A stretch of 64,000 nt of DNA from Paracyclopina nana (taxonomy: Eukaryota > Arthropoda > Copepoda > Cyclopoida > Cyclopettidae). The DNA lies in the NCBI GenBank assembly GCA_019096065.1, contig JAGUCH010000006.1:2004001-2068000 (forward strand), in the 5' to 3' direction. Made by a program: the position numbers and the translations under genes. The notes under the pieces are model-generated. The model had not been told where the DNA came from and searched no databases. It saw only the letters and a program-made list of their open reading frames with translations. Of the stretch, positions 1-64,000 are shown piece by piece (the stretch's first letter is position 1; each line of letters opens with the position of its first letter).

Positions 1-2394
1 AATCAAGCTCATCGGCTTGTCTTCGAGGATGAGGCCTTATCTTTGCCAGGAGATGTGCTGCTTTGCAGCTATTGCGATCCTGGAGTAAGCTTCCTGGGCC
101 ACTCCCTTTCTTATGGACAGAGGGACGCTGATGATTCCAGGGAGGAAGCGCATCGCGCAATGGAGCCAGCAGCGGCCGCACGTGCTGACAACACCAGGAT
201 TGCTGGCCTCTGTGGAGGACGACCTCCGCTCTACGTGATGGGAGTGTGTCACCCGAAGCTCGCAGCTCACTATGACAAGTACGAGCTTGACTGCGTGTTT
301 GCCAGCCCACCTGTGCATCCTCTTCGGCGCGGGCCCTTGGAGGGAGAAATGCTCCTGCGAGCTGTGAAGATTTGGGATGTACGCAAGGCCTTTGCTTCAG
401 TGATGGTGAAAGGACTTTTTTGCGAGTCGCCTCCCAATGAGGACGAATGTCTTCGACAGGTGTTGTCGTTGGGCAGCCTCAATCAAGATGCGTCAGTTCC
501 AGAGTGGCTGTCTCGCTTCTGGCATCACCTTGCACGTGTGCCCGCTTTGGCCTCATTGGCCGACCCCTTCGGCAACCCAGATCTTTGGGCCGCTGCGCTG
601 AGGACTGCCTCATTTGTGGCACCCGCATTGCGAGCACCACCACCTAACTTGGACTTGTGTGGACAAGAGAGCTCTCCTCTGTGCCCACGTGTGGAAGCAT
701 TGCTTCAAAACTCCTCCTGCAATGCAGAATGTCCGGCTGACAACTGTGCCTTGCACAAGGTGCCCGAGGGCCCGCATGACGCCCAAGTTCGTGGCGAAAT
801 GGGTGAGCAATGCTACACCTATTTTTCCCTCAAAGAAGCCATTGAAGCCATCAAGCTTGGAGACGGCCCGTTTGATTGTCGACCTCGGGGAGGTTTTCGC
901 AATGTTCTAGTTCTTGAGAACGACGAACAATGGCCCGCAATGGAGGAACTTCTAGAGAGCAAGTACGCCTTCTTCAGCAGCATTGCTGCTTGGAGCGTCA
1001 TGACGAGTCAAGTGGTGTCATGGACCATTGGAGCACTGCAGAGGATGAAGATGACGACCACTGGCAAACCTAATGAGGGATGTTTTACCTTGATGGGTGC
1101 TGGCTCCTTCAATGGCACTCTTTTGCTCATCCAGTGCAACTATGGTGGCATCGGCCAGACTTTTGCAGGAGCAAAAGTTCCGCAGAAGATCGTGCAGCTC
1201 CTGGAGTCACAAGAAGTGCGGGTCGTCGGCTTCAACCTGGGAGAAGAAAAGCGCTACTCTGACCTTGGCATTGAGATCAGAGGGAAGTGCGATGCCAACT
1301 TGGTGGCTCTGGCGCTGTTTCCGCAGGCTGGTGAGGCTCCCGCAACCATGAAGAGCAACCTCACTTACGTTGCCACTCGTCTTGGAGCTCTGGCTGTTCC
1401 AATCCTGGTCACGGCCTCAAGAAAAAACAAGCTTCAGTTGCCACCTCCCAGGAAGACTTTTTGTTATGACCGAGACAATGACGATTTCAGTGTCTCCTAC
1501 AAGAAGTGGACCTCGCAAATGCAGATGTACGTGTGGATGCAGCACGCCATCTCCGGAGCCTCCATTCTTGCTCTGGTAGTGAGAGGCCTGCTCAGGCAGG
1601 GGTTTGGCCTCCAAACGGATGTGGTGCGCATTGCGCACATGTATCTGGATAGGATACGCAACAACCGCAGCACGGGCAAATTGGTCAAGACCGACGAGGA
1701 GATGAGGCCCTTTAACAAAGAAGAGCCATTTACCGTGACCTCGCATTGCGAGGATGGCGTGCCCGCTCTCTGGATGTGGCTGTTGAAGGAGCAACAGGCT
1801 TCATGCCTCAACAGTGCCCTGGCCACGCGCACCTTTTTGCGCAAGGGAGCTCGACGCTATGCCTTCGACCTCCATCTTGTTTCAAAGCAGTTGGCCTCGG
1901 ACTTTATGGCCATTGTGAGAAAGCCGCCAGGGAAGCTCACTTGGAGAGACATTATCGACATCGTCTTTTCAAAGGGGCGCATTGCGCCCCACTTTTGCAA
2001 AAGATGTGGGTCTTTTGACCATCTCAGGGAGCACTGCAATGCAGGCCCTGTGCGATGCATTAACCCGCAATGCGGATCCTCTGGCCACACGATCATGGTG
2101 TGCGAGTTGTTGCTGGAAAGGTGCGACTTCTGCCAGGAGCTTGGTCATCGGGCTGAGCACCATGAGCTCGAGGGCTCCAATTTCAAGCCTTGGTTTGAAT
2201 TGATTGAGGAAGCCTCGTTGTGCAGTATCCTCAGCATCCGGGCCTTCCGCCGTCACGAGGGCTTTTCATTGCGCCTGGAAAGCTCTGAGGACTCCGTGGC
2301 ACTGGTGCCATACAACAGGGTTGTGAAGAATGGAGATGTCACTCAATATGTGTTGGAGACCCGCTTCGTGGCCTTTGCCTCAAAGTGGCCTTAG
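1..2394 (+). CDS. Zinc-knuckle protein with degenerate RNase D-like region, 5' end missing
   Basis: The frame is open from base 1 to a TAG at 2392-2394, giving 797 residues with no intron; the true start lies left of the window. Near the C-terminus are knuckles: C-x2-C-x4-H-x4-C starting at CKRCGSFDHLREHC (about nt 1998-2039), a second with C-x4-C-x4-H-x4-C spacing, and a third, CDFCQELGHRAEHH, ending CCHH-like. The middle part (about nt 910-1400) resembles the DNA_pol_A_exo1/RNase D fold: a GTLLLIQCN-type strand, VRVVGFNLGEEKRYSDLGIE and KCDANLVALALF match the usual 'vGhni-D-L-gi-g-Dl-la' pattern. The first acidic exonuclease motif is not visible. Base composition is more GC-rich than the DNA that follows. 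Zinc knuckles with no intron suggest a retroelement ORF1/gag-like gene or a domesticated copy, but no reverse transcriptase follows. The function is unknown. Confidence 0.6.
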   Translation, partial: NQAHRLVFEDEALSLPGDVLLCSYCDPGVSFLGHSLSYGQRDADDSREEAHRAMEPAAAARADNTRIAGLCGGRPPLYVMGVCHPKLAAHYDKYELDCVFASPPVHPLRRGPLEGEMLLRAVKIWDVRKAFASVMVKGLFCESPPNEDECLRQVLSLGSLNQDASVPEWLSRFWHHLARVPALASLADPFGNPDLWAAALRTASFVAPALRAPPPNLDLCGQESSPLCPRVEALLQNSSCNAECPADNCALHKVPEGPHDAQVRGEMGEQCYTYFSLKEAIEAIKLGDGPFDCRPRGGFRNVLVLENDEQWPAMEELLESKYAFFSSIAAWSVMTSQVVSWTIGALQRMKMTTTGKPNEGCFTLMGAGSFNGTLLLIQCNYGGIGQTFAGAKVPQKIVQLLESQEVRVVGFNLGEEKRYSDLGIEIRGKCDANLVALALFPQAGEAPATMKSNLTYVATRLGALAVPILVTASRKNKLQLPPPRKTFCYDRDNDDFSVSYKKWTSQMQMYVWMQHAISGASILALVVRGLLRQGFGLQTDVVRIAHMYLDRIRNNRSTGKLVKTDEEMRPFNKEEPFTVTSHCEDGVPALWMWLLKEQQASCLNSALATRTFLRKGARRYAFDLHLVSKQLASDFMAIVRKPPGKLTWRDIIDIVFSKGRIAPHFCKRCGSFDHLREHCNAGPVRCINPQCGSSGHTIMVCELLLERCDFCQELGHRAEHHELEGSNFKPWFELIEEASLCSILSIRAFRRHEGFSLRLESSEDSVALVPYNRVVKNGDVTQYVLETRFVAFASKWP

Positions 2395-3075
2395 AGGCTC
2401 AAATCGGCTCCTCAGCGGGCTCCAGGGGGGACTCTGTCGTGGTCTGCCTGCGCCGTCGCGCGCTCTCGCCCGCTAGGATGACGTGGAAGCTGCTGCTGCT
2501 ACTCAGTGCCGACGCCATTACGTTTTTTCAGTGCTGTAAAAGAATTCCTGAAGAATAGAACTGTTTTTTCATCGTATATCTTTGCCATTTTGTGTTTATT
2601 TCATGTATTTATTGTATGTCTAGATTATAGAGCATTGCTCATAGTCTATCAGGAGTTCTACCCCACTGGAAGCAGCACTCTTTGGATTGTATTGTTGTCA
2701 TTGTCTGGATTGGATGGATTGCACTTTTGGCTACACTTGTCATTGTCATCCTGGATTCCAGTTTGTCATCTTGCATTGCAAGCTCCTCTTTTAGTACCTG
2801 AAAGAGAGATTCATTCATCTTGTTTGATAGTTAGCATTGCTAAGATTCGTTTATTTCGATCTTGTCATTATTACTCGGTCAGGCCTTTATTGAAGGTCAC
2901 TGGACACGACATGCTATATAACGTAAAAAAAAATACATCCAGCTGTCCATAAAATGATCGTCGTGGGGCCAATATTTGGAAAATGGCTTTGAGGTCTCCC
3001 CCCAAAAACACGCGCGCTGACTGATTCGGTGGAAGCTAGCCGGTGGGTCATAAATTGCGGCGTTTTCTCGAGACG

Positions 3076-3091
3076 CCGCCAGATGGCGCGG
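3076..3091 (+). promoter_or_regulatory. CTCF-like insulator motif
   Basis: CCGCCAGATGGCGCGG matches the core of the CTCF binding consensus (CCNNNAGRKGGCRC). It lies in a GC-rich patch inside otherwise AT-rich DNA. Binding is inferred from the motif only. Confidence 0.35.
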
Positions 3092-3265
3092 CGCGCGCTC
3101 AAATGGGCTGCAATTAGAGGCTGTACAGGTGCGCTCGGCCAGGTCGAGAAGGTGAGGAAAACCAAAACTCGAGCCCTGCAGCTCCAAACGCAGGGCATTC
3201 GACGCGAGCAGTTTTGGTGCCGCGGTGAAGACGGAAAAGCGGCGGAATGCCCTGTTCTGGTTCAG
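3083..3265 (+). CDS. Possible first coding exon of TTC28 (hypothesis)
   Basis: An ATG at 3083 opens 61 codons that end at a usable splice donor (TTCAG|GTAATG at 3265/3266) in phase 0. This is the phase needed to join the first clear TTC28 exon at 12914. The patch is GC-rich and basic (it starts MARRALKWAAIRG), and the same bases hold the CTCF-like motif. No similarity to TTC28 N-termini can be shown, and a phase match alone has a one in three chance. It would imply a 9.6-kb first intron. Without transcript data this is only a candidate. Confidence 0.2.
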
Positions 3266-6200
3266 GTAATGGGCCGGCGTTTTATTTTCCAGCTCCGAGC
3301 CGAGCTAGCCGAGCGCAGATCAGTGCTGGTTTCTGCTAGCTGCTTGTGCCCAGAATCATGAACTCAGTTGTGCTCAGACGTCCGAGGGAAAACGGAAAAA
3401 CACTCTAGGCATTCTGAGTGCCAATAATGCGGACCAACTAACGTGACAATTCCAACATGGCCAAGGACAACACGAGCGAGGTAGGACCGTCATTTGCAAG
3501 CGGGGAAAGGGGGGAAATGAGGCCTCGTAAAGCGCCTTTGTCCCCCATTTTGGCATGCACCGAGCACGTATTATTTTGAGACAAAAGATTTTATCGGTTC
3601 GCGTGGATCTCCGTGCGTAATCTTCCTTGGAGGCCATGCGCGGCTTTTATTCCGCTGCTTGCCTTTTCATCGCGGAGAGATGGCATCCAATTACGGAATC
3701 GCCCCCAAGAATTGTGGATAGCCATAAAACGCATCCATCTGGATTGGGTGAGATTTACGGCACCGGAGCAATTTAGAATATAAAAAAAAGATGCCAAAGG
3801 TTGCGAGTGGAAAAAGGCAGAGCATGATCTTCTCGGTCTTCGTCGCTTTTGGTCGATGGTATGCTAGCATGGCTGGTGGTGGTGCCTCGAAGCAGACAAT
3901 AATTATATGGCACGCGGGAGGAGAACCGACCAGGCAACGACGACGACTACGGACACACTGGGTTCTCCTTTCCAATTCGGCCGTATTAGGCTGCGTGATT
4001 TTATGGGCTGCTCCCGATAAGCCATCTGATACGCCATAAACGCCACTCGCGGCCTTTCCCTCGTTTTTAGCAACTAGGTGAAGTTTGGGCCGGAATGTTA
4101 ATTGGCCAGATGCGATATGCCGATGCTGCATGCTACGCTGAGGCAAAAAGTCGAAAAAAAAATCAAAAGCATCGTCGGAGGAATTTTGGTGGAAATGCGA
4201 AGCATCTCGGCCCACCGTGCATTCCTCAGCTGGTCGGGACTGGACTTCATAGCACCATAACTTGAGCCCTACTTGTGCATGCCTTCTTCGTGGCCGTTTT
4301 CGAGCTCGGGGTGGTTATAGCACGCGATTCGATTGTTCCATCATCCACCGAAAAACGCTCCTATGCATGAAGAGTGAAAACAGAGCTTGATTTGCATAGA
4401 TGCCCAAATTCTGAGGATAAAATGGATGATGATGCTCCTCATCACCTTTTCATGCCTCAAGGCAAAAGTTGCTGCTCTTCCAGGCCATAATTTGGCGGAT
4501 GATCTATGGGCCATCCCAATGATGCGATATGGAGAAAAAACGCCGAGTTCCAGGAATTCCGCCAGCTCTACGCCGACCAATTTGCAATTTTGCACAACCC
4601 AAAAGGAGGAGAAGAAGAAGGGTGTTGCTACGCTTGTTCGGCCTCGCGAGTTCTTTGAACAATATGCCCATCATGTGTGCATAAAAAGACAATTATCTAC
4701 GTGGTGGGAGGGCTGTAGCTCGGAAAAAGCAGACTAATTGTTTGACTTTATTTTTGCTCGCTAGCTCTCTATTGAACTACGACCCTTCTCTGCATCAAGA
4801 AGATTGACATGGCTCAAAGGAATTCGAGTGTGAACAAAAAACTTGGATTCTCGCATGCCGACCTCATTTGCGCCATCAGCATAATAGGGTGAGCCGCCCA
4901 CAAAGCACAGCTAGATGACGGCGGCAAAAAAGGCAAATTATGCACTTTGATTCACACACACACACTGGGCTATCAAATGTTTTGAATACGTCAACCAGGC
5001 TTATTTCTGCCTGAAAAAGTGCAATCTGGTCTCCTCCTTCCAGTCGCACATTGTTGTCTTGCACTTTGCATTGTTCTCGTAAAATAGACCGCGCCGAAGA
5101 AAATATTGGAGCTAAGAACGAGCAAAAAACGCAATAATCTTTGTTTCACTAATTGGAATCTCCTCCCTCGGCTGTGGAATGACCAAAGCTAAGACATTTG
5201 TCAATGCGCCATAAATCCTACAGCAACTCGGTGATTTGGGGTTGTCAAGAGATTTTCGAAGCCATAAACCATGTAGACCATTTTTTCTCTCGTGTCATTA
5301 CTGAGGCGAAACGGCTTTTTTCCCTGCTCCTCGCCTATCATCATCGTCGTCGTCTTGTTGTTGATGTTTTCAACAAGCCGACAATAATTTGGCTGTTTTC
5401 TGCATGTATATGCACCATTAGGGTGGAAAAATGGTTCCTCAAAAAGCGAGGAAAAACGGATCAGCATGCAACAATGGACGAGATAAAATCCTCTCTATCT
5501 GCGAAACGTTTTAAGCAGGAAAATGCAATTGTTTTGTTTACTGCTGCTGCTGCTGCTGCTACCGTTGAAATCTCCAATACTATTGCTACCATAAAACGAT
5601 TAAGAGTTATACAGCCATGTTTTCAAATGACAACACGGCAATTTTTCCATGTATTATCTTCTTGGTTTTTTCCCCAATAGCAACCACGAATGGTAGCAGC
5701 ACTTTTAAGCGCCAAAATGCCATTGTAATGCACAAGATAAATAAGAACCGTTGCAAAAAAATTGCCACTCTTTTCGAGCAGCAGTTGGTGTACAAGTAAC
5801 AATTGTTGGGCCGTGATTCTCATGTTCAGCAGGGAAGAGCATAATTTGGGGCAATTCAAAAGGCTCTATTTACTGCTTATGGATGGCTTGAAAAACAAGT
5901 TGTAACTTCTTACTTATGATCACAAACTAGTCGTTGGTTGCGGTCTAGTGTGCTACAATACCCTTGGCCAGCATAAAAACCTCAAGAATGTCGGTGGGGC
6001 AGCAGTGAATGCTCGCGTTTTTTCCCGTAGCTCTGGTTTTGTAATTGGATCGTTGTAGTCCTTCCTAGAAGAACTTTTTTATGAGATCAAATTTTGTTTG
6101 AGGGTCATAATTGCCAATACGTTGCTTTGCATTTGAAATCGCATGTTGTCTCACGAATCACGCAATAATGTGCTATGAAAAAGAGCATTATGCTCAGCAG

Positions 6201-9200
6201 CACTGAGGCTTTTCTCGCTAACTTTTGCCCTGCCTAAGGGGGGATAAAATGACAATGATCATACAATGGCAGACCAGCGTACAGTGAGAAAAGTCTTGTT
6301 TCACTCCTTCATACCAAACGGACGAAGGAGATGGCGTGGTCCATACACATTTCTCACTGTATCTATCATTATTATGGAGGGTTTGGCTTCTGGTCGATCC
6401 TTTTGTGGGTAGGAGAAGCAACCGTTGAAAATCGTGGCTTTTAGTTCCACTTGAATTGAGAAGGATCAGGATAGATAGTGCCAAGATCATTTCTTAAAAA
6501 GCCTTATCTCTAATCGCATAGGAGCAGCAGCAGATGACTCGTCCTTCGAATACAGCCACAATAAAAACTAATGTCGATGTCAGTCAACTTTTGGATCAGA
6601 TATCTTTTGCTTTGAGAATACATCATATTTGGACTTCCATGCACGTTTTCAGTGCCGATTTCCAGGCTGTGTCCCCCTCTGGTTTTTTCATTGTGGAAAA
6701 AACGATTATATCTAACTATGGTCGAGTTTAAAAAAGGTCCTGCATGTTCTTTCCTGCTGCTGCTGACTTTTTATTACATTTCCCTCTGTAATTTTGATGA
6801 ATTGTACCCCTGCTTTTGTTATGTCAGCTGCTGCCTTTGAGAACTGAATGCAAAGAATGTCCATTATCCAAGATCATTGGGGTTTGAGGATGACATCCTG
6901 TCATTTGGAAGCAGCCACCACCGAATCTCGAAATTATTTCATTTCGCCTTTACCAGATGGCATGCAAGGAGCATTTTTCTTCGTCCAGAAAAAATATGCG
7001 GTAGCAGGAATCTGGGCTCAAAATGGGGACCTTTATTCTATCTTGCCATCTAAATGCGGCCACTTAATGCAAATTGGATGACAACTGCGATCCAGGCACG
7101 AAATTGGACCTGTTTGGATTAGCACTTGTCGCACAGACGCTACATTAAGTATTGCTGGTCTCCTGACGACTGCAGAGTCTTTCAAGGCGGGTTGCATTTA
7201 AAAATCCTGATCCAAATCTCTTGACATGCAAAATGTCCCTCCATAGCTAGCGGTTTGCAATGATTGCCTCCACTAAATCTTTTGCGCGCTCATTTCTCTC
7301 AGCCCGCTCGCACCGAACCTCGCCTACTTTTGCAGGCTGCTGAAAGTCAATAATTTTTGTTTTTCATTTGTCCGGAGCTTGGTTTTTTGCACCCTCTAAA
7401 GGAAATTGGTGGCCTGAGGTCTGCTCAGCGTGCAGCCTTGTCAACATGTCAGCCAGTGTTCTCAGTTAGAATTTTTGTGACCGGCTCAGCACTGGCCAAG
7501 TTAACAGGTGGTCCAAACCTAGTTTGCATTCAATCAAGACCGAATAGCCAATTTCGAATTCTCCATTTTAGAGGCAATTTGAGTGCAATTTTCACACTCT
7601 GACGACGCGACTCTGCACACGTATGTGGGCAGAACATAATAATATGGTATACTTTTTGCTCCCCATATTCAAATTGCTGTGCTATTTCAAGGCTCGGATC
7701 AATCATGGCGCGGATCAAGAAGAAGCCTTGAAATAAGGCCATATTTGGACTTCACTCGTTAATGATGATGATTGTTCTAGCCTTGATGCATGCTTATAAG
7801 CGTTCTCATTGGAAAGAATGTGCCAATTTGATTGGAGTTACAGTTGTTAAGTGGTGGGTATCTTTTGAGTGGGAATGCGAAGTGCACGCAATAAATTAAG
7901 ACGGATTGATGCAGACTGCTCCAATCTAAAAGTGGAGCCATTCAACCGTTGCGTTGTTGTCTCTTTTGCATCAGAGACAACTTTATTTAGCATATGTTGT
8001 AGTCTTTCAATTTGGCGGTCTGTTTATGCTGATATACCACAAGGCATCTTGATTTCAAACCACTTTCTCCGCGCCGCTGATGAATGACATCCAAACGCAT
8101 CGAGGAAGATAGATATGCTATATTATATGATCTGTGTACACTTACCATCGCCGCCTCCTAAAAATGTCAATATTCATATTCGAAATTCTGAGCAGGTTTT
8201 CACCTGCCAACCAGCATATTGTTTTCAAGGAGATTCTCATTTTTTTTGCTGTGGTGAGGGTTGTGATGTCTGCCTACTCTGCATTTCATGACTTGTAAAA
8301 ATCAATTAGACCCGCAGAATGCAAAGTGGCTCGATGATTAATAGAGGAGCTATAGATCTCTCTTCTTCACTTATCAAGGATTCGCATACTATCAAGTGGT
8401 GGTAGTTGTTCAGGTAGGCAAACATGCAAAGGAATATTCTTTATTTCCCTTCCGGAGCTCCAGTTATCATTACAAAGATGATGATGATCATCCTGACTTT
8501 GGCTAGGTGAAGGCCAACTGCTTCTTGCTCGATTTCTATATCATTCAGGATGCCATAATCTTGATCGATTGCTCATAGTAGCTCCTGTTGAAATAATGTA
8601 GGGCTTTTTAGGCGCCATGTCCAGGGGGGCAAATGGGCTGGCCTCACCAAGAGCAAAAAAAAAAAAAATGAAATGGTCACAATTTTCAGCTTTTGTCTTT
8701 GTAGACCTGAGTAGTCATGCCATGTTGTGACAGGGTCGTGCACAAAAAGGCAGCTGAAAAAAATCCTTTTTACCTTTTCTTTGGATATGATCAAGATTTG
8801 CTCTTTGAGCTCAATTCACCACGGCCAGGTGTCAGGATTTTTTCTTTGAAAAGGTTTTTTTACGACATGGCAGTAGTAGAGTACCCTGTTATATCAGGGG
8901 TTCCAAGCTTTAATTGCAGGCAAGATTTGACCTTCACAGTTGAAAAGAAAATGTTCATTTTGTCCGTTGTGAATGCTGTTGTTGTTGTTGCTGCTCCAAG
9001 TCATAACTCTTAATGGCATGAAAACGTAATGAGAGCTCAGAAATGTAGCCAATGGCGAGAATTTCAACTGGCTGCGAGATGGTTTGGGATGCTGCAGCAT
9101 TGGGAGCTAGGGAGTAAAAAAGTGGATAAGTGGCCAGTAATTAGAGAAATATTTGGCGGCGTGCATATTTAATAAACATTGGATATTTGAAAAGGAGGAG

Positions 9201-12200
9201 TGAGGCTGAAAATGGGGCTGCTGCGGGCAATAAATAGCATAATAATATTCAGAGGAATGCTTGCGCGTCCGCTGTTTCTGCTAAATTGTGGCCATTCTAG
9301 GAAGGCATATTTTAGGAGCACACTAATAAAGGGACCACATCCATACCCCGAAACGAACGAGCTAAAAATGCACACCCAGTGCCAAAGTAAAGTCGTGATT
9401 ATTGCCATGGCTACCCCTATCCATGGAAATGTAGACCTGGTAGATAATTCTCTGAGAAATCAGTGTTTGTTGACAGCATTCAACGGGTATTCCATCATCA
9501 TTTTGCGGAAAGCAAAGATTTCCTGCCCATTTAAAATGTTGCTAACTAATGACCTCATTTCCAGCCAAACGAGCTGCTGATCGTCTCGAAGAGCAATTCA
9601 AAAAGGTCAAAAGATTTTCGTGTAAACAACCTTCCGAATAATTGCTTCAAAACAGCAGGGGGACAGAATTGAAAAAGGGGTTCATTATTTTGTGGAGAGT
9701 TCTTCCTCAAGAAGACAATCACGTATTAGATGATTATTGACGTATACGAGACATAGCTGCTGCGCTATTATTGTAGGTTTCTAATGGCACGCGCATTCCC
9801 ATTAATGGCGCCTCACGTTTCCAGATTTTCCTGCTTCGTCTTCGTGCAGAGATCATTTGGTTCAAAAAATGTTGCTTAGCCTCTAATTTGCTAGCTGGCT
9901 GGGGATCTTGAGACCCAAAATTAAAGAACCATTTTGCCATGTTTACACATGATGATTTATGGAGGATTTTTCCCCCCACGCCCAGTTTTTCCTACCTCCC
10001 TTCCAAGCCAGCCCAGGCAGCAAATGGATTTTTCTCCGTATTTTCTTCCACGAATTATTCGCTGAGTAGGCATTTACTAGTATAGCTGTTCACAAAAGGC
10101 AATAAGTCATACCGGATTTGTGGGATTAGATGAAAGTGGTGGTCACTTTGCGTTCAGAAACTGATCTATCATCATACAAGCGCGGCCTCGAAATTTGAGT
10201 CCGCACCATTGAAACAATGGTGGGGAAATTCCCCACTTTTTCTTCACCTCCTCGTTTTTTAAATTCCTCAAATAATTCGTCGTTTCATGAGAAGTGTGTT
10301 TAAACTACGGTAACAATAATTATTGACTGGCCGCGTTTGCTAGTCGACAGTGTGCGGCCTTGGGATTGTTGCAAACATTGGTTGCGCAAAAAATGTGGTT
10401 TGAACATGTGATTTTGTGGACCTGGTCAAAAATTGCTGGGTTAGGCTGTGTTCCAGCGCATATTATTATTATACTTCTGCTGCTGCCACTTTCATCATCA
10501 TCATCTTCTTAGACACGTTTCAATGCCTGTGGCGGGTGAAAATTTCTTCCGTCGAAAACGAGCATCATCAAAATATATGCTATTTTAGATCTCTATACAA
10601 TAATTGAGGTCACACTTGTCAATACACTATCATGGAGTGCCATCTATGCCAAAGAGACGACCGACGTGCTCAACTATACCAAGGTCATGCATGCACAATT
10701 TAAACCCATTCGAGTATGAATAATTACCACTTACAGAGGATATCTACCGCCAAATGCAGCCATAGTGTGTCTAGTGAAACTAGGATGTTGTCGTAATTCT
10801 TCCTGCAGTGAGTAGGAAGTGAAAAAAAGCTCAAATAGTGGTGTGTTTAAGGCGCTAATATTGAATCTTGTCATGGCTAATGAAGTTTCCGCTCGAAATC
10901 GCAAGAGGATCACGATGAGGTCGATCTTAGGTAGATTGTTTCACGCGTGTTAAAATAGCCAATTTTCAACATAGGAGCGTCGTCGTGCGCGAAATGAAGT
11001 CATTTTGCAAAATAATGCCTTCATAGCCGAGATTATTATTGAAAACAATGTACCTACGCTCATATCTGAAATGATAGCTTTTATAGGTGGGCATAAATCA
11101 ATATCGGCTGACAGGGGCAATAATTAGCAAAAAGTCTTCTTTTAGCACGTCCATCGCGGCGGCCCCCTCGATATTGAGACATGGGAAATTAGGCATGGGT
11201 GGTCCAATATTAATAATGATTTAATGAGAGCTCCCTCTTAAAATGTTATTATTATGAGCCAGCTTCTTTTGAGCTTCCACAACCTTAACAACAACAACAA
11301 TCCAGGAGGTTTTGATGAATCACTTTGGCCTTAATCCATGACGGTGCCAACAATGAAGCCTTTGCATCTTCAAAGCCTCTCTACGACACAGCCAGTGTAA
11401 TTTCACATTTTGATCCAGCATCATTTATTCCAACGTCATCCGACCATGGACGATGTGCAAAAAAATCATCATCGCATAGCAGCACTATTTGACCAGATGA
11501 GAGGGCAGAAATCTCGCTAATAACAACTTATAGGCATGCATTAGGCCTATATAAGACGCAGTTGGCTATTAAAGGCCGTGATAAAGACAGTTGTTATAAA
11601 AACATCTTGGCCGTGCAAATGATGCACTCTCCTGATAGTTTGGTTCAATGACTTCTTGAGGTTGCATTGACAGAAATTCGACACGCTGCTGCTACTTCTA
11701 CCTTAGGTGTCTAAGAAAAGGTGTCATCATCTTAGCTGAAGCTAGAGCAGTGACTTGACACCGCAGACCTTATAATACATGTATATAGTATATACCTGTG
11801 TGTGTGGTGGTGGTGTCTCTCTGTCTGTTATTGCAGTCCAAATTACAGTTTGTGGCTAGCCTGGTTTCTTTGGTTCTCATGTTGGGTTTCCGTTTGATCA
11901 TGATAGCAGAGCGAGGTAGTAGTGGTGACAAAACCAGATCTCTCACTTCATAGCCTTTTTTCCTCATGCAGCAACCACCATTTCAGCTGTAGTAGTTGTT
12001 CTGCCCAGGTAGCTTAGAGAGAGACAGAAGAAGTAAAAAGAATGCTCCTCAAGTGAAAACTGGATTGGCCACTTTTGTGCTGTGGTGATATGGGGACATC
12101 AAAAGAAAAAAAACAATGCTGAGATGCCATAATTAACTAGGATAGGATACACATTGTCCCACAATTTTCAGAGCTAGAGGGAACCAAAACAACCAGAACT

Positions 12201-12454
12201 TAAAACCGAATAAGCGTATTAGAGAAAATACTAAAAATTGAGAACATGGCGTTTCCAAAAACTGAAAGGCCCCAAAATCTTGGTTACTATGAAAAGAGTG
12301 AGACATTCTATACTTTTCTTGATCAACCTTTTTATGTACTCACTTTTTTATTTGGTGCCTGATAAAATCAAAGCCGTAGCAGATAGAATACAAATTTGTC
12401 GATCGGGCAAAAAATCACGCGGCCGCGTAAATGCTTTTACTAACTGTAACCGGT

Positions 12455-12470
12455 TTTACTCGCGAGTAAA
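12455..12470. repeat. 16-bp perfect palindrome
   Basis: TTTACTCGCGAGTAAA is its own reverse complement. It lies about 450 bp upstream of the first clear TTC28 exon, in a segment that also holds a CRE. It may bind a homodimeric factor; none is identified. Confidence 0.5.
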
Positions 12471-12508
12471 TTCACTTTGCCGATCGTGTCAGCTTTTTGC
12501 AAACCCCG

Positions 12509-12516
12509 TGACGTCA
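12509..12516. promoter_or_regulatory. cAMP-response element (CRE) consensus
   Basis: A perfect TGACGTCA, the full palindromic site for CREB/ATF bZIP factors. It is 400 bp before the first clear TTC28 coding exon and beside the 16-bp palindrome, so this segment may be a TTC28 promoter or alternative promoter. An 8-bp match can also arise by chance. Confidence 0.35.
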
Positions 12517-12571
12517 CAACATGGCATTCCGGCAAGTTCATTTCGCTCGGAAAATCGGTCACAGTTAATAA

Positions 12572-12753
12572 AATTTGACTTGCTGCTTCTCGGGACTTCG
12601 AAGGTAACGTAAATAATGCCCTCGGTGAGTCAAATAAAACCTCGCCTCACTATTCCCCTCGCTTCGCTCGGTTCAAGATTCGGCTTGGTTTCATTTACTC
12701 ACCTAGGGCATTTTTTACTTACCTTCTCAGTCCCGAAAAGCAGCAAGTAAAAT
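12572..12753. repeat. Imperfect inverted repeat, MITE-like
   Basis: Two arms of about 65 bp face each other around a loop of about 50 bp. The left arm contains CTTGCTGCTTCTCGGGACTT, then ATGCCCTCGGTGAGT. The right arm read in reverse complement contains CTTGCTGCTTTTCGGGACTG and ATGCCCTAGGTGAGT in the same order. The arms differ by scattered substitutions, which suggests an old hairpin or miniature element. It sits about 160 bp upstream of the first clear TTC28 exon. No coding capacity. Confidence 0.7.
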
Positions 12754-12913
12754 ACTAATAAATTGATTCTTTTTGCTCTAGAGTTGACATACTCCGCGGT
12801 GGATGTATTGTTAGATGACAAGCAGTAAAAGAGCTTTTAGGCAATGATGATGACGTTTTGAAAGGGTGCAAATGGACCGAATAAAAACACTTGTTCTTTT
12901 TATCTCGTTGCAG

Positions 12914-15900
12914 ACCAGCTCGGAGCTGCCAATAGGATCCTCTGCGGCTAATACGCCTTCCAACGCAAACAAGGCTCTGTTCCTCGAAAAGGTGCGGCTG
13001 TCCAATGCAGCCTGCCAAAGCGGGGACTTTGAAAAGGCCGTCAGCCTCTACAGCGAGGCCATCAAATTGGACCCTGCCAACCACATTTTGTACAGCAATC
13101 GCTCCGCAGCCTACATAAAAATGGGCCAGTTCAACAAGGCCCTCAAGGATGCAGTCAAGGCCAAAAACCTGAGCCCCGACTGGCCCAAGGCCTACTATAG
13201 ACAGGGCGTGGCCTTCCAGTGCCTGGGCCGCCATTCAGAGGCCTTGGCCGCCTTTGCCAACGGCCTGGCCCAGGACCCGAAGTCACCTCAGCTCCTGGAC
13301 GGCCTCATTGAGGCCGCGATGAAGTCGCCCCTGAGGCCGACCCTGGAGCCCACCTACCGCCAGCTGGAGGCCATGAAGCTGAGCAAGTCTCCGTTTGTGA
13401 TAATTTCAGTGATTGGCCAGGAACTGTTGGCCCAGGGAAAATACCCGAGTGCAGTTGAAGTGCTTGAGAGTGCCCTCAAAATTGGCACTTGTAGTCTCAA
13501 GTTAAGGGGCTCCGTTTTCTCGGCCCTCAGCTCGGCTTACTGGGCACTCAACAGTTTAGACAAGGCAATTGGATACATGCAGCAAGACCTGGTCGTGGCA
13601 AAGAGCCTGGGCGACATCAACGGCGAATGTCGAGCCCACGGCAACCTGGGAGCGGCCCAATTCAGCAAGGGCAACTACAAGGAGGCCCTAACCAGTCACA
13701 GATACCAGCTGGTGCTAGCGATGAAGTGCAAGGACTCGCACGCTGCAGCTGCAGCCCTAACCAGTCTGGGCCACGTGTACACGGCCATAGGTGATTATCA
13801 GAACGCGTTGGCTTCGCATAAGCAGTGTGTGGATCTGGTGCGGACGCAGTTGGACGATAAGCTGCAGGAGGCCAGGGAAATTGGCAATGTTGGCGCAGTC
13901 TATCTGGCCACCGGTGACTTTGACAAAGCTGTTGAGTGTCACATGGAGCACTTGCAGTTGGCAGAAGCCCTGGGAAACCGGGTGGAAGCTGCGCGAGCCT
14001 ACAGCAATTTGGGCTCGTCTCACCACTACAAGCGCAACTTTGAGCAAGCCATGGTGCACCACAACCACGTGCTCAAAATAGCCCAGGAGCTGAAGGACAA
14101 GTCGATCGAGGCCAGAGCCTACGCTGGCCTCGGCCACGCTGCCAGGTGCACCGGTGACATTGTTCAGGCCAAGTTGTGGCACGAGAAGCAGCTCGACATG
14201 GCTCTGACCACCAAAGACAAGGTGGCTGAGGGCAGGGCTTGCTCCAATCTGGGCATAGTGTACCAGCTCTTTGGTGATCCCGACGCCGCGCTGAAGCTGC
14301 ATCAAGCCCATTTGAATATTGCCAGGCAGATGCACGACAAGGCGGGCATGGGTAGGGCTTACGGCAATATCGGCAACGCTTACAGCGCCGCTGGCCTTTA
14401 TGAGGAGGCCATAAAGTACCACAAACAGGAGCTCACCATCTCCAAGGAGGTGAATGACAGGAGCTCGGAAGCTGCCACGCACGGCAACTTGGCCGTCGCC
14501 TATCAGGCTCTGGGTAAACACGAAATGGCCCTAGTTCACTACCACAGCCACCTCAACATTTCCCGAGAGCTGAAGGACGCTGCTGGTAAGTGAATAACTG
14601 AGCATTGGACCTCCCAAGAGTCTCTAGCTAATTTTTTCTTTCCCCTTAACAGGTGAAGCCTGCGCTTTGTGCAATTTGGGCAATTGCCACAGCTCTCGCA
14701 ACGAGTTCAGCCAAGCTGTGCCATTTTATGAAAATTATCTCATGCTTAGCCAGGAGCTGAATGACATCGAGGGCGAAGCCAAGGCTTGCCACTTTTTGGG
14801 CTATGCTCATTACTGCCTGGGCAATTACAAGGAAGCAGTGAGATATTACGACCAAGACCTGGCTCTGGCCAGGGACCAACAAGATCGAATGAGCATGGGA
14901 AGAGCTTACTGCAACCTGGGACTGGCGCATCTGGCTCTGGGCAATTACGAAGATGCTCTGGAATGCCAGAAGTACTTCTTAGGTAAGGTTCAACGATATT
15001 CTGCAGCAAAAAAGGTCCATCATGAGTTTTTCCCCCCCCGATCAGCGATTACCCAGGTGATAAAGCACGGCGCAGCCCGTTTCAGGGCTTTTGGCAATAT
15101 AGCTGATGTTCTCATGAAGATGAACCAGCTGGACGAGGCAATAGCCATTTACCAAAAGCAATTGACTCTGTCAAAACAGTCGAGAGACAAGCGATTCGAG
15201 GCGAGCGCCTTCGGCAGTCTGGGCGTTTGTCACAGGATAGCCAAGCAATTCGATAAATCACTCGGTTATCATACTCAGGTAGCTACCGCAAAGCAGACAA
15301 CATTATTGTAATTTCTCCCCATTATTATGCTCTGCTGTACAGGAATTGTCGATTCTTCAAGACCTCGATGACGCAAGAGGTGAATGCCGCGCTCATGGCA
15401 ATTTGGGAGCAGTTCATTTGTCACTCGCTAATTACATCAATGCCATGAAATGCTACCAGGAGCAATTAGAAAAAGCCAAAGAGGTCAAGGATGCGTACCT
15501 CGAAGCCACAGCCTTTGGAAACCTGGGCATTGCCAAAACTAGCCTGGGCAGGCACGAGGAGGCCATTGGGTGTTTTGAGCAGCAAATAGCCAGCCTTGAG
15601 CAGGCAAGCACAGAGCTGGATGGGTCGCCAAATAAAGACATGGACAAGGGACGAGCCTTTGGCCATTTGGGCAACTGCTACGAGGCCCTCAACGACTTTG
15701 AGGAGGCTGCCAAGTGCCACGAGCTTTACCTGTCACACAGCCTAAAGCACAAAAGTGTTCGCGACCAAAACAAGGCCTACAGAGACCTGGGACAGGCGTA
15801 CAAACATTTGGGCAACCTTCAGCAGGCTCTGGTAAATATATATCGTTCTATCTGATCAGTAGTAATCTCTCATGAGGTTTTGGTCAAAAACAGGTCATTA

Positions 15901-18900
15901 TTACTTCTTGTTGTTGTTGCCTTGCAGGTCTGCTTCGAAAAACGGCTAGTGGTTGCACACGATCTTGATCACGGAGACGCCAAGAGAACTGCCTATGGTG
16001 AACTGGGTGAAATTCATGCCATGTTAGGCAATTACGAGCAAGCTATCTCGTGCATGGAACATCAACTGCAAGATGCAAAGTAAGGCCAATTTTTTCATGG
16101 CTGCAAAATAACAATCTTCACTGTTACTATCAGCTGGGGTCAAGTACTGCATAGGTATAGTGCAGACTACATAATATACGCGTTTCTCTTTTGCAAGCAA
16201 GAGGAAATTTGCGAATTCAAATTTCCTGTCTGGGCAGGTTTTTTCATTATGCTATGCACTACATGTATCATGGTGGGAAACATAATAATCATAAAGAGAC
16301 CTGACCGTGACATATCAGAGTTGACCCCTCCCTCCAAAAACTTCTCAAGCTGACGCCCATTGATGATGGCTTGATTGTTTTGCATGCTACAATAGATTAT
16401 TCCAAATGCCACCCACTGATGAAGTAGTCTCTGATTGATGGACTGTTTTTTATTGCTTCTGCAGGGAGACGCAAGATAGCGAAGGTGAAGCCAGGGCTGC
16501 TTCCAGCTTGGGCGAAGTCTACCTCCAAATGGGCGAGTTCGAGAAGGCCAAAAGCCACCACAGAATGGACTACGACCTTTCAGAGGCCAACGAGAACGCA
16601 GACGGAAAGGTATGATGAATTAGCTCCCAAAACACAGTTTCTCATCATTGTTTCAACGCGATCTCACAGATTAGAGCGTTGTCTCACCTGGCGCTGACTG
16701 AGGAGGCCATGGGTAACTTGGCCGAAGCAGTTGGAACGCAGGAGAATCACCTGACTCTGGCCAACAAGATGAACCATTTGTCATCCAGAGTTCAAGCTCT
16801 TTCCAGCCTGGGCAGGCTCCACTTCAATCTGGGCCAAGTGGATGCCTCAGTGTCATATTTAGAGCAAGCTCTGGCTGCCACTGAGGGCACTGACGAACGC
16901 CAAGATGAGGCTATCATTAGGTACAGGCTTGGAATTGCTCTCTGGCAGCAAAATATCGAGCTCGAGGAAGCCAGAGGTCATTTGGACAAAGCTGCGCTGA
17001 TTTTGGAGATGCTTCGCAGGGAGACCACCAGCCCAACTGTCGTGCCAAAGACAATTGACGGCAGGATGACGAGCAACTTCAAGATGGCCCTCTTTGACAT
17101 CCAAACGCAATGCTACCAGACACTGCAAAGAGTCCTCGTGAGCTTAGGTAGGGAAAACGAGGCTTTGGTCATCGCTGAACGGGCCAGAACGAGGGCTTTT
17201 GTCGACTTGCTCATGAGCAAAAAGTCAGCCACTCGTTTGGACGATTGGACACCGAGCAACGAGTCGCAATTGGTGAGCCTCGTGAACAGGCAGAAGGCCA
17301 CTGTGCTCTATTTCAGCATCACTGACAATCACTTGTATGCCTGGCTGGTGGTGCCAACGCGCGGAGTGATCAAGTTTCACCAGACCGAGCTGGAGGCCTC
17401 AGATGAATTAGGTGGCAGCAATATTCTAGACGAGTATTTGGACAACATCAGAGAAACGCTGGGAGTGGAGCAATCCTCGAAGCGAGAGACCAATGCTGGA
17501 GAGATGGATGATGATTTCAGCACCACGCGCAGATCTTCACACTTGGATGCCCTGGCAGACAAGCTTAATAACGAGGGAGACAAAACTGGGTTCTTGCAGA
17601 TGGTGAATCGTAGCAGCCGACTGAATGCTTCAACCTACTCACTCAGCTCACTCTACAGCGTTGGCAGCATTAATTGCGGATCAACCTTGAGCGGATTTGC
17701 AGGCTCCAGGCATGAAAGTGTGCGAAGCAGACGGTCCACTCTATGGCAAGGCCCAGCTTCGATAAGAGCCCTGTATAACCTCCTTTTGGAGCCTTTTGAG
17801 GATGAGTTTCCGGAGGAAGGATCAGAAATCATGCTCGTATTGGAATCCAGCCTCTTTATGGTGCCATGGGCAATGCTGAAGGGATCTTGCGTCCCTGAGT
17901 ACTTTTGTGAGCGTTATAGCGTGATACTGGCGCCCTCTCTCACTGCCACCAGATTCAAGCCCAAGACAAGTGTGCCAAAGTCAGATGAGCAAAAATTGAC
18001 CAGCTTCGTGGTGGGTAATCCGAGGCTGCCTAATTCAGTCATGGAGCACTGGGGGTGGTCGGACATTCCCAGGGCTGCCAAAGAGGCGGAAAACATTGCC
18101 GAGATCCTCCAAACGCCCACTGCCAATGTCCTCATTGGTGAAAAGGCCACCAAATCTGCAGTCTTGGCCCAAATGCCCTCGGCAGAATGCATTCACTTTG
18201 CCTGCCATATTTCGTGGCAATTGTCAGCCATCATTCTAAGTCCGGGGGACTTTTTGGACTCCAAGCTCGATCAGCAAGATTCCTCACCCAGTCACGAAAC
18301 GAGGAACAAAAGATTCTCGACCATAGAGGAGGAGGCTGAGGAATCATCGAGCAGCTCCGACTCAGATATGCCAGCTTTGTCCGATTTCCTGCTCACTGCA
18401 GCAGACATCTTGAACTGCAAGCTGTCAGCCAAGCTGGTGGTGTTGAGCTGTGGCCATTCTTCGAGCATGAGCGAAGATGACCATGCAAATTCCATCAAAT
18501 CCTCGGATGGCTTGATTGCTCTGGCCAAGGCAATTTTGGCAGCCGGAGCACAAAGCGTTCTGGTGACATTGTGGCCAGTGCCCCATTCTGCGACCAATTT
18601 GGTTATGAAGCCACTGTACTCTGCCTTGCTCCAGGGCACCAGGATGAGTAGGGCTTTGACTGATGCCCTGCTCACTGTGCAAAATACCAAGCATTTTGCG
18701 CATCCTGCTAATTGGGCTGGTTTCGCGCTAATTGGCTCAGACATTAGACTGTCCAATAGGGTTGCCCTAATGGGGCAAGCTCTGCGTGACATCCTCAGCC
18801 TGAACGAATCGTGCAGAGATGTGCTCAGAGTGGCCCTGCATCTGGTGGAGAAATCTTTGCAGAGGATCAATCGAGGCTCCAAAACGGCCATGTATACCTC

Positions 18901-21536
18901 ACAGCAGAGCATCGAGAAAAAGGTCCATTCTGACCATAGCAATCAGGGCTGGAAAGACCTGCTGATGTCAGTTGGCTTCAGATTCGAGCCAGCGTCTAAT
19001 GGAATTCCCCCATCTGTGTTCTTCCCCCAGAGCGATCCTGGAGAGAGATTGACCCAGTGCAGCGCCAGTCTGCAGGCCATTTTGGGACTGAATCCCTCCT
19101 CGTGGAAGGCGATGTCAAAACTGTGCGAGTCCTGCCCCTCAACTGAGGCCTCAGATGAAATCATTGCACTTTTCAGACAGGTAAAAATAAGTGGTCACCG
19201 GCCATGTAATAGGAATAAGAGGAGAAACTGCGTATGGTCAAAATGAGCTCGGCTAGCTGTAGCATTATAATGATGATACATGATTTCAGGTTGTGGTGCA
19301 CATGACGAGCGGTGATGTCAATTTGGAAGCTGGCGTGGAAGTGCCAGTCAATGTCAGGCTTTGGAGAGTTCCAGGATGCCATGAGCTCCTGGCTGCACTA
19401 GGCTTCGATTTGACCGAAGTGGGACGCGAAGATGTGACTTTGAAGACGGGGAAAAATGCCAACAAGAGGCAAATCCAATTTGCCCTGCAAGCCCTTTTGG
19501 CACTGTTTGATCCTCAGGATGCTCCAAGGTCATTGGATGTGGAGGATGAGATTAGTGAGGAGGAGGAGGAGAAAAACATCGATGAAGAGTCTGATGAGGT
19601 CCAATCCTCCCCGGTGCCCTCACCAAGGAAGCACACTTTTAAATTGGACACAGCAGGTCGTTCAAGTGCTTTTACCAGCTACATTCGCAAGAGAGGAGAA
19701 CCGGATGGAAGGCAATCTGGAAATCCGGATTCACCCACTACTCAAAGCAACTCCGCCACTTCTTCATCTACCTCAACGCCAGTTTTCAAGCCCAATCCCA
19801 TAATGCTGCCACACTTGTACCAAAACTCATTTGGAGCAGCCGCTCATCCTAAAGGCCACGAAAGTGACTGTAACTTTACTCCAAGTCCCGTGGAGCCTCA
19901 CCCACGAGCGCTCTATGGCGAGAGGCCGTCGAAGATGTTCAGCACTCTACCGAGCGACCAAGGATCGCCCAACCTCATACCAAGCGGCATGTACAGTGCC
20001 AGGTATAGTCACAATCTGGATGACAGCTCAAGCAGTGCTGGATCATTGTACGACCATCATCACCATCCCACCTTGGCCTTACGTCACCATCCAAATGCCC
20101 AAATCCGGAGGCAAGCTTTGGTTCAGCAAAATAAGTCTGCACAGCATTTGCATCCAACGGTGCATCACCGTATCAACCAGGCGGTGACTGAAATCGCTTC
20201 AGATGTGGCCAATGTGAGTGCCTTGAGGACCATGGGCAACACCGTGCCGTTGTACGAAAATACAGATTTCACGTCGAAGCAGCCAGCAGGAAGGCCAATT
20301 TTACCCATTCGTAGTGTTTTCACGGATGTCGGCTACCAGTCGACTCTCAAGCTCAAAGACAAGTACGATCCTAATGACAAGTTCAATGTGAGAACCGAAA
20401 TTGGGAAGATTGACAAGAGAAAGGTGATGGAGCCTCGTATTGTCGATGCTGGCAAAGAGGAAAGGCTTCATCCTGGAGTGATCAAGCGAGTCCCGCCAAC
20501 AGGCGAATCCGGAAGTCCGGAAAACACCCTGCTTGCTCCTCATAAGAAGAATGAAGCTTCAAGTGATCTCTCTGATACTGAGCAGCTGGGAGAGCATAAC
20601 ATCAAAGAGACCATTTTCACCTCTCAAATGAGGCGACTGAATCGGGAGCTTCCAATCTCAGAGGTGTACCACGAAAGAAACATTGGCCTCGGAATGGCTC
20701 CACCTCTCTCCACACTGATCATGACCAACAACCTCCAAGTGGTTCAAGTGGACCATCACTCCTCTGACTCGGAGTCCGGATCCATATCGAAGGCATTGAA
20801 TAACGCTCAACCTCTGAGCATGCAAAGTTTGTTGAGCGCAACTTTGGGCATGGAAGAGAGTTTCAGCAACATTGACAACCTGTCAGTCATTGAAGATGCA
20901 CACAAGCGAAACTCTCTGGCATCTTCATCTCGGACTGTGATCATTAAGGATACTCCACCTCAATCCATTCACGAGCCGAGAGAAAAGCCACTGCCAATGG
21001 TTCAGAGAAGACCACCAGTGCCACCACGGCCTCAGGATCACCAACAGCAACAACCTTGGTATAGCTCCAATATCTACGGTCATGGTCACGTGACCAGAGA
21101 TGATGGGGATGGACGCTCCATGACAGATTCTCAGTACAGTGGCTACTCACCAAACCATGTCGGCAACCCATCAGCGAGAACTCCCTCAACCATAAGGAAT
21201 GGAGCCGAATCTTTGGCCAGTCAAATCAACTACATGAAATCGAGAGAATTCACCAACGATCAAGAAATCACAGTTTTGGAGGAGAAGGAAGTGAGCCCGA
21301 TGAATTCTCAGGAAAGTTTCAACCCTGGCTATGATCGCATGAAGCCTAAAGACATTGCCCAATATATTAATTCTCAGCTGAAAATGCCAGCAGAAAGTAT
21401 GCTCAAACGGCGGCCAATCAACGTTTTGCCAAGCCAACAATCGCCTCTTGATCGAAGAAATACCAGAGATCCTCAGCAGATCTGGGATAAAAACTCTGGC
21501 TTCACCTATACTGGAATGTTCTCATCTGATTGCTAG
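12914..21536 (+). CDS. Ttc28: Tetratricopeptide repeat protein 28 (TPR + CHAT)
   Basis: A very large TPR scaffold protein; vertebrate TTC28 is linked to the spindle midzone and cytokinesis. Coding exons read by splice sites and frame: 12914-14585, 14653-14982, 15046-15278, 15343-15831, 15928-16079, 16465-16609, 16670-19180 and 19290-21536. Together they give 2,592 residues plus TAG, close to the vertebrate length of about 2,480. The first three TPRs (about residues 15-120) form a co-chaperone-like block. More than twenty 40-residue TPRs follow, many with the GRAYGNLG/ARAYSNLG signature (to about nt 16900). A CHAT (caspase-like) domain occupies about nt 17760-18750, with IHFACHIS and GAQSVLVTLWPV motifs. 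After it come TTC28-specific blocks such as LWRVPGCHELLAALGFDL, then a long disordered Ser/Pro-rich tail. The initiator is not settled: an ATG at 12872 reads through a good acceptor (TTGCAG before 12914), so an upstream exon is likely. Confidence 0.93.
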
Positions 21537-24251
21537 CATCTCTTAGAGTTCAAACATATTATAATTATCTTGGTCAAAAACTGTGATATGAAATACAAGA
21601 AATATTATTATTGCCATTATCAATTTTTTGGCTTTGTTGTCTTTGATTGGAGCGATGCTTCAAATTAATGCGCAAAATCCGATTCCGGAGAGATTTCTAT
21701 GTTGCGTCAGTTAGATATTGGGTAGAGATTCAATTTAGTCAGGTTAAGCAACGGGAGCTTTTTTCGATACCTTTTAAGGTAACTTAGCAAATCCTACGTA
21801 AAATTCAAAAATATATGGATTGAATAGTAATTGCGCTGCATCTAATCTTGTCTCAAACTTCATCATGGAAACCATAACACAAGTACATAGATTCATAAAA
21901 GTGAAAGTACATTAAACTCTTGGACTCTCAATTGGGCAGCTTCAAGTTTTAATACTTATAAGCTTGCCTTCTCGAAATCATGGAGATTGGTATTGAGCAA
22001 TTATTTTGCCGCAAAGTACCTAAAATACCAAAGCCAAATATCAGGTTAAGATCCCAATTTTTAAAAATTGTAAGGAATAGCGATCTCTGTGCTAATAAAA
22101 GGTACTGCAGAAAATAGTCTTCCAAGTTCTGCAAAATGGCTCTTAAAAAACTTAAAAGAAGAATTTATTTTTGCAGCGTCCAATGCTCCAAATGCTGTTG
22201 TTTGAACGGAATCTAATATCTCTCAGATTTAGCAAAGAGCAAGCTCATATGCGACTCAAAAATTATCTGAGGCCAGAAAAGATCCGTGACCTAATAGAGG
22301 GCAGAAATCTTGGTAATTAAATATTGATTAATTGGGTTTGAGGTTTATGTAACTTCAAGCGCAATTTATGAAATGGTTCAAGCTCCTATGAGCTAATTTG
22401 AGATTAGTTTCACCTTTTTTCTAATTTTCTTTGTACGTGAAATACTTCATTGTTTTTTCATGTACGTTGAATGATTGAAAACATTGCACTGCTAAAAAAC
22501 CTCTATAATACAAAGTAGCTTCCTTAGTGAAGAATATTCTATTGACCAAACCCCACGCAGTTAAGTATTTTAGCTCTTCTGATCGCGGGCATTCAAACTT
22601 GCTCAAAATTATTTGACAATGAATGCCTCGCGTGTCAGGGGACCAAAATGTAAAATCGGTCACCCAAGCCTCCCTTATTAAGCAACAATAGTCCAAATCC
22701 GCTGATCTAGCTTATGAAATTAAGGCTAAAGATGTGCTAAGAAATGGGCCACTTAAAAATAGATTCGAACGCGATCTCAAATTGTGTCAGAGGATGGACG
22801 TATATGTAGTTATGCTGCTTACCTGCTTTATGAGTTAAATACCCCCGATCCACAAATTAATTTCGCCAAAGCTTTCCCATGTTGACATTTTAGAAACTTC
22901 TGTTTAATTGTTTGCGTATTTTCACTCTCTGTGACTCTGTCTCAGTGTCTCTTACCATTACTGAGCCAACTGAGCAAAATAGTTCAGATTCGGATTGGCT
23001 TGAAGGGTTGATCAGATTTTCCGGCTTGCACAAAATAATTAAAAAGCTTGCTTGAATTGGCTTGAATAAGGGCAAGCTTGAAAAAAGCTTTTAATTTGTT
23101 TTATGTTCTCGGTAACATGTCACAGGCTTATTTTGAGTTCCCGAGTAGGTTAAATACAATTTAAGTGATTAATATAAGTCTGATGAGTTTTTGTCTGGGT
23201 TCACCTGCATGATATCAGCAAAATATCGCACGATATTGAGTTGATAATTTCACAAGTGAACAGGGCCTTAATGAAGTTATAGGGTTATCAAGTGCCTCAA
23301 AAAATAATGCTCGACATTTATTGAGTTGGTTTGTGCACGTCGGGTTGCGTGAGCGCGCGCACGCGCGCGCGAGAGAGATAGTGAGAGCCAAGTGACACAA
23401 GAGCAAAGATGCTTGACCTGTGTGTCGCTCAACGCTGAGGCTACTCTACATGAGCTCAGCGTTTATGGGTCATACTTAAACTCTTGGCATGGTTCACCTG
23501 CGAATAATATCTGCATGATATTTAATCAAAATATCGGAGCAAAATAATGAGAAATTGACAATTTTGAAAACATGGTTGGATGGCTAGAATCGAATGTTCT
23601 GCGCCAATAAGTTTTCTTGGCAGTGCAAATGGTTGGAGCATAGCTCAAATAAACAAGTGGCATTTGTATACATACATGCAAGTGGCACTCTCTTCTTTGA
23701 GAGTAGAACTGATACTTTTTTGGCATTATTATAATTTTCGCGTTACACGGAATGCAACTTTGCCATCAATGAGTATTTGAGGCAAATGGGGAGCAACAAA
23801 GATTACCTCAAAAATACTATTTCAAACCCACGTCGCTGTTTATCTCAAAAAAATATAAAAATATGTACTCGAACAAGATATTGGAACTGTCAAAGAAGAT
23901 TCAAGCTTGCTTTCGTTTCAGCCTCTCGCAGCCTTTTTATTGATGATTTGTGCCTTTTGCATCTAGTTGGAGCGAATGCCTGCTTCGTAAATTTCACTTG
24001 TAGTACATGTAGGAAATGCAAGGTAGGTACGTACGTTTTTTAGGTAAAATTGTGTGTGAGAAAGATTGAGGGAAGAGGGCAAGAAGTCAAAGGGGCTCAA
24101 GAAAGTGGCACATACAAGGAGTGTGCATATGGCAAACCCGATATCAGATATTGGATATAAGGGTCTCTGCCAACAATTCAGCCTCATTTCAAGAAGACTC
24201 TGAAAACCACTGCTGTCAGAAAATTATTGGAGATATCAAGAAAAAAACACT
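21537..24251. other. Intergenic region between TTC28 and the next gene
   Basis: About 2.7 kb of AT-rich DNA between the TTC28 stop and the stop of the minus-strand gene, so the two genes converge. No frame longer than about 90 codons and no recognisable domain. An AATAAA at about 22094-22099 could serve TTC28. A (GC/GA) simple repeat lies at 23352-23378. Confidence 0.6.
23352..23378. repeat. Simple repeat (GC)n/(GA)n
   Basis: A run of alternating GC with one CA step, passing into GAGAGAGA. It is a purine-pyrimidine alternation that could adopt Z-DNA, in an otherwise AT-rich spacer. Confidence 0.7.
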
Positions 24252-27200
24252 CTAAGAAGCTGATGATGTCGCTGGCGTGCTGTTAGTAGCATCCTTTTTA
24301 AAGCCACGAACGGCCATATTCAGGACCATACTGGTTGCGTACATGTCTTGCGGCAAGGCTGACGCTCTCTTGTCCACACTGACTTCAATTTCTGCTGCGT
24401 CAACCTCAGAAGCTCGATGATGAGGGATAAAAACATGCGGATCTCGCTCTTTGTCCTCCTTGACGTCTTTGTGCTCATTCCATCTGGGAATACTGGCTGG
24501 TCTCACGATGACCAGGGCATCAACAAGCTTTTTGGTGGGCTCCTCAGCCTCCAATTGGTTATTGATCTACCAGATTAAAAATATTGGGCGACCTTCGATC
24601 GACTTTGACTCCTACATTTTATCGATATACCTTAGAGTCATCAACTCTGATTAGAGTGGAGCCCTCATTGGAGCTGGCTGAGCCTAACCTCGAACCAGCA
24701 CGACTCTTGTTGGGTCTAGGTGTCAGCTGTTGGCCTCCGTGGAAACTGGCTGAGAGACGAGAAGCGGACCTACAAATGTAAGGCCTAGGCTGAGGGGAAA
24801 AAGCAATGATACAGAAGCGATATTTTCCTTGCCTTGAGTCCACATTTTCCTTGAGAGCCGAGGACTTGAGCTTAATGTCAGCTTTCGATAATAGGGCTAG
24901 CATGTTGACAGTGTTCAGAAAATCTGGATCAGCTGAGCCAGGTGGGGGTGGGCTTGAGCAAATAATGATCCCTCCTGGCCCTCTGGGCATGAACTGAAAC
25001 CACATATATATTAACTAAATGTATATTCTTTTAAAGATGGCCGCCTACCCTGCATGATCTCCCAAGGAATCTAATGGATGTAGGAATGCCAGTCATCCAT
25101 GTTTTGGTGAGCTCCTCCAATGACGCAAATTGCCCACTTACAGATGCGGCTGCAATCAAAATTCGGGTCTGCTTTTGAAATGTGGCTAATTTGGAGACCA
25201 TGGCAATGGAAAACCCCTGAGCATCCTCTGATGCGCCGCCGCCACCAAAACCGAATGGGGTGCCGGTGCCAGAATCGACGGATTTTTTCTTCGACAATAC
25301 TTTGGCCTTTGAAATTAGCTTTCCAACCCCACTTTTCTTCACTTCAGCCGCAGTCGGTTGAGGCTCCTCAGTCTCTTTGGCTGCAGCCGCCTGTTGCTTC
25401 ATCATCGTATCAAAATCATCCTCGCTAGAGTCCCTTTCAGCTCCAAAATCAGCCAGTATTTCATCGTCTGACTTTTTCAGCGATTTGGCCATCATGAACC
25501 GACCGACAACCATAGAGGCCGATTGTAAGGATTTCATATGAACCTAAATACATAGAACAAGCGTACATATATGAAAGCCTTGAACGAATGCTGTTTGGAG
25601 CTAAAATTGCTCACCCCAACGTTGGCTGTCGGACCGAAGCTGCCCTCTTTTGAAAGCTTGGATAGCCTGGCTGCAAAGCTTTTCTTTTTGGTTGCAGATC
25701 CGCCAGATGGTTTGGTGCTGCTTGGCTTAGCAGATGAGGAAGCTGGCGCAGTTGTTGGCGTGACTGGAGAGGGAGTGGCTGGTCCCCCACTTTTAGGGGT
25801 GATTTTCCGCCAGCCAGTAGCATTGCTTTTCTTTCCACCTGCTGAGGCAACTTCGTTGGAACCTGTGGAAGTTGCAGGCGAGGGCGCTCTGTCAAAGCTC
25901 TTTTGCACAGTCCTTTTCCACGAGCCAATTTTGCTAGAGCGGTTGGAGTCGGGCTCCTTGTCACTCGGTGCTCCTTGCTGCCTATTCAGGCCTTTGAATC
26001 TCCCCACAAGTTTGGCGCTCATGGCGAAATCAGAGGAGACCTTCTTTTTGGACTTGGTGTTGATGATCTCATCTGTCTCATTAGCGGACTATTTGAAAAT
26101 GATAAAAATTGCGAGAAAGTGTTATTTATCACGAGAATGTTACCTCTTTGATGGTATCAGGGATTTCTGACGAGGTCGACGTTTTCCTCTTTTTGTCCGT
26201 TTGCGAGACGATTGCGTGCATTCTCCCAATAAAACGAGTGGGAGTTGGTGCCTGGAAAATCAAGCGCAACGTAGGCATAACTTATTGGTAGATTGGCGGC
26301 GGTCAATCGAAATTACTGGTAGCAGTGTCATTAGACGTTGCATCGACATCTTCTCTTTCTTGACTCCTTCGCTGGCCTCGCTATCTTCGCTATCTGCGTC
26401 ATCTCCTTGAGGAACTTGTGTCACCAAGACTTCAGGCATCACTGATGACAAACTGGACCTTCTCGACGCGTTGGCTTCAAAGCCCCATGGGTTATCAGTA
26501 GGCGGAGGCCCAGGGGAATCAGGAGCTGAGGAAACTAAATTCAATATTTTGCATGGCTTATGCATAACTAAGGAAATGTACCATGCATGTAGGGCGATCC
26601 CTCGATGTCGTAAATACTGACGGAGCGAAGGCTGCTTCGACGGCTTGAAAAATCTCCTTCCATTTCACCCCATGGCCTTTCTGAATTCATGGCTGTAGTT
26701 GGGCTCTCAGGAATATGATCCTACGCCATGGAAATATGAAGTCTAGTTAGCATTTTTGTAAGAGCAATGCCTCACCTGTCGAGATTCATCTGGGTGTGAT
26801 TGAATTGTCGGCTTTTGATCGTCCTTCGCTCGAGTTTGCTTTTGAATCACAAAAGGTATATCATTTATTCCAAAGATGTAATTATAAAGAAGCCATTCGA
26901 AGTTCAATCAAGGGGACTTACTTCTTCCAGCTCAGCTTGCCTTCGTTGGCTGGTGATTCGATCTACTGCCTTTCTAGTCTCGTCATCAATCTAAAGTTCA
27001 GAGCATCACAGTAATAATTAGATCTATTACATTTTGTGAAATGAAGGCAAGTACAGTATGATATACCTGGGCTCCATCATTTTGTCCGACACATTTCGTC
27101 AAGTTGTAAAATGTCCGACACATTTGGTATAGCTGTAAAATGACCGACACATTTTTGGCGACGGGTACATTTTTTGCCCGACACATTTGGTATAGTTGCA

Positions 27201-30200
27201 AAATGACCGACAAATTTTTGGTGATGGGTGCGTTTTTTGCCCGACACATTTGGCATAGTTGTAAAATGACCGACAAATTTTTTGGCGACGGGTGCGTGTT
27301 TTGCCCGACACATTTGGTATAGTTGCAAAATGACCGAAAACTGTTGGAAATGGCCATGTGAAAAGTCCAACAAGTGTAATTTGTGTGACAATATTTTTTG
27401 GCTGTTTTACGAAGTCCCAATATCAATTTGCAAGTAATGAAAAGTCTGGTTTCTCTGTTTCTCATCATTTTGCTAAGTGGCTCATATAACTCAGCTAAAA
27501 CTTAACAAAAGTTGAGTATTTTGTGGCGGCATTTGGATAAGCTTATTCATTGTTGAAACAGCACTTCAAATTGTTCCACAATGAACTACGTTGAGTCACA
27601 AGGCAAGAAATCCGGATCAAAAATATTTATCAGTGACGACTACCAGTACATCAAAAACAGGACAAGAGGAGAGAAATTTTACCTTACGTAAGTTACAAAT
27701 CGTATATTTTGATAAAGTTTAACATTGCCTTTATAGATGTCAACTTCGAACTTGTCATGGAACAGGCTGCATTAACTTGCTAACGCAAGTTCTGAAGCAC
27801 CTTAAACCTCACAATCATCCCATTGAGGAATATGGAAAGGTGAAGCATGATTTGAGGTCAGAGTTGCTTAATGCCGCCCAAGCTCAGTCGAGACTAACAA
27901 CTAGGGAGATTTTCAATGATGTCACAAGAAATCATCCAGGGGGCCATCTACTGACCTACAGGCAAATGAGCTCAGGAATGAATGCCAGGAGGCGTGTAGC
28001 TATACCAAAGAGGCCTCAAACTGCTGCTGAGTTTGTAGAACGAATCCATCACACGGAGAGACTGCAACAATACTTTGTCAGGGAAGTAAAAAATGATGAT
28101 GGTGAAGTCATTGCAGCTATATTTGGTCACCAGGACCTAATCCAAGCTTTTAGCAATGCAGACTTGGTTTTGTTTGATGGCACATTTTTTACTGTACCGT
28201 CACCGTTTTATCAGCTTTTCAACCTAATGTTTGAAGCTGGTGGTAGCTTTTTCCCTGCATTCAATATCTTAATGGTGGGAAAATCATTTGATGAATATCT
28301 TTGTGTGTTCCAAGCGATACGAGAGATTGTTCCCAATTTTTCTCCTACCAAATGTATGGCAGATTTTGAAAGGGCATCTAGAAATGCCATGAAAGCTGTT
28401 TTTCCAGGCGTTAGAGTATCAGGCTGTTTATTTCATTTTAGCAGAAATGTCTTCAAACATGTTCAAAAACTGAAACTTTGCAAACAGTTCACAAAAAATT
28501 CCTTCTTTCGTAAATGGGTGAAGATGCTCATGTCATTGGCAATGCTACCAGCAAATGCCATTCATGAAAGTCATGACCAATTGCTTGTCATGAAGGCCCA
28601 AATCATTGATTTTTCACCTGAGGATCTAGTCAACTTAAATAGATTTTGCACTTACTTTGAGAGAACTTGGATTTCTGGAATTTCTCCGGAGGATCTGTCA
28701 GTTTTTGGACTCGAGCATGCAACTAATAATGGCTGTGAGTCTTATCATTCATGGCTGAAGCAGACGATCAAGACTCACAGGCCAAATGCTTTCAACTTTA
28801 CCTTAACTTTGAATTTAATTTTCGAAGACAAAGCACTTGATTTTCATCGTTACATTTTAAGCAATGGGAATCCCATTAACAGAGAGCGTAGGAGAGCTGT
28901 AACTGAAAATCTTGATAGACGTCGAGCAGCCGAAGCTATCCTTGAAGTTAATGCTATTACCAACCTCGAATTTCTTAAGACAGTCAGTCATACTTTGGAT
29001 GGTCAAGTACGAGAACTACAACTACGCTTACGCCGAAATCCTTTAATTTTGCAGGATGATCCAGAAGTTGTGGATATCAACAACATTAGTGAGGAAGATG
29101 AGATTCCTGACAACCCTGATGAAAATGCAAATGAAGAGCCTGACGACATTCAATCTGATAACTCTTGTTTGATTTGTACTGGTCCCAGGGATGGGCACCA
29201 TGCCTTTGTCCCATGTGGGCATGCCATTGCCTGCCAAAACTGCTGCAATCGGATAATGCTAGATGATGAGCCGCGATGCCCCTATTGTCGCACTTCAGCA
29301 ACAAATGTCATTAGGGTTAGGATTCAAACTTTATAAGCTGAAGTGATTCTGCAATCTTTAGGGTTTGGCTTCTATGTATTTAGTCAAACTTGTGCATTAT
29401 TTTTTTGTTCTTTTCAATAATGCACAAAGAGGTAAAAGATTGCATGACTTTCATACAAGCTAAAATCCACTGAGAAAGAACAAATTGCTTGTGTGAGAAT
29501 TCCTTCAGCTTTTAAGAGTGTGTAATGCATTTCTTGCATTATTTTAACAATAAAAGCTATTTCTATTTTTAGTGAAATAAATTAGAGCTGAAATATGATA
29601 CAATTTTAACTATGAAAACAAATATTACTCTCTGTAGCCAGTGATCCCTGATGTTTCCAAGACCACTATACTCGTCTTGGTCAAGAGCTTGTCATAAGCG
29701 AGCGAATCTTTGACACACTGAGTCAAGAATTTTGCGTTTCCTTAGCAGTTACGTAGTAGGATAACGCGATGCGCAAGTTTTCACGTATGCGAATTCATAA
29801 GTACAAGTGCATAAGTTTCACTTTGCCTCACATTATGAGTCAAGTTGCCTCAATTAACAGTCGCGAAATCAACGTAGCACATCTTTCTTATTTCCTATAA
29901 GCTATAAATATTGCATCCTAGCACCTGGCAGAGCAAGTAAGAGCAGCCAATTCTATAGCCAAAGTGGTTTTTAAGCAAAAAAGTGGCTGGAAGCCAAACA
30001 AATCCGAAGTACTAATGATGACTATGTTTATTATTTTGGCTATTTTTTCATCTGTAGATAATTATGTTGCCACCTTTTCCGCCATATCCACCTCGGCCAC
30101 CTCGACCTCCACGTCCATATCTTCTAAAGTAGGTAGGTTTCTTCCATTTCTTGCCAAAATCTTCTTCCTCCTCTTCTTCATCAGATGAAGGTTCTCTTTT

Positions 30201-33094
30201 CCTTTTCTTTTTTGGTTTTTCGGCCTCTTCAAGCTGCTTTGACAAAGATGCATACTTTTTTTGAATAAGCTTCATACTTTTCATGGTATCTTTCAATTCA
30301 TTGCGGAGGTTTTCTATGCTATCTGAAAAAAAAACATTTAAATATTTTTTAAGCACATGTTTTTCTTATATTACCTTCATGACTGTCAAGCGGCGGGTTG
30401 GTAGGTGCATGACCAGGAGAAGGAGGGCCGGGAGGAGAAAGGCCGCAAGGAGCATGGCCAGAGGGATCGGGGCCAGAGGGAGCATGGCCGGGAGGAGCAT
30501 GGCCGGGATTACCACGGCCAGGGGGATCCTGGTTGGCTGGCAGGCTTGGATCACCTGGCTGCTCCATTTCTTGATGGTCTAAAATGGTAGAAGAAGAAAA
30601 AATAAACCTTTTAAAATAAAAAGCGTTACGAACTTACTTTTACTTTCAACGTTACGCTGCAGCAAAAGAAGAAGGAATGCTGAGTTGTGCCTAGTGATGG
30701 AACGAGTTGGAACTTGACTCGGAAACTCGAACGGCTAACTTGACTCGGAGGACATAAGTATTTGACTCGAAAAATATTTCTGGAGAACTCGGAAAACTCG
30801 GGAGCAATTTTTGAAAACTGGAAAGTTTGAAAAAAAAATTAGAAAACAAAAATTTTGCCAAACTGAAAAACCCGAGCCTGAACGGAGCACGACTTTTGTT
30901 GGCTCAATCCACCTCTATTAAGCGCTTCAGCGAACTGAGCGCACACGTCGATGGTATCACATTTTTGAGGCCAACTTTTCTGAATTGAAGGCAAAAATAA
31001 TGCTTATTTGCGAGCATGCCGAATTCTTTAGAGCAATGTAATAGCTCAATATTGAATTAGTGAATTAAGCTAGTAAAGAATGCAGTTTGTTAATGCTTAT
31101 GACTCTTATTTTATTTATACTGCTTTTGATCAAGGTAGGACAGGCTCACAAAAATGATTCTTCAGCATCAGCTGATTGCCGCTACAGCAACGATAATTTG
31201 ACAGAAAAATTAATTCCTTTGATTTGATTTAAGCTTCCAAGCAAAATTTGCAACCCTTGAAGATGTTGACGAGAGTGACAATTTTTTCAAGCAGTCATTG
31301 CCATTCAAGGTTTCACCTTGCCAAGTCATTGCGAGCTTTGTTCCAGGATTTCAACCATCAATTTAAACCTTTGAAAATTCATGGTAAGAAATATGCTCAG
31401 ATAGTAATTGGGCTTTGCTTACGGAGGCTCTGTTAGTAATGATTTTTGCCGCTAGGAGGAGCTAATGATAGCCCAGCTAATAGCAGCGTAGGCTAAGCAG
31501 GCTGAAAATTGAATTTCGATCTGTTTCTGTTTGCTTTCTGGAAAAGGCAGAAAATCTCTCGTTTCTTGACAAGAACACCAAATATTTCGTTTTTAAAAGT
31601 CAAAAAGCCAAATGATAATGATTATGCGATGAACTAGTTGAAGCGACTTTGAAAAAGAATCGGAGGTTACTCCTAATGCCATCTTTTTTACCTTATTGGG
31701 AAAAATGTAACTACACCGTGAGCAAAGCCCAATTCTTTGCTAAGATGAAAATCAGGCTACATTTTTTTAAATAGCAAATTAGGGACTTCAGAATGTCAAT
31801 TTTTAGCTTACAGCCATTCGAAAATTGACTCTAGACAATTTTCACGAGTTTTTCCTCATGAGCGTCCAGAAGGGACTTTAACCACTTTGCATGGTTGATA
31901 GCAAGCATGCCCTCACAATTTGGGGGCAATTTATCTTATTATTATTTTTCAGCTGTGCGTGGTCGTACGATGGATAAAAATGCTGTAAAAAGGATAAATG
32001 AGTGCCTTTGCAGGCACAAAGATGAAGACCACATTTTTATAGTAATGCTGGGCTCTAATAACTTTCATTGGAGGCACCAAAACAACTTTACAGCGGAGAA
32101 AGTTGTTGCTTTGTTCAAAGAAGTGTTGGACCATGCCATTTCAATGCCAAAGTAACATTCCTTTATGTGATATTAATGATAATCCATTGGCAACAAACAT
32201 TCATAGGTGCAAGATAGCAATAGTTGGACTCCTACCAAGCCCTCTATATGAAACCTCTGCATTGAACCAGCTTAATGTAAGCAATTTTGAAGAATGAATT
32301 ATGTTGAGTAAACTTACATTCACCTTTTTAATCCAATTCAGGTGGCATCAAGTAAGCTGAAAGAGTTGAGCATGGAATATGTGAATGCCTACTTCATTCC
32401 AATCAACAAAACTTTCCATAAAAGGGACGACCTATTTGTTGATGGCATTCACTTGTCCAATGAATGTTCACGTTTATTGGCAAAAACAATCTTTAATTAT
32501 GTACTTGACATTGATTTTAGCTAAAATAATTAAAAGAGTGGGATGTGTCCCCATTACTAAGTTGTGTCGGACATTTTGTAACTGTGTCGTGTCGGACATT
32601 TTACAACTTGACAAAATCTGTCGGACATTTTACATCTGCGCTGTGTCGGACATTTTGCAACTTGACAAATCCTGTCGGACATTTAACATTCTATTTGTCG
32701 GACATTTTACAACTATGACAAAACTGTCGGGCAAAAAACGCAGTAGATGTCGGTCATTTTGCAACTAGTCGTGTCGGTCATTTTACAACTTGATTTTCGG
32801 TCAAAAAAAGTTCCCCCGATATACCTTTATGAGCCTTCTGTACAGGTTCTCTCGGTGTCTACAGCGTTCTTCAAAGGACTTTGAGTATCTTTCCCTTCGG
32901 TTCTCAGCTGATCGCTCAGCCTATGATAAAACATGTTTGCGCAAGGTATTACAGCAATTCCCCCAAATTACCTTGCTTTTTAGCTTGTCGAGTAGGACGA
33001 TTTGCTGATTTGTTTCCCTGTCAACCCCGGGATTGAGGTGGAGCATCGCATGTGGGACTTGAGATTTGAATTCGCCAAATCTTTTCCCACCCAT
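24252..33094 (-). CDS. Uncharacterised 796-residue coiled-coil / low-complexity protein
   Basis: I do not recognise this protein. Twelve exons were reconstructed on the minus strand: 32972-33094, 32825-32920, 26922-26990, 26776-26838, 26582-26720, 26317-26525, 26144-26251, 25615-26088, 25049-25543, 24833-24993, 24631-24769 and 24252-24566. They join in frame to 796 residues plus TAG. Residues about 25-110 are charged and helical (ENRRERYSKSFEERCRHREN, RKAVDRITSQRRQAELEE) and probably form a coiled coil. Two Ser-rich blocks, PWGEMEGDFSSRRSSLRS and PWGFEANASRRSSLSS, look like an internal repeat. A basic, Ser/Thr/Pro-rich middle follows, then a Gly-rich loop (GFGGGGASED) and a conserved-looking C-terminal half with MPRGPGGIIICSSPPPPG. 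No signal peptide or membrane segment. Intron 2 (26991-32824) holds a complete MULE transposon. Intron 10 (24770-24832) starts with GC (AAG|GCAAGG) and is open in frame, so it may sometimes be retained. Confidence 0.8.
27060..27067. repeat. Target-site duplication, left copy
   Basis: GATATACC directly before the first base of the transposon (TGGGCTCC). The same eight bases follow its other end at 32818-32825. Eight to eleven bp is the usual duplication length for Mutator-like elements. On the host gene's strand this copy reads GGTATATC and lies inside the host intron. Confidence 0.9.
27075..27345 (-). repeat. Left subterminal repeat array of the MULE
   Basis: About ten copies of TGTCGG(A/G/T)CA read on the minus strand, separated by 15-40 bp of similar AT-rich spacer (TTTTACAACT, AAAAAACGCACCC). 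They mirror the array at the right end. Arrays of this kind usually bind the transposase N-terminal DNA-binding domain, here a FLYWCH finger. That role is inferred. Confidence 0.85.
27581..29336 (+). CDS. MULE transposase with FLYWCH and RING fingers
   Basis: Two exons, 27581-27687 and 27737-29336 (49-nt intron), give 568 residues. An N-terminal FLYWCH-type zinc finger (about residues 15-70: FYLTCQLRTC, then KPHNHP) should bind the element ends. The MULE DDE core follows: first Asp in LVLFDGTFFTV, second Asp in CMADFERA with the family C-x2-H motif (GCLFHF) after it, and the catalytic Glu in NNGCESYHSWLKQ. All three catalytic residues are present and there is no frameshift, so the enzyme may be active. 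The C-terminus is a C3HC4 RING finger: CLIC, VPCGHAIACQNCC, CPYCRT. An acidic stretch (NISEEDEIPDNPDENANEEP) links the parts. RING domains commonly act as E3 ubiquitin ligases; what it does here is unknown. Confidence 0.93.
30048..30567 (-). CDS. RGG-box / coiled-coil protein inside the MULE
   Basis: Two exons, 30375-30567 and 30048-30322, with a 52-nt intron, give 155 residues. The N-terminal part is Pro/Gly-rich with GHAPPGHAPSG-like repeats. Next comes a helical heptad-like segment (LRNELKDTMKSMKLIQKKYA), a KKKRKRE nuclear-localisation-like cluster, an acidic run and a C-terminal RGG box (RRYGRGGRGGRGGYGGKGG). RGG boxes bind RNA or DNA, so an accessory nucleic-acid-binding role in transposition is plausible but not shown. 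It is transcribed opposite to the transposase and SGNH genes. I know no named homologue. Confidence 0.72.
31231..32524 (+). CDS. SGNH/GDSL-hydrolase-like protein inside the MULE, 5' end unsure
   Basis: Four exons join in frame: about 31231-31383, 31953-32151, 32207-32276 and 32342-32524 (TAA). The first may have an upstream partner, because its frame is closed just before an acceptor-like TTTAAG. SGNH landmarks appear in order: a block I-like VTIFSSSHCHSRF (Ser and His present, the usual Asp of GDS absent), FIVMLGSNNF (block III, G-x-N-N), IAIVGLLPSPLY (a strand after block III in this family) and VDGIHLSNECSRLLA (block V, the catalytic Asp-His pair). An esterase or lipase-like fold is therefore likely, but catalysis is not assured with the altered block I. 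It ends 50 bp before the right repeat array, so it is carried by the transposon. Confidence 0.65.
32568..32805 (+). repeat. Right subterminal repeat array of the MULE
   Basis: About ten copies of (T)GTCGG(A/G/T)CA in direct orientation, often followed by TTTTACAACTTGAC. This is the inverse counterpart of the left array. The last units before the end switch from GGACA to GGTCA, as the first units at the left end do in reverse complement. Confidence 0.85.
32818..32825. repeat. Target-site duplication, right copy
   Basis: GATATACC immediately after the element's last base. On the host gene's strand it reads GGTATATC: its first G is the last base of exon 2, and GTATAT is the working 5' splice site. 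The insertion therefore duplicated the splice donor exactly. Confidence 0.9.
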
Positions 33095-34906
33095 TTTGTC
33101 GGGCTAGTGCGTTGAAGTAGCTATGAAAAAAGATGTACGAGTTTGATCAATTTTTATCTGCGGTGAAAGCCGGCGGCTTTCTTCTTTGTACGTCTGCCTC
33201 CCACCTGATTTTGCACCTCATGGGACAATCGTCATGCACAAGCTGTATTTACTCGTTTCCTAACGAATTTTACAAATTGCTACCCTAGCGCTAATGGAAA
33301 ATGCAAAATAGCTAGCAATTTTGTCCTCTCAAAAGGAATCTGCCAAAATATGTAACTTGACATTAAACATATGATAGCCATAATCATCCTAATCATAGTT
33401 TCACGCAACCTTGCCGCATTTTTTCTCATGACCAGCTCATTTTTCTATGAATGGACCTTCAGCTGAGAAATCAATGTATTGACCCGTTTCCAGCCCACCG
33501 AACGCACATTTGTGCGTCGCGGCCGGCATCAGCTGTTTTGGCGACAACACGTGGTACTACTATATACGCGTTGTTTAAAAGCAAAACAAAGCATTTTCAA
33601 GGTGGAAAAAAGAACGTCGTGGCGTGAAATTGCGAGGTTGATTGTGTGAGTGCTTATAACGGCATTAGTTGTCATGAACACGGGACAAACACTCATCCTG
33701 CTGCTCCAGCAGAACATATACCAGCGAGTCAGTATATTTACGAAGAGGCACACAAAAGCTGCCAGGTATGGTATACGAAGCTACACGTTTTCGTGAAAGC
33801 AACGTGTGAAGAGCGAAAAAAAGTTTTGCACTATGGCTACGCTGTAGGCAGCCTATATGGTGGGAAGCTTCTAAAATGGCCGATTTTGGCTCGCGTGGAT
33901 TAGCGCAAATATTGCAAATATTTCATGCTTCAATATTATAAGGCAACAATCTTTATGCATGTTTTTTCAGTCATTATACAGCCCCGCAGATGCATTTTTG
34001 AGTCCCACGCGACGAGCGTTTCATTATTATTATGTGTCTTCTTCTCCATGAAGAAAAACGTAGCAAAATAGGCAAACGTCGTTGGCGGGGACAAGAGAAC
34101 AAACAGACAACTTGATCTCACCAGGCTACGCCATAGTCTCAAAGCTGGTGCACCATGGTCGTCCCAACATGAGCCATGCTTGCATTTCCTAGTTTGAAAA
34201 GAGAAAGCCCGCGGTGCATCGCGAAATGGGGGCTTAGCGCGGCTCAAAAATGCCTCTTAAGGTCCAAAAACGAGCCCGAGCCCAAGATGACCTCTTGGGG
34301 ATGCCTTCGAGTTTTTAAAAAGGCCAACTTCTCGAGGGTCGACCCGTTGGAAAGGCTCCGAGTCGAACTGACCGAATCGTCCTTTTTGGAGTTGCGTGCC
34401 CCCGACGTGGACTGGAAAAGGGAAAGCAGTCTCACTGGAGCCCCTTTCCCGTGGTGTTGGCCCAAGCCAGGAAAGCTAGAAAGGTCCCTGAGTCACTCAA
34501 GGCAGGTGCTGCCCCCCTTCAATGCACAGCAGCTTACAACAGCGGATTTTTCCACAACACACTTCCAAAAAGAACGTGCGACGACCCTACGCCATATCAT
34601 CGAGCTGGTGCCACCGCCGAGCTCCAACGTTGAGGCCTTACTCGCGAGGCCTTTTGCATCCCCACGTTCGCGTCGAATCCGCGGGCAAGGCCCTTGCCTT
34701 TGGCGAAGCCCACCACCGCTGACCTTTGCAAGCTCGGCCATGGTTAGCCAGCGACAGCTATAGTGTGAATCGTGATTTTTTTGCCAGTGCTTTGAGTGCT
34801 TTCGGACCCGTTTTTCTTTGGTGCGCGCGCGTGATCGGCATCGCGACCCGTACGTCAGCCACCATTTGATGCATGAACTGAGCGAGTCTTCGCGTTCAGC
34901 CTCGCC
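33095..34906. promoter_or_regulatory. Shared upstream region of the minus-strand gene and onecut
   Basis: The two genes are divergent, with 1.8 kb between their ATGs, so this region should hold both promoters. From about 34,150 it becomes GC-rich, as expected of a 5' UTR or promoter of onecut. A 195-codon open frame at 34176-34763 (+) ends 144 bp before the onecut ATG. It has no recognisable domain and is best seen as leader or upstream-ORF sequence. No clear TATA box can be assigned. Confidence 0.45.
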
Positions 34907-37900
34907 ATGAGTGTGAAGCTGAGCAACGATGATCGGGAGGAGGCGAAGAGGTCGGAGGCCGGCGGCGAGGTCACGCAACCTCCGGCCTCGATGACAGCGG
35001 CCGCGGCTCTGGGCATGAACCTGAGCGGTGGCGGTGACGGTGAAGTGGAGGGAGCAGGCGAAGCAGGAGAGGCAGGTGGCGGAGGCAGCGCTGCATGCAG
35101 CAGCACTAAAAGCAGTGGCAGTAGCAGCGCCGGCGACGACGACGTCGACGACGACGAGGACAAGAGGGCCAACGCTCTCATGACCCGTGGGCGGGCGCTA
35201 AAGCAGCAGCAGCTCCTGATGAGCTCAGAATCTAGTCAGACCTCCGACCGAACGGTGGTCAACTCACTACGATCTGCTTCTCAACCACTCGTCGCCACTG
35301 ACACTGCTACCATAACTGCGAACGCCAAACTGATCCTCGCCACTTCTGCCACCAACGCCAACGCCAACCAACACAAGGACGCCAAGATGATCGACGCCTC
35401 CGACTTCAGGATGGTCGACCCGGGATGCTCCTACACCAGCCTCGCCGCGGCCGCCGCCGCCCAACACTCCGCCAACAACGGACGCATGACCCCGCCCCAC
35501 AACCACCACCACGCCCACCACCACCTCCAGCACCATGGCCCCCCCTCCCACCACCACCTGCACCCCTCGCACGCCATGGCGAGCTACGTCAACACCTCCT
35601 ACACCACCCTCACGCCCCTGCAGCCCCTCCCGCCCATCTCCACCATCTCCTCCATGCAGGACAAGTTCACGCCCTACAGCCCCTCGGGCGGACACAACGG
35701 AGGCGGAGGCGGCGGAGACGCCACGCCCACCCACGACGGCCCCTCCGTCTCCGTGGGGAACTTTGTCATGCAGAGCAACCTCTCGCCCTACATGTCCATG
35801 TCCCCGCCCCACTACGCGAGCCACGCCTCCGCCGCAGCCGCGGCCCTCGCCATGGGCGCCCACTCGCCGCCCCAGGGCTCCGACGGCCACTACGGGCACA
35901 ACGGCCTTCACTCCAAGCAGGAGCCCCTGAGCCCCAACTCGTACTACGCGTCGGAGCAGCGGCCCTCGCCCGCCCACCACGAGATGTCGCCCCACTCGAT
36001 GGGCGAACACTCCCCCGGCACCAACAACGTCGTGCCCACCTCCACCAGCTACGACCCGCTCACCTCCAACAACAACCCCAGCCTCAATGGGGGTATGACG
36101 AGCCCCCACACCATCAGCCCCGTGCCCCACGCCTCGCCCCTCCTCCACCACAGGGACATGTCCCCGCCCTCGCCCCACGGCAACGGGGCCAGCCTGCTCG
36201 CGGCCGCCGCGGCCTCGGCCATCGGCGGCCACCATGGAGGCCAGCACATGAGCATGGGCAGCTCGACGCCAACCATGGTCACGTTGAAGTCGGCCCCGTC
36301 GAGCAACAACAACAACCAGAGCTCGGGCGGCGAGGCCGAGGAAATCAACACCAAGGAGTTGGCGCAGCGCATTTCAGCTGAGCTGAAACGCTACTCCATC
36401 CCGCAAGCCATTTTCGCGCAGAGGGTCCTGTGTCGGTCGCAGGGCACCCTCTCCGACCTCTTGAGGAATCCCAAGCCCTGGTCGAAGCTCAAGTCTGGTC
36501 GGGAGACATTCAGGCGCATGCAGAAGTGGCTCCAGGAACCGGAGTTCCAGAGGATGTCGGCCCTACGTTTAGCAGGTAAAATCCATTTTTTTCCATATCT
36601 TCATTACTCCCCGCGTTGCGTGTTCACATCCCAAATGGAATGTCGAATCGCCGATCGGGGCAAATATATTTCAACGCTAAGACAGAAAAAAGGGGGGCAA
36701 ACCGGCTCGCTCGCCAACCACCCTTACAATTCTTTTTTTTTCTTTTTTTGGCTGAACAGCTACCAATTTCGTACTGTATGCTACTACAATGCTGGCAATG
36801 TTAATTCCACACTCTTTTTCGACGCCAAAGTCAACAAAATGCCATCAAATGTGTCCCATGACAATCGGTTTCCCCCCGTTGCTTTTCTTTTCAAAAAGTG
36901 GGATTTTATGGTAGAAAAGGAAGGACAATTATCATCATTACCTGCCGCAAAATCGACCTCAAGGGCCGTAGATATTACAAGCATTTGTAGTCGTTGTTTT
37001 CCATAGCTACAAACCCATGAAAACTTACATAAGAGAGAGAGTTTACTGTTGGCTTGTAAATTGGCACCTTGATGTTGCAAAGCCATAAAAATTAAGGGAC
37101 AGATGGATGGAAGAACGCACGGGGTGTTTGCAGGAAACGCGTAGAAAAAAACGCGCGCGTCCCCTTTTGAAGCAAGTGCAGATCGCTCTAGCTCCTGCAC
37201 AAGTTTACAGTTTCATTACATGGATGTCAGTCAATTAATTAAAGAGAGGGAAAGCTCTAATTAAGTCGTCCAGCGATGTCAGTCAAGAGTCCAAAGGATG
37301 CGCAGCGGTGGCTTTCTTGAAACGGCATTCTCAGCCAGTGTGACGAGCCAATTACGTAGAACCAGAAGCCTGTGTGTTCAGATGATTTTGATTTTGTGGG
37401 GCTTGAGCTAAGGTCGCAAGAAACGTTAAAGTCTGTCTGTGACGTACAGCCCCTGCAACCGTGGTGAAAGCCTTTTCTTTTGACTTTTGATGGGTGGAAA
37501 AAAAATCATTCCAACTTCTCAAATGTCACTTTGAAATGGCGTGTGAAATTTCGCAACATTATTAAGCAGCTTCCCAGATAATTCAATCTCGAGAAATTAA
37601 GTGATGGCAAGATTCCGGTCATGTCCGTCCATCGGATCAAAGTTTGCATAGATCTCCTTAATGCTCCGGCTCGGTTGCTTCTTTATTGACAGGGAAAACG
37701 AAGTAATGAAATTAGTTGTTAGCATGCTAATGCAATCACGGAGGAGCTCCGAGGAGGAATCCTTGTCATCGCGCAGAGGATATCCCATCTAAAAATCAAT
37801 GTACGCACAAAAATCGACCTGTTTTTGGGGGTCGATCCTTTAACTTCGATTTTCTAGCTAATCAATGACCTCACTCTCACGACAATCAATTTTCTCAACT

Positions 37901-40900
37901 GTTGAGCCGGATTCTGTTGCTTCTTTTCTAGCAAGATCAGCGCTTTTAATCTAGGACACTTCTAAAATATCTTAGATTTAATAATTTTAGTTTCTTTTTT
38001 TAGAAGGTCACAGAAGCCTCATCATGTTATATTGCATTTTACGTAAAAGTACGCTCGGTTCCTATTTATGTTGGGCAAATGTTCAAGTTTTATGAAGAAA
38101 AAACTTGGTGAAAAGTAGCTCGCGTTTGGAATTTCTCTGGCTATTCCAAAATGTACGCTACGCATTGTGAGTGAGGATTTTGTCAGTTATTATGACTGTT
38201 GGCGCGCGTTGCTGCAACCGTTGCAGCGCCGTATGTATATAGCATATAAAGGGGGCAGATGCGATTTTCTAGCTTCGATGGCCCCTGAAACCAGAGCTCG
38301 AGTCCGCCATTTTTCACTAGCTGGGGACTCACTCAAGCATTTCGTGATGATCAGCTGGCATCATTGCTGGTCTGTGCTTTTCCTTTGGTCCCCCTCGTGC
38401 TTGTAGTAGTTGTTGTAGATGATGCAAAAACGAAACAAAGCAGCTGACACAAACAATTGGAGCAGACGCGCGCGCGCGCTTGAACCTTGCGTCCTTTTCA
38501 CATGCTAGCTTTGCTTAGGTATCAGTTTTTTATCCGCAAATGAAAAGATTCATTTTTTCGGGTCACCTATGTTCCTATCTTTGTTTTCACTTATGCAATT
38601 TTGCATTAGGCTGAGCATTTTAAATTTTTTTTTTGAGTTGTAAGGTTGCAATTGGCGTACTCTGATTAGTCTGTGGATTTTCAGCTCAAAATAATTGACC
38701 TTAAGAGAGCGCTGACGTCCATTGAAACCTTGCGAAAGTTCAATTGAAACTTTCATATTTTCCACATTCGGTTTTCGGCTTGCACTGCGATCGGCCATTA
38801 CGATAAACGAGTGCATTTTGGCTTGGTATCAGTTTTTGCGCATCGCAATGCACAATTAGGTGGTTCTTTTGAACGAAGTCACATGTTGTCGGGGTTTTGC
38901 CATCTGCTCTTGTTTTGAACTGAGCCAGTAGTCACCTGCTCCATGGCTTCCATGGCTTCCAAAGGGGTCATGACAGCAGCCGTGTGTGGCAGCGCGGCGG
39001 CAAAATGTGAATTTCGTGTTCCTACAAATTATTCACAGCCGAGTGTCCAAATTGTCCATAACCTTTTAGCCAATCTCGAGGAACTCGAAAAGCTCAACGT
39101 GCATTTGCTTTCTTCGGTCAGCCATAAGCTTTTTTTCCCATTCGGCTCCTCTTCCACGTTAATAATATGCATTTGGCCAAAAGCTGTTATTGTCCCGGAA
39201 AGCAATCTTAGCTCATCTGCATTCAAATGACTGTCATGGACATACGGTAGTTCTCCTGCATCCTCTCCGTTGTTGGTTGTTATTGCTTTTTTACTGCCAC
39301 TCATTACATGCAAAAATGGTGGCCGCGTGGAAAAGTTGAAACAAAAATGAACTAGAGTTGGGATCAGAGCGCATGAATGATTGATGTCCTGAAAGAGCCG
39401 ACAGATTTTCTACGCATATACTACGAATAAGGAAACCGTATTTGAAGTGCACGCCACCATCATGTTTAAGCCCTGTTCTGCTGCTGCTGCTGCTGCTGCT
39501 GGGATGATTTGGAGCAATACAGCCACTACCTGCTACATTATACGGACAACGTGTATGTATGGGAGAGCACCTGCTCTCTATTAGGATGTCCCGTGGAAGT
39601 CGTACCGCTGTGCGCCCAACTTTCCGAGGACACGCGTGGTATTTGAATACTGTATTTTCGCCTCCTTGATTAATTGATTCATTTCGAGGAATTTGAAAAG
39701 TTCAAGAGTCCCGCCGTTATTTGCTCCTTCAGCGGCTAAGCAGATATGGCTTGGTTTTGCTGCAGCCTTGTGTGATCTTTAAAAAGCTGGTCGCGTAGCA
39801 GTAGCCAGTCTGGCAGTCTTCTTCTGATCGCGTGTCTTCTAATCCAAGGATTGGATCACAACACGTATTGCCTCGCTGAGGAGGAGGAGGAGAACTGATT
39901 GACAGCCAACCTTTTCTCAAGTTTTTAGTTGGAGGCCATTTCGGTCATTTCCTCGCGCATTTTTAAGCAGAGAGTTGCACTCGCGTAGAAAGCGGCATCG
40001 CGCGCCGCAGAGGAAAGATTAGCTTATCTCATAGCTTATCCTCTTCCCATTATGTTCATAAAAGCAGGTGATCGCGTTTTGTGCGCTGAGCGCAAACAAA
40101 TGAATTGCGAGCCCTTTGATTATCAGCAGCAGCAGCAGTAGCAGCAGCTCATTATTTGCTCAGCATCCTGATGCTATGAATTCTACTGCAGTTTCGAATC
40201 GTTTCGCTGCAATGACGCGCGTGACAACTCGCTATAGACAAAAATGCGTCATCCGAAGCCAATATTATTGAGTCCGGGATATCCCGTTAGGGGCAACACG
40301 TTATAGTAGTTGACCAATACACAGACATCTATGGATTTTCGCGTCATCAATAAATATGGCGTCAGTGGTAGTGGTGGTGCATGTGCAGTAAAAAAGCCGA
40401 TGGGCAGGCTGTGGTATAGCCCATCTCGGCCGTATTGGTCTTGGGATTTCCCCTATACTCGGTTATTGCTCACGATAATTTTAGTCTCATTTGTTGTCCT
40501 CCTCCTCTCCTTCTCGCGGTGGATATCTACAGAGAGTCCGCGAAAGCCAAGAAAGGCCGCCGCTACTTGCGCTGAAGGCCGCTACGAGATGATGCGGTGG
40601 GACACCCTCTACGAAAGTATGACGAGACATCGCGGATATCTTCTCGATATCAGATATTTGCTATTGTAGTACGCACCGTTATCGGAATATTGGCGGCCGA
40701 TTTTCACCGAGTGCCTGGCTACTATAGCAGCAGCCTCCGCCGCGCCGCCAGGAACGAATTCAGGGGTTTCCCCATTGGAAAATTGAAGGAAGCAACAGGT
40801 TGAAAAAAGCGATAGAGGGATTCCCCCTTTACTTGATGATCGGGATCCGATACTGAGATGGTTTTGATTTGGAGACAAGGTCATGCAATATTATCTGCTT

Positions 40901-43900
40901 ATTGGAAAGGCCTACATACACTAAACTCAATGTCAAGGCCGAATTTCTTCAAAAGTCCCGCCCTGTCCCGAACGTTCTAGGCAACTTTTGGCGAAATCCT
41001 TCTCGCGCTGGCTTGCAATCGTAGATATACACAGCAGAAATAATCATAAGAAGTTGCGCGTGGTTGGAAGAAAGGAAAATTATCATTATCGGAGAAGCTA
41101 GCAGAGGGAAAAAAGTTGGAAAAATTCCCTCACTCATTTCGCTGGTGGGCATCTTGTGGAACAAGAAGCAACAATCCAATTAAATATTCCCCATTGTGCT
41201 GTGTAAACGAGGCTACCTAATAGCCCGCGGATATACCCGCGCGCAGAGCCGCGAGCAAATATCCTGTCTTCAAATCAATGGCATACAGTATATTATACCT
41301 TTCCATATTGCCTCTTGATTTATGAAGCTAATTGCGCTTCTTTGAATTATGGCAGCCGACATTTGTCAAAGCGTGCTTTTGTGCGAGCCACTCTATGCCG
41401 GCCCATTATCCTCTTGATAGCCATAGTTAAGAGGGCTTGCGCTTAATTCCGATATTTACTGCAATCAATCTATGCAAAGTTGCCTATTGGCTTGCCGAGC
41501 CTCGAGCATTGGGCGTCGTTTTCATGCAGTCAACATCGAGAGAAAGGCAGGGCCTCTCTGCCTACTCGCCCAGAGGTGACAGCGCAAACTGCCGTTGAAG
41601 TAAATATAGAAAGCTGCAAGATTTCCAGCCTCTCCATAGCCTTATAGTGCTAGTATATACAAACTGCTTCTCCTGCTGGAACTTCAAGCCTAGCAATGCA
41701 TATGCATAGTATGCCAATTATACCAAAGTATCGACTTTTTTCAATCGCGCAGCTCTTACTTCTGCGCTATGGTACACATAGTTGTGCTATTTGCTAGCCA
41801 TGGTCAGTTTTTAGAAAGCAATTCATGGTTGAATCACAACCATATTGAGGTCATAAAAAAGGGTCTGTATATACGAACTGGTAACTATGGTAGTGCAGCA
41901 GTATTGATGGCTATAGTGAGTAGACAAAAACTGACTGCTGTGTCCATTTATGGGAAAGGGGACTCAAGTGATTACACTTCAGATAGCGTCACTCAACATG
42001 CATGCCTGAAAGCCAAACAATGTGGCTTTTGTGCAAACAGTTGTGTAGTTGTTTTACGCTTTAAACACTTCAAATACTTGTACCATAAATCATGCCCTAC
42101 AAATCTCCAAGGTGTCTTCAATATTTATGGCCTCCATGGTTGCCGTTTTTTTTCGTGTAACCGCAAATTAACTATTCATTGCCACGCCAATGGCCATTCC
42201 AGCCAACTTATTAATCTGAGAATAAACTATCGGAAAAGTGCAAATCTTCCACCTTCTTTTTCCTGGAAAATGCATTTGCGAGAAGGTGTTGGAGAGCTGG
42301 CAATTATTTATCTCGAGGTGCTGAATGCGAAAGCAATAAGTGAAAGCACCCGTTTGACTGCCTAATCACTCGTAGTAGCCCCTTCAACAGCTCGAAAGCA
42401 AACACTAAAAAAGGCCACCTTCACACTGTTGCTCAAATTGAAATGCCAAAATGAAGAAGCACCATTTTTTCTTCTTGATTTAGTAGGCTGCGCACATATG
42501 TTTGTTTCACACTGTATTGGGTTCATTACGCGAGCTGTCATGTTTTGTGTTGTGTATACTACGAGTGTACGTGTGTCCAGCAGACCCTAGTAAATTTTGG
42601 ACCATTGCTTCTTACTAAAGCCTCCCACTGTGAATGATGGCAGAAAATTGGCTCCACTTCCATGTAGCCCAACTGTAGTGGCTTCAAAACTAGCCCTCAT
42701 TACAGACATGTACTATATAGTACATATACGAAAAAGCAGCTGCTTCATATTCAGAGTATTATTATGACAACGATGATAGCTGATTTCACGCCGGATTTAG
42801 CTTTCTAAAATTCTGCTGGAAAAAATTGGTGCAGGGCGGCCACTAGCTTCAGCTAGCTGCGACCCTTGAAGAATTGTGAAAATATTTACTTTTTTTCTGG
42901 CTGATGATAAAATTGTTTGCTCACATACTTCCCTCAAGAGTTCACAGTTTGGTTGACAATTCCCCGCCACTTGGAGTATCATAAATTCCGGTTAGGGTAG
43001 AAAACTTTTTCCACTCCATGTAATTTTCATGCATACGCGCATATACTACTAGTAGAACTATATACCATGTTAACATACAGGTCACTGGCTTTTGATATGA
43101 TTTCCTGATTGATCTGAGCCACTCAATTGCTCAAAAGCAGAAATAAGTGCTATGGTCAAATGTCTATCAACGTCAGCAGGAAAGGAATTGCTGCTGCGCT
43201 ATATATGGCTAAGTTTCTTGGCAATTGTCCTAGCCTCAATAATTAAGTATGCATAGTTTATGCAAATCCACTACTCTCGGAAAATTTATGCACCATCCAC
43301 GTATTTTTCTTGGGCGAGGCGAAAATTGAACTTGCTAAAAAAGGATCAATTAGGGGTTGGTTGGATGTGACACATGCAAAATCCCTGAGAAATGTGAGAC
43401 AGTTTTGGCTCAGACCTCGCGCGCTGGATTCCGCTTTAATTGATAAGCACCTGACACAGCCAGAAGAAGGTTGGAGGTTTTGGAGAGTCAGGCGAAGGAG
43501 AAAAAAGGCCATCATCACAATGGAGTACAGCATTGCTCGAGCCAAAAAAGTTGCTGTCTGCAATGGCAGCAGAAGTAGTTGTTGTTGCTCTCGGCGTGGT
43601 GCTAAACAACCACAAAGGATGACAGTTTTTATTGCCCGCTTGAGTCATCAGATTTGCATAAGTGTTTCTGGTATGTGATGTCAGTGACACCTTGTCCACC
43701 ATCCTATATATAGATTTACTCAAGGGGAATGGGAGACAAAATGACTTTTTCCTCCCGGCAGCTGTGGATGCTCTTCTTCTTCTTCTTGTGGCTATTGGAA
43801 AAATCATTCCGGAGAAATCTGAAAAGAAGGGACTTTTAGCTTCTGCAAGCTCGAAGGAGTGGCGCTTGACATTCTTCTTATGAATGGATGATGATCATTC

Positions 43901-46900
43901 ATTCAATTATTAGCGACCAAATATCGGATGCTAATTAAAGGCCACGCCTGAATATATATCCTCTCTCTCTGTGCGCGCATACAAATGCCACGCATACACA
44001 GATCTGCCAACGTGGAAAGTGTTAATGGGAATTAGGCTAAGTCTCCATTCCGAGTATAATACCAAGGGGCTTAAGAAAACAGGGCAATCAGTCAGAATTA
44101 ATGCTCATATCTCGCGTTGACCACATTATTGTTCCTGGTGGGCTTCTTCTTGTTAGCTGCTGCATTGCCCCTGGCCAGACACATCTCAACAACAACAACA
44201 GCTAGCTAGTAACATATTGGCCAAAGAAAAAAGAGCATCAAGCAGAAAAGCTATTTCTACCATTACTACCCTAGCTACATCGCATACAGCAGTGCAAAAT
44301 AAGCTAGGTATATGTCACAATTGAGATCAGGCAAAGAAAGGAAGCTGAACATGAATCATCTCGCATGCTGCCCCCACTTGCTTAAACATTAAGTTGTTGC
44401 ATGTTCCGAGAGACAGATCACCCTTACAACTTCACGCAATCTAGCACAGGAAAACAAATGAGTGCAGCAGCGCAGTACTGTAGTCAAAAAGTATTCCAAA
44501 TACATTATTCACCTCGCGAGGCGGAGGATTCCTCAATCATTCGGGGAAAAAGAATATAAGGAGGGAAGCTACTTACGAGTCGAGAGCTATGGAGAGATCA
44601 TGCGGGGAAGACAGGCGAGAAAACGGATTGTGAGAAATTCCAAGTACCATTTATTCTGCATACCCATACAGCAGACCCACGCGAGTATTGCACCTTTCTT
44701 TTGCTTGCCAGCCTTGGCAAAGCATCCACCACAGCCAGGTCAAGCTGGAATAATTTTAGATTCCTCCTCGGGGGATAAGGAAAAGATGGGTATGTACAAA
44801 TCGGTAGGAAACGGTCTCATGTCACGCGAACCACATAATTCTTTTTCACACTGCTCCTACTGCAGTTCTACCCCTCTTCCTTCGTTGTAGTAGCCGTAGT
44901 GGTGTAGTACAGGGTGGGGCTGCTCATCTACTTGAGATTCCCCAAGAGCGAGCAATGAGATGGATTAATGAGCCACCACGTTGCTGCTGCTGCCTCTTCG
45001 CATCTGTGGCCACAGGTTACTTTTCCAATCTTTTTCTGATTGAATCTGAAATTAATTGTGGGCTTTCTAATACCATACCGCATAGTATTGCTACAATTTC
45101 GAACAGATGTAATTCTCGTGCGTGTGCCATGTTTCTCGTGGCCGCCGGCTCGAAAATGGAGGGAAAAAAGCTTGAAAAGGGAATTTTCTTGACGCATCGC
45201 CACGGCCCTAATTCCGTGTCATTAGCTTGTTCTCATAAAACTCAGTAAGGCAGGCAGTAAGCAAAGCAAGGCACTTTGGAAGCTCATAACTCAGTAAGTA
45301 CTGAGCCTATTGGAACCAAATTTGGAGGGATTCATAAGAGCGTATTGAAGAATCTTCATGCCAATTTTCATCCGGATCGGAGGTCTCTAAGGGGGTGGCT
45401 GATTTTTCTCCCTTGCTTAACTGATTTGCCTCACTTTCAGTAAGGCGGCCTTAGCGTCCTCCGATCCGGATGAAAATTGACATGAAGATTCTTCAATATG
45501 TTTTTATGAATTCCTTCAATTTTGGTTCCAATCGGACGAGTAGATGCTGAGATATGAGCGCGCAAAGTGCCTTGCTTACCTTATAGAAATGTTTATGAGA
45601 ACAAGCTATTGACGATATAGTAGAAGTAGGCTAGGCTGGCTAGTGAGTGTTATTTGGGGTGAAAAACGATGGAGATTGATGGCGAAAATTGGACACTAGA
45701 TATTGGCCAGTCTTCTCCTTCTGAAAAGAAAACGCGATGACCTAACTAGAAAGCATGCTTCTGCAGTTCCTAATTCTGATATGAAATCCATCTTGATACT
45801 CGAGTTTCTTTCCTCATTAGCGAGCCAGTATATACAGAATGTGGTACAATGTCTCCTAATGATTATTATATGCCGCCTATTGTTATGACCTTCCACGGAC
45901 AATTACGCTGGAGCTGCTGCTCCTATCTTAACTGTTATAGTGTGCTTTCTAAATAGAAAGGACTCAATTTATTCCTGGGAGAAATATTTGCACACTCTGC
46001 AGGAGGGCTTTTCCATTAACTAGACCATTTTTACCTTGTTTTATTTTTCGCCTTGTTTGACTTCAATTTTAACTTAGTTTATACGTATATACCGAGCCTA
46101 CATACTACTAATTGCATTTGCCAGTAGAAAAAACAAAAACAGACCACTTGATCTTGCTTCAAGGCTACAAATGTTTTTTCCGTGATCTCAAGAACCCTTT
46201 TCGTGTTTACAAGGAAGCGCGACAAAAAACGACTTTTTCTGGATAACCTTAGTGCTTTTGTAGCTGGAACCATAAAATGCTGCTCCTGCATCTTTGCCAT
46301 GCCTGCAACCATAATTGCTCTGTCAACTCCTGTTTGCTTCTCCGCTATTTTTAGCTGCCTCTAAATCAATTCAGAAACCACCCAATTCGTGACAAGCGCC
46401 AGTAAGCGGTGATCCAACAGAAAATGTATCATTTGATTTTTCGCATGGTTGGTGACAGGTTGGCCGTATTGCAGCTAACCCTGTAGGTTACTGCAAGGTT
46501 ATCAGGTCAAGGTTGAAAGTGCAGTATCGGGGTGCATTGCTACTACCCCTAATATGGCATACAGTTCCGAAATCGGGATATCGCTTTCCGTTACCGCCGA
46601 CTCCGCTACAGAAAGCTTTCTTTTTTCTGCCATCGAAGTTGTAGTAGCATGGGAAACTTTCTATTATCGGCCGTTGGGTGGTTGAAAGTCTAATCCCGGT
46701 TCCTGGCAGAATCAAACGCAAAGTTGGTTTTTGGTGATTTTGCCAATACTATGAACTAGGATATCCTGCTAATCTGATTTGTTGGCTGTCATCCAAACTA
46801 ATTTTGATTTTGTTTTCATTACAGTTATGCAGCAGTCGGCGACAGAAAAAGAACGAGGCAGATCAGGTAAGATTTCAATATCTATTTTGAATTATCTATG

Positions 46901-49900
46901 CATGCACATTTTGCTTTTTGATTTGCCCGACACAATGAAGTATAATTTTTAACTTGTTAGCAATGATCGTGCTTATTTTTGGAGCCAGGTTCTCTAATTA
47001 GAAAATGGGTGAATTATTAATGACAAATACCACCCATATTCTTGCCCTTGAGAACCAGCCCTCGATGTTACCTCAGCTAGCCGTTTTTCGTTGTTCACAA
47101 TACTGTTACAAACACACAATTTTGTCGTCTTAAACATACACAAACTATTCAGATTTTGGGGTTATGTCTTGCACAAATGGAACGAAGGGTCGAAATCGAC
47201 CGATTTTTAGCCTTTCGCCAGCTATAGGGAAATTGTTCAAATAAGGTGCGCTTTTTCCGATAGAGCAAAATTGAAATTGGAAGGAGGGGGGTCATTTAGG
47301 TGGGACAAATCTGTGACATTTGTTCAAGTGTCAGCTTAGGCAAAATCCTGCAAAACAAGCCCAATTTAGACAGCAAGAAAGTGTGCTCTTGCGCGCGGGG
47401 ATTTCTTTCTTGAAGTCAATTTCCGCGTAAATACCACTGTTCAAATTGAATGAAAACACCTCTCTCTTTTTTCGTCTTATTTGCGCGAGATGTCGAGCTC
47501 GGGAAATGGAATTTTGAAATTCAAACGTAGCAGCAGCAGCAGCAGTAGTCTTGACACCTTCAAGCTGCTTTTCACAATTCCACTGTCCATTTGCATAGAC
47601 CGGACATTGAAGTGCCAAGTTAGCTCCTCTCGCCTTTCAGCAGCTTTGCTTTTCCTCAGCTAATTTCATGTCAAATTAACAAGAGAATTTTCTCAAGAGC
47701 AGGAAAAGAAAGCTGTCATTTTTTCCATTTCCGAGTTCATGCGCCCGATACAAATCCATTGTCTCTGCTATATCTCGCGAGTTCATCAATCAAGAACTCT
47801 GGAGTTGACAATTGAAACGGAAATGAGATCTCAGGTCATTTTCACATCCAGACACACACACACATATATACTATATACCATTGCTACTACAAACACGTAT
47901 CATCCACAATTCTCACAAATTCCATTTTGAATCGAGCATGCGCCTCATTTATTCATTCATTATTGTCAATACATCCTTAATTTTTGACTCATATCATATA
48001 TGTTGTTACACCTTACACACACCTGCAACCCCAACATTTATGGATGTACCAAAAACATACCATATACTACTGCTACTCTAGTTAAACTGCACCCACAAAA
48101 ACAAGCCTCGTAGCATCACCTTAACAGCTCTCAATTTTTTTTGTATGGATGCCCAACCTTGTTTTTGCCATAGCATGCAAGAAAAGTCCGATACGACTTG
48201 GACCTCCTTTTTCGTACTATTATTACCTCTAGATGTTCATTTTTTTTCTTTCACTCCATCAAAATTAAAAGCAAAAGAAAGCAAAATATCGAGAGCCCAA
48301 TTTTCTTCTTTAGGTGAGTCTCATCACAGTCATAGTGCATCTTCAAATAAAAACCGAAGAAAAATCCCCTACAATCCTTGTCCCCCCTCTCATTGGTAAG
48401 TAAAAAACGAAATTGAAATGTCGTACGTCACGTCTAGTACCCACTACAACTACTATACCTCCCATATGGTAATTATTGGTAAGCCTTTTGACAATAATGA
48501 GTTGAAAATGGGATTCATGCTCAGTGACCATTATTTTCGTTTTGGGGCATTGTCATGCCAAATTGGTTTCCCCTTTGTTCGGGTTATAGACATCTTTTGT
48601 TGCCTTTTGATGCATTGACTCCTCTGCCTGATTGGAAAACACAGAGACGAGCCCTAAGCAAATGTACTCTTTGCTGGAGCAACGCTAACGCCAACTTTAA
48701 TCAATGTGTGGAGGCGAAGCCATGCGACCACTCATTATAGATCATCTCCCAATACTAATTGTGCCGACGACCTAGATTTCAAATTCCCAATATTATTTGG
48801 TCACTACTACTACTACGGCTTATGGCTCTCCCTTCTCCTTGGCTCTTCCTTTTTTCCCCAAATTTTGTGGGTTAGTAAGTTATGCACACACCAACCATGA
48901 TCCTATTACCATCAGGAACAGAGCTGAATATTGAATTTGCTTGTTATTGTCAATTGGGATCCTTTCTTACATCCACTAGTAGTAGGAGCAAGAGTTCCCC
49001 TAGGAGGGAATTTCATAATGGAAAATACTCCAGCGTTGTGGCAAAGATCACAGAATTTCCCTGGGGCAAATTTTCTGCCTCAAATTGTCTCTGCTCCGCT
49101 CGTGATTACAAACATTCCAGGCAAACTTTCGTAGATTTGATGAAAAAAACTACTGGCATCCGTTTTTCTTTGTCAAAGGAAGACCTCCTGGTGTGGTATA
49201 CTATGGTGACCCTTTTTGAAAAAGCCAATTTTCCTGCCCGCAACAGCACAGCTCCCAGATGTTGCCGCCACCACCTTGATATTTTTCAAAGCGCTACCAT
49301 TTCCACGCGTGTGATTTTGACACACACAATTCAACTTTGAGGGGAAAAAGTTTAATTAATTCTCGAATTGGCCTTGGGTGCGGACGACTGCTATATGCGC
49401 GCGAGTAATACCACTTGGCGGCCGCTTTTCCGATAATTTCACTCACTCTGGAAGCTCCTCCAAAAAGTTGGTCATACCACTACTGTAGTAGTAGTAAATC
49501 CCTGGAGACTGCATACTACTAAGACACGGGTATAAGCAGGCTTTCACTTTTCCATAAATAAGAGGATCCTCTATCCTCTATTGACATTATGAGAACCTTT
49601 CTGATTTACATACTTCACTAGCTAGCGCGTTGATCTTGCGCCGCATAACGGTGGGTAAATTGGCCCCCAGCTTGAAATATGGATGTGCAATGAAGTGGGG
49701 ACTTTGCTCATGGTCCCATGGGACCTTTCGCAGATCGTGTGCATCTTCAAACGACGGGAGAAGTTTAGATTTGAAACTTTAATAGGAGAGCATTTAGCAA
49801 ATTGGCCCCGCTCGAGCAGAGCACTAGAATTTGGTGCCCACGCAGCTGATGGTGTGGTCATTCCCACAAAATAGATCAGACCATTCCATATGTTTTTACT

Positions 49901-51814
49901 GCAATAGCAGCAGTGGCGGGTAGTATTAGGGAGAGAGGAGCCTGCGACTGATAGATGTTCAAATGGATCCTCTCTGGCTAGGTACATATTCCGACAGTCA
50001 ATTTATGAGCACTTCTTACCCTAGATCAATTCAAGCTAGCTCTCCCAGCAGCTTTTACTGCTTCTTCAGCATGGCTAATTTTCGTGGCCGGAAGGAGGCT
50101 TAGGAGCAAAAAATAATACCTGCAATGCAATGTGTACGTCCCAAATTGGCTCTTTTACACGCTTTTGCCGCATCATCCATATTTCCGAGATAAATCATTG
50201 TGCAACAGCAAAAAAAAGACGAAGCAGTTTTCAAAAAGAGCAACAGCTGGCTTTCCAAGTTGAGTGGAAACCATTTTGTCTCAAATGGTCTGTAAGGAAA
50301 GGGGGGAAAAACGCGGTCAACAATGCAATGGGTGAGAGCTCGGGAAAAAATTCGGTGTTTGCAGCAGTGCACAAAAAGTTGAAGCGTTTTCGGCCATTTT
50401 TCACTGCTTGCCCATGAATCTTGTTTGGTTGACAAAAAGTACACCTATTTTTCAGCTTGCAAGAGGAAAGACGACTCGCCAGACCATCAGCAACAGCCCA
50501 AGAAACCCCGTTTGGTCTTTACGGACCTCCAACGCCGTACACTCCAAGCTATTTTTAAGGTATACCTTTCTAAGTGTTTTCCTACTAGATCTACAAAAAA
50601 TATTCACTACTCTCACCACCGTTTTTTCTCATTCTGTGATATGACACCGATTTCAAGCTGTAGACACAATTGTTGTTGGATTTGTTGTTGATGTTGTTGT
50701 GGCTTCCTCTCGCAAATCCATAATAGTCTCGTCACCAAAAAAACCAAACAGAAAGAGGCATCCTTCAGCCGACATGTATACCATTTTTGCGCACTTTCGG
50801 ACTTGAATTTAGATGTGAGTGATCAGGGCACTTTGGCACCGTTTATCAAGCAAACTTTAATGGCTTCTTCATCAACGGCAAACCTTTCTCTTGATTGCGC
50901 AGGAGACGAAACGTCCCTCCAAAGAGATGCAAGTTTCAATCGCCAGGCAATTAGGACTTCAGCCCACCACAGTGGGCAACTTTTTCATGAATGCCCGGAG
51001 GCGACTGCATGACAAATGGCAGAGTAGTGATCAGCAGCAAGATCAGCATGTTGGTGCCAAACTCGAGAACAATAACGACAATACTAGCAGCAGTTGTAGC
51101 AATAATTCTAGCTCGCATCACGACATGGCGGCCTTGATGCTCGAAGAGTACTCAGACCACCACGCTGGCCACCATCACCACCCGGCGGCCGACCTCAACG
51201 CGGACGGCTTCACTTTGGAGTCGTTGGCGAGTCTGCATGCCGAAGAGGCTGACAATCATCATCATCAGCAGCAGCAGCATCTTCATGATGAGCAGCTACG
51301 GCCATCAGTATGTGATACTAGCGAAGCCGTGGGCAACTCCAATAACTCTTGTGTCTACTCCTTGACCTCGCTGTGATCCGTGCTTTATTACGAAATGTCC
51401 CACACGCGCGCATCCTCTCATTTGTAGGAGACCAAAAGGCCCTCGAAGGAGATGCAGGTGACGATTGCCAGGCAACTCGGCCTCGACCCCTCCACTGTGT
51501 CCAACTTCTTCATGAACGCGCGACGCAGATCCGTTGACAAGTGGAAGGACGACCGGGCCATGGACGCCGATGACAACATGAGCGAGTCCGAGGACAACGA
51601 GGACAACGAAAATTCGGCCTCCTCGCCCCCGCCGCCCTTCAATCACCACCACCACAATCACAGTCAGCGGAGCAGCTACGGTCAAGAAATGTCGATAAAA
51701 AATGCCGTCCTTGTGACGGCCGCCGGCGGCCACGGAGGCCACCCTGCGGCCGTCGTCCAACACCTCCAAGGCCACGGGGAGGCGATGACCCCGACCGCGG
51801 CCTTGGACTTATGA
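34907..51814 (+). CDS. onecut: Onecut (HNF6-type CUT-homeodomain transcription factor)
   Basis: Exon 1 (34907-36575) encodes 556 residues: an acidic/Gly-Ser N-terminus, then His-, Ala- and Pro-rich low complexity (HHHAHHHLQHHG), and a complete CUT domain at its end (EEINTKELAQRISAELKRYS through EPEFQRMSALRLA). After a 13.9-kb intron, exon 2 (50456-50559) encodes ACKRK, a basic linker and the first part of the homeodomain (KKPRLVFTDLQRRTLQAIFK), ending in phase 0. Two different terminal exons follow, 50903-51376 and 51428-51814. Each begins in phase 0 with ETKRPSKEMQ and each completes the homeodomain, including the Onecut-type recognition helix NFFMNARRR with Met50 and Asn51. Because each carries its own stop, only one can be used per mRNA. 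The protein should be a nuclear DNA-binding regulator, as in neurons and photoreceptors of other animals. Confidence 0.95.
39478..39501. repeat. (CTG)n microsatellite
   Basis: Eight perfect CTG units, in the long onecut intron. Confidence 0.9.
40124..40148. repeat. (CAG)n microsatellite, interrupted
   Basis: CAG units with a single TAG interruption, in the long onecut intron. Confidence 0.9.
45223..45608. repeat. 386-bp palindromic (foldback/MITE-like) element
   Basis: The left end TAGCTTGTTCTCATAAA and the right end TTTATGAGAACAAGCTA are exact reverse complements. The similarity continues inward with gaps: GCAAGGCACTTT against AAAGTGCCTTGC, and CCAATTTTCATCCGGATCGGA against TCCGATCCGGATGAAAATTG. 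The whole unit can fold into one long imperfect hairpin with a short loop near 45,400. No ORF. It is best read as a non-autonomous inverted-repeat element in the onecut intron. A transcribed hairpin giving small RNAs is possible, as this intron is transcribed. Confidence 0.82.
50903..51376 (+). CDS. onecut: Onecut alternative terminal exon A (divergent half-homeodomain)
   Basis: Acceptor TTGCGCAG|GAG, phase 0, TGA at 51374-51376; 157 residues. The homeodomain half ends GLQPTTVGNFFMNARRRLHD: Gly stands at the position usually held by Ser before NFFMN, and Leu-His follows the Arg cluster. The tail is rich in Asn, Ser, His and Gln (HHHHQQQQ-type runs) with an acidic segment. No AATAAA lies between its stop and exon B, so an mRNA using it would carry exon B as 3' UTR. 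Confidence 0.88.
   Translation, partial: ETKRPSKEMQVSIARQLGLQPTTVGNFFMNARRRLHDKWQSSDQQQDQHVGAKLENNNDNTSSSCSNNSSSHHDMAALMLEEYSDHHAGHHHHPAADLNADGFTLESLASLHAEEADNHHHQQQQHLHDEQLRPSVCDTSEAVGNSNNSCVYSLTSL
51428..51814 (+). CDS. onecut: Onecut alternative terminal exon B (canonical half-homeodomain)
   Basis: Acceptor ATTTGTAG|GAG, phase 0, TGA at 51812-51814; 128 residues. The homeodomain half ends GLDPSTVSNFFMNARRRSVD, matching the usual Onecut pattern (STVSNFFMNARRRS-x-DKW). The tail is acidic (DDNMSESEDNEDNE), then Pro- and His-rich. It begins only 51 bp after the stop of exon A. Its tail shares no obvious similarity with that of exon A. Confidence 0.92.
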   Translation, partial: ETKRPSKEMQVTIARQLGLDPSTVSNFFMNARRRSVDKWKDDRAMDADDNMSESEDNEDNENSASSPPPPFNHHHHNHSQRSSYGQEMSIKNAVLVTAAGGHGGHPAAVVQHLQGHGEAMTPTAALDL

Positions 51815-52746
51815 GGACGCGGCCAAGCTTTGGCTCATTGACGCTTGACCTCCAGTGCTTTAAACAAAGAGGGGCCTTCACACACAACTCAGTTACCTGC
51901 AAAACTCCTTCATTATTTTTCTACGGGGCAGCCAGTCGTCGCGATTTAATATCATCATCATCATCCTGTTGGCTTTAAAATATTTGTATTCTACGACATC
52001 ACATACTTCTATACCTGCTAGATATCAAACAAATATGGTTTAGCCCTCCCTCCCCCGGCCACCAAATATTTCCGCAAAATCACCACCCGCCGCGCCGCGA
52101 TGGAAGCTAGAGGCTCTCTACCTTCAAGTAAATGTGTATAAATGAGATAAAAGAGCACTACTACCCCCTCCCTGAATTATATAATCAGATCTTTAAAGAA
52201 ATCTCAATGAAGATTGTGTCACACTTGCAACAACACTAAAAGGAAACATATGCTAGTCGATCTGGATGAGCCAAAGCTATTATTACGCCAATTATGGTCT
52301 CAAAACGAAACTAATTTGAGCTAGTCCTTTTTCAGTTTTTTCATTATCAGCAACTTTTTTTACTAGTCCCCTCGATCTTGTGCATTACGTTTATTGAACG
52401 ATCTCACACAAACATTAGAATTGTGTTTTTAGTCATCATACTACATGGAAAAATTATTGTTCTAGTCCAAGCAAAACAACAACAACCTTCAACATGTATT
52501 CATCTCCAGACTTTGCGAAACATTCCAAAAATGCATATCTTATATATAACTATATAGCTATTATTATTATACTACTACAATAATTAATTTGACTTTTGCG
52601 TGAGCTTATGCGACCTCTTTCAGTTCAAGAGCACCTCTACAGTACGGAATCTATTATTGATTATTATTACTATGATGGAACAGATGAAGAAACAAAGAGC
52701 ACCAATAAACATCATGTTACTATATATAAAAAGTTAGCAGACTCCT
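51815..52746. other. Convergent 3' ends of onecut and the SLC22-like gene
   Basis: 932 bp between the two stop codons, AT-rich and without a gene. AATAAA occurs on the plus strand near 52703 and on the minus strand (as TTTATT) near 52390. If both are used, the 3' UTRs overlap. Confidence 0.5.
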
Positions 52747-54965
52747 CTAAAAGCAACAACCTGGCCGTCTCCACAAAGTGTCTCCTTTGCCCATTTCTTC
52801 GCCCTCTTCGATCGTATCGGGCAATTTGTGGTCAGCCGTCTCCGGCAAAAAGCTCACCAAAAACCTGCAAAAAGAAAAACCCGAAAAGAAAAGCACGATT
52901 TAACTTCAACGTCTTTTGCTGCACTCACGCGGCCACTAAAGCAACGCCACCGAATACAGCAATCGGCAGTCGAGGCTCAAACGAAGCTAATGATGCGATG
53001 TAAGGAGCTAGCATGGGCCCCACCCTTGCCTAGAAGAAGAAGCAAAAAATGCGGTAATTGAGAGGGCTCAACCACTGCAGCTGCAAGAAAGAAAGCTTGC
53101 CCAAACTGAAGACGATCCTATGCCCACGTTCCTGATGACTGTAGGAAATATTTCGGCAGAGTAAACGTAGCAAAGCGCAAGTGTACCCGTGCTGCTCGCA
53201 CGTCCTATGATGTTGAGGACGATCAGTGGCCATTCGTAGCCCCTGGAAAAAATATGAAAGCTCCTGCTGATTTTCATGCCAAATGAGTGTGACTACTTAC
53301 GTTGGCACGGCTATGGTAGCCAGCAAGGCAAAGCCGCAAATGACGTACAAAATGAGGAGAGTCAAACGACGACCAGCCTTCAGTAGCAAGAAAATGACCA
53401 GAATAATCGCAGGAAACTCCATAGCTGTAATGATGAGTTGAATATGGCTCCATTTGTCATCCGCATAATTATCTTGAAAGGTACCTGCCTTTTCCGAAGC
53501 AAAAGTAGACAAATAACGAATCGCCAGAACCATTGCTATTCAATGTGAGCCCATAGTAAATTAGGGAAGTGGCAAACCATAAGTAATACGTGATCATGGT
53601 CTGTAATATTCTATTGAAAAATATATGTGTCTTGAGGAAGGTTTTTTGCATTTTTACCTTCACTCTCAAATTGGGTGTTTTGAACAGCTCGAGAAATCCC
53701 AACAGTCCTCGACCTTTGGCATGGTGCTCAGTTATTGGAGGCGAATGCAATTTGAAGCTGTCGGCCAGAGGCCGTCCGTTGAAATCTGCAATTTTTCGCA
53801 AAATCTGCTCGGCCTCCGCAGTGCGACCCTGGGCTAGCAGCCACCGAGGTGATTCCGGCAAAATCCAATATGTGACGTACAAAGCTATGAGAGGCACAGA
53901 GAAGACCAGCTCCATTTGGTGCCAATCTGGAATCAGGTAAGCAATCACAGCCACTGCGAAGCCCCAAAAGGCATAATTCAAGTGAGGGGCACAGCCAAAA
54001 ATGGTTTTGGTCTTCCCGGACAAGATCTCCATCATCCAACAATACATGACTGTACCAAAGCCGATGGAAGAGAATCCGCAGAACCAAATTCCAGCCAGGA
54101 AGAAAGCATAGTTGGGCGAAAAGGCGGTCAATGTTCCGCACATGATATTTATAGTGAGCATCACCATCATTGTTTTAACTCGGCCAAATCTGCAAATTAT
54201 CATTAAACATTTTTTTGGGTTTGATTTGATATGATAAACCTGTCCGAGATGAGACCAGAGGCAAATACTCCACACAAGAGACCAAAAAAAGTGACTTGCT
54301 GCGTCCACTTGTCCATGTGGGCGTCATCACACACCAAATTAAAGTCCTATTAATGAATTTTCCAATTATCATTGGCAATTGGCAATAGGCTCATGAAAAC
54401 TCACTTGCACGATGGTTCGCTCCCAAAAAGATCGATCATATTGGAAGCTTACACAAGCACGAAATTTATTGGATTCAACTGCTGTGTTGTAATCCGGATT
54501 TTCTGCAGAAAGAGAAACATTTTATCAGGGTTACAATTGCTGAAAATTGCCAAGTTATGATACTATTTACCGGAGTGGTTTGAGCCGAACTTTTTCCAAT
54601 CAATGTCGTACATATGGCAATTATCGGGTCCACTGATATTCCTCCAAAGCTCCTCATCAGCGATTTGGCTTTCGCACCAAAAATCAGTCGGAGCCCTAAT
54701 TTCGCAGATGATTTTTAACAATAGAGAGAAAGCTACCAATTATGACTTACCGAAAAAATACCATGTTCAACAGATGGAAGCTGGCAGGAAGCCAAATCAC
54801 CAGGATGATGTACATACACTTTCTTAATTGCCATTTTCCCGTTCCACCTATGGCGTTAATGATCTGCTCCTTTACATCCTTCAACTTTTCAATATCATGC
54901 TCCAGGTCTTCTTCAAAGACCTTCATGCTAAATTTCCACCCATGCTTTACAGGCTCAGTTGTCAT
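52747..54965 (-). CDS. SLC22-family organic ion transporter (MFS)
   Basis: Ten exons (54751-54965, 54571-54695, 54405-54502, 54240-54346, 53658-54189, 53489-53600, 53301-53424, 53101-53242, 52929-53029, 52747-52864) give 557 residues, the usual size for organic cation/carnitine transporters. A cytosolic N-terminus leads into TM1 (CMYIILVIWLPASFHLLNMV). The extracellular loop holds WCES, DNCHMYD and FRACVSF cysteines. MFS motif A is GLISDRFGRVKT after TM2. LPESPRWLLAQGR follows TM6, GRRLTLL lies between TM8 and TM9, and YSAEIFPTVIRNVGIG is the family motif near TM10-11. The C-terminus has LPETADHKLPDTIEEGEE, the SLC22 tail signature. It should act as a plasma-membrane transporter of organic ions; the substrate cannot be read. 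Two introns start with GC rather than GT (TGG|GCAAGC at 53100/53095 and AAG|GCAGGT at 53488/53483). Confidence 0.92.
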
Positions 54966-55344
54966 GTTAGCAAAGACGAAAACGAGGCCAAAGTGATCAT
55001 CACCCTCGATTCGAGTTTAATAGAATGTACAATTTGAAATCCAGTTACGTCTGGAGCTCAACCGAAGAAGAAAGTTAATGAAAAAAATAATTATTTTGAA
55101 CTCGGTAAATTTGGACTATTTTTAATTATGCGAAGTAACGAGGCAAGCAAAAAGGAGCAGATATGCCTCACTGTGCAGTTTAAACACACTCACATCTTCA
55201 GCTGAGCAATAAAAGCATTTTTCGTGTCGATCAACTAAAAAACTTGTCTTTCGTTGAGAACGACACAGTCAATTTATTTCAGCTTAAAGCTCACAAAGTA
55301 ACAAACATAAAATATAGATAAACGATTTAATGAGGTCATACGTA
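54966..55344. other. Spacer between the SLC22-like gene and NME7
   Basis: 379 bp, AT-rich. TTTATT at 55273-55278 is an AATAAA on the minus strand and fits as the NME7 polyadenylation signal, about 70 bp after its stop. The SLC22-like promoter must lie here; no TATA box is clear. Confidence 0.5.
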
Positions 55345-56807
55345 TCAAACACTCTGATACGGTTGCATTAACGTAAAAAAGTACTCTACTTCCATTAATC
55401 CATCTTCCTCCAAATCTGAGCAATGTATAGCATTTTCTTCAATCGTTAATCCTCCATATTTTGCCCTAAGGGAATCTGGGTATAACACTCTGCACACATC
55501 TGGATCACTTGGACCACAGGCTTTACGCAAAGCTGCCACTACTGAAGGAGTTTCCTCAGTCAAGTTCAGTCCTGGCCCTTGAAGTAAAAAATTAAACATT
55601 CGAATATGTTGCAATTCAGGTTGTGTAATGACCAAATTTCATGGCTTGATGTCTTACGGGGGCTACAGTAGCAAATATCAGTGCGAGTCACGCAATAATG
55701 GGCAAGTTTTGTGAATTTGTTAAAATTGAATCCAAAATTAAGCCATTTTTCTGAGCTAGTCCTAATCTTGCATTAGTAAACTCAAATTGACATTACCTCT
55801 TGACAAAGCTAAAACGAGGCACCTTCCTGAAGCTACTTGTTTAACCAAACCAGAATAGTCAGCATTAGGGATTCCCTTGTAGATTTCAAAAAAGTCCTCG
55901 GTTTCAGATTTGGAGAGGACAAAAGACTGTAAGCCAAAAACGTGGAATCCTTTCAGCTGGATATCGTGTATGATCCTCCCCGCTTGATTTTCTCTTAGAA
56001 TATGAGGCTTGATGATGCAGCAAGTGACATCTGGACCACAGCAAAGTTTGACCGGTGGATCAGGCTGAACATTTATAGCTTTTTGGTTGAAAATGAACTG
56101 CAATTCCCATTCAGCACTGGCAAGGCTTCTGGAACCGTAAATCCCACGGATATTCAAGTCCCCTTGCTCCTCACTTTCTCCACCCATGGGAACAACTGGT
56201 CGCAGGCAATCTTTCCATTTTGATACAGCTGAGGGGCCAACAATTTCAAATGCAGTTGTAGGAACATCATACCTGTAATGAGCAAAAATAAATAAAAAAA
56301 ATCAATGCTACAAAAAAACCGAGTAAATCCTTACTGAAAATTGGCAAGCCTTGACGCAAGAAATCCCATGTCATCTTGAGGATCAAGGACGTTTTGCCAA
56401 AATTCTTGGGCCGAACCAAGCGTAAACTTCATTGTTCTTGCTCTGCATAGGGAAAAACCACCTCTTTCAAGGCTATCAAGGATGTGACCCAGGTTATCGT
56501 GAGCTTCCGGATAAACCAGCATCAGTATGCATTGCTTTTCATCTTCAACCTGCTCTTTGGTGTACTCATTTGCACACTCTTTGATAACGAGGTGCCTTGA
56601 AAAGACGACAACGGTGTTTCCCACGTAAAAGTCGCTCTTGCTTAATTTGCTGACATGACACCTTCTGAGAAACAATTTTCTGGTGTTGACATCAAACATT
56701 TCCACCGAGTTGTCCGATTGGTAAAAACTGAGGTTGAATCTCCTATTGATGCTGGATGATGGGTCAAACCAGTCAACTTTGAAAACTAACGGCTCCTCGA
56801 AGGGCAT
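55345..56807 (-). CDS. Nme7: NME7, nucleoside diphosphate kinase 7 homologue
   Basis: Three exons (56335-56807, 55797-56272, 55345-55577) give 393 residues; human NME7 has 376. Order: an N-terminal DM10 domain (about residues 1-90, RRFNLSFYQSDNSVEMFD), NDK domain A (about 92-235) and NDK domain B (about 240-390). NME7 belongs to the gamma-tubulin ring complex and to ciliary doublet inner proteins. In domain B the catalytic Lys (TCCIIKPHIL) and His (NAIHCSDLEEDGL) are in place. In domain A both are gone: the usual L-I-K-P reads LMLVYPEA (Tyr99), and the His-Gly-S/P-D motif reads IRGIYGSRSLASAE (Tyr203). Domain A is therefore predicted to be inactive as a kinase. Confidence 0.93.
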
Positions 56808-57464
56808 GTTGAAAAATCAAGGTATAACAAAATTCATTCGGGAAAGCAGTTTGAAAAAGGTACACAAATCGTGGAGACTGATCGAAAATGAACCAAACTT
56901 TGGCTATACCATAAAAGGAAAATTAAGACTGTCATTTTTGCCTCTTCATCATACTTGAAAATGAAACTAAGCAATATTTCACATTTTTTGATGAGAAAAT
57001 GTAATACTGTAATTTCATTGTTTTGATTTTATGCGAAGTTGTGCAATCTTACAGCCTTATATTTATAAGCCCGGTTTTTAAGTCGTTGCAGCGCCACCTT
57101 TAGAAAAAGAGAGCTATTTTTCATTAAACATTCGTGAATGTAAATCAGCAATTACCAAATTAATTTTCAAAAGTATTCTTTTACATCTAGACCTTCCACC
57201 AATCTTATTCAAGGTTTTCTTAGATCTAGGAATAAGAAAGTGTCGAAATTAGGGAATAAAGAGCCAATACTTAGGACAAACTAAACTGAAAATAATTGCA
57301 ATTTTTTTAGCATTTCAATAGAAATTTGATTGAATAGGAAATAATGGATAAACTTTTTTCTTCAAAATTGCCTTTTTTATACTTATCTCAAAAATGTAAA
57401 TTCAAAAGCGAGCTTTGAATCGAATTATGAGACTACGGTTTAGCCAACCCTAGTTGTGGTAAGA
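56808..57464. promoter_or_regulatory. Divergent spacer between NME7 and the ZAD zinc-finger gene
   Basis: 657 bp between two divergent ATGs, AT-rich, no gene. It should hold both promoters. No TATA box or other clear motif stands out. Confidence 0.4.
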
Positions 57465-60400
57465 ATGGCTGCGTCCCCGGGTGATGCAGAAGAAAAATCA
57501 GCATTGCACTTGACCCACACCTCCCCCGCCACTCCCCCAAATATGGGCGTGTGTCGGCTGTGTGCCAAAGAATCCCCGGATCTGCTGGACATCTTTGGAG
57601 AGCAAGGCAAAGCCAAAGAATTGCCGAAGAAACTGAAATTGTGCGCCCCAATCTTGGTAAGACATGTTTATTGCACTGTTGGGACGCCCTGTTTGTTTTG
57701 CTTCCATTATCTCCTTTTTGACATTTTCAAGACGAATGCGAATTGACAGTTGTCAAATGACCATGAAATGTTTGAAACGAAAGATTTTGGCCTGCAACCG
57801 ATTTTATTTTGTTCTTTGTTGATGTTCACGCTGATTTGACGGAAAATCTTTACTCTTGAGTTGACCCGAATTTCCCTGTTTGCTAGGTGAGCGAAAATGA
57901 CGATTTATCAACGGCTGTGTGCTCTTCGTGTGTCTCGGATGTGGACATGGTCGAAACTTTCTTCCAGAAGTGCTTTAATGCCAATCAAGAGCTGATCATT
58001 GCTTTAAGGAAGTCCCGTCCAAATCCGCTTGATCTGAACACTCACATCAACCAATACACACGATCCTTCAATGCTCCGATTGTGCCTCAAATCAAGATTG
58101 AGCCCTTCTTGGAGGACCTTGAAAAAATCAATGGGGACGCCTCTTACTATGATGAAGACTGGATCGTCAATGAGGAGGAGGAGGAGGAGGAGCAAGAAGA
58201 TTCCGAGGAAATCACCGAGGAAGAGTCAGAGGACAATGACGACGATGAGCTTTTCAAGGTGCCCAAAGTTCCCTCCAGGAGAGGTAAAAGGTCCAAACTC
58301 ACGTATGGTGGCGAGAAGAAGAAAGGCCGCAAGAGATTCGTTCCTCTGGCCTTGAAAACTTGCTCTGAGTGTGGCCAAGAGTTTTCGGATCACGCTGGCA
58401 ACTTGCAGCACTGGAAAGAAGTCCATCCAAATCAAGAGGTTCTCTACAAGTGTCAGGAAAACGAAATGTGCAATTTTACATCCAAAGAGAGCGAGGACAT
58501 CTTCAAGCATAGGAGCAAACACAAGACAGTAAATCAGCACAATCAAGTGGAGGTCAAAACTGAGGCCAATGTTGAGTGAGTAGTACACTTTTCTATTTGG
58601 GGGCTTCCGCGATTGGGGTCAAAAGCCTTTTGGTCATTAGTGTAGTGCAACGATGAGGTGTAGTCAGGCTTTCGAAAACTTTCTCACCCTCAGGAGATAC
58701 ATAGTCAGCATATGGGTATTCGGCATTCACATTGAAGCCTAATCGTTCAAATGCCTTTCTCGAGTAGAGCCCTGTAAAGCTTGAAATGAGTCTAGTTTTA
58801 AGGCCAATGGAGAAAGCTGAACATCACCTGTAGCCTCGGTTTTGACGGCTTTGAAGCCCAAATTTCTTGCCAGCTCCACTGACCTCCTCAAAAGGTCAGT
58901 GGCCAAGCCTCCTCGTCTCTGGTTTTTGTCTGTCGTCACCATTTTGATGTCGAAGAAGACATCAGTTTCCATCTCCTTGAACACGTCTCCTGCAGCTTGA
59001 TTGACCCGATACAAAACAGTCAAAATGTGGCGGAATTTCGGGTGGTTATACTTGTCATGGATCTCCTCCAACGTCATGCTTTCGTCCTCTTTTTTGGCAA
59101 TCACATTGATTGATACCCCCAGGAGGTTGTCAGTCACTGGGTCAATAGCCATAATGCTCAAATTCTAGTTAAGATCACATGTGTTGAGTTTCGTTGAATA
59201 ATCCAGACATCTGTTCTTACCTGCGTCAATCCATCAATGGTGAACTCATCTAGCACTGGAACCCTCGATCCTTTCTCGTCAATCATGCCAATAGTTTTGC
59301 TCATTGGTTCATCTGTGTGGAAATTTTTGTAGAGCAAGTTCAATATTTCCGGGTATCTTGATTGATCCACTATCCGAAATGCAATATCTTGCAGACCATC
59401 CCCAGTGCTGTCAACTGAAATTCTGAAATCAGAATGTTTGTCACATTTTTACAAAAGGTCTGTCTAAGGAGAACTCACGATCGAGATGCAGCTGCGCCCA
59501 TTATTTTCGAGGCTTTGTCCTCAATGGATGTCAGTCTACTACTGCTGGAACTCATATTCCTGGCAGTCAAAATTCCTGGACGTCGTGAAGAAATTCTCTC
59601 GAGCTTTTTGTCAACGACTATTGAGGAAGAAAGCCTTTGGTGCTCTGAGCATCCTCTTGTTGCCTCTCCTCCACATAACGATAAAGTCCGTAATGATGTC
59701 CGTTGTTGCTTCTCAATGAGCAACCGAGGCCCGCAATTTATTATCAGCCTTCCACACTTTCTGCCAAGCATCACGTTTCTCAGCTAGCTGTTTAACGAGA
59801 TAGCACATTGTATCGTTAGCCTATGTATCACACTGCAAGTCTCTCAAGAAAAGCATTCTTGAGCACCGACGAGAAAGCAATCTGCATCTTGTAAAAGTAA
59901 TACAGTTCTCAATAGGAAAATTACAGCTACGCTTGAACGCTAAAGTACGTCCAATTTGTTGAGCTGCAGCATAATTGTATCATGGAAATTTTCAAATGCT
60001 TTGCGGTACTTAAGGAGGAATGTAGAAGAACTTTTCGTTGCACTTACCTAGTATTATATATGCCTTACGAAATTGATGCGTTTTCCTCCTTTTGCGCTTT
60101 TGTTGATACTTATATGGGAAAAGCAGCAATGTCTGCCTCTATGCTACGTACAGCTTCATCCAAGGTCACTGCATACAATTTCTGCGCCTCAAAAACTAAA
60201 GTAAATAGAATAATTGAGGCTCGATGTTTTTTCAGCTGCAAGATTTGTGGAAAGTACTTCACCACGAGCTTCCTCATCCATCGTCATTTGAGTACGCATG
60301 AAGACCGGAAAGACCACAAATGTGGCGTCTGTGGCATTGAGAACAAATCCTCAGATGACCTGGCCAGCCACCTCAAGGCTCACGATACAGACGATGCCAA

Positions 60401-61580
60401 GTATTCACATTGCTGCGAGCTTTGTGGCAAAAGGTACTGAGAATTGGAACAGCGCAACTCCTCTCAGGGAATCACGCAACTTTGGTGCCTTTTTCAGGTT
60501 TACCCAAAGGGCCAATTTGGACGCCCATCTTAGAGTGCATTCGGGGTACAAACCGTACAGCTGTGATTTTTGCGGCAAGTCGTTCTCTCAAAAGGGCAAC
60601 ATGGAGGAGCATCGCCGGGTGCATACGGGTGAGCGGCCGTTCGTGTGCGAACAGTGCGGCTCAAGCTTTGTGCGCCGCTCAGAGATGGCGCTGCACACCC
60701 GTATCGCGCATACGGGTGAGCGCCCGTATCAGTGCGCGTATTGCCCCAAGAACTTCCAGCGGCGCGACTTGATGCGCAAACATGAACGGATCCACACTGA
60801 TACACGCCCGTACGTCTGTCAATTTTGCCATAAGGCGTTCACCCAGCGCGACAAAATGGTGGTGCACACCCGTCTGCACACCGGTGAGCGCCCGTATGTG
60901 TGCGACGTTTGTGGCAAGGGATTTTGCGAGAGCGGAAACCTCAAAAAGCACATGAGGGTACATGGCAAAGAACCCCCTCTCGTTATGCACCAGAACAATA
61001 AGGGCAAGCCTGCGCCTCTACAGACTGGTAGCAGCGTAAGTAATTTTCATACTAAAGGTCTACTCCAATAATTAATGATTGACATTTTCAGTTTGAGACC
61101 AAGCCAACGCCGAATCAGTTGGTCGTTCATCAGCAGCAATTTCAGCAACAAGTTGCCAATGAGGCAGACAACAATAGCGTGGCTTCATCAGCACCAAGGC
61201 CCGATTCCATTGCCTCACCTGCACCGTCTGCCCCACCTACACCTGCTCCTCCAACTACGACGCACCACGCACCTCTGCCTTTACACCTGAAGCTACAAAC
61301 TGAGCCTCAGCATCAGTACCCTTTTGCAGCTGTAGCCGCAGCTCTCCAGGGGCAAAACTATAGCAATAATTATAGGGAGGCTGATAACCAGTCTGAGGCT
61401 GGATCGGAGCGGTCGCTAGGGGCAGCCTCTCCTTTTGTCAGTAATAGCCAACATTTGCATCCTCACCCAGCCCATCAGCAGCATCCCCAGCCGCCACAAC
61501 TTCCCTATCATATGCATCACTCTTTGATCCAGCATTTGACGGACATGAGAGACCTCTATCATCAAAATAATCACCCTTGA
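57465..61580 (+). CDS. ZAD / C2H2 zinc-finger transcription factor
   Basis: Five exons (57465-57656, 57887-58575, 60236-60433, 60498-61035, 61092-61580) give 701 residues. The N-terminal ZAD domain has its two Cys pairs at VCRLCAKES (C30, C33) and TAVCSSCVSD (C76, C79), split by the first intron; ZAD usually dimerises. A Glu-rich acidic stretch and a basic segment follow. About ten C2H2 fingers come next: isolated ones such as CSECGQEFSDHAGNLQHWKEVH's core and CKICGKYFTTSFLIHRH. Then come six linked fingers with TGERP-type linkers (nt 60400-60960), for example CDFCGKSFSQKGNMEEH and CDVCGKGFCESGNLKKH. The tail is Gln-, Pro- and His-rich. It should be a nuclear DNA-binding protein; the target is unknown. 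The second intron (58576-60235) contains the N-acetyltransferase gene on the other strand. AATAAA at 61824-61829 fits as its poly(A) signal. Confidence 0.92.
58593..59771 (-). CDS. Arylalkylamine N-acetyltransferase-like (GNAT) protein
   Basis: Four exons (59479-59771, 59221-59422, 58828-59164, 58593-58771) give 336 residues. The GNAT fold has FHTDEPMSKTIG, the DEP(L/M) motif typical of arthropod aaNATs. It also has the acetyl-CoA loop NQRRGGLATDLL (Q/R-x2-G-x-G/A) near residue 247, and TGLYSRKAFERLGF near the C-terminus. The family acetylates biogenic amines such as dopamine, serotonin or octopamine with acetyl-CoA, in cuticle sclerotisation and amine breakdown; the substrate here is unknown. 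The first about 70 residues (Arg- and Ser-rich, few acids, LGRKCGRLIINCGPRLL) look like an extra N-terminal extension, perhaps a mitochondrial transit peptide; a start at the internal MSSSSSRL is also possible. The gene is nested antisense in an intron of the ZAD gene, and its stop is 17 bp from that intron's donor. Confidence 0.9.
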
Positions 61581-62142
61581 AATGCAATTTTCCATGCCTC
61601 AATCACAAGGTTGAGGGGTACGCCATATTTACAAATACAGAATCAAGTTTTTCACATTTTTTTCTCCATGTTTTTCCTTATTGAATTGAGCTCACTTTTT
61701 TGTGTGCGTTGGTCTTTTGCAGATTCAATTATTTAGCATGAGACTGGGTCTCTTGGGAAACGCTGAACAAAGACCATTTTCTTTTCAAGTAGCATTTTCC
61801 TTACAGTTTCTACAGGTGCCCAAAATAAAATATTGTTTTGATTAGCCTTAAAACTGCAAGCTAATATAGGAAACGAGAGGAAGTGACCAGTCAGTATGTG
61901 TGACCGAACCGGATGAGTGGTATCTTTCTTGACAGGAACTTCCTTGAGTCCTCTTAATGTAATGTAGTCACTTATAGCCTAGCATTAGCTAACAAAGGTT
62001 AGGTAAGCGTCTGAAATGTTAATGAGCTCTAATTTTTGAGTTAAATTGGTTTGGTAAAGAAAATGAGGAAAGGTTTCTCGCTAAATATGAGTCGGTGCTC
62101 GCCTTTAATTTATTATCACTTAAAGGTACATAACGATATTAT
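61581..62142. other. Spacer after the ZAD gene
   Basis: 562 bp, AT-rich; the two neighbouring genes converge here. Apart from the AATAAA at 61824-61829 I see nothing in it. Confidence 0.5.
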
Positions 62143-62397
62143 TTATGGTGTGCGGTTTCCCTTGGACCGTCTAACAAAACGAAATGATCTTGAGCCCAAT
62201 TTTTCCATTCGGCTGTAATAGCCTTCGGGTCCCTCCTCATTGTCGTAGTATTCAAACCCATCTCCATCGCTATCTCGGTCATAGTAGTGATTCTTCACTC
62301 CACTGGACGGCAGAGATTTTGCATCGACCAGGAAGGTGACAAGTCCAAAAAATAGGAGAAGAAGCAGCTCCGTTGAGATTCTCATGATGACTGCCAT
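62143..62397 (-). CDS. Small secreted orphan protein, possible peptide precursor
   Basis: A single open frame of 84 residues. A strong signal peptide (RISTELLLLLFFGLVTFLV, ending near DAKS) can start at Met1 or Met5. The mature part is first acidic and Tyr-rich (DRDSDGDGFEYYDNEEGPEG), then basic (GSRSFRFVRRSKGNR) with a dibasic RR. It has no cysteine. The layout, an acidic spacer followed by a basic segment ending at a dibasic site, resembles small neuropeptide or antimicrobial precursors, but there is no Gly amidation signal before RR. I know no homologue. It could also be the only visible exon of a longer gene. Confidence 0.55.
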   Translation of the reverse strand: MAVIMRISTELLLLLFFGLVTFLVDAKSLPSSGVKNHYYDRDSDGDGFEYYDNEEGPEGYYSRMEKLGSRSFRFVRRSKGNRTP

Positions 62398-63010
62398 ACT
62401 CGAATCGTGCTTGAACTAGGGTTTGCATTGAGGCATACTGGTTATATCCCACATGTAGCAGATTGTGTAGGTTCCTCAAGTTGGTCACAAGTACTTACCT
62501 ATTATAGCATATGGCACTGTGAGGAGATGACTTGGCACATATGCACCTTCCAAGATGTCAATTTCTCCCAATCAGTGGCCGCGTCGTTGTTAAGCTCAGC
62601 ACACAAATCCGAAAATCAATTTAAAAAGATTATTAGGTCAATAATGGAAAAATCCACTTGAGCGTGGAGAGATACATGATTACGAAACTTGATTATAGAA
62701 TATGCTCAATCGGGAGACTTGGCATTTTGGTCACGAAATGCTTCTTGAAATTTTTTCAGCTGCTTCAACTCCGTTGCAGTTTTTATGGGTTTCTACACGC
62801 TTGTGGGTGGCATATTTTTTATCATCATCGCAGCACTACAATGGAATATAAACCCCTCCAACCTTACAGTGCCATGTATTGAGTCTCCAGCTGAGCTAAG
62901 GTTAACGTGTACTTTTTTCCTGTCTTTGGCTTAATATGAGCATATTTTGCGTAACAACTGCTACGTGGTACTTAATATTGGATGAAAAATAATTTATTGC
63001 TTATACAAAA
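62398..63010. other. Spacer between two secreted-protein genes
   Basis: 613 bp. TTTATT at 62993-62998 is an AATAAA on the minus strand, 13 bp after the stop of the Cys-rich gene, and is its likely poly(A) signal. The promoter of the small orphan should lie near 62,400-62,500. No other feature is seen. Confidence 0.5.
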
Positions 63011-63574
63011 TTACAGTCCATTATCAACTATGATGGAGCATGTAGATGCACAGCTATCGGCATAACGTCTTTTGGGCTCTCCGTCTTTGGCTGGCCAATA
63101 TCCGTTTTCACAGACCAAATTGACCCTCCTTTCTTGGTACTTTACGACAGACGCTTCTTCTCCCTCGTCCCTTTTCTCAACGCAAATGAAGCAAACGTTG
63201 ACTGGCTCCTAGCGGCAAAATGAAATTTATTGAAATCTACGCCTGTAATGAATCTAACTCACTTTTGGATCAGTTTCTCCTGAGCATGCGCAAGTCAGGT
63301 CCTCAGACTGGTCATAATCAATTGTTTTGTTGAACTCATTGCAAGATTGAGCCTCTCCAAGGCTGATCTTACTCTTTTCAATGACAATTGGCTTTACATC
63401 GCCCTCGCAAAAGTTATTCATATCGCATGCCTTCCACAATCCCTTGAGGCACTTCTTGGGATACTTTTTTGCCCAATAGTCCGACTTGTCTTCTTCTGAG
63501 CAGTTGTGGGGAAGTGCCAGAGATTCGGCACACAAGGAAGCAAAAAGTACAAAGAGGAAAACTTTGGTGCTCAT
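63011..63574 (-). CDS. Secreted 12-cysteine protein
   Basis: Two exons (63263-63574 and 63011-63208; 54-nt intron) give 169 residues. A signal peptide (VFLFVLFASLCAESLA) is followed by a mature chain with 12 cysteines, including pairs at LTCACSGET, NVCFICVEK and DSCASTCS. An even number of cysteines suggests six disulphides. Potential N-glycosylation sites are NCS near the mature N-terminus and NKT in exon 1. No known domain is recognised; it could be a haemolymph, gut or secretory-gland protein. The promoter has a clear TATA box. Confidence 0.82.
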
Positions 63575-63622
63575 AATGCGATTGCAAATAAAAAACTAAC
63601 TCAGGTAGCTACACCTGGTGCT

Positions 63623-63631
63623 CTTTTTATA
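63623..63631 (-). promoter_or_regulatory. TATA box of the 12-cysteine protein gene
   Basis: TATAAAAAG on the minus strand, about 50 bp before the ATG, which leaves room for a leader of some 20 nt. TATA boxes of this quality often mark strongly regulated, tissue-specific genes. Confidence 0.7.
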
Positions 63632-64000
63632 CAAGTTTAGGTCTACTCGTACTTTGTATGTACAAAGCGCAGTTGAACAAAAAGTGAAATCAGGCATACG
63701 CGCATAGCAAAATGGGTGCGGCTCCCAAACTCGAATATTTCATTCTAGATCACAAAAGAAGAGTCTGGCATGACGCGATGCTAGTGTAAGATAACCTTTA
63801 GACAACCACCCGAGCCATTGCATCGCCCCCGAACATAAACGTAGGATATATTGCACTTTTTACCACCAAAGGAATGCAAGTTTTCCAATTTCATTTGTAC
63901 TAACATCAGACACACTGACAACGTATTGTGGCATAATATGTCGGGTTTTCAGGCCTGAAATTGGATTACTTGGTCTTGCATAAAAAAGCCTCTGGTTATG
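63632..64000. other. Right-edge non-coding DNA
   Basis: About 370 bp upstream of the 12-cysteine gene; no open frame or other feature is seen. Confidence 0.5.

Follow-up and report, generated by a model that had tools for sequence, protein, structure and literature searches.

Two candidate alternative terminal exons completing the homeodomain of a copepod Onecut gene

In the Onecut gene of the copepod Paracyclopina nana, an exon that encodes the first part of the homeodomain (HD) is followed by two exons, either of which could complete the domain. This raises the question of whether the gene encodes two different transcription factors by a splice choice or merely carries a redundant duplicate, and what such a choice would change in the protein. 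The sequence analysed, hereafter called the window, is a stretch of 64,000 nucleotides of contig JAGUCH010000006.1, and all positions refer to it. According to the original prediction, exon 2 ends in phase 0 after LQAIFK, and the two downstream exons, here called A and B, each start after an AG acceptor in the same phase. Direct reading of the sequence confirmed this, and the gene was modelled as follows.

34907..36575, plus strand: modelled Onecut exon 1, which opens with ATG (MSVKLS...) and includes the CUT domain, based on open frame and splice fit.
50456-50559, plus strand: exon 2, encoding the remainder of the linker and the HD to residue 21 (KKPRLVFTDLQRRTLQAIFK), based on splice fit.
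50903-51376, plus strand: exon A, encoding HD residues 22-60 (..LQPTTVGNFFMNARRRLHDKW) and a 118-aa tail rich in N, H and Q that ends in SCVYSLTSL, followed by TGA.
51377..51427, plus strand: gap of 51 nt between the stop of exon A and exon B, containing the exon B acceptor.
51428-51814, plus strand: exon B, encoding HD residues 22-60 (..LDPSTVSNFFMNARRRSVDKW) and an 89-aa tail with PAAVVQHL that ends in TPTAALDL, followed by TGA.
52704..52709, plus strand: the sole AATAAA on this strand from exon 2 to position 54000 in a pattern scan for AATAAA and ATTAAA, a candidate poly(A) signal common to both isoforms.

The start of exon 1 is the ATG as modelled, and the true 5' end may differ; its 3' end lies at 36575 in phase 1 (LA/G, with the slash marking the splice border). 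Exon 2 is bordered by AG/CTTGC and AAG/GTATAC. Exon A reads GCGCAG/GAG ... CTG TGA (157 aa) and exon B TTGTAG/GAG ... TTA TGA (128 aa). Thus, both open with AG/GAG in phase 0 and have their own tail and their own TGA stop. Also as predicted, the N/H/Q-rich tail of exon A differs from the tail of exon B. Besides the acceptor, the short gap between them probably contains the exon B branch point. The modelled proteins consist of 748 (A) and 719 (B) residues.

The CUT domain at 36335-36565 scored 122.5 bits (cut-off, 24.4). In the parts from the CUT domain to the C-terminal end (271 aa in A and 242 aa in B), PF02376 scored 118.3 and 118.6 bits and PF00046 scored 42.9 and 44.9 bits, respectively, all over the cut-offs, and both forms have one CUT domain N-terminal to the HD. 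The structure matches of the HD of form A at E<=1e-5 were 2d5v, 8t0f, 8t11 and 1s7e (HNF6 and ONECUT2) and no others, and the same four lead the 33 structure matches of exon B at E<=1. Both exons encode NFFMNARRR and, hence, contain F48 and M50, the defining residues of the Onecut homeodomain, as well as the pair R54/R55. An RR pair belongs to the Onecut recognition helix, according to the excerpted text of a structural study (PMC11490551).

Exons A and B are identical at 33 of the 39 HD residues that they encode, with differences at HD positions 33, 41, 43, 46, 56, and 57. At the codon level, 15 of the 39 are identical, 18 differ silently, and six change the amino acid, while 84 of the 117 bases are identical and 33 differ. 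When 33 random changes were introduced into exon A, a mean of 20.7 amino-acid changes resulted, with a minimum of 13 and never six or fewer in 5000 trials. Thus, selection acts on the HD halves of A and B. The synonymous sites are saturated (pS 0.77 vs. pN 0.14), which indicates that the duplication is old. The original prediction had deduced an old duplication kept under selection from the six differences in 39 residues and the many silent codon changes, and the simulation and the saturated pS bear this out. The 60-base flanks upstream of A and B are unrelated, with 12 of 60 positions identical. Being adjacent, homologous and alike in their phase 0 start, the two have the characteristics of tandem-duplicated exons.

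A six-frame search of the assembly (92 Mb in ten contigs) revealed two exons for the second half of such an HD, and both are the ones described here. With the whole Onecut HD as the query, the matches at E <= 0.001 were exon 2, A and B, and nothing else. Of ten CUT matches in the assembly, one is the Onecut gene; the nine others are grouped in threes, with two such clusters elsewhere on contig 6 and the third on contig 4, and the clustering suggests that they represent multi-CUT genes. A second Onecut gene as the source of the exons was rejected on the basis of these searches. A chance match or a misassembly was rejected as well, since both exons recur in relatives.

Three protein searches were carried out, with A and B among the queries; the best 120 of 925, 492, and 773 matches, respectively, together comprise 259 proteins. 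The sequence TTVGNFF, i.e., the form in exon A, is found at 168 of 260 places in these listed proteins and STVSNFF at 8, counts that are biased by the use of A and B as queries and by the prevalence of arthropods in the set. The exact insect-type half occurs 149 times in the listed set, and vertebrate HNF6 carries STVSNFF. Exons A and B are each identical to the insect sequence at 35 of 39 residues; relative to it, A has changes at positions 33, 41, 56, and 57, and B at 41, 43, 46, and 57. The proposal that exon B is canonical and exon A diverged was, therefore, abandoned: the exon A form is the commonest among the listed Onecuts, and either exon is four changes away from the insect form.

The original prediction had regarded a lack of in-frame conservation of exon A in relatives as the mark of a decaying duplicate. 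Both exon types are, however, conserved across species. In Lepeophtheirus salmonis, the predicted isoforms X2 (P0001) and X4 (P0111) share their first 673 residues, up to and including the part encoded by exon 2, after which X2 has an A-type end (37/39, IYSLTSL) and X4 a B-type end (39/39, GPAAVVQHL...ALDL). In Tigriopus californicus, one gene model, TCAL_16350 (P0121), contains an A-type stretch, with identity at 27 of the 31 visible residues, and then a B-type half (37/39). These two species are podoplean copepods of different orders. Six further A-type proteins come from ena or jgi, i.e., P0162, P0179, P0188, and P0203 with 39/39 and P0243 and P0254 with 38/39 identical residues. In these proteins, a Q immediately precedes the exon, as expected from CAG/GAG, and the sequence upstream is unrelated and apparently unspliced. 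All six contain SLTSL in the tail, and in two of them it forms the C-terminal end. P0162, P0203, P0243, and P0254 run past SLTSL through a W, perhaps because the gene caller translated a TGA stop as tryptophan.

The motif RRRL[HN]DK is present in eight of the 259 listed proteins (P0001, P0121, P0162, P0179, P0188, P0203, P0243, and P0254), and [YR]SLTS is found in the same eight, the A-type relatives. Judged by its sequence, exon A is a conserved coding exon, since it recurs in relatives with a conserved HD half and SLTS. B-type halves (PSTVSNFFMNARRRS[VI]DKW) are present in six of the 259, with PAAVVQHL in three and an ALD(G)L end in four of these six; the relatives classified as B-type are P0111, P0121, P0184, P0189, P0199, P0202, and P0185. 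Among the matches listed, 16 named species have several fetched proteins, and 12 of these species show a single HD half, while the A/B pair is found in L. salmonis and a variant differing by one residue in D. ananassae. Limulus and Tachypleus each have three HD halves among the listed matches, which are SQDKW forms and none of them A- or B-type; these probably represent several genes.

Another feature of the gene lies in the intron upstream of exon 2.

46825..46866, plus strand: possible optional linker exon of 42 nt, phase 1-1, encoding VMQQSATEKERGRS between the CUT domain and the HD.

This segment was matched by the L. salmonis linker in a tblastn search against the window intron (E 2.4e-6), has AG/GT borders and joins in frame, and its peptide is also present in P0001, P0111, and P0202. 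Its inclusion would lengthen the linker between the CUT domain and the HD, reminiscent of HNF6 alpha/beta. A second stretch, at 48314-48395, is 82 nt long, is bounded by AG...GT and reads VSLITVIVHLQIKTEEKSPTILVPPLI into exon 2. It is matched in P0189 (71% over 24 residues), but its frame does not fit that of exon 1; the stretch may serve as a first exon that lacks the CUT domain or as an exon that breaks the frame. As for the neighbors, the minus strand shortly downstream (52860-54500) contains open frames that resemble an MFS-type membrane transporter, and a 537-residue open frame at 27723-29333 resembles a MULE-type transposase, both by reading alone.

How the exons are joined can be followed in the relatives. 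The exon 2 part is followed without interruption by a B-type half in P0111, P0184, P0189, P0199, P0202, and P0185, and by an A-type half in the predicted isoform P0001, the sole joined A case. In P0202, the CUT domain, the linker exon, the exon 2 part and B are in one frame on a contig of 1655 bases, and P0189, encoded on a contig of 1628 bases, combines a homolog of the 48314-48395 stretch with the exon 2 part and B. In the window, exon 2 is 13.9 kb from the CUT exon and 2.1 kb from the stretch at 48314-48395, so both contigs most likely derive from mRNA. In the gene model P0121 of T. californicus, A continues into B. In the window, the stop in exon A precludes a single protein with both halves, unless a donor within A is used; donor-like sites are present at 51027, 51312, and 51373.

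Together, these data favor the view, to which we assign a probability of roughly three in four, that a single-copy Onecut gene makes two proteins, with exon 2 spliced to either of two 3' splice sites. Although no short contig among the listed proteins joins exon 2 to A, and the six further A-type proteins are unspliced readings, it is very improbable that B alone is functional and that exon A, a tandem duplicate in decay, is seldom or never included by splicing. Seven relatives match exon A at 37-39 of the 39 residues and T. californicus at 27 of the 31 visible ones, and SLTS near the end of the tail is common to all eight A-type relatives. Moreover, silent changes between A and B are in strong excess, and A is no further than B from the insect sequence.

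In the proposed splice choice, both exons would be used in this animal. When exon 2 is joined to the near site, exon A would complete the HD with ..TTVGNFFMNARRRLHDKW and add the tail ending in SLTSL; its stop would then end translation, and exon B would probably be retained as 3' untranslated sequence. When A is skipped and exon 2 is joined to the far site, exon B would complete the HD with ..STVSNFFMNARRRSVDKW and add the tail PAAVVQHL...ALDL. Thus, the stop in A would by itself ensure that a protein contains either A or B but not both, with no need for extra machinery. The short distance from this stop to exon B and the position of the next AATAAA, at 52704, suggest two competing 3' splice sites in one terminal region, presumably with a shared poly(A) site. 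Alternative last exons commonly have separate poly(A) sites, in which case cleavage would occur between A and B, and non-canonical signals for it would escape a scan for AATAAA and ATTAAA. Such a layout is unlikely here, however, because the stop of A and exon B are only 51 nt apart and neither of these signals is found between exon 2 and 52704.

The question remains what the choice between the two splice sites would change in the protein. In the crystal structure of ONECUT2 with DNA, as given in the excerpted report, the HD contacts the backbone via R450, T469, and N472 and the bases via N476, R479, and R480, and it stabilizes the complex (PMC11490551). Given this stabilizing role, binding strength is a reasonable target of the switch. 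The contacts map to HD positions 25, 44, 47, 51, 54, and 55, and A, B, the insect sequence, and OC2 all have R25, T44, N47, N51, R54, and R55. In the two forms, the CUT domain and the HD to residue 21 would be unchanged, like these contact residues. Since the latter are the same, A and B are expected to bind similar DNA motifs and would most likely occupy closely similar sites; the differences would concern the stability of the HD or its contacts with partners (positions 33, 41, 43, 46, 56, and 57) and, mainly, the C-terminal tails. A change in the DNA sequences recognized, as exon 18b of FOXP1 brings about for the forkhead domain, has a precedent in that gene (PMC11701043), and six of the 39 residues do differ, with positions 43 and 46 adjoining contact residues 44 and 47. 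Such a change is nevertheless doubtful, as the contact residues reported in the ONECUT2 excerpt (PMC11490551) are identical in all four sequences and both G and S are found at position 46 in other Onecuts. Thus, of the predicted swap of the "DNA-recognition half", the exon-dependent second half of the HD stands, but the implied change in recognition is weakened. Probably, the switch changes the tails and tunes the HD rather than the DNA motif.

The original prediction also held that no Onecut gene with this arrangement had been described. This fits with a limited literature search, covering few subscription journals, on Onecut, alternative HD exons and copepod Onecut, where the arrangement was not described in titles or abstract openings, and with the excerpt of a 2023 review on CUT genes (PMC10515288), where Cux isoforms are described and no such Onecut exons. 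However, public protein databases already contain isoforms from L. salmonis that have the two ends. The switch may even be ancient and copepod-wide, turning a single Onecut gene into two regulatory proteins with HDs differing at 33-57 and unrelated effector tails, a split that could have begun at residue 57 (H vs. V); we consider this possible rather than probable. Residue 57 (H vs. V) is the sole difference between the HD halves of P0185 and P0151/P0156, which have the linker sequence in common and different tails. If this scenario is true, splicing in copepods does what vertebrates do with their three Onecut genes. It is uncommon for a splice choice to exchange part of a DNA-binding domain, and the best-known cases are vertebrate FOXP1 and zinc-finger genes of flies. 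A cut in the middle of the HD by an alternative terminal exon, kept in copepods of different orders, would constitute a natural paired experiment: with the CUT domain and the reported DNA contacts being equal and the helix surface and the tail different, the A/B pair could separate the contributions of HD surface and tail to Onecut function.

Compared with known systems, the gene shares with the Onecut family, i.e., Drosophila onecut and vertebrate HNF6/ONECUT2, the domain order, the single CUT domain, an HD with F48/M50, KRPSKE, and NFFMNARRR. The predicted isoforms X2 and X4 of L. salmonis (P0001 and P0111) have the same two ends, HD halves and terminal motifs as the window gene, and the literature search revealed no published account of them. 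HNF6 is likewise a spliced Onecut gene; Lannoy (in 1998, and going by the title) reportedly described alpha and beta isoforms produced by alternative splicing, with changed DNA-binding properties. These isoforms reportedly differ in the linker, not in the HD or the C-terminus, and the window gene may also have such an option in the possible exon at 46825-46866. In the Drosophila genes lola, broad, and ttk, whole zinc-finger sets are exchanged by means of alternative 3' exons behind a shared N-terminus, whereas in the window gene the HD itself is split by the splice site. The nearest precedent found is exon 18b of FOXP1, where, according to the excerpt, the alternative exons 18 and 18b swap part of the forkhead domain and the motif is altered (PMC11701043). 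The window gene differs from it in that terminal exons encoding part of an HD are exchanged, the reported contacts are unchanged, and the tails are swapped as well.
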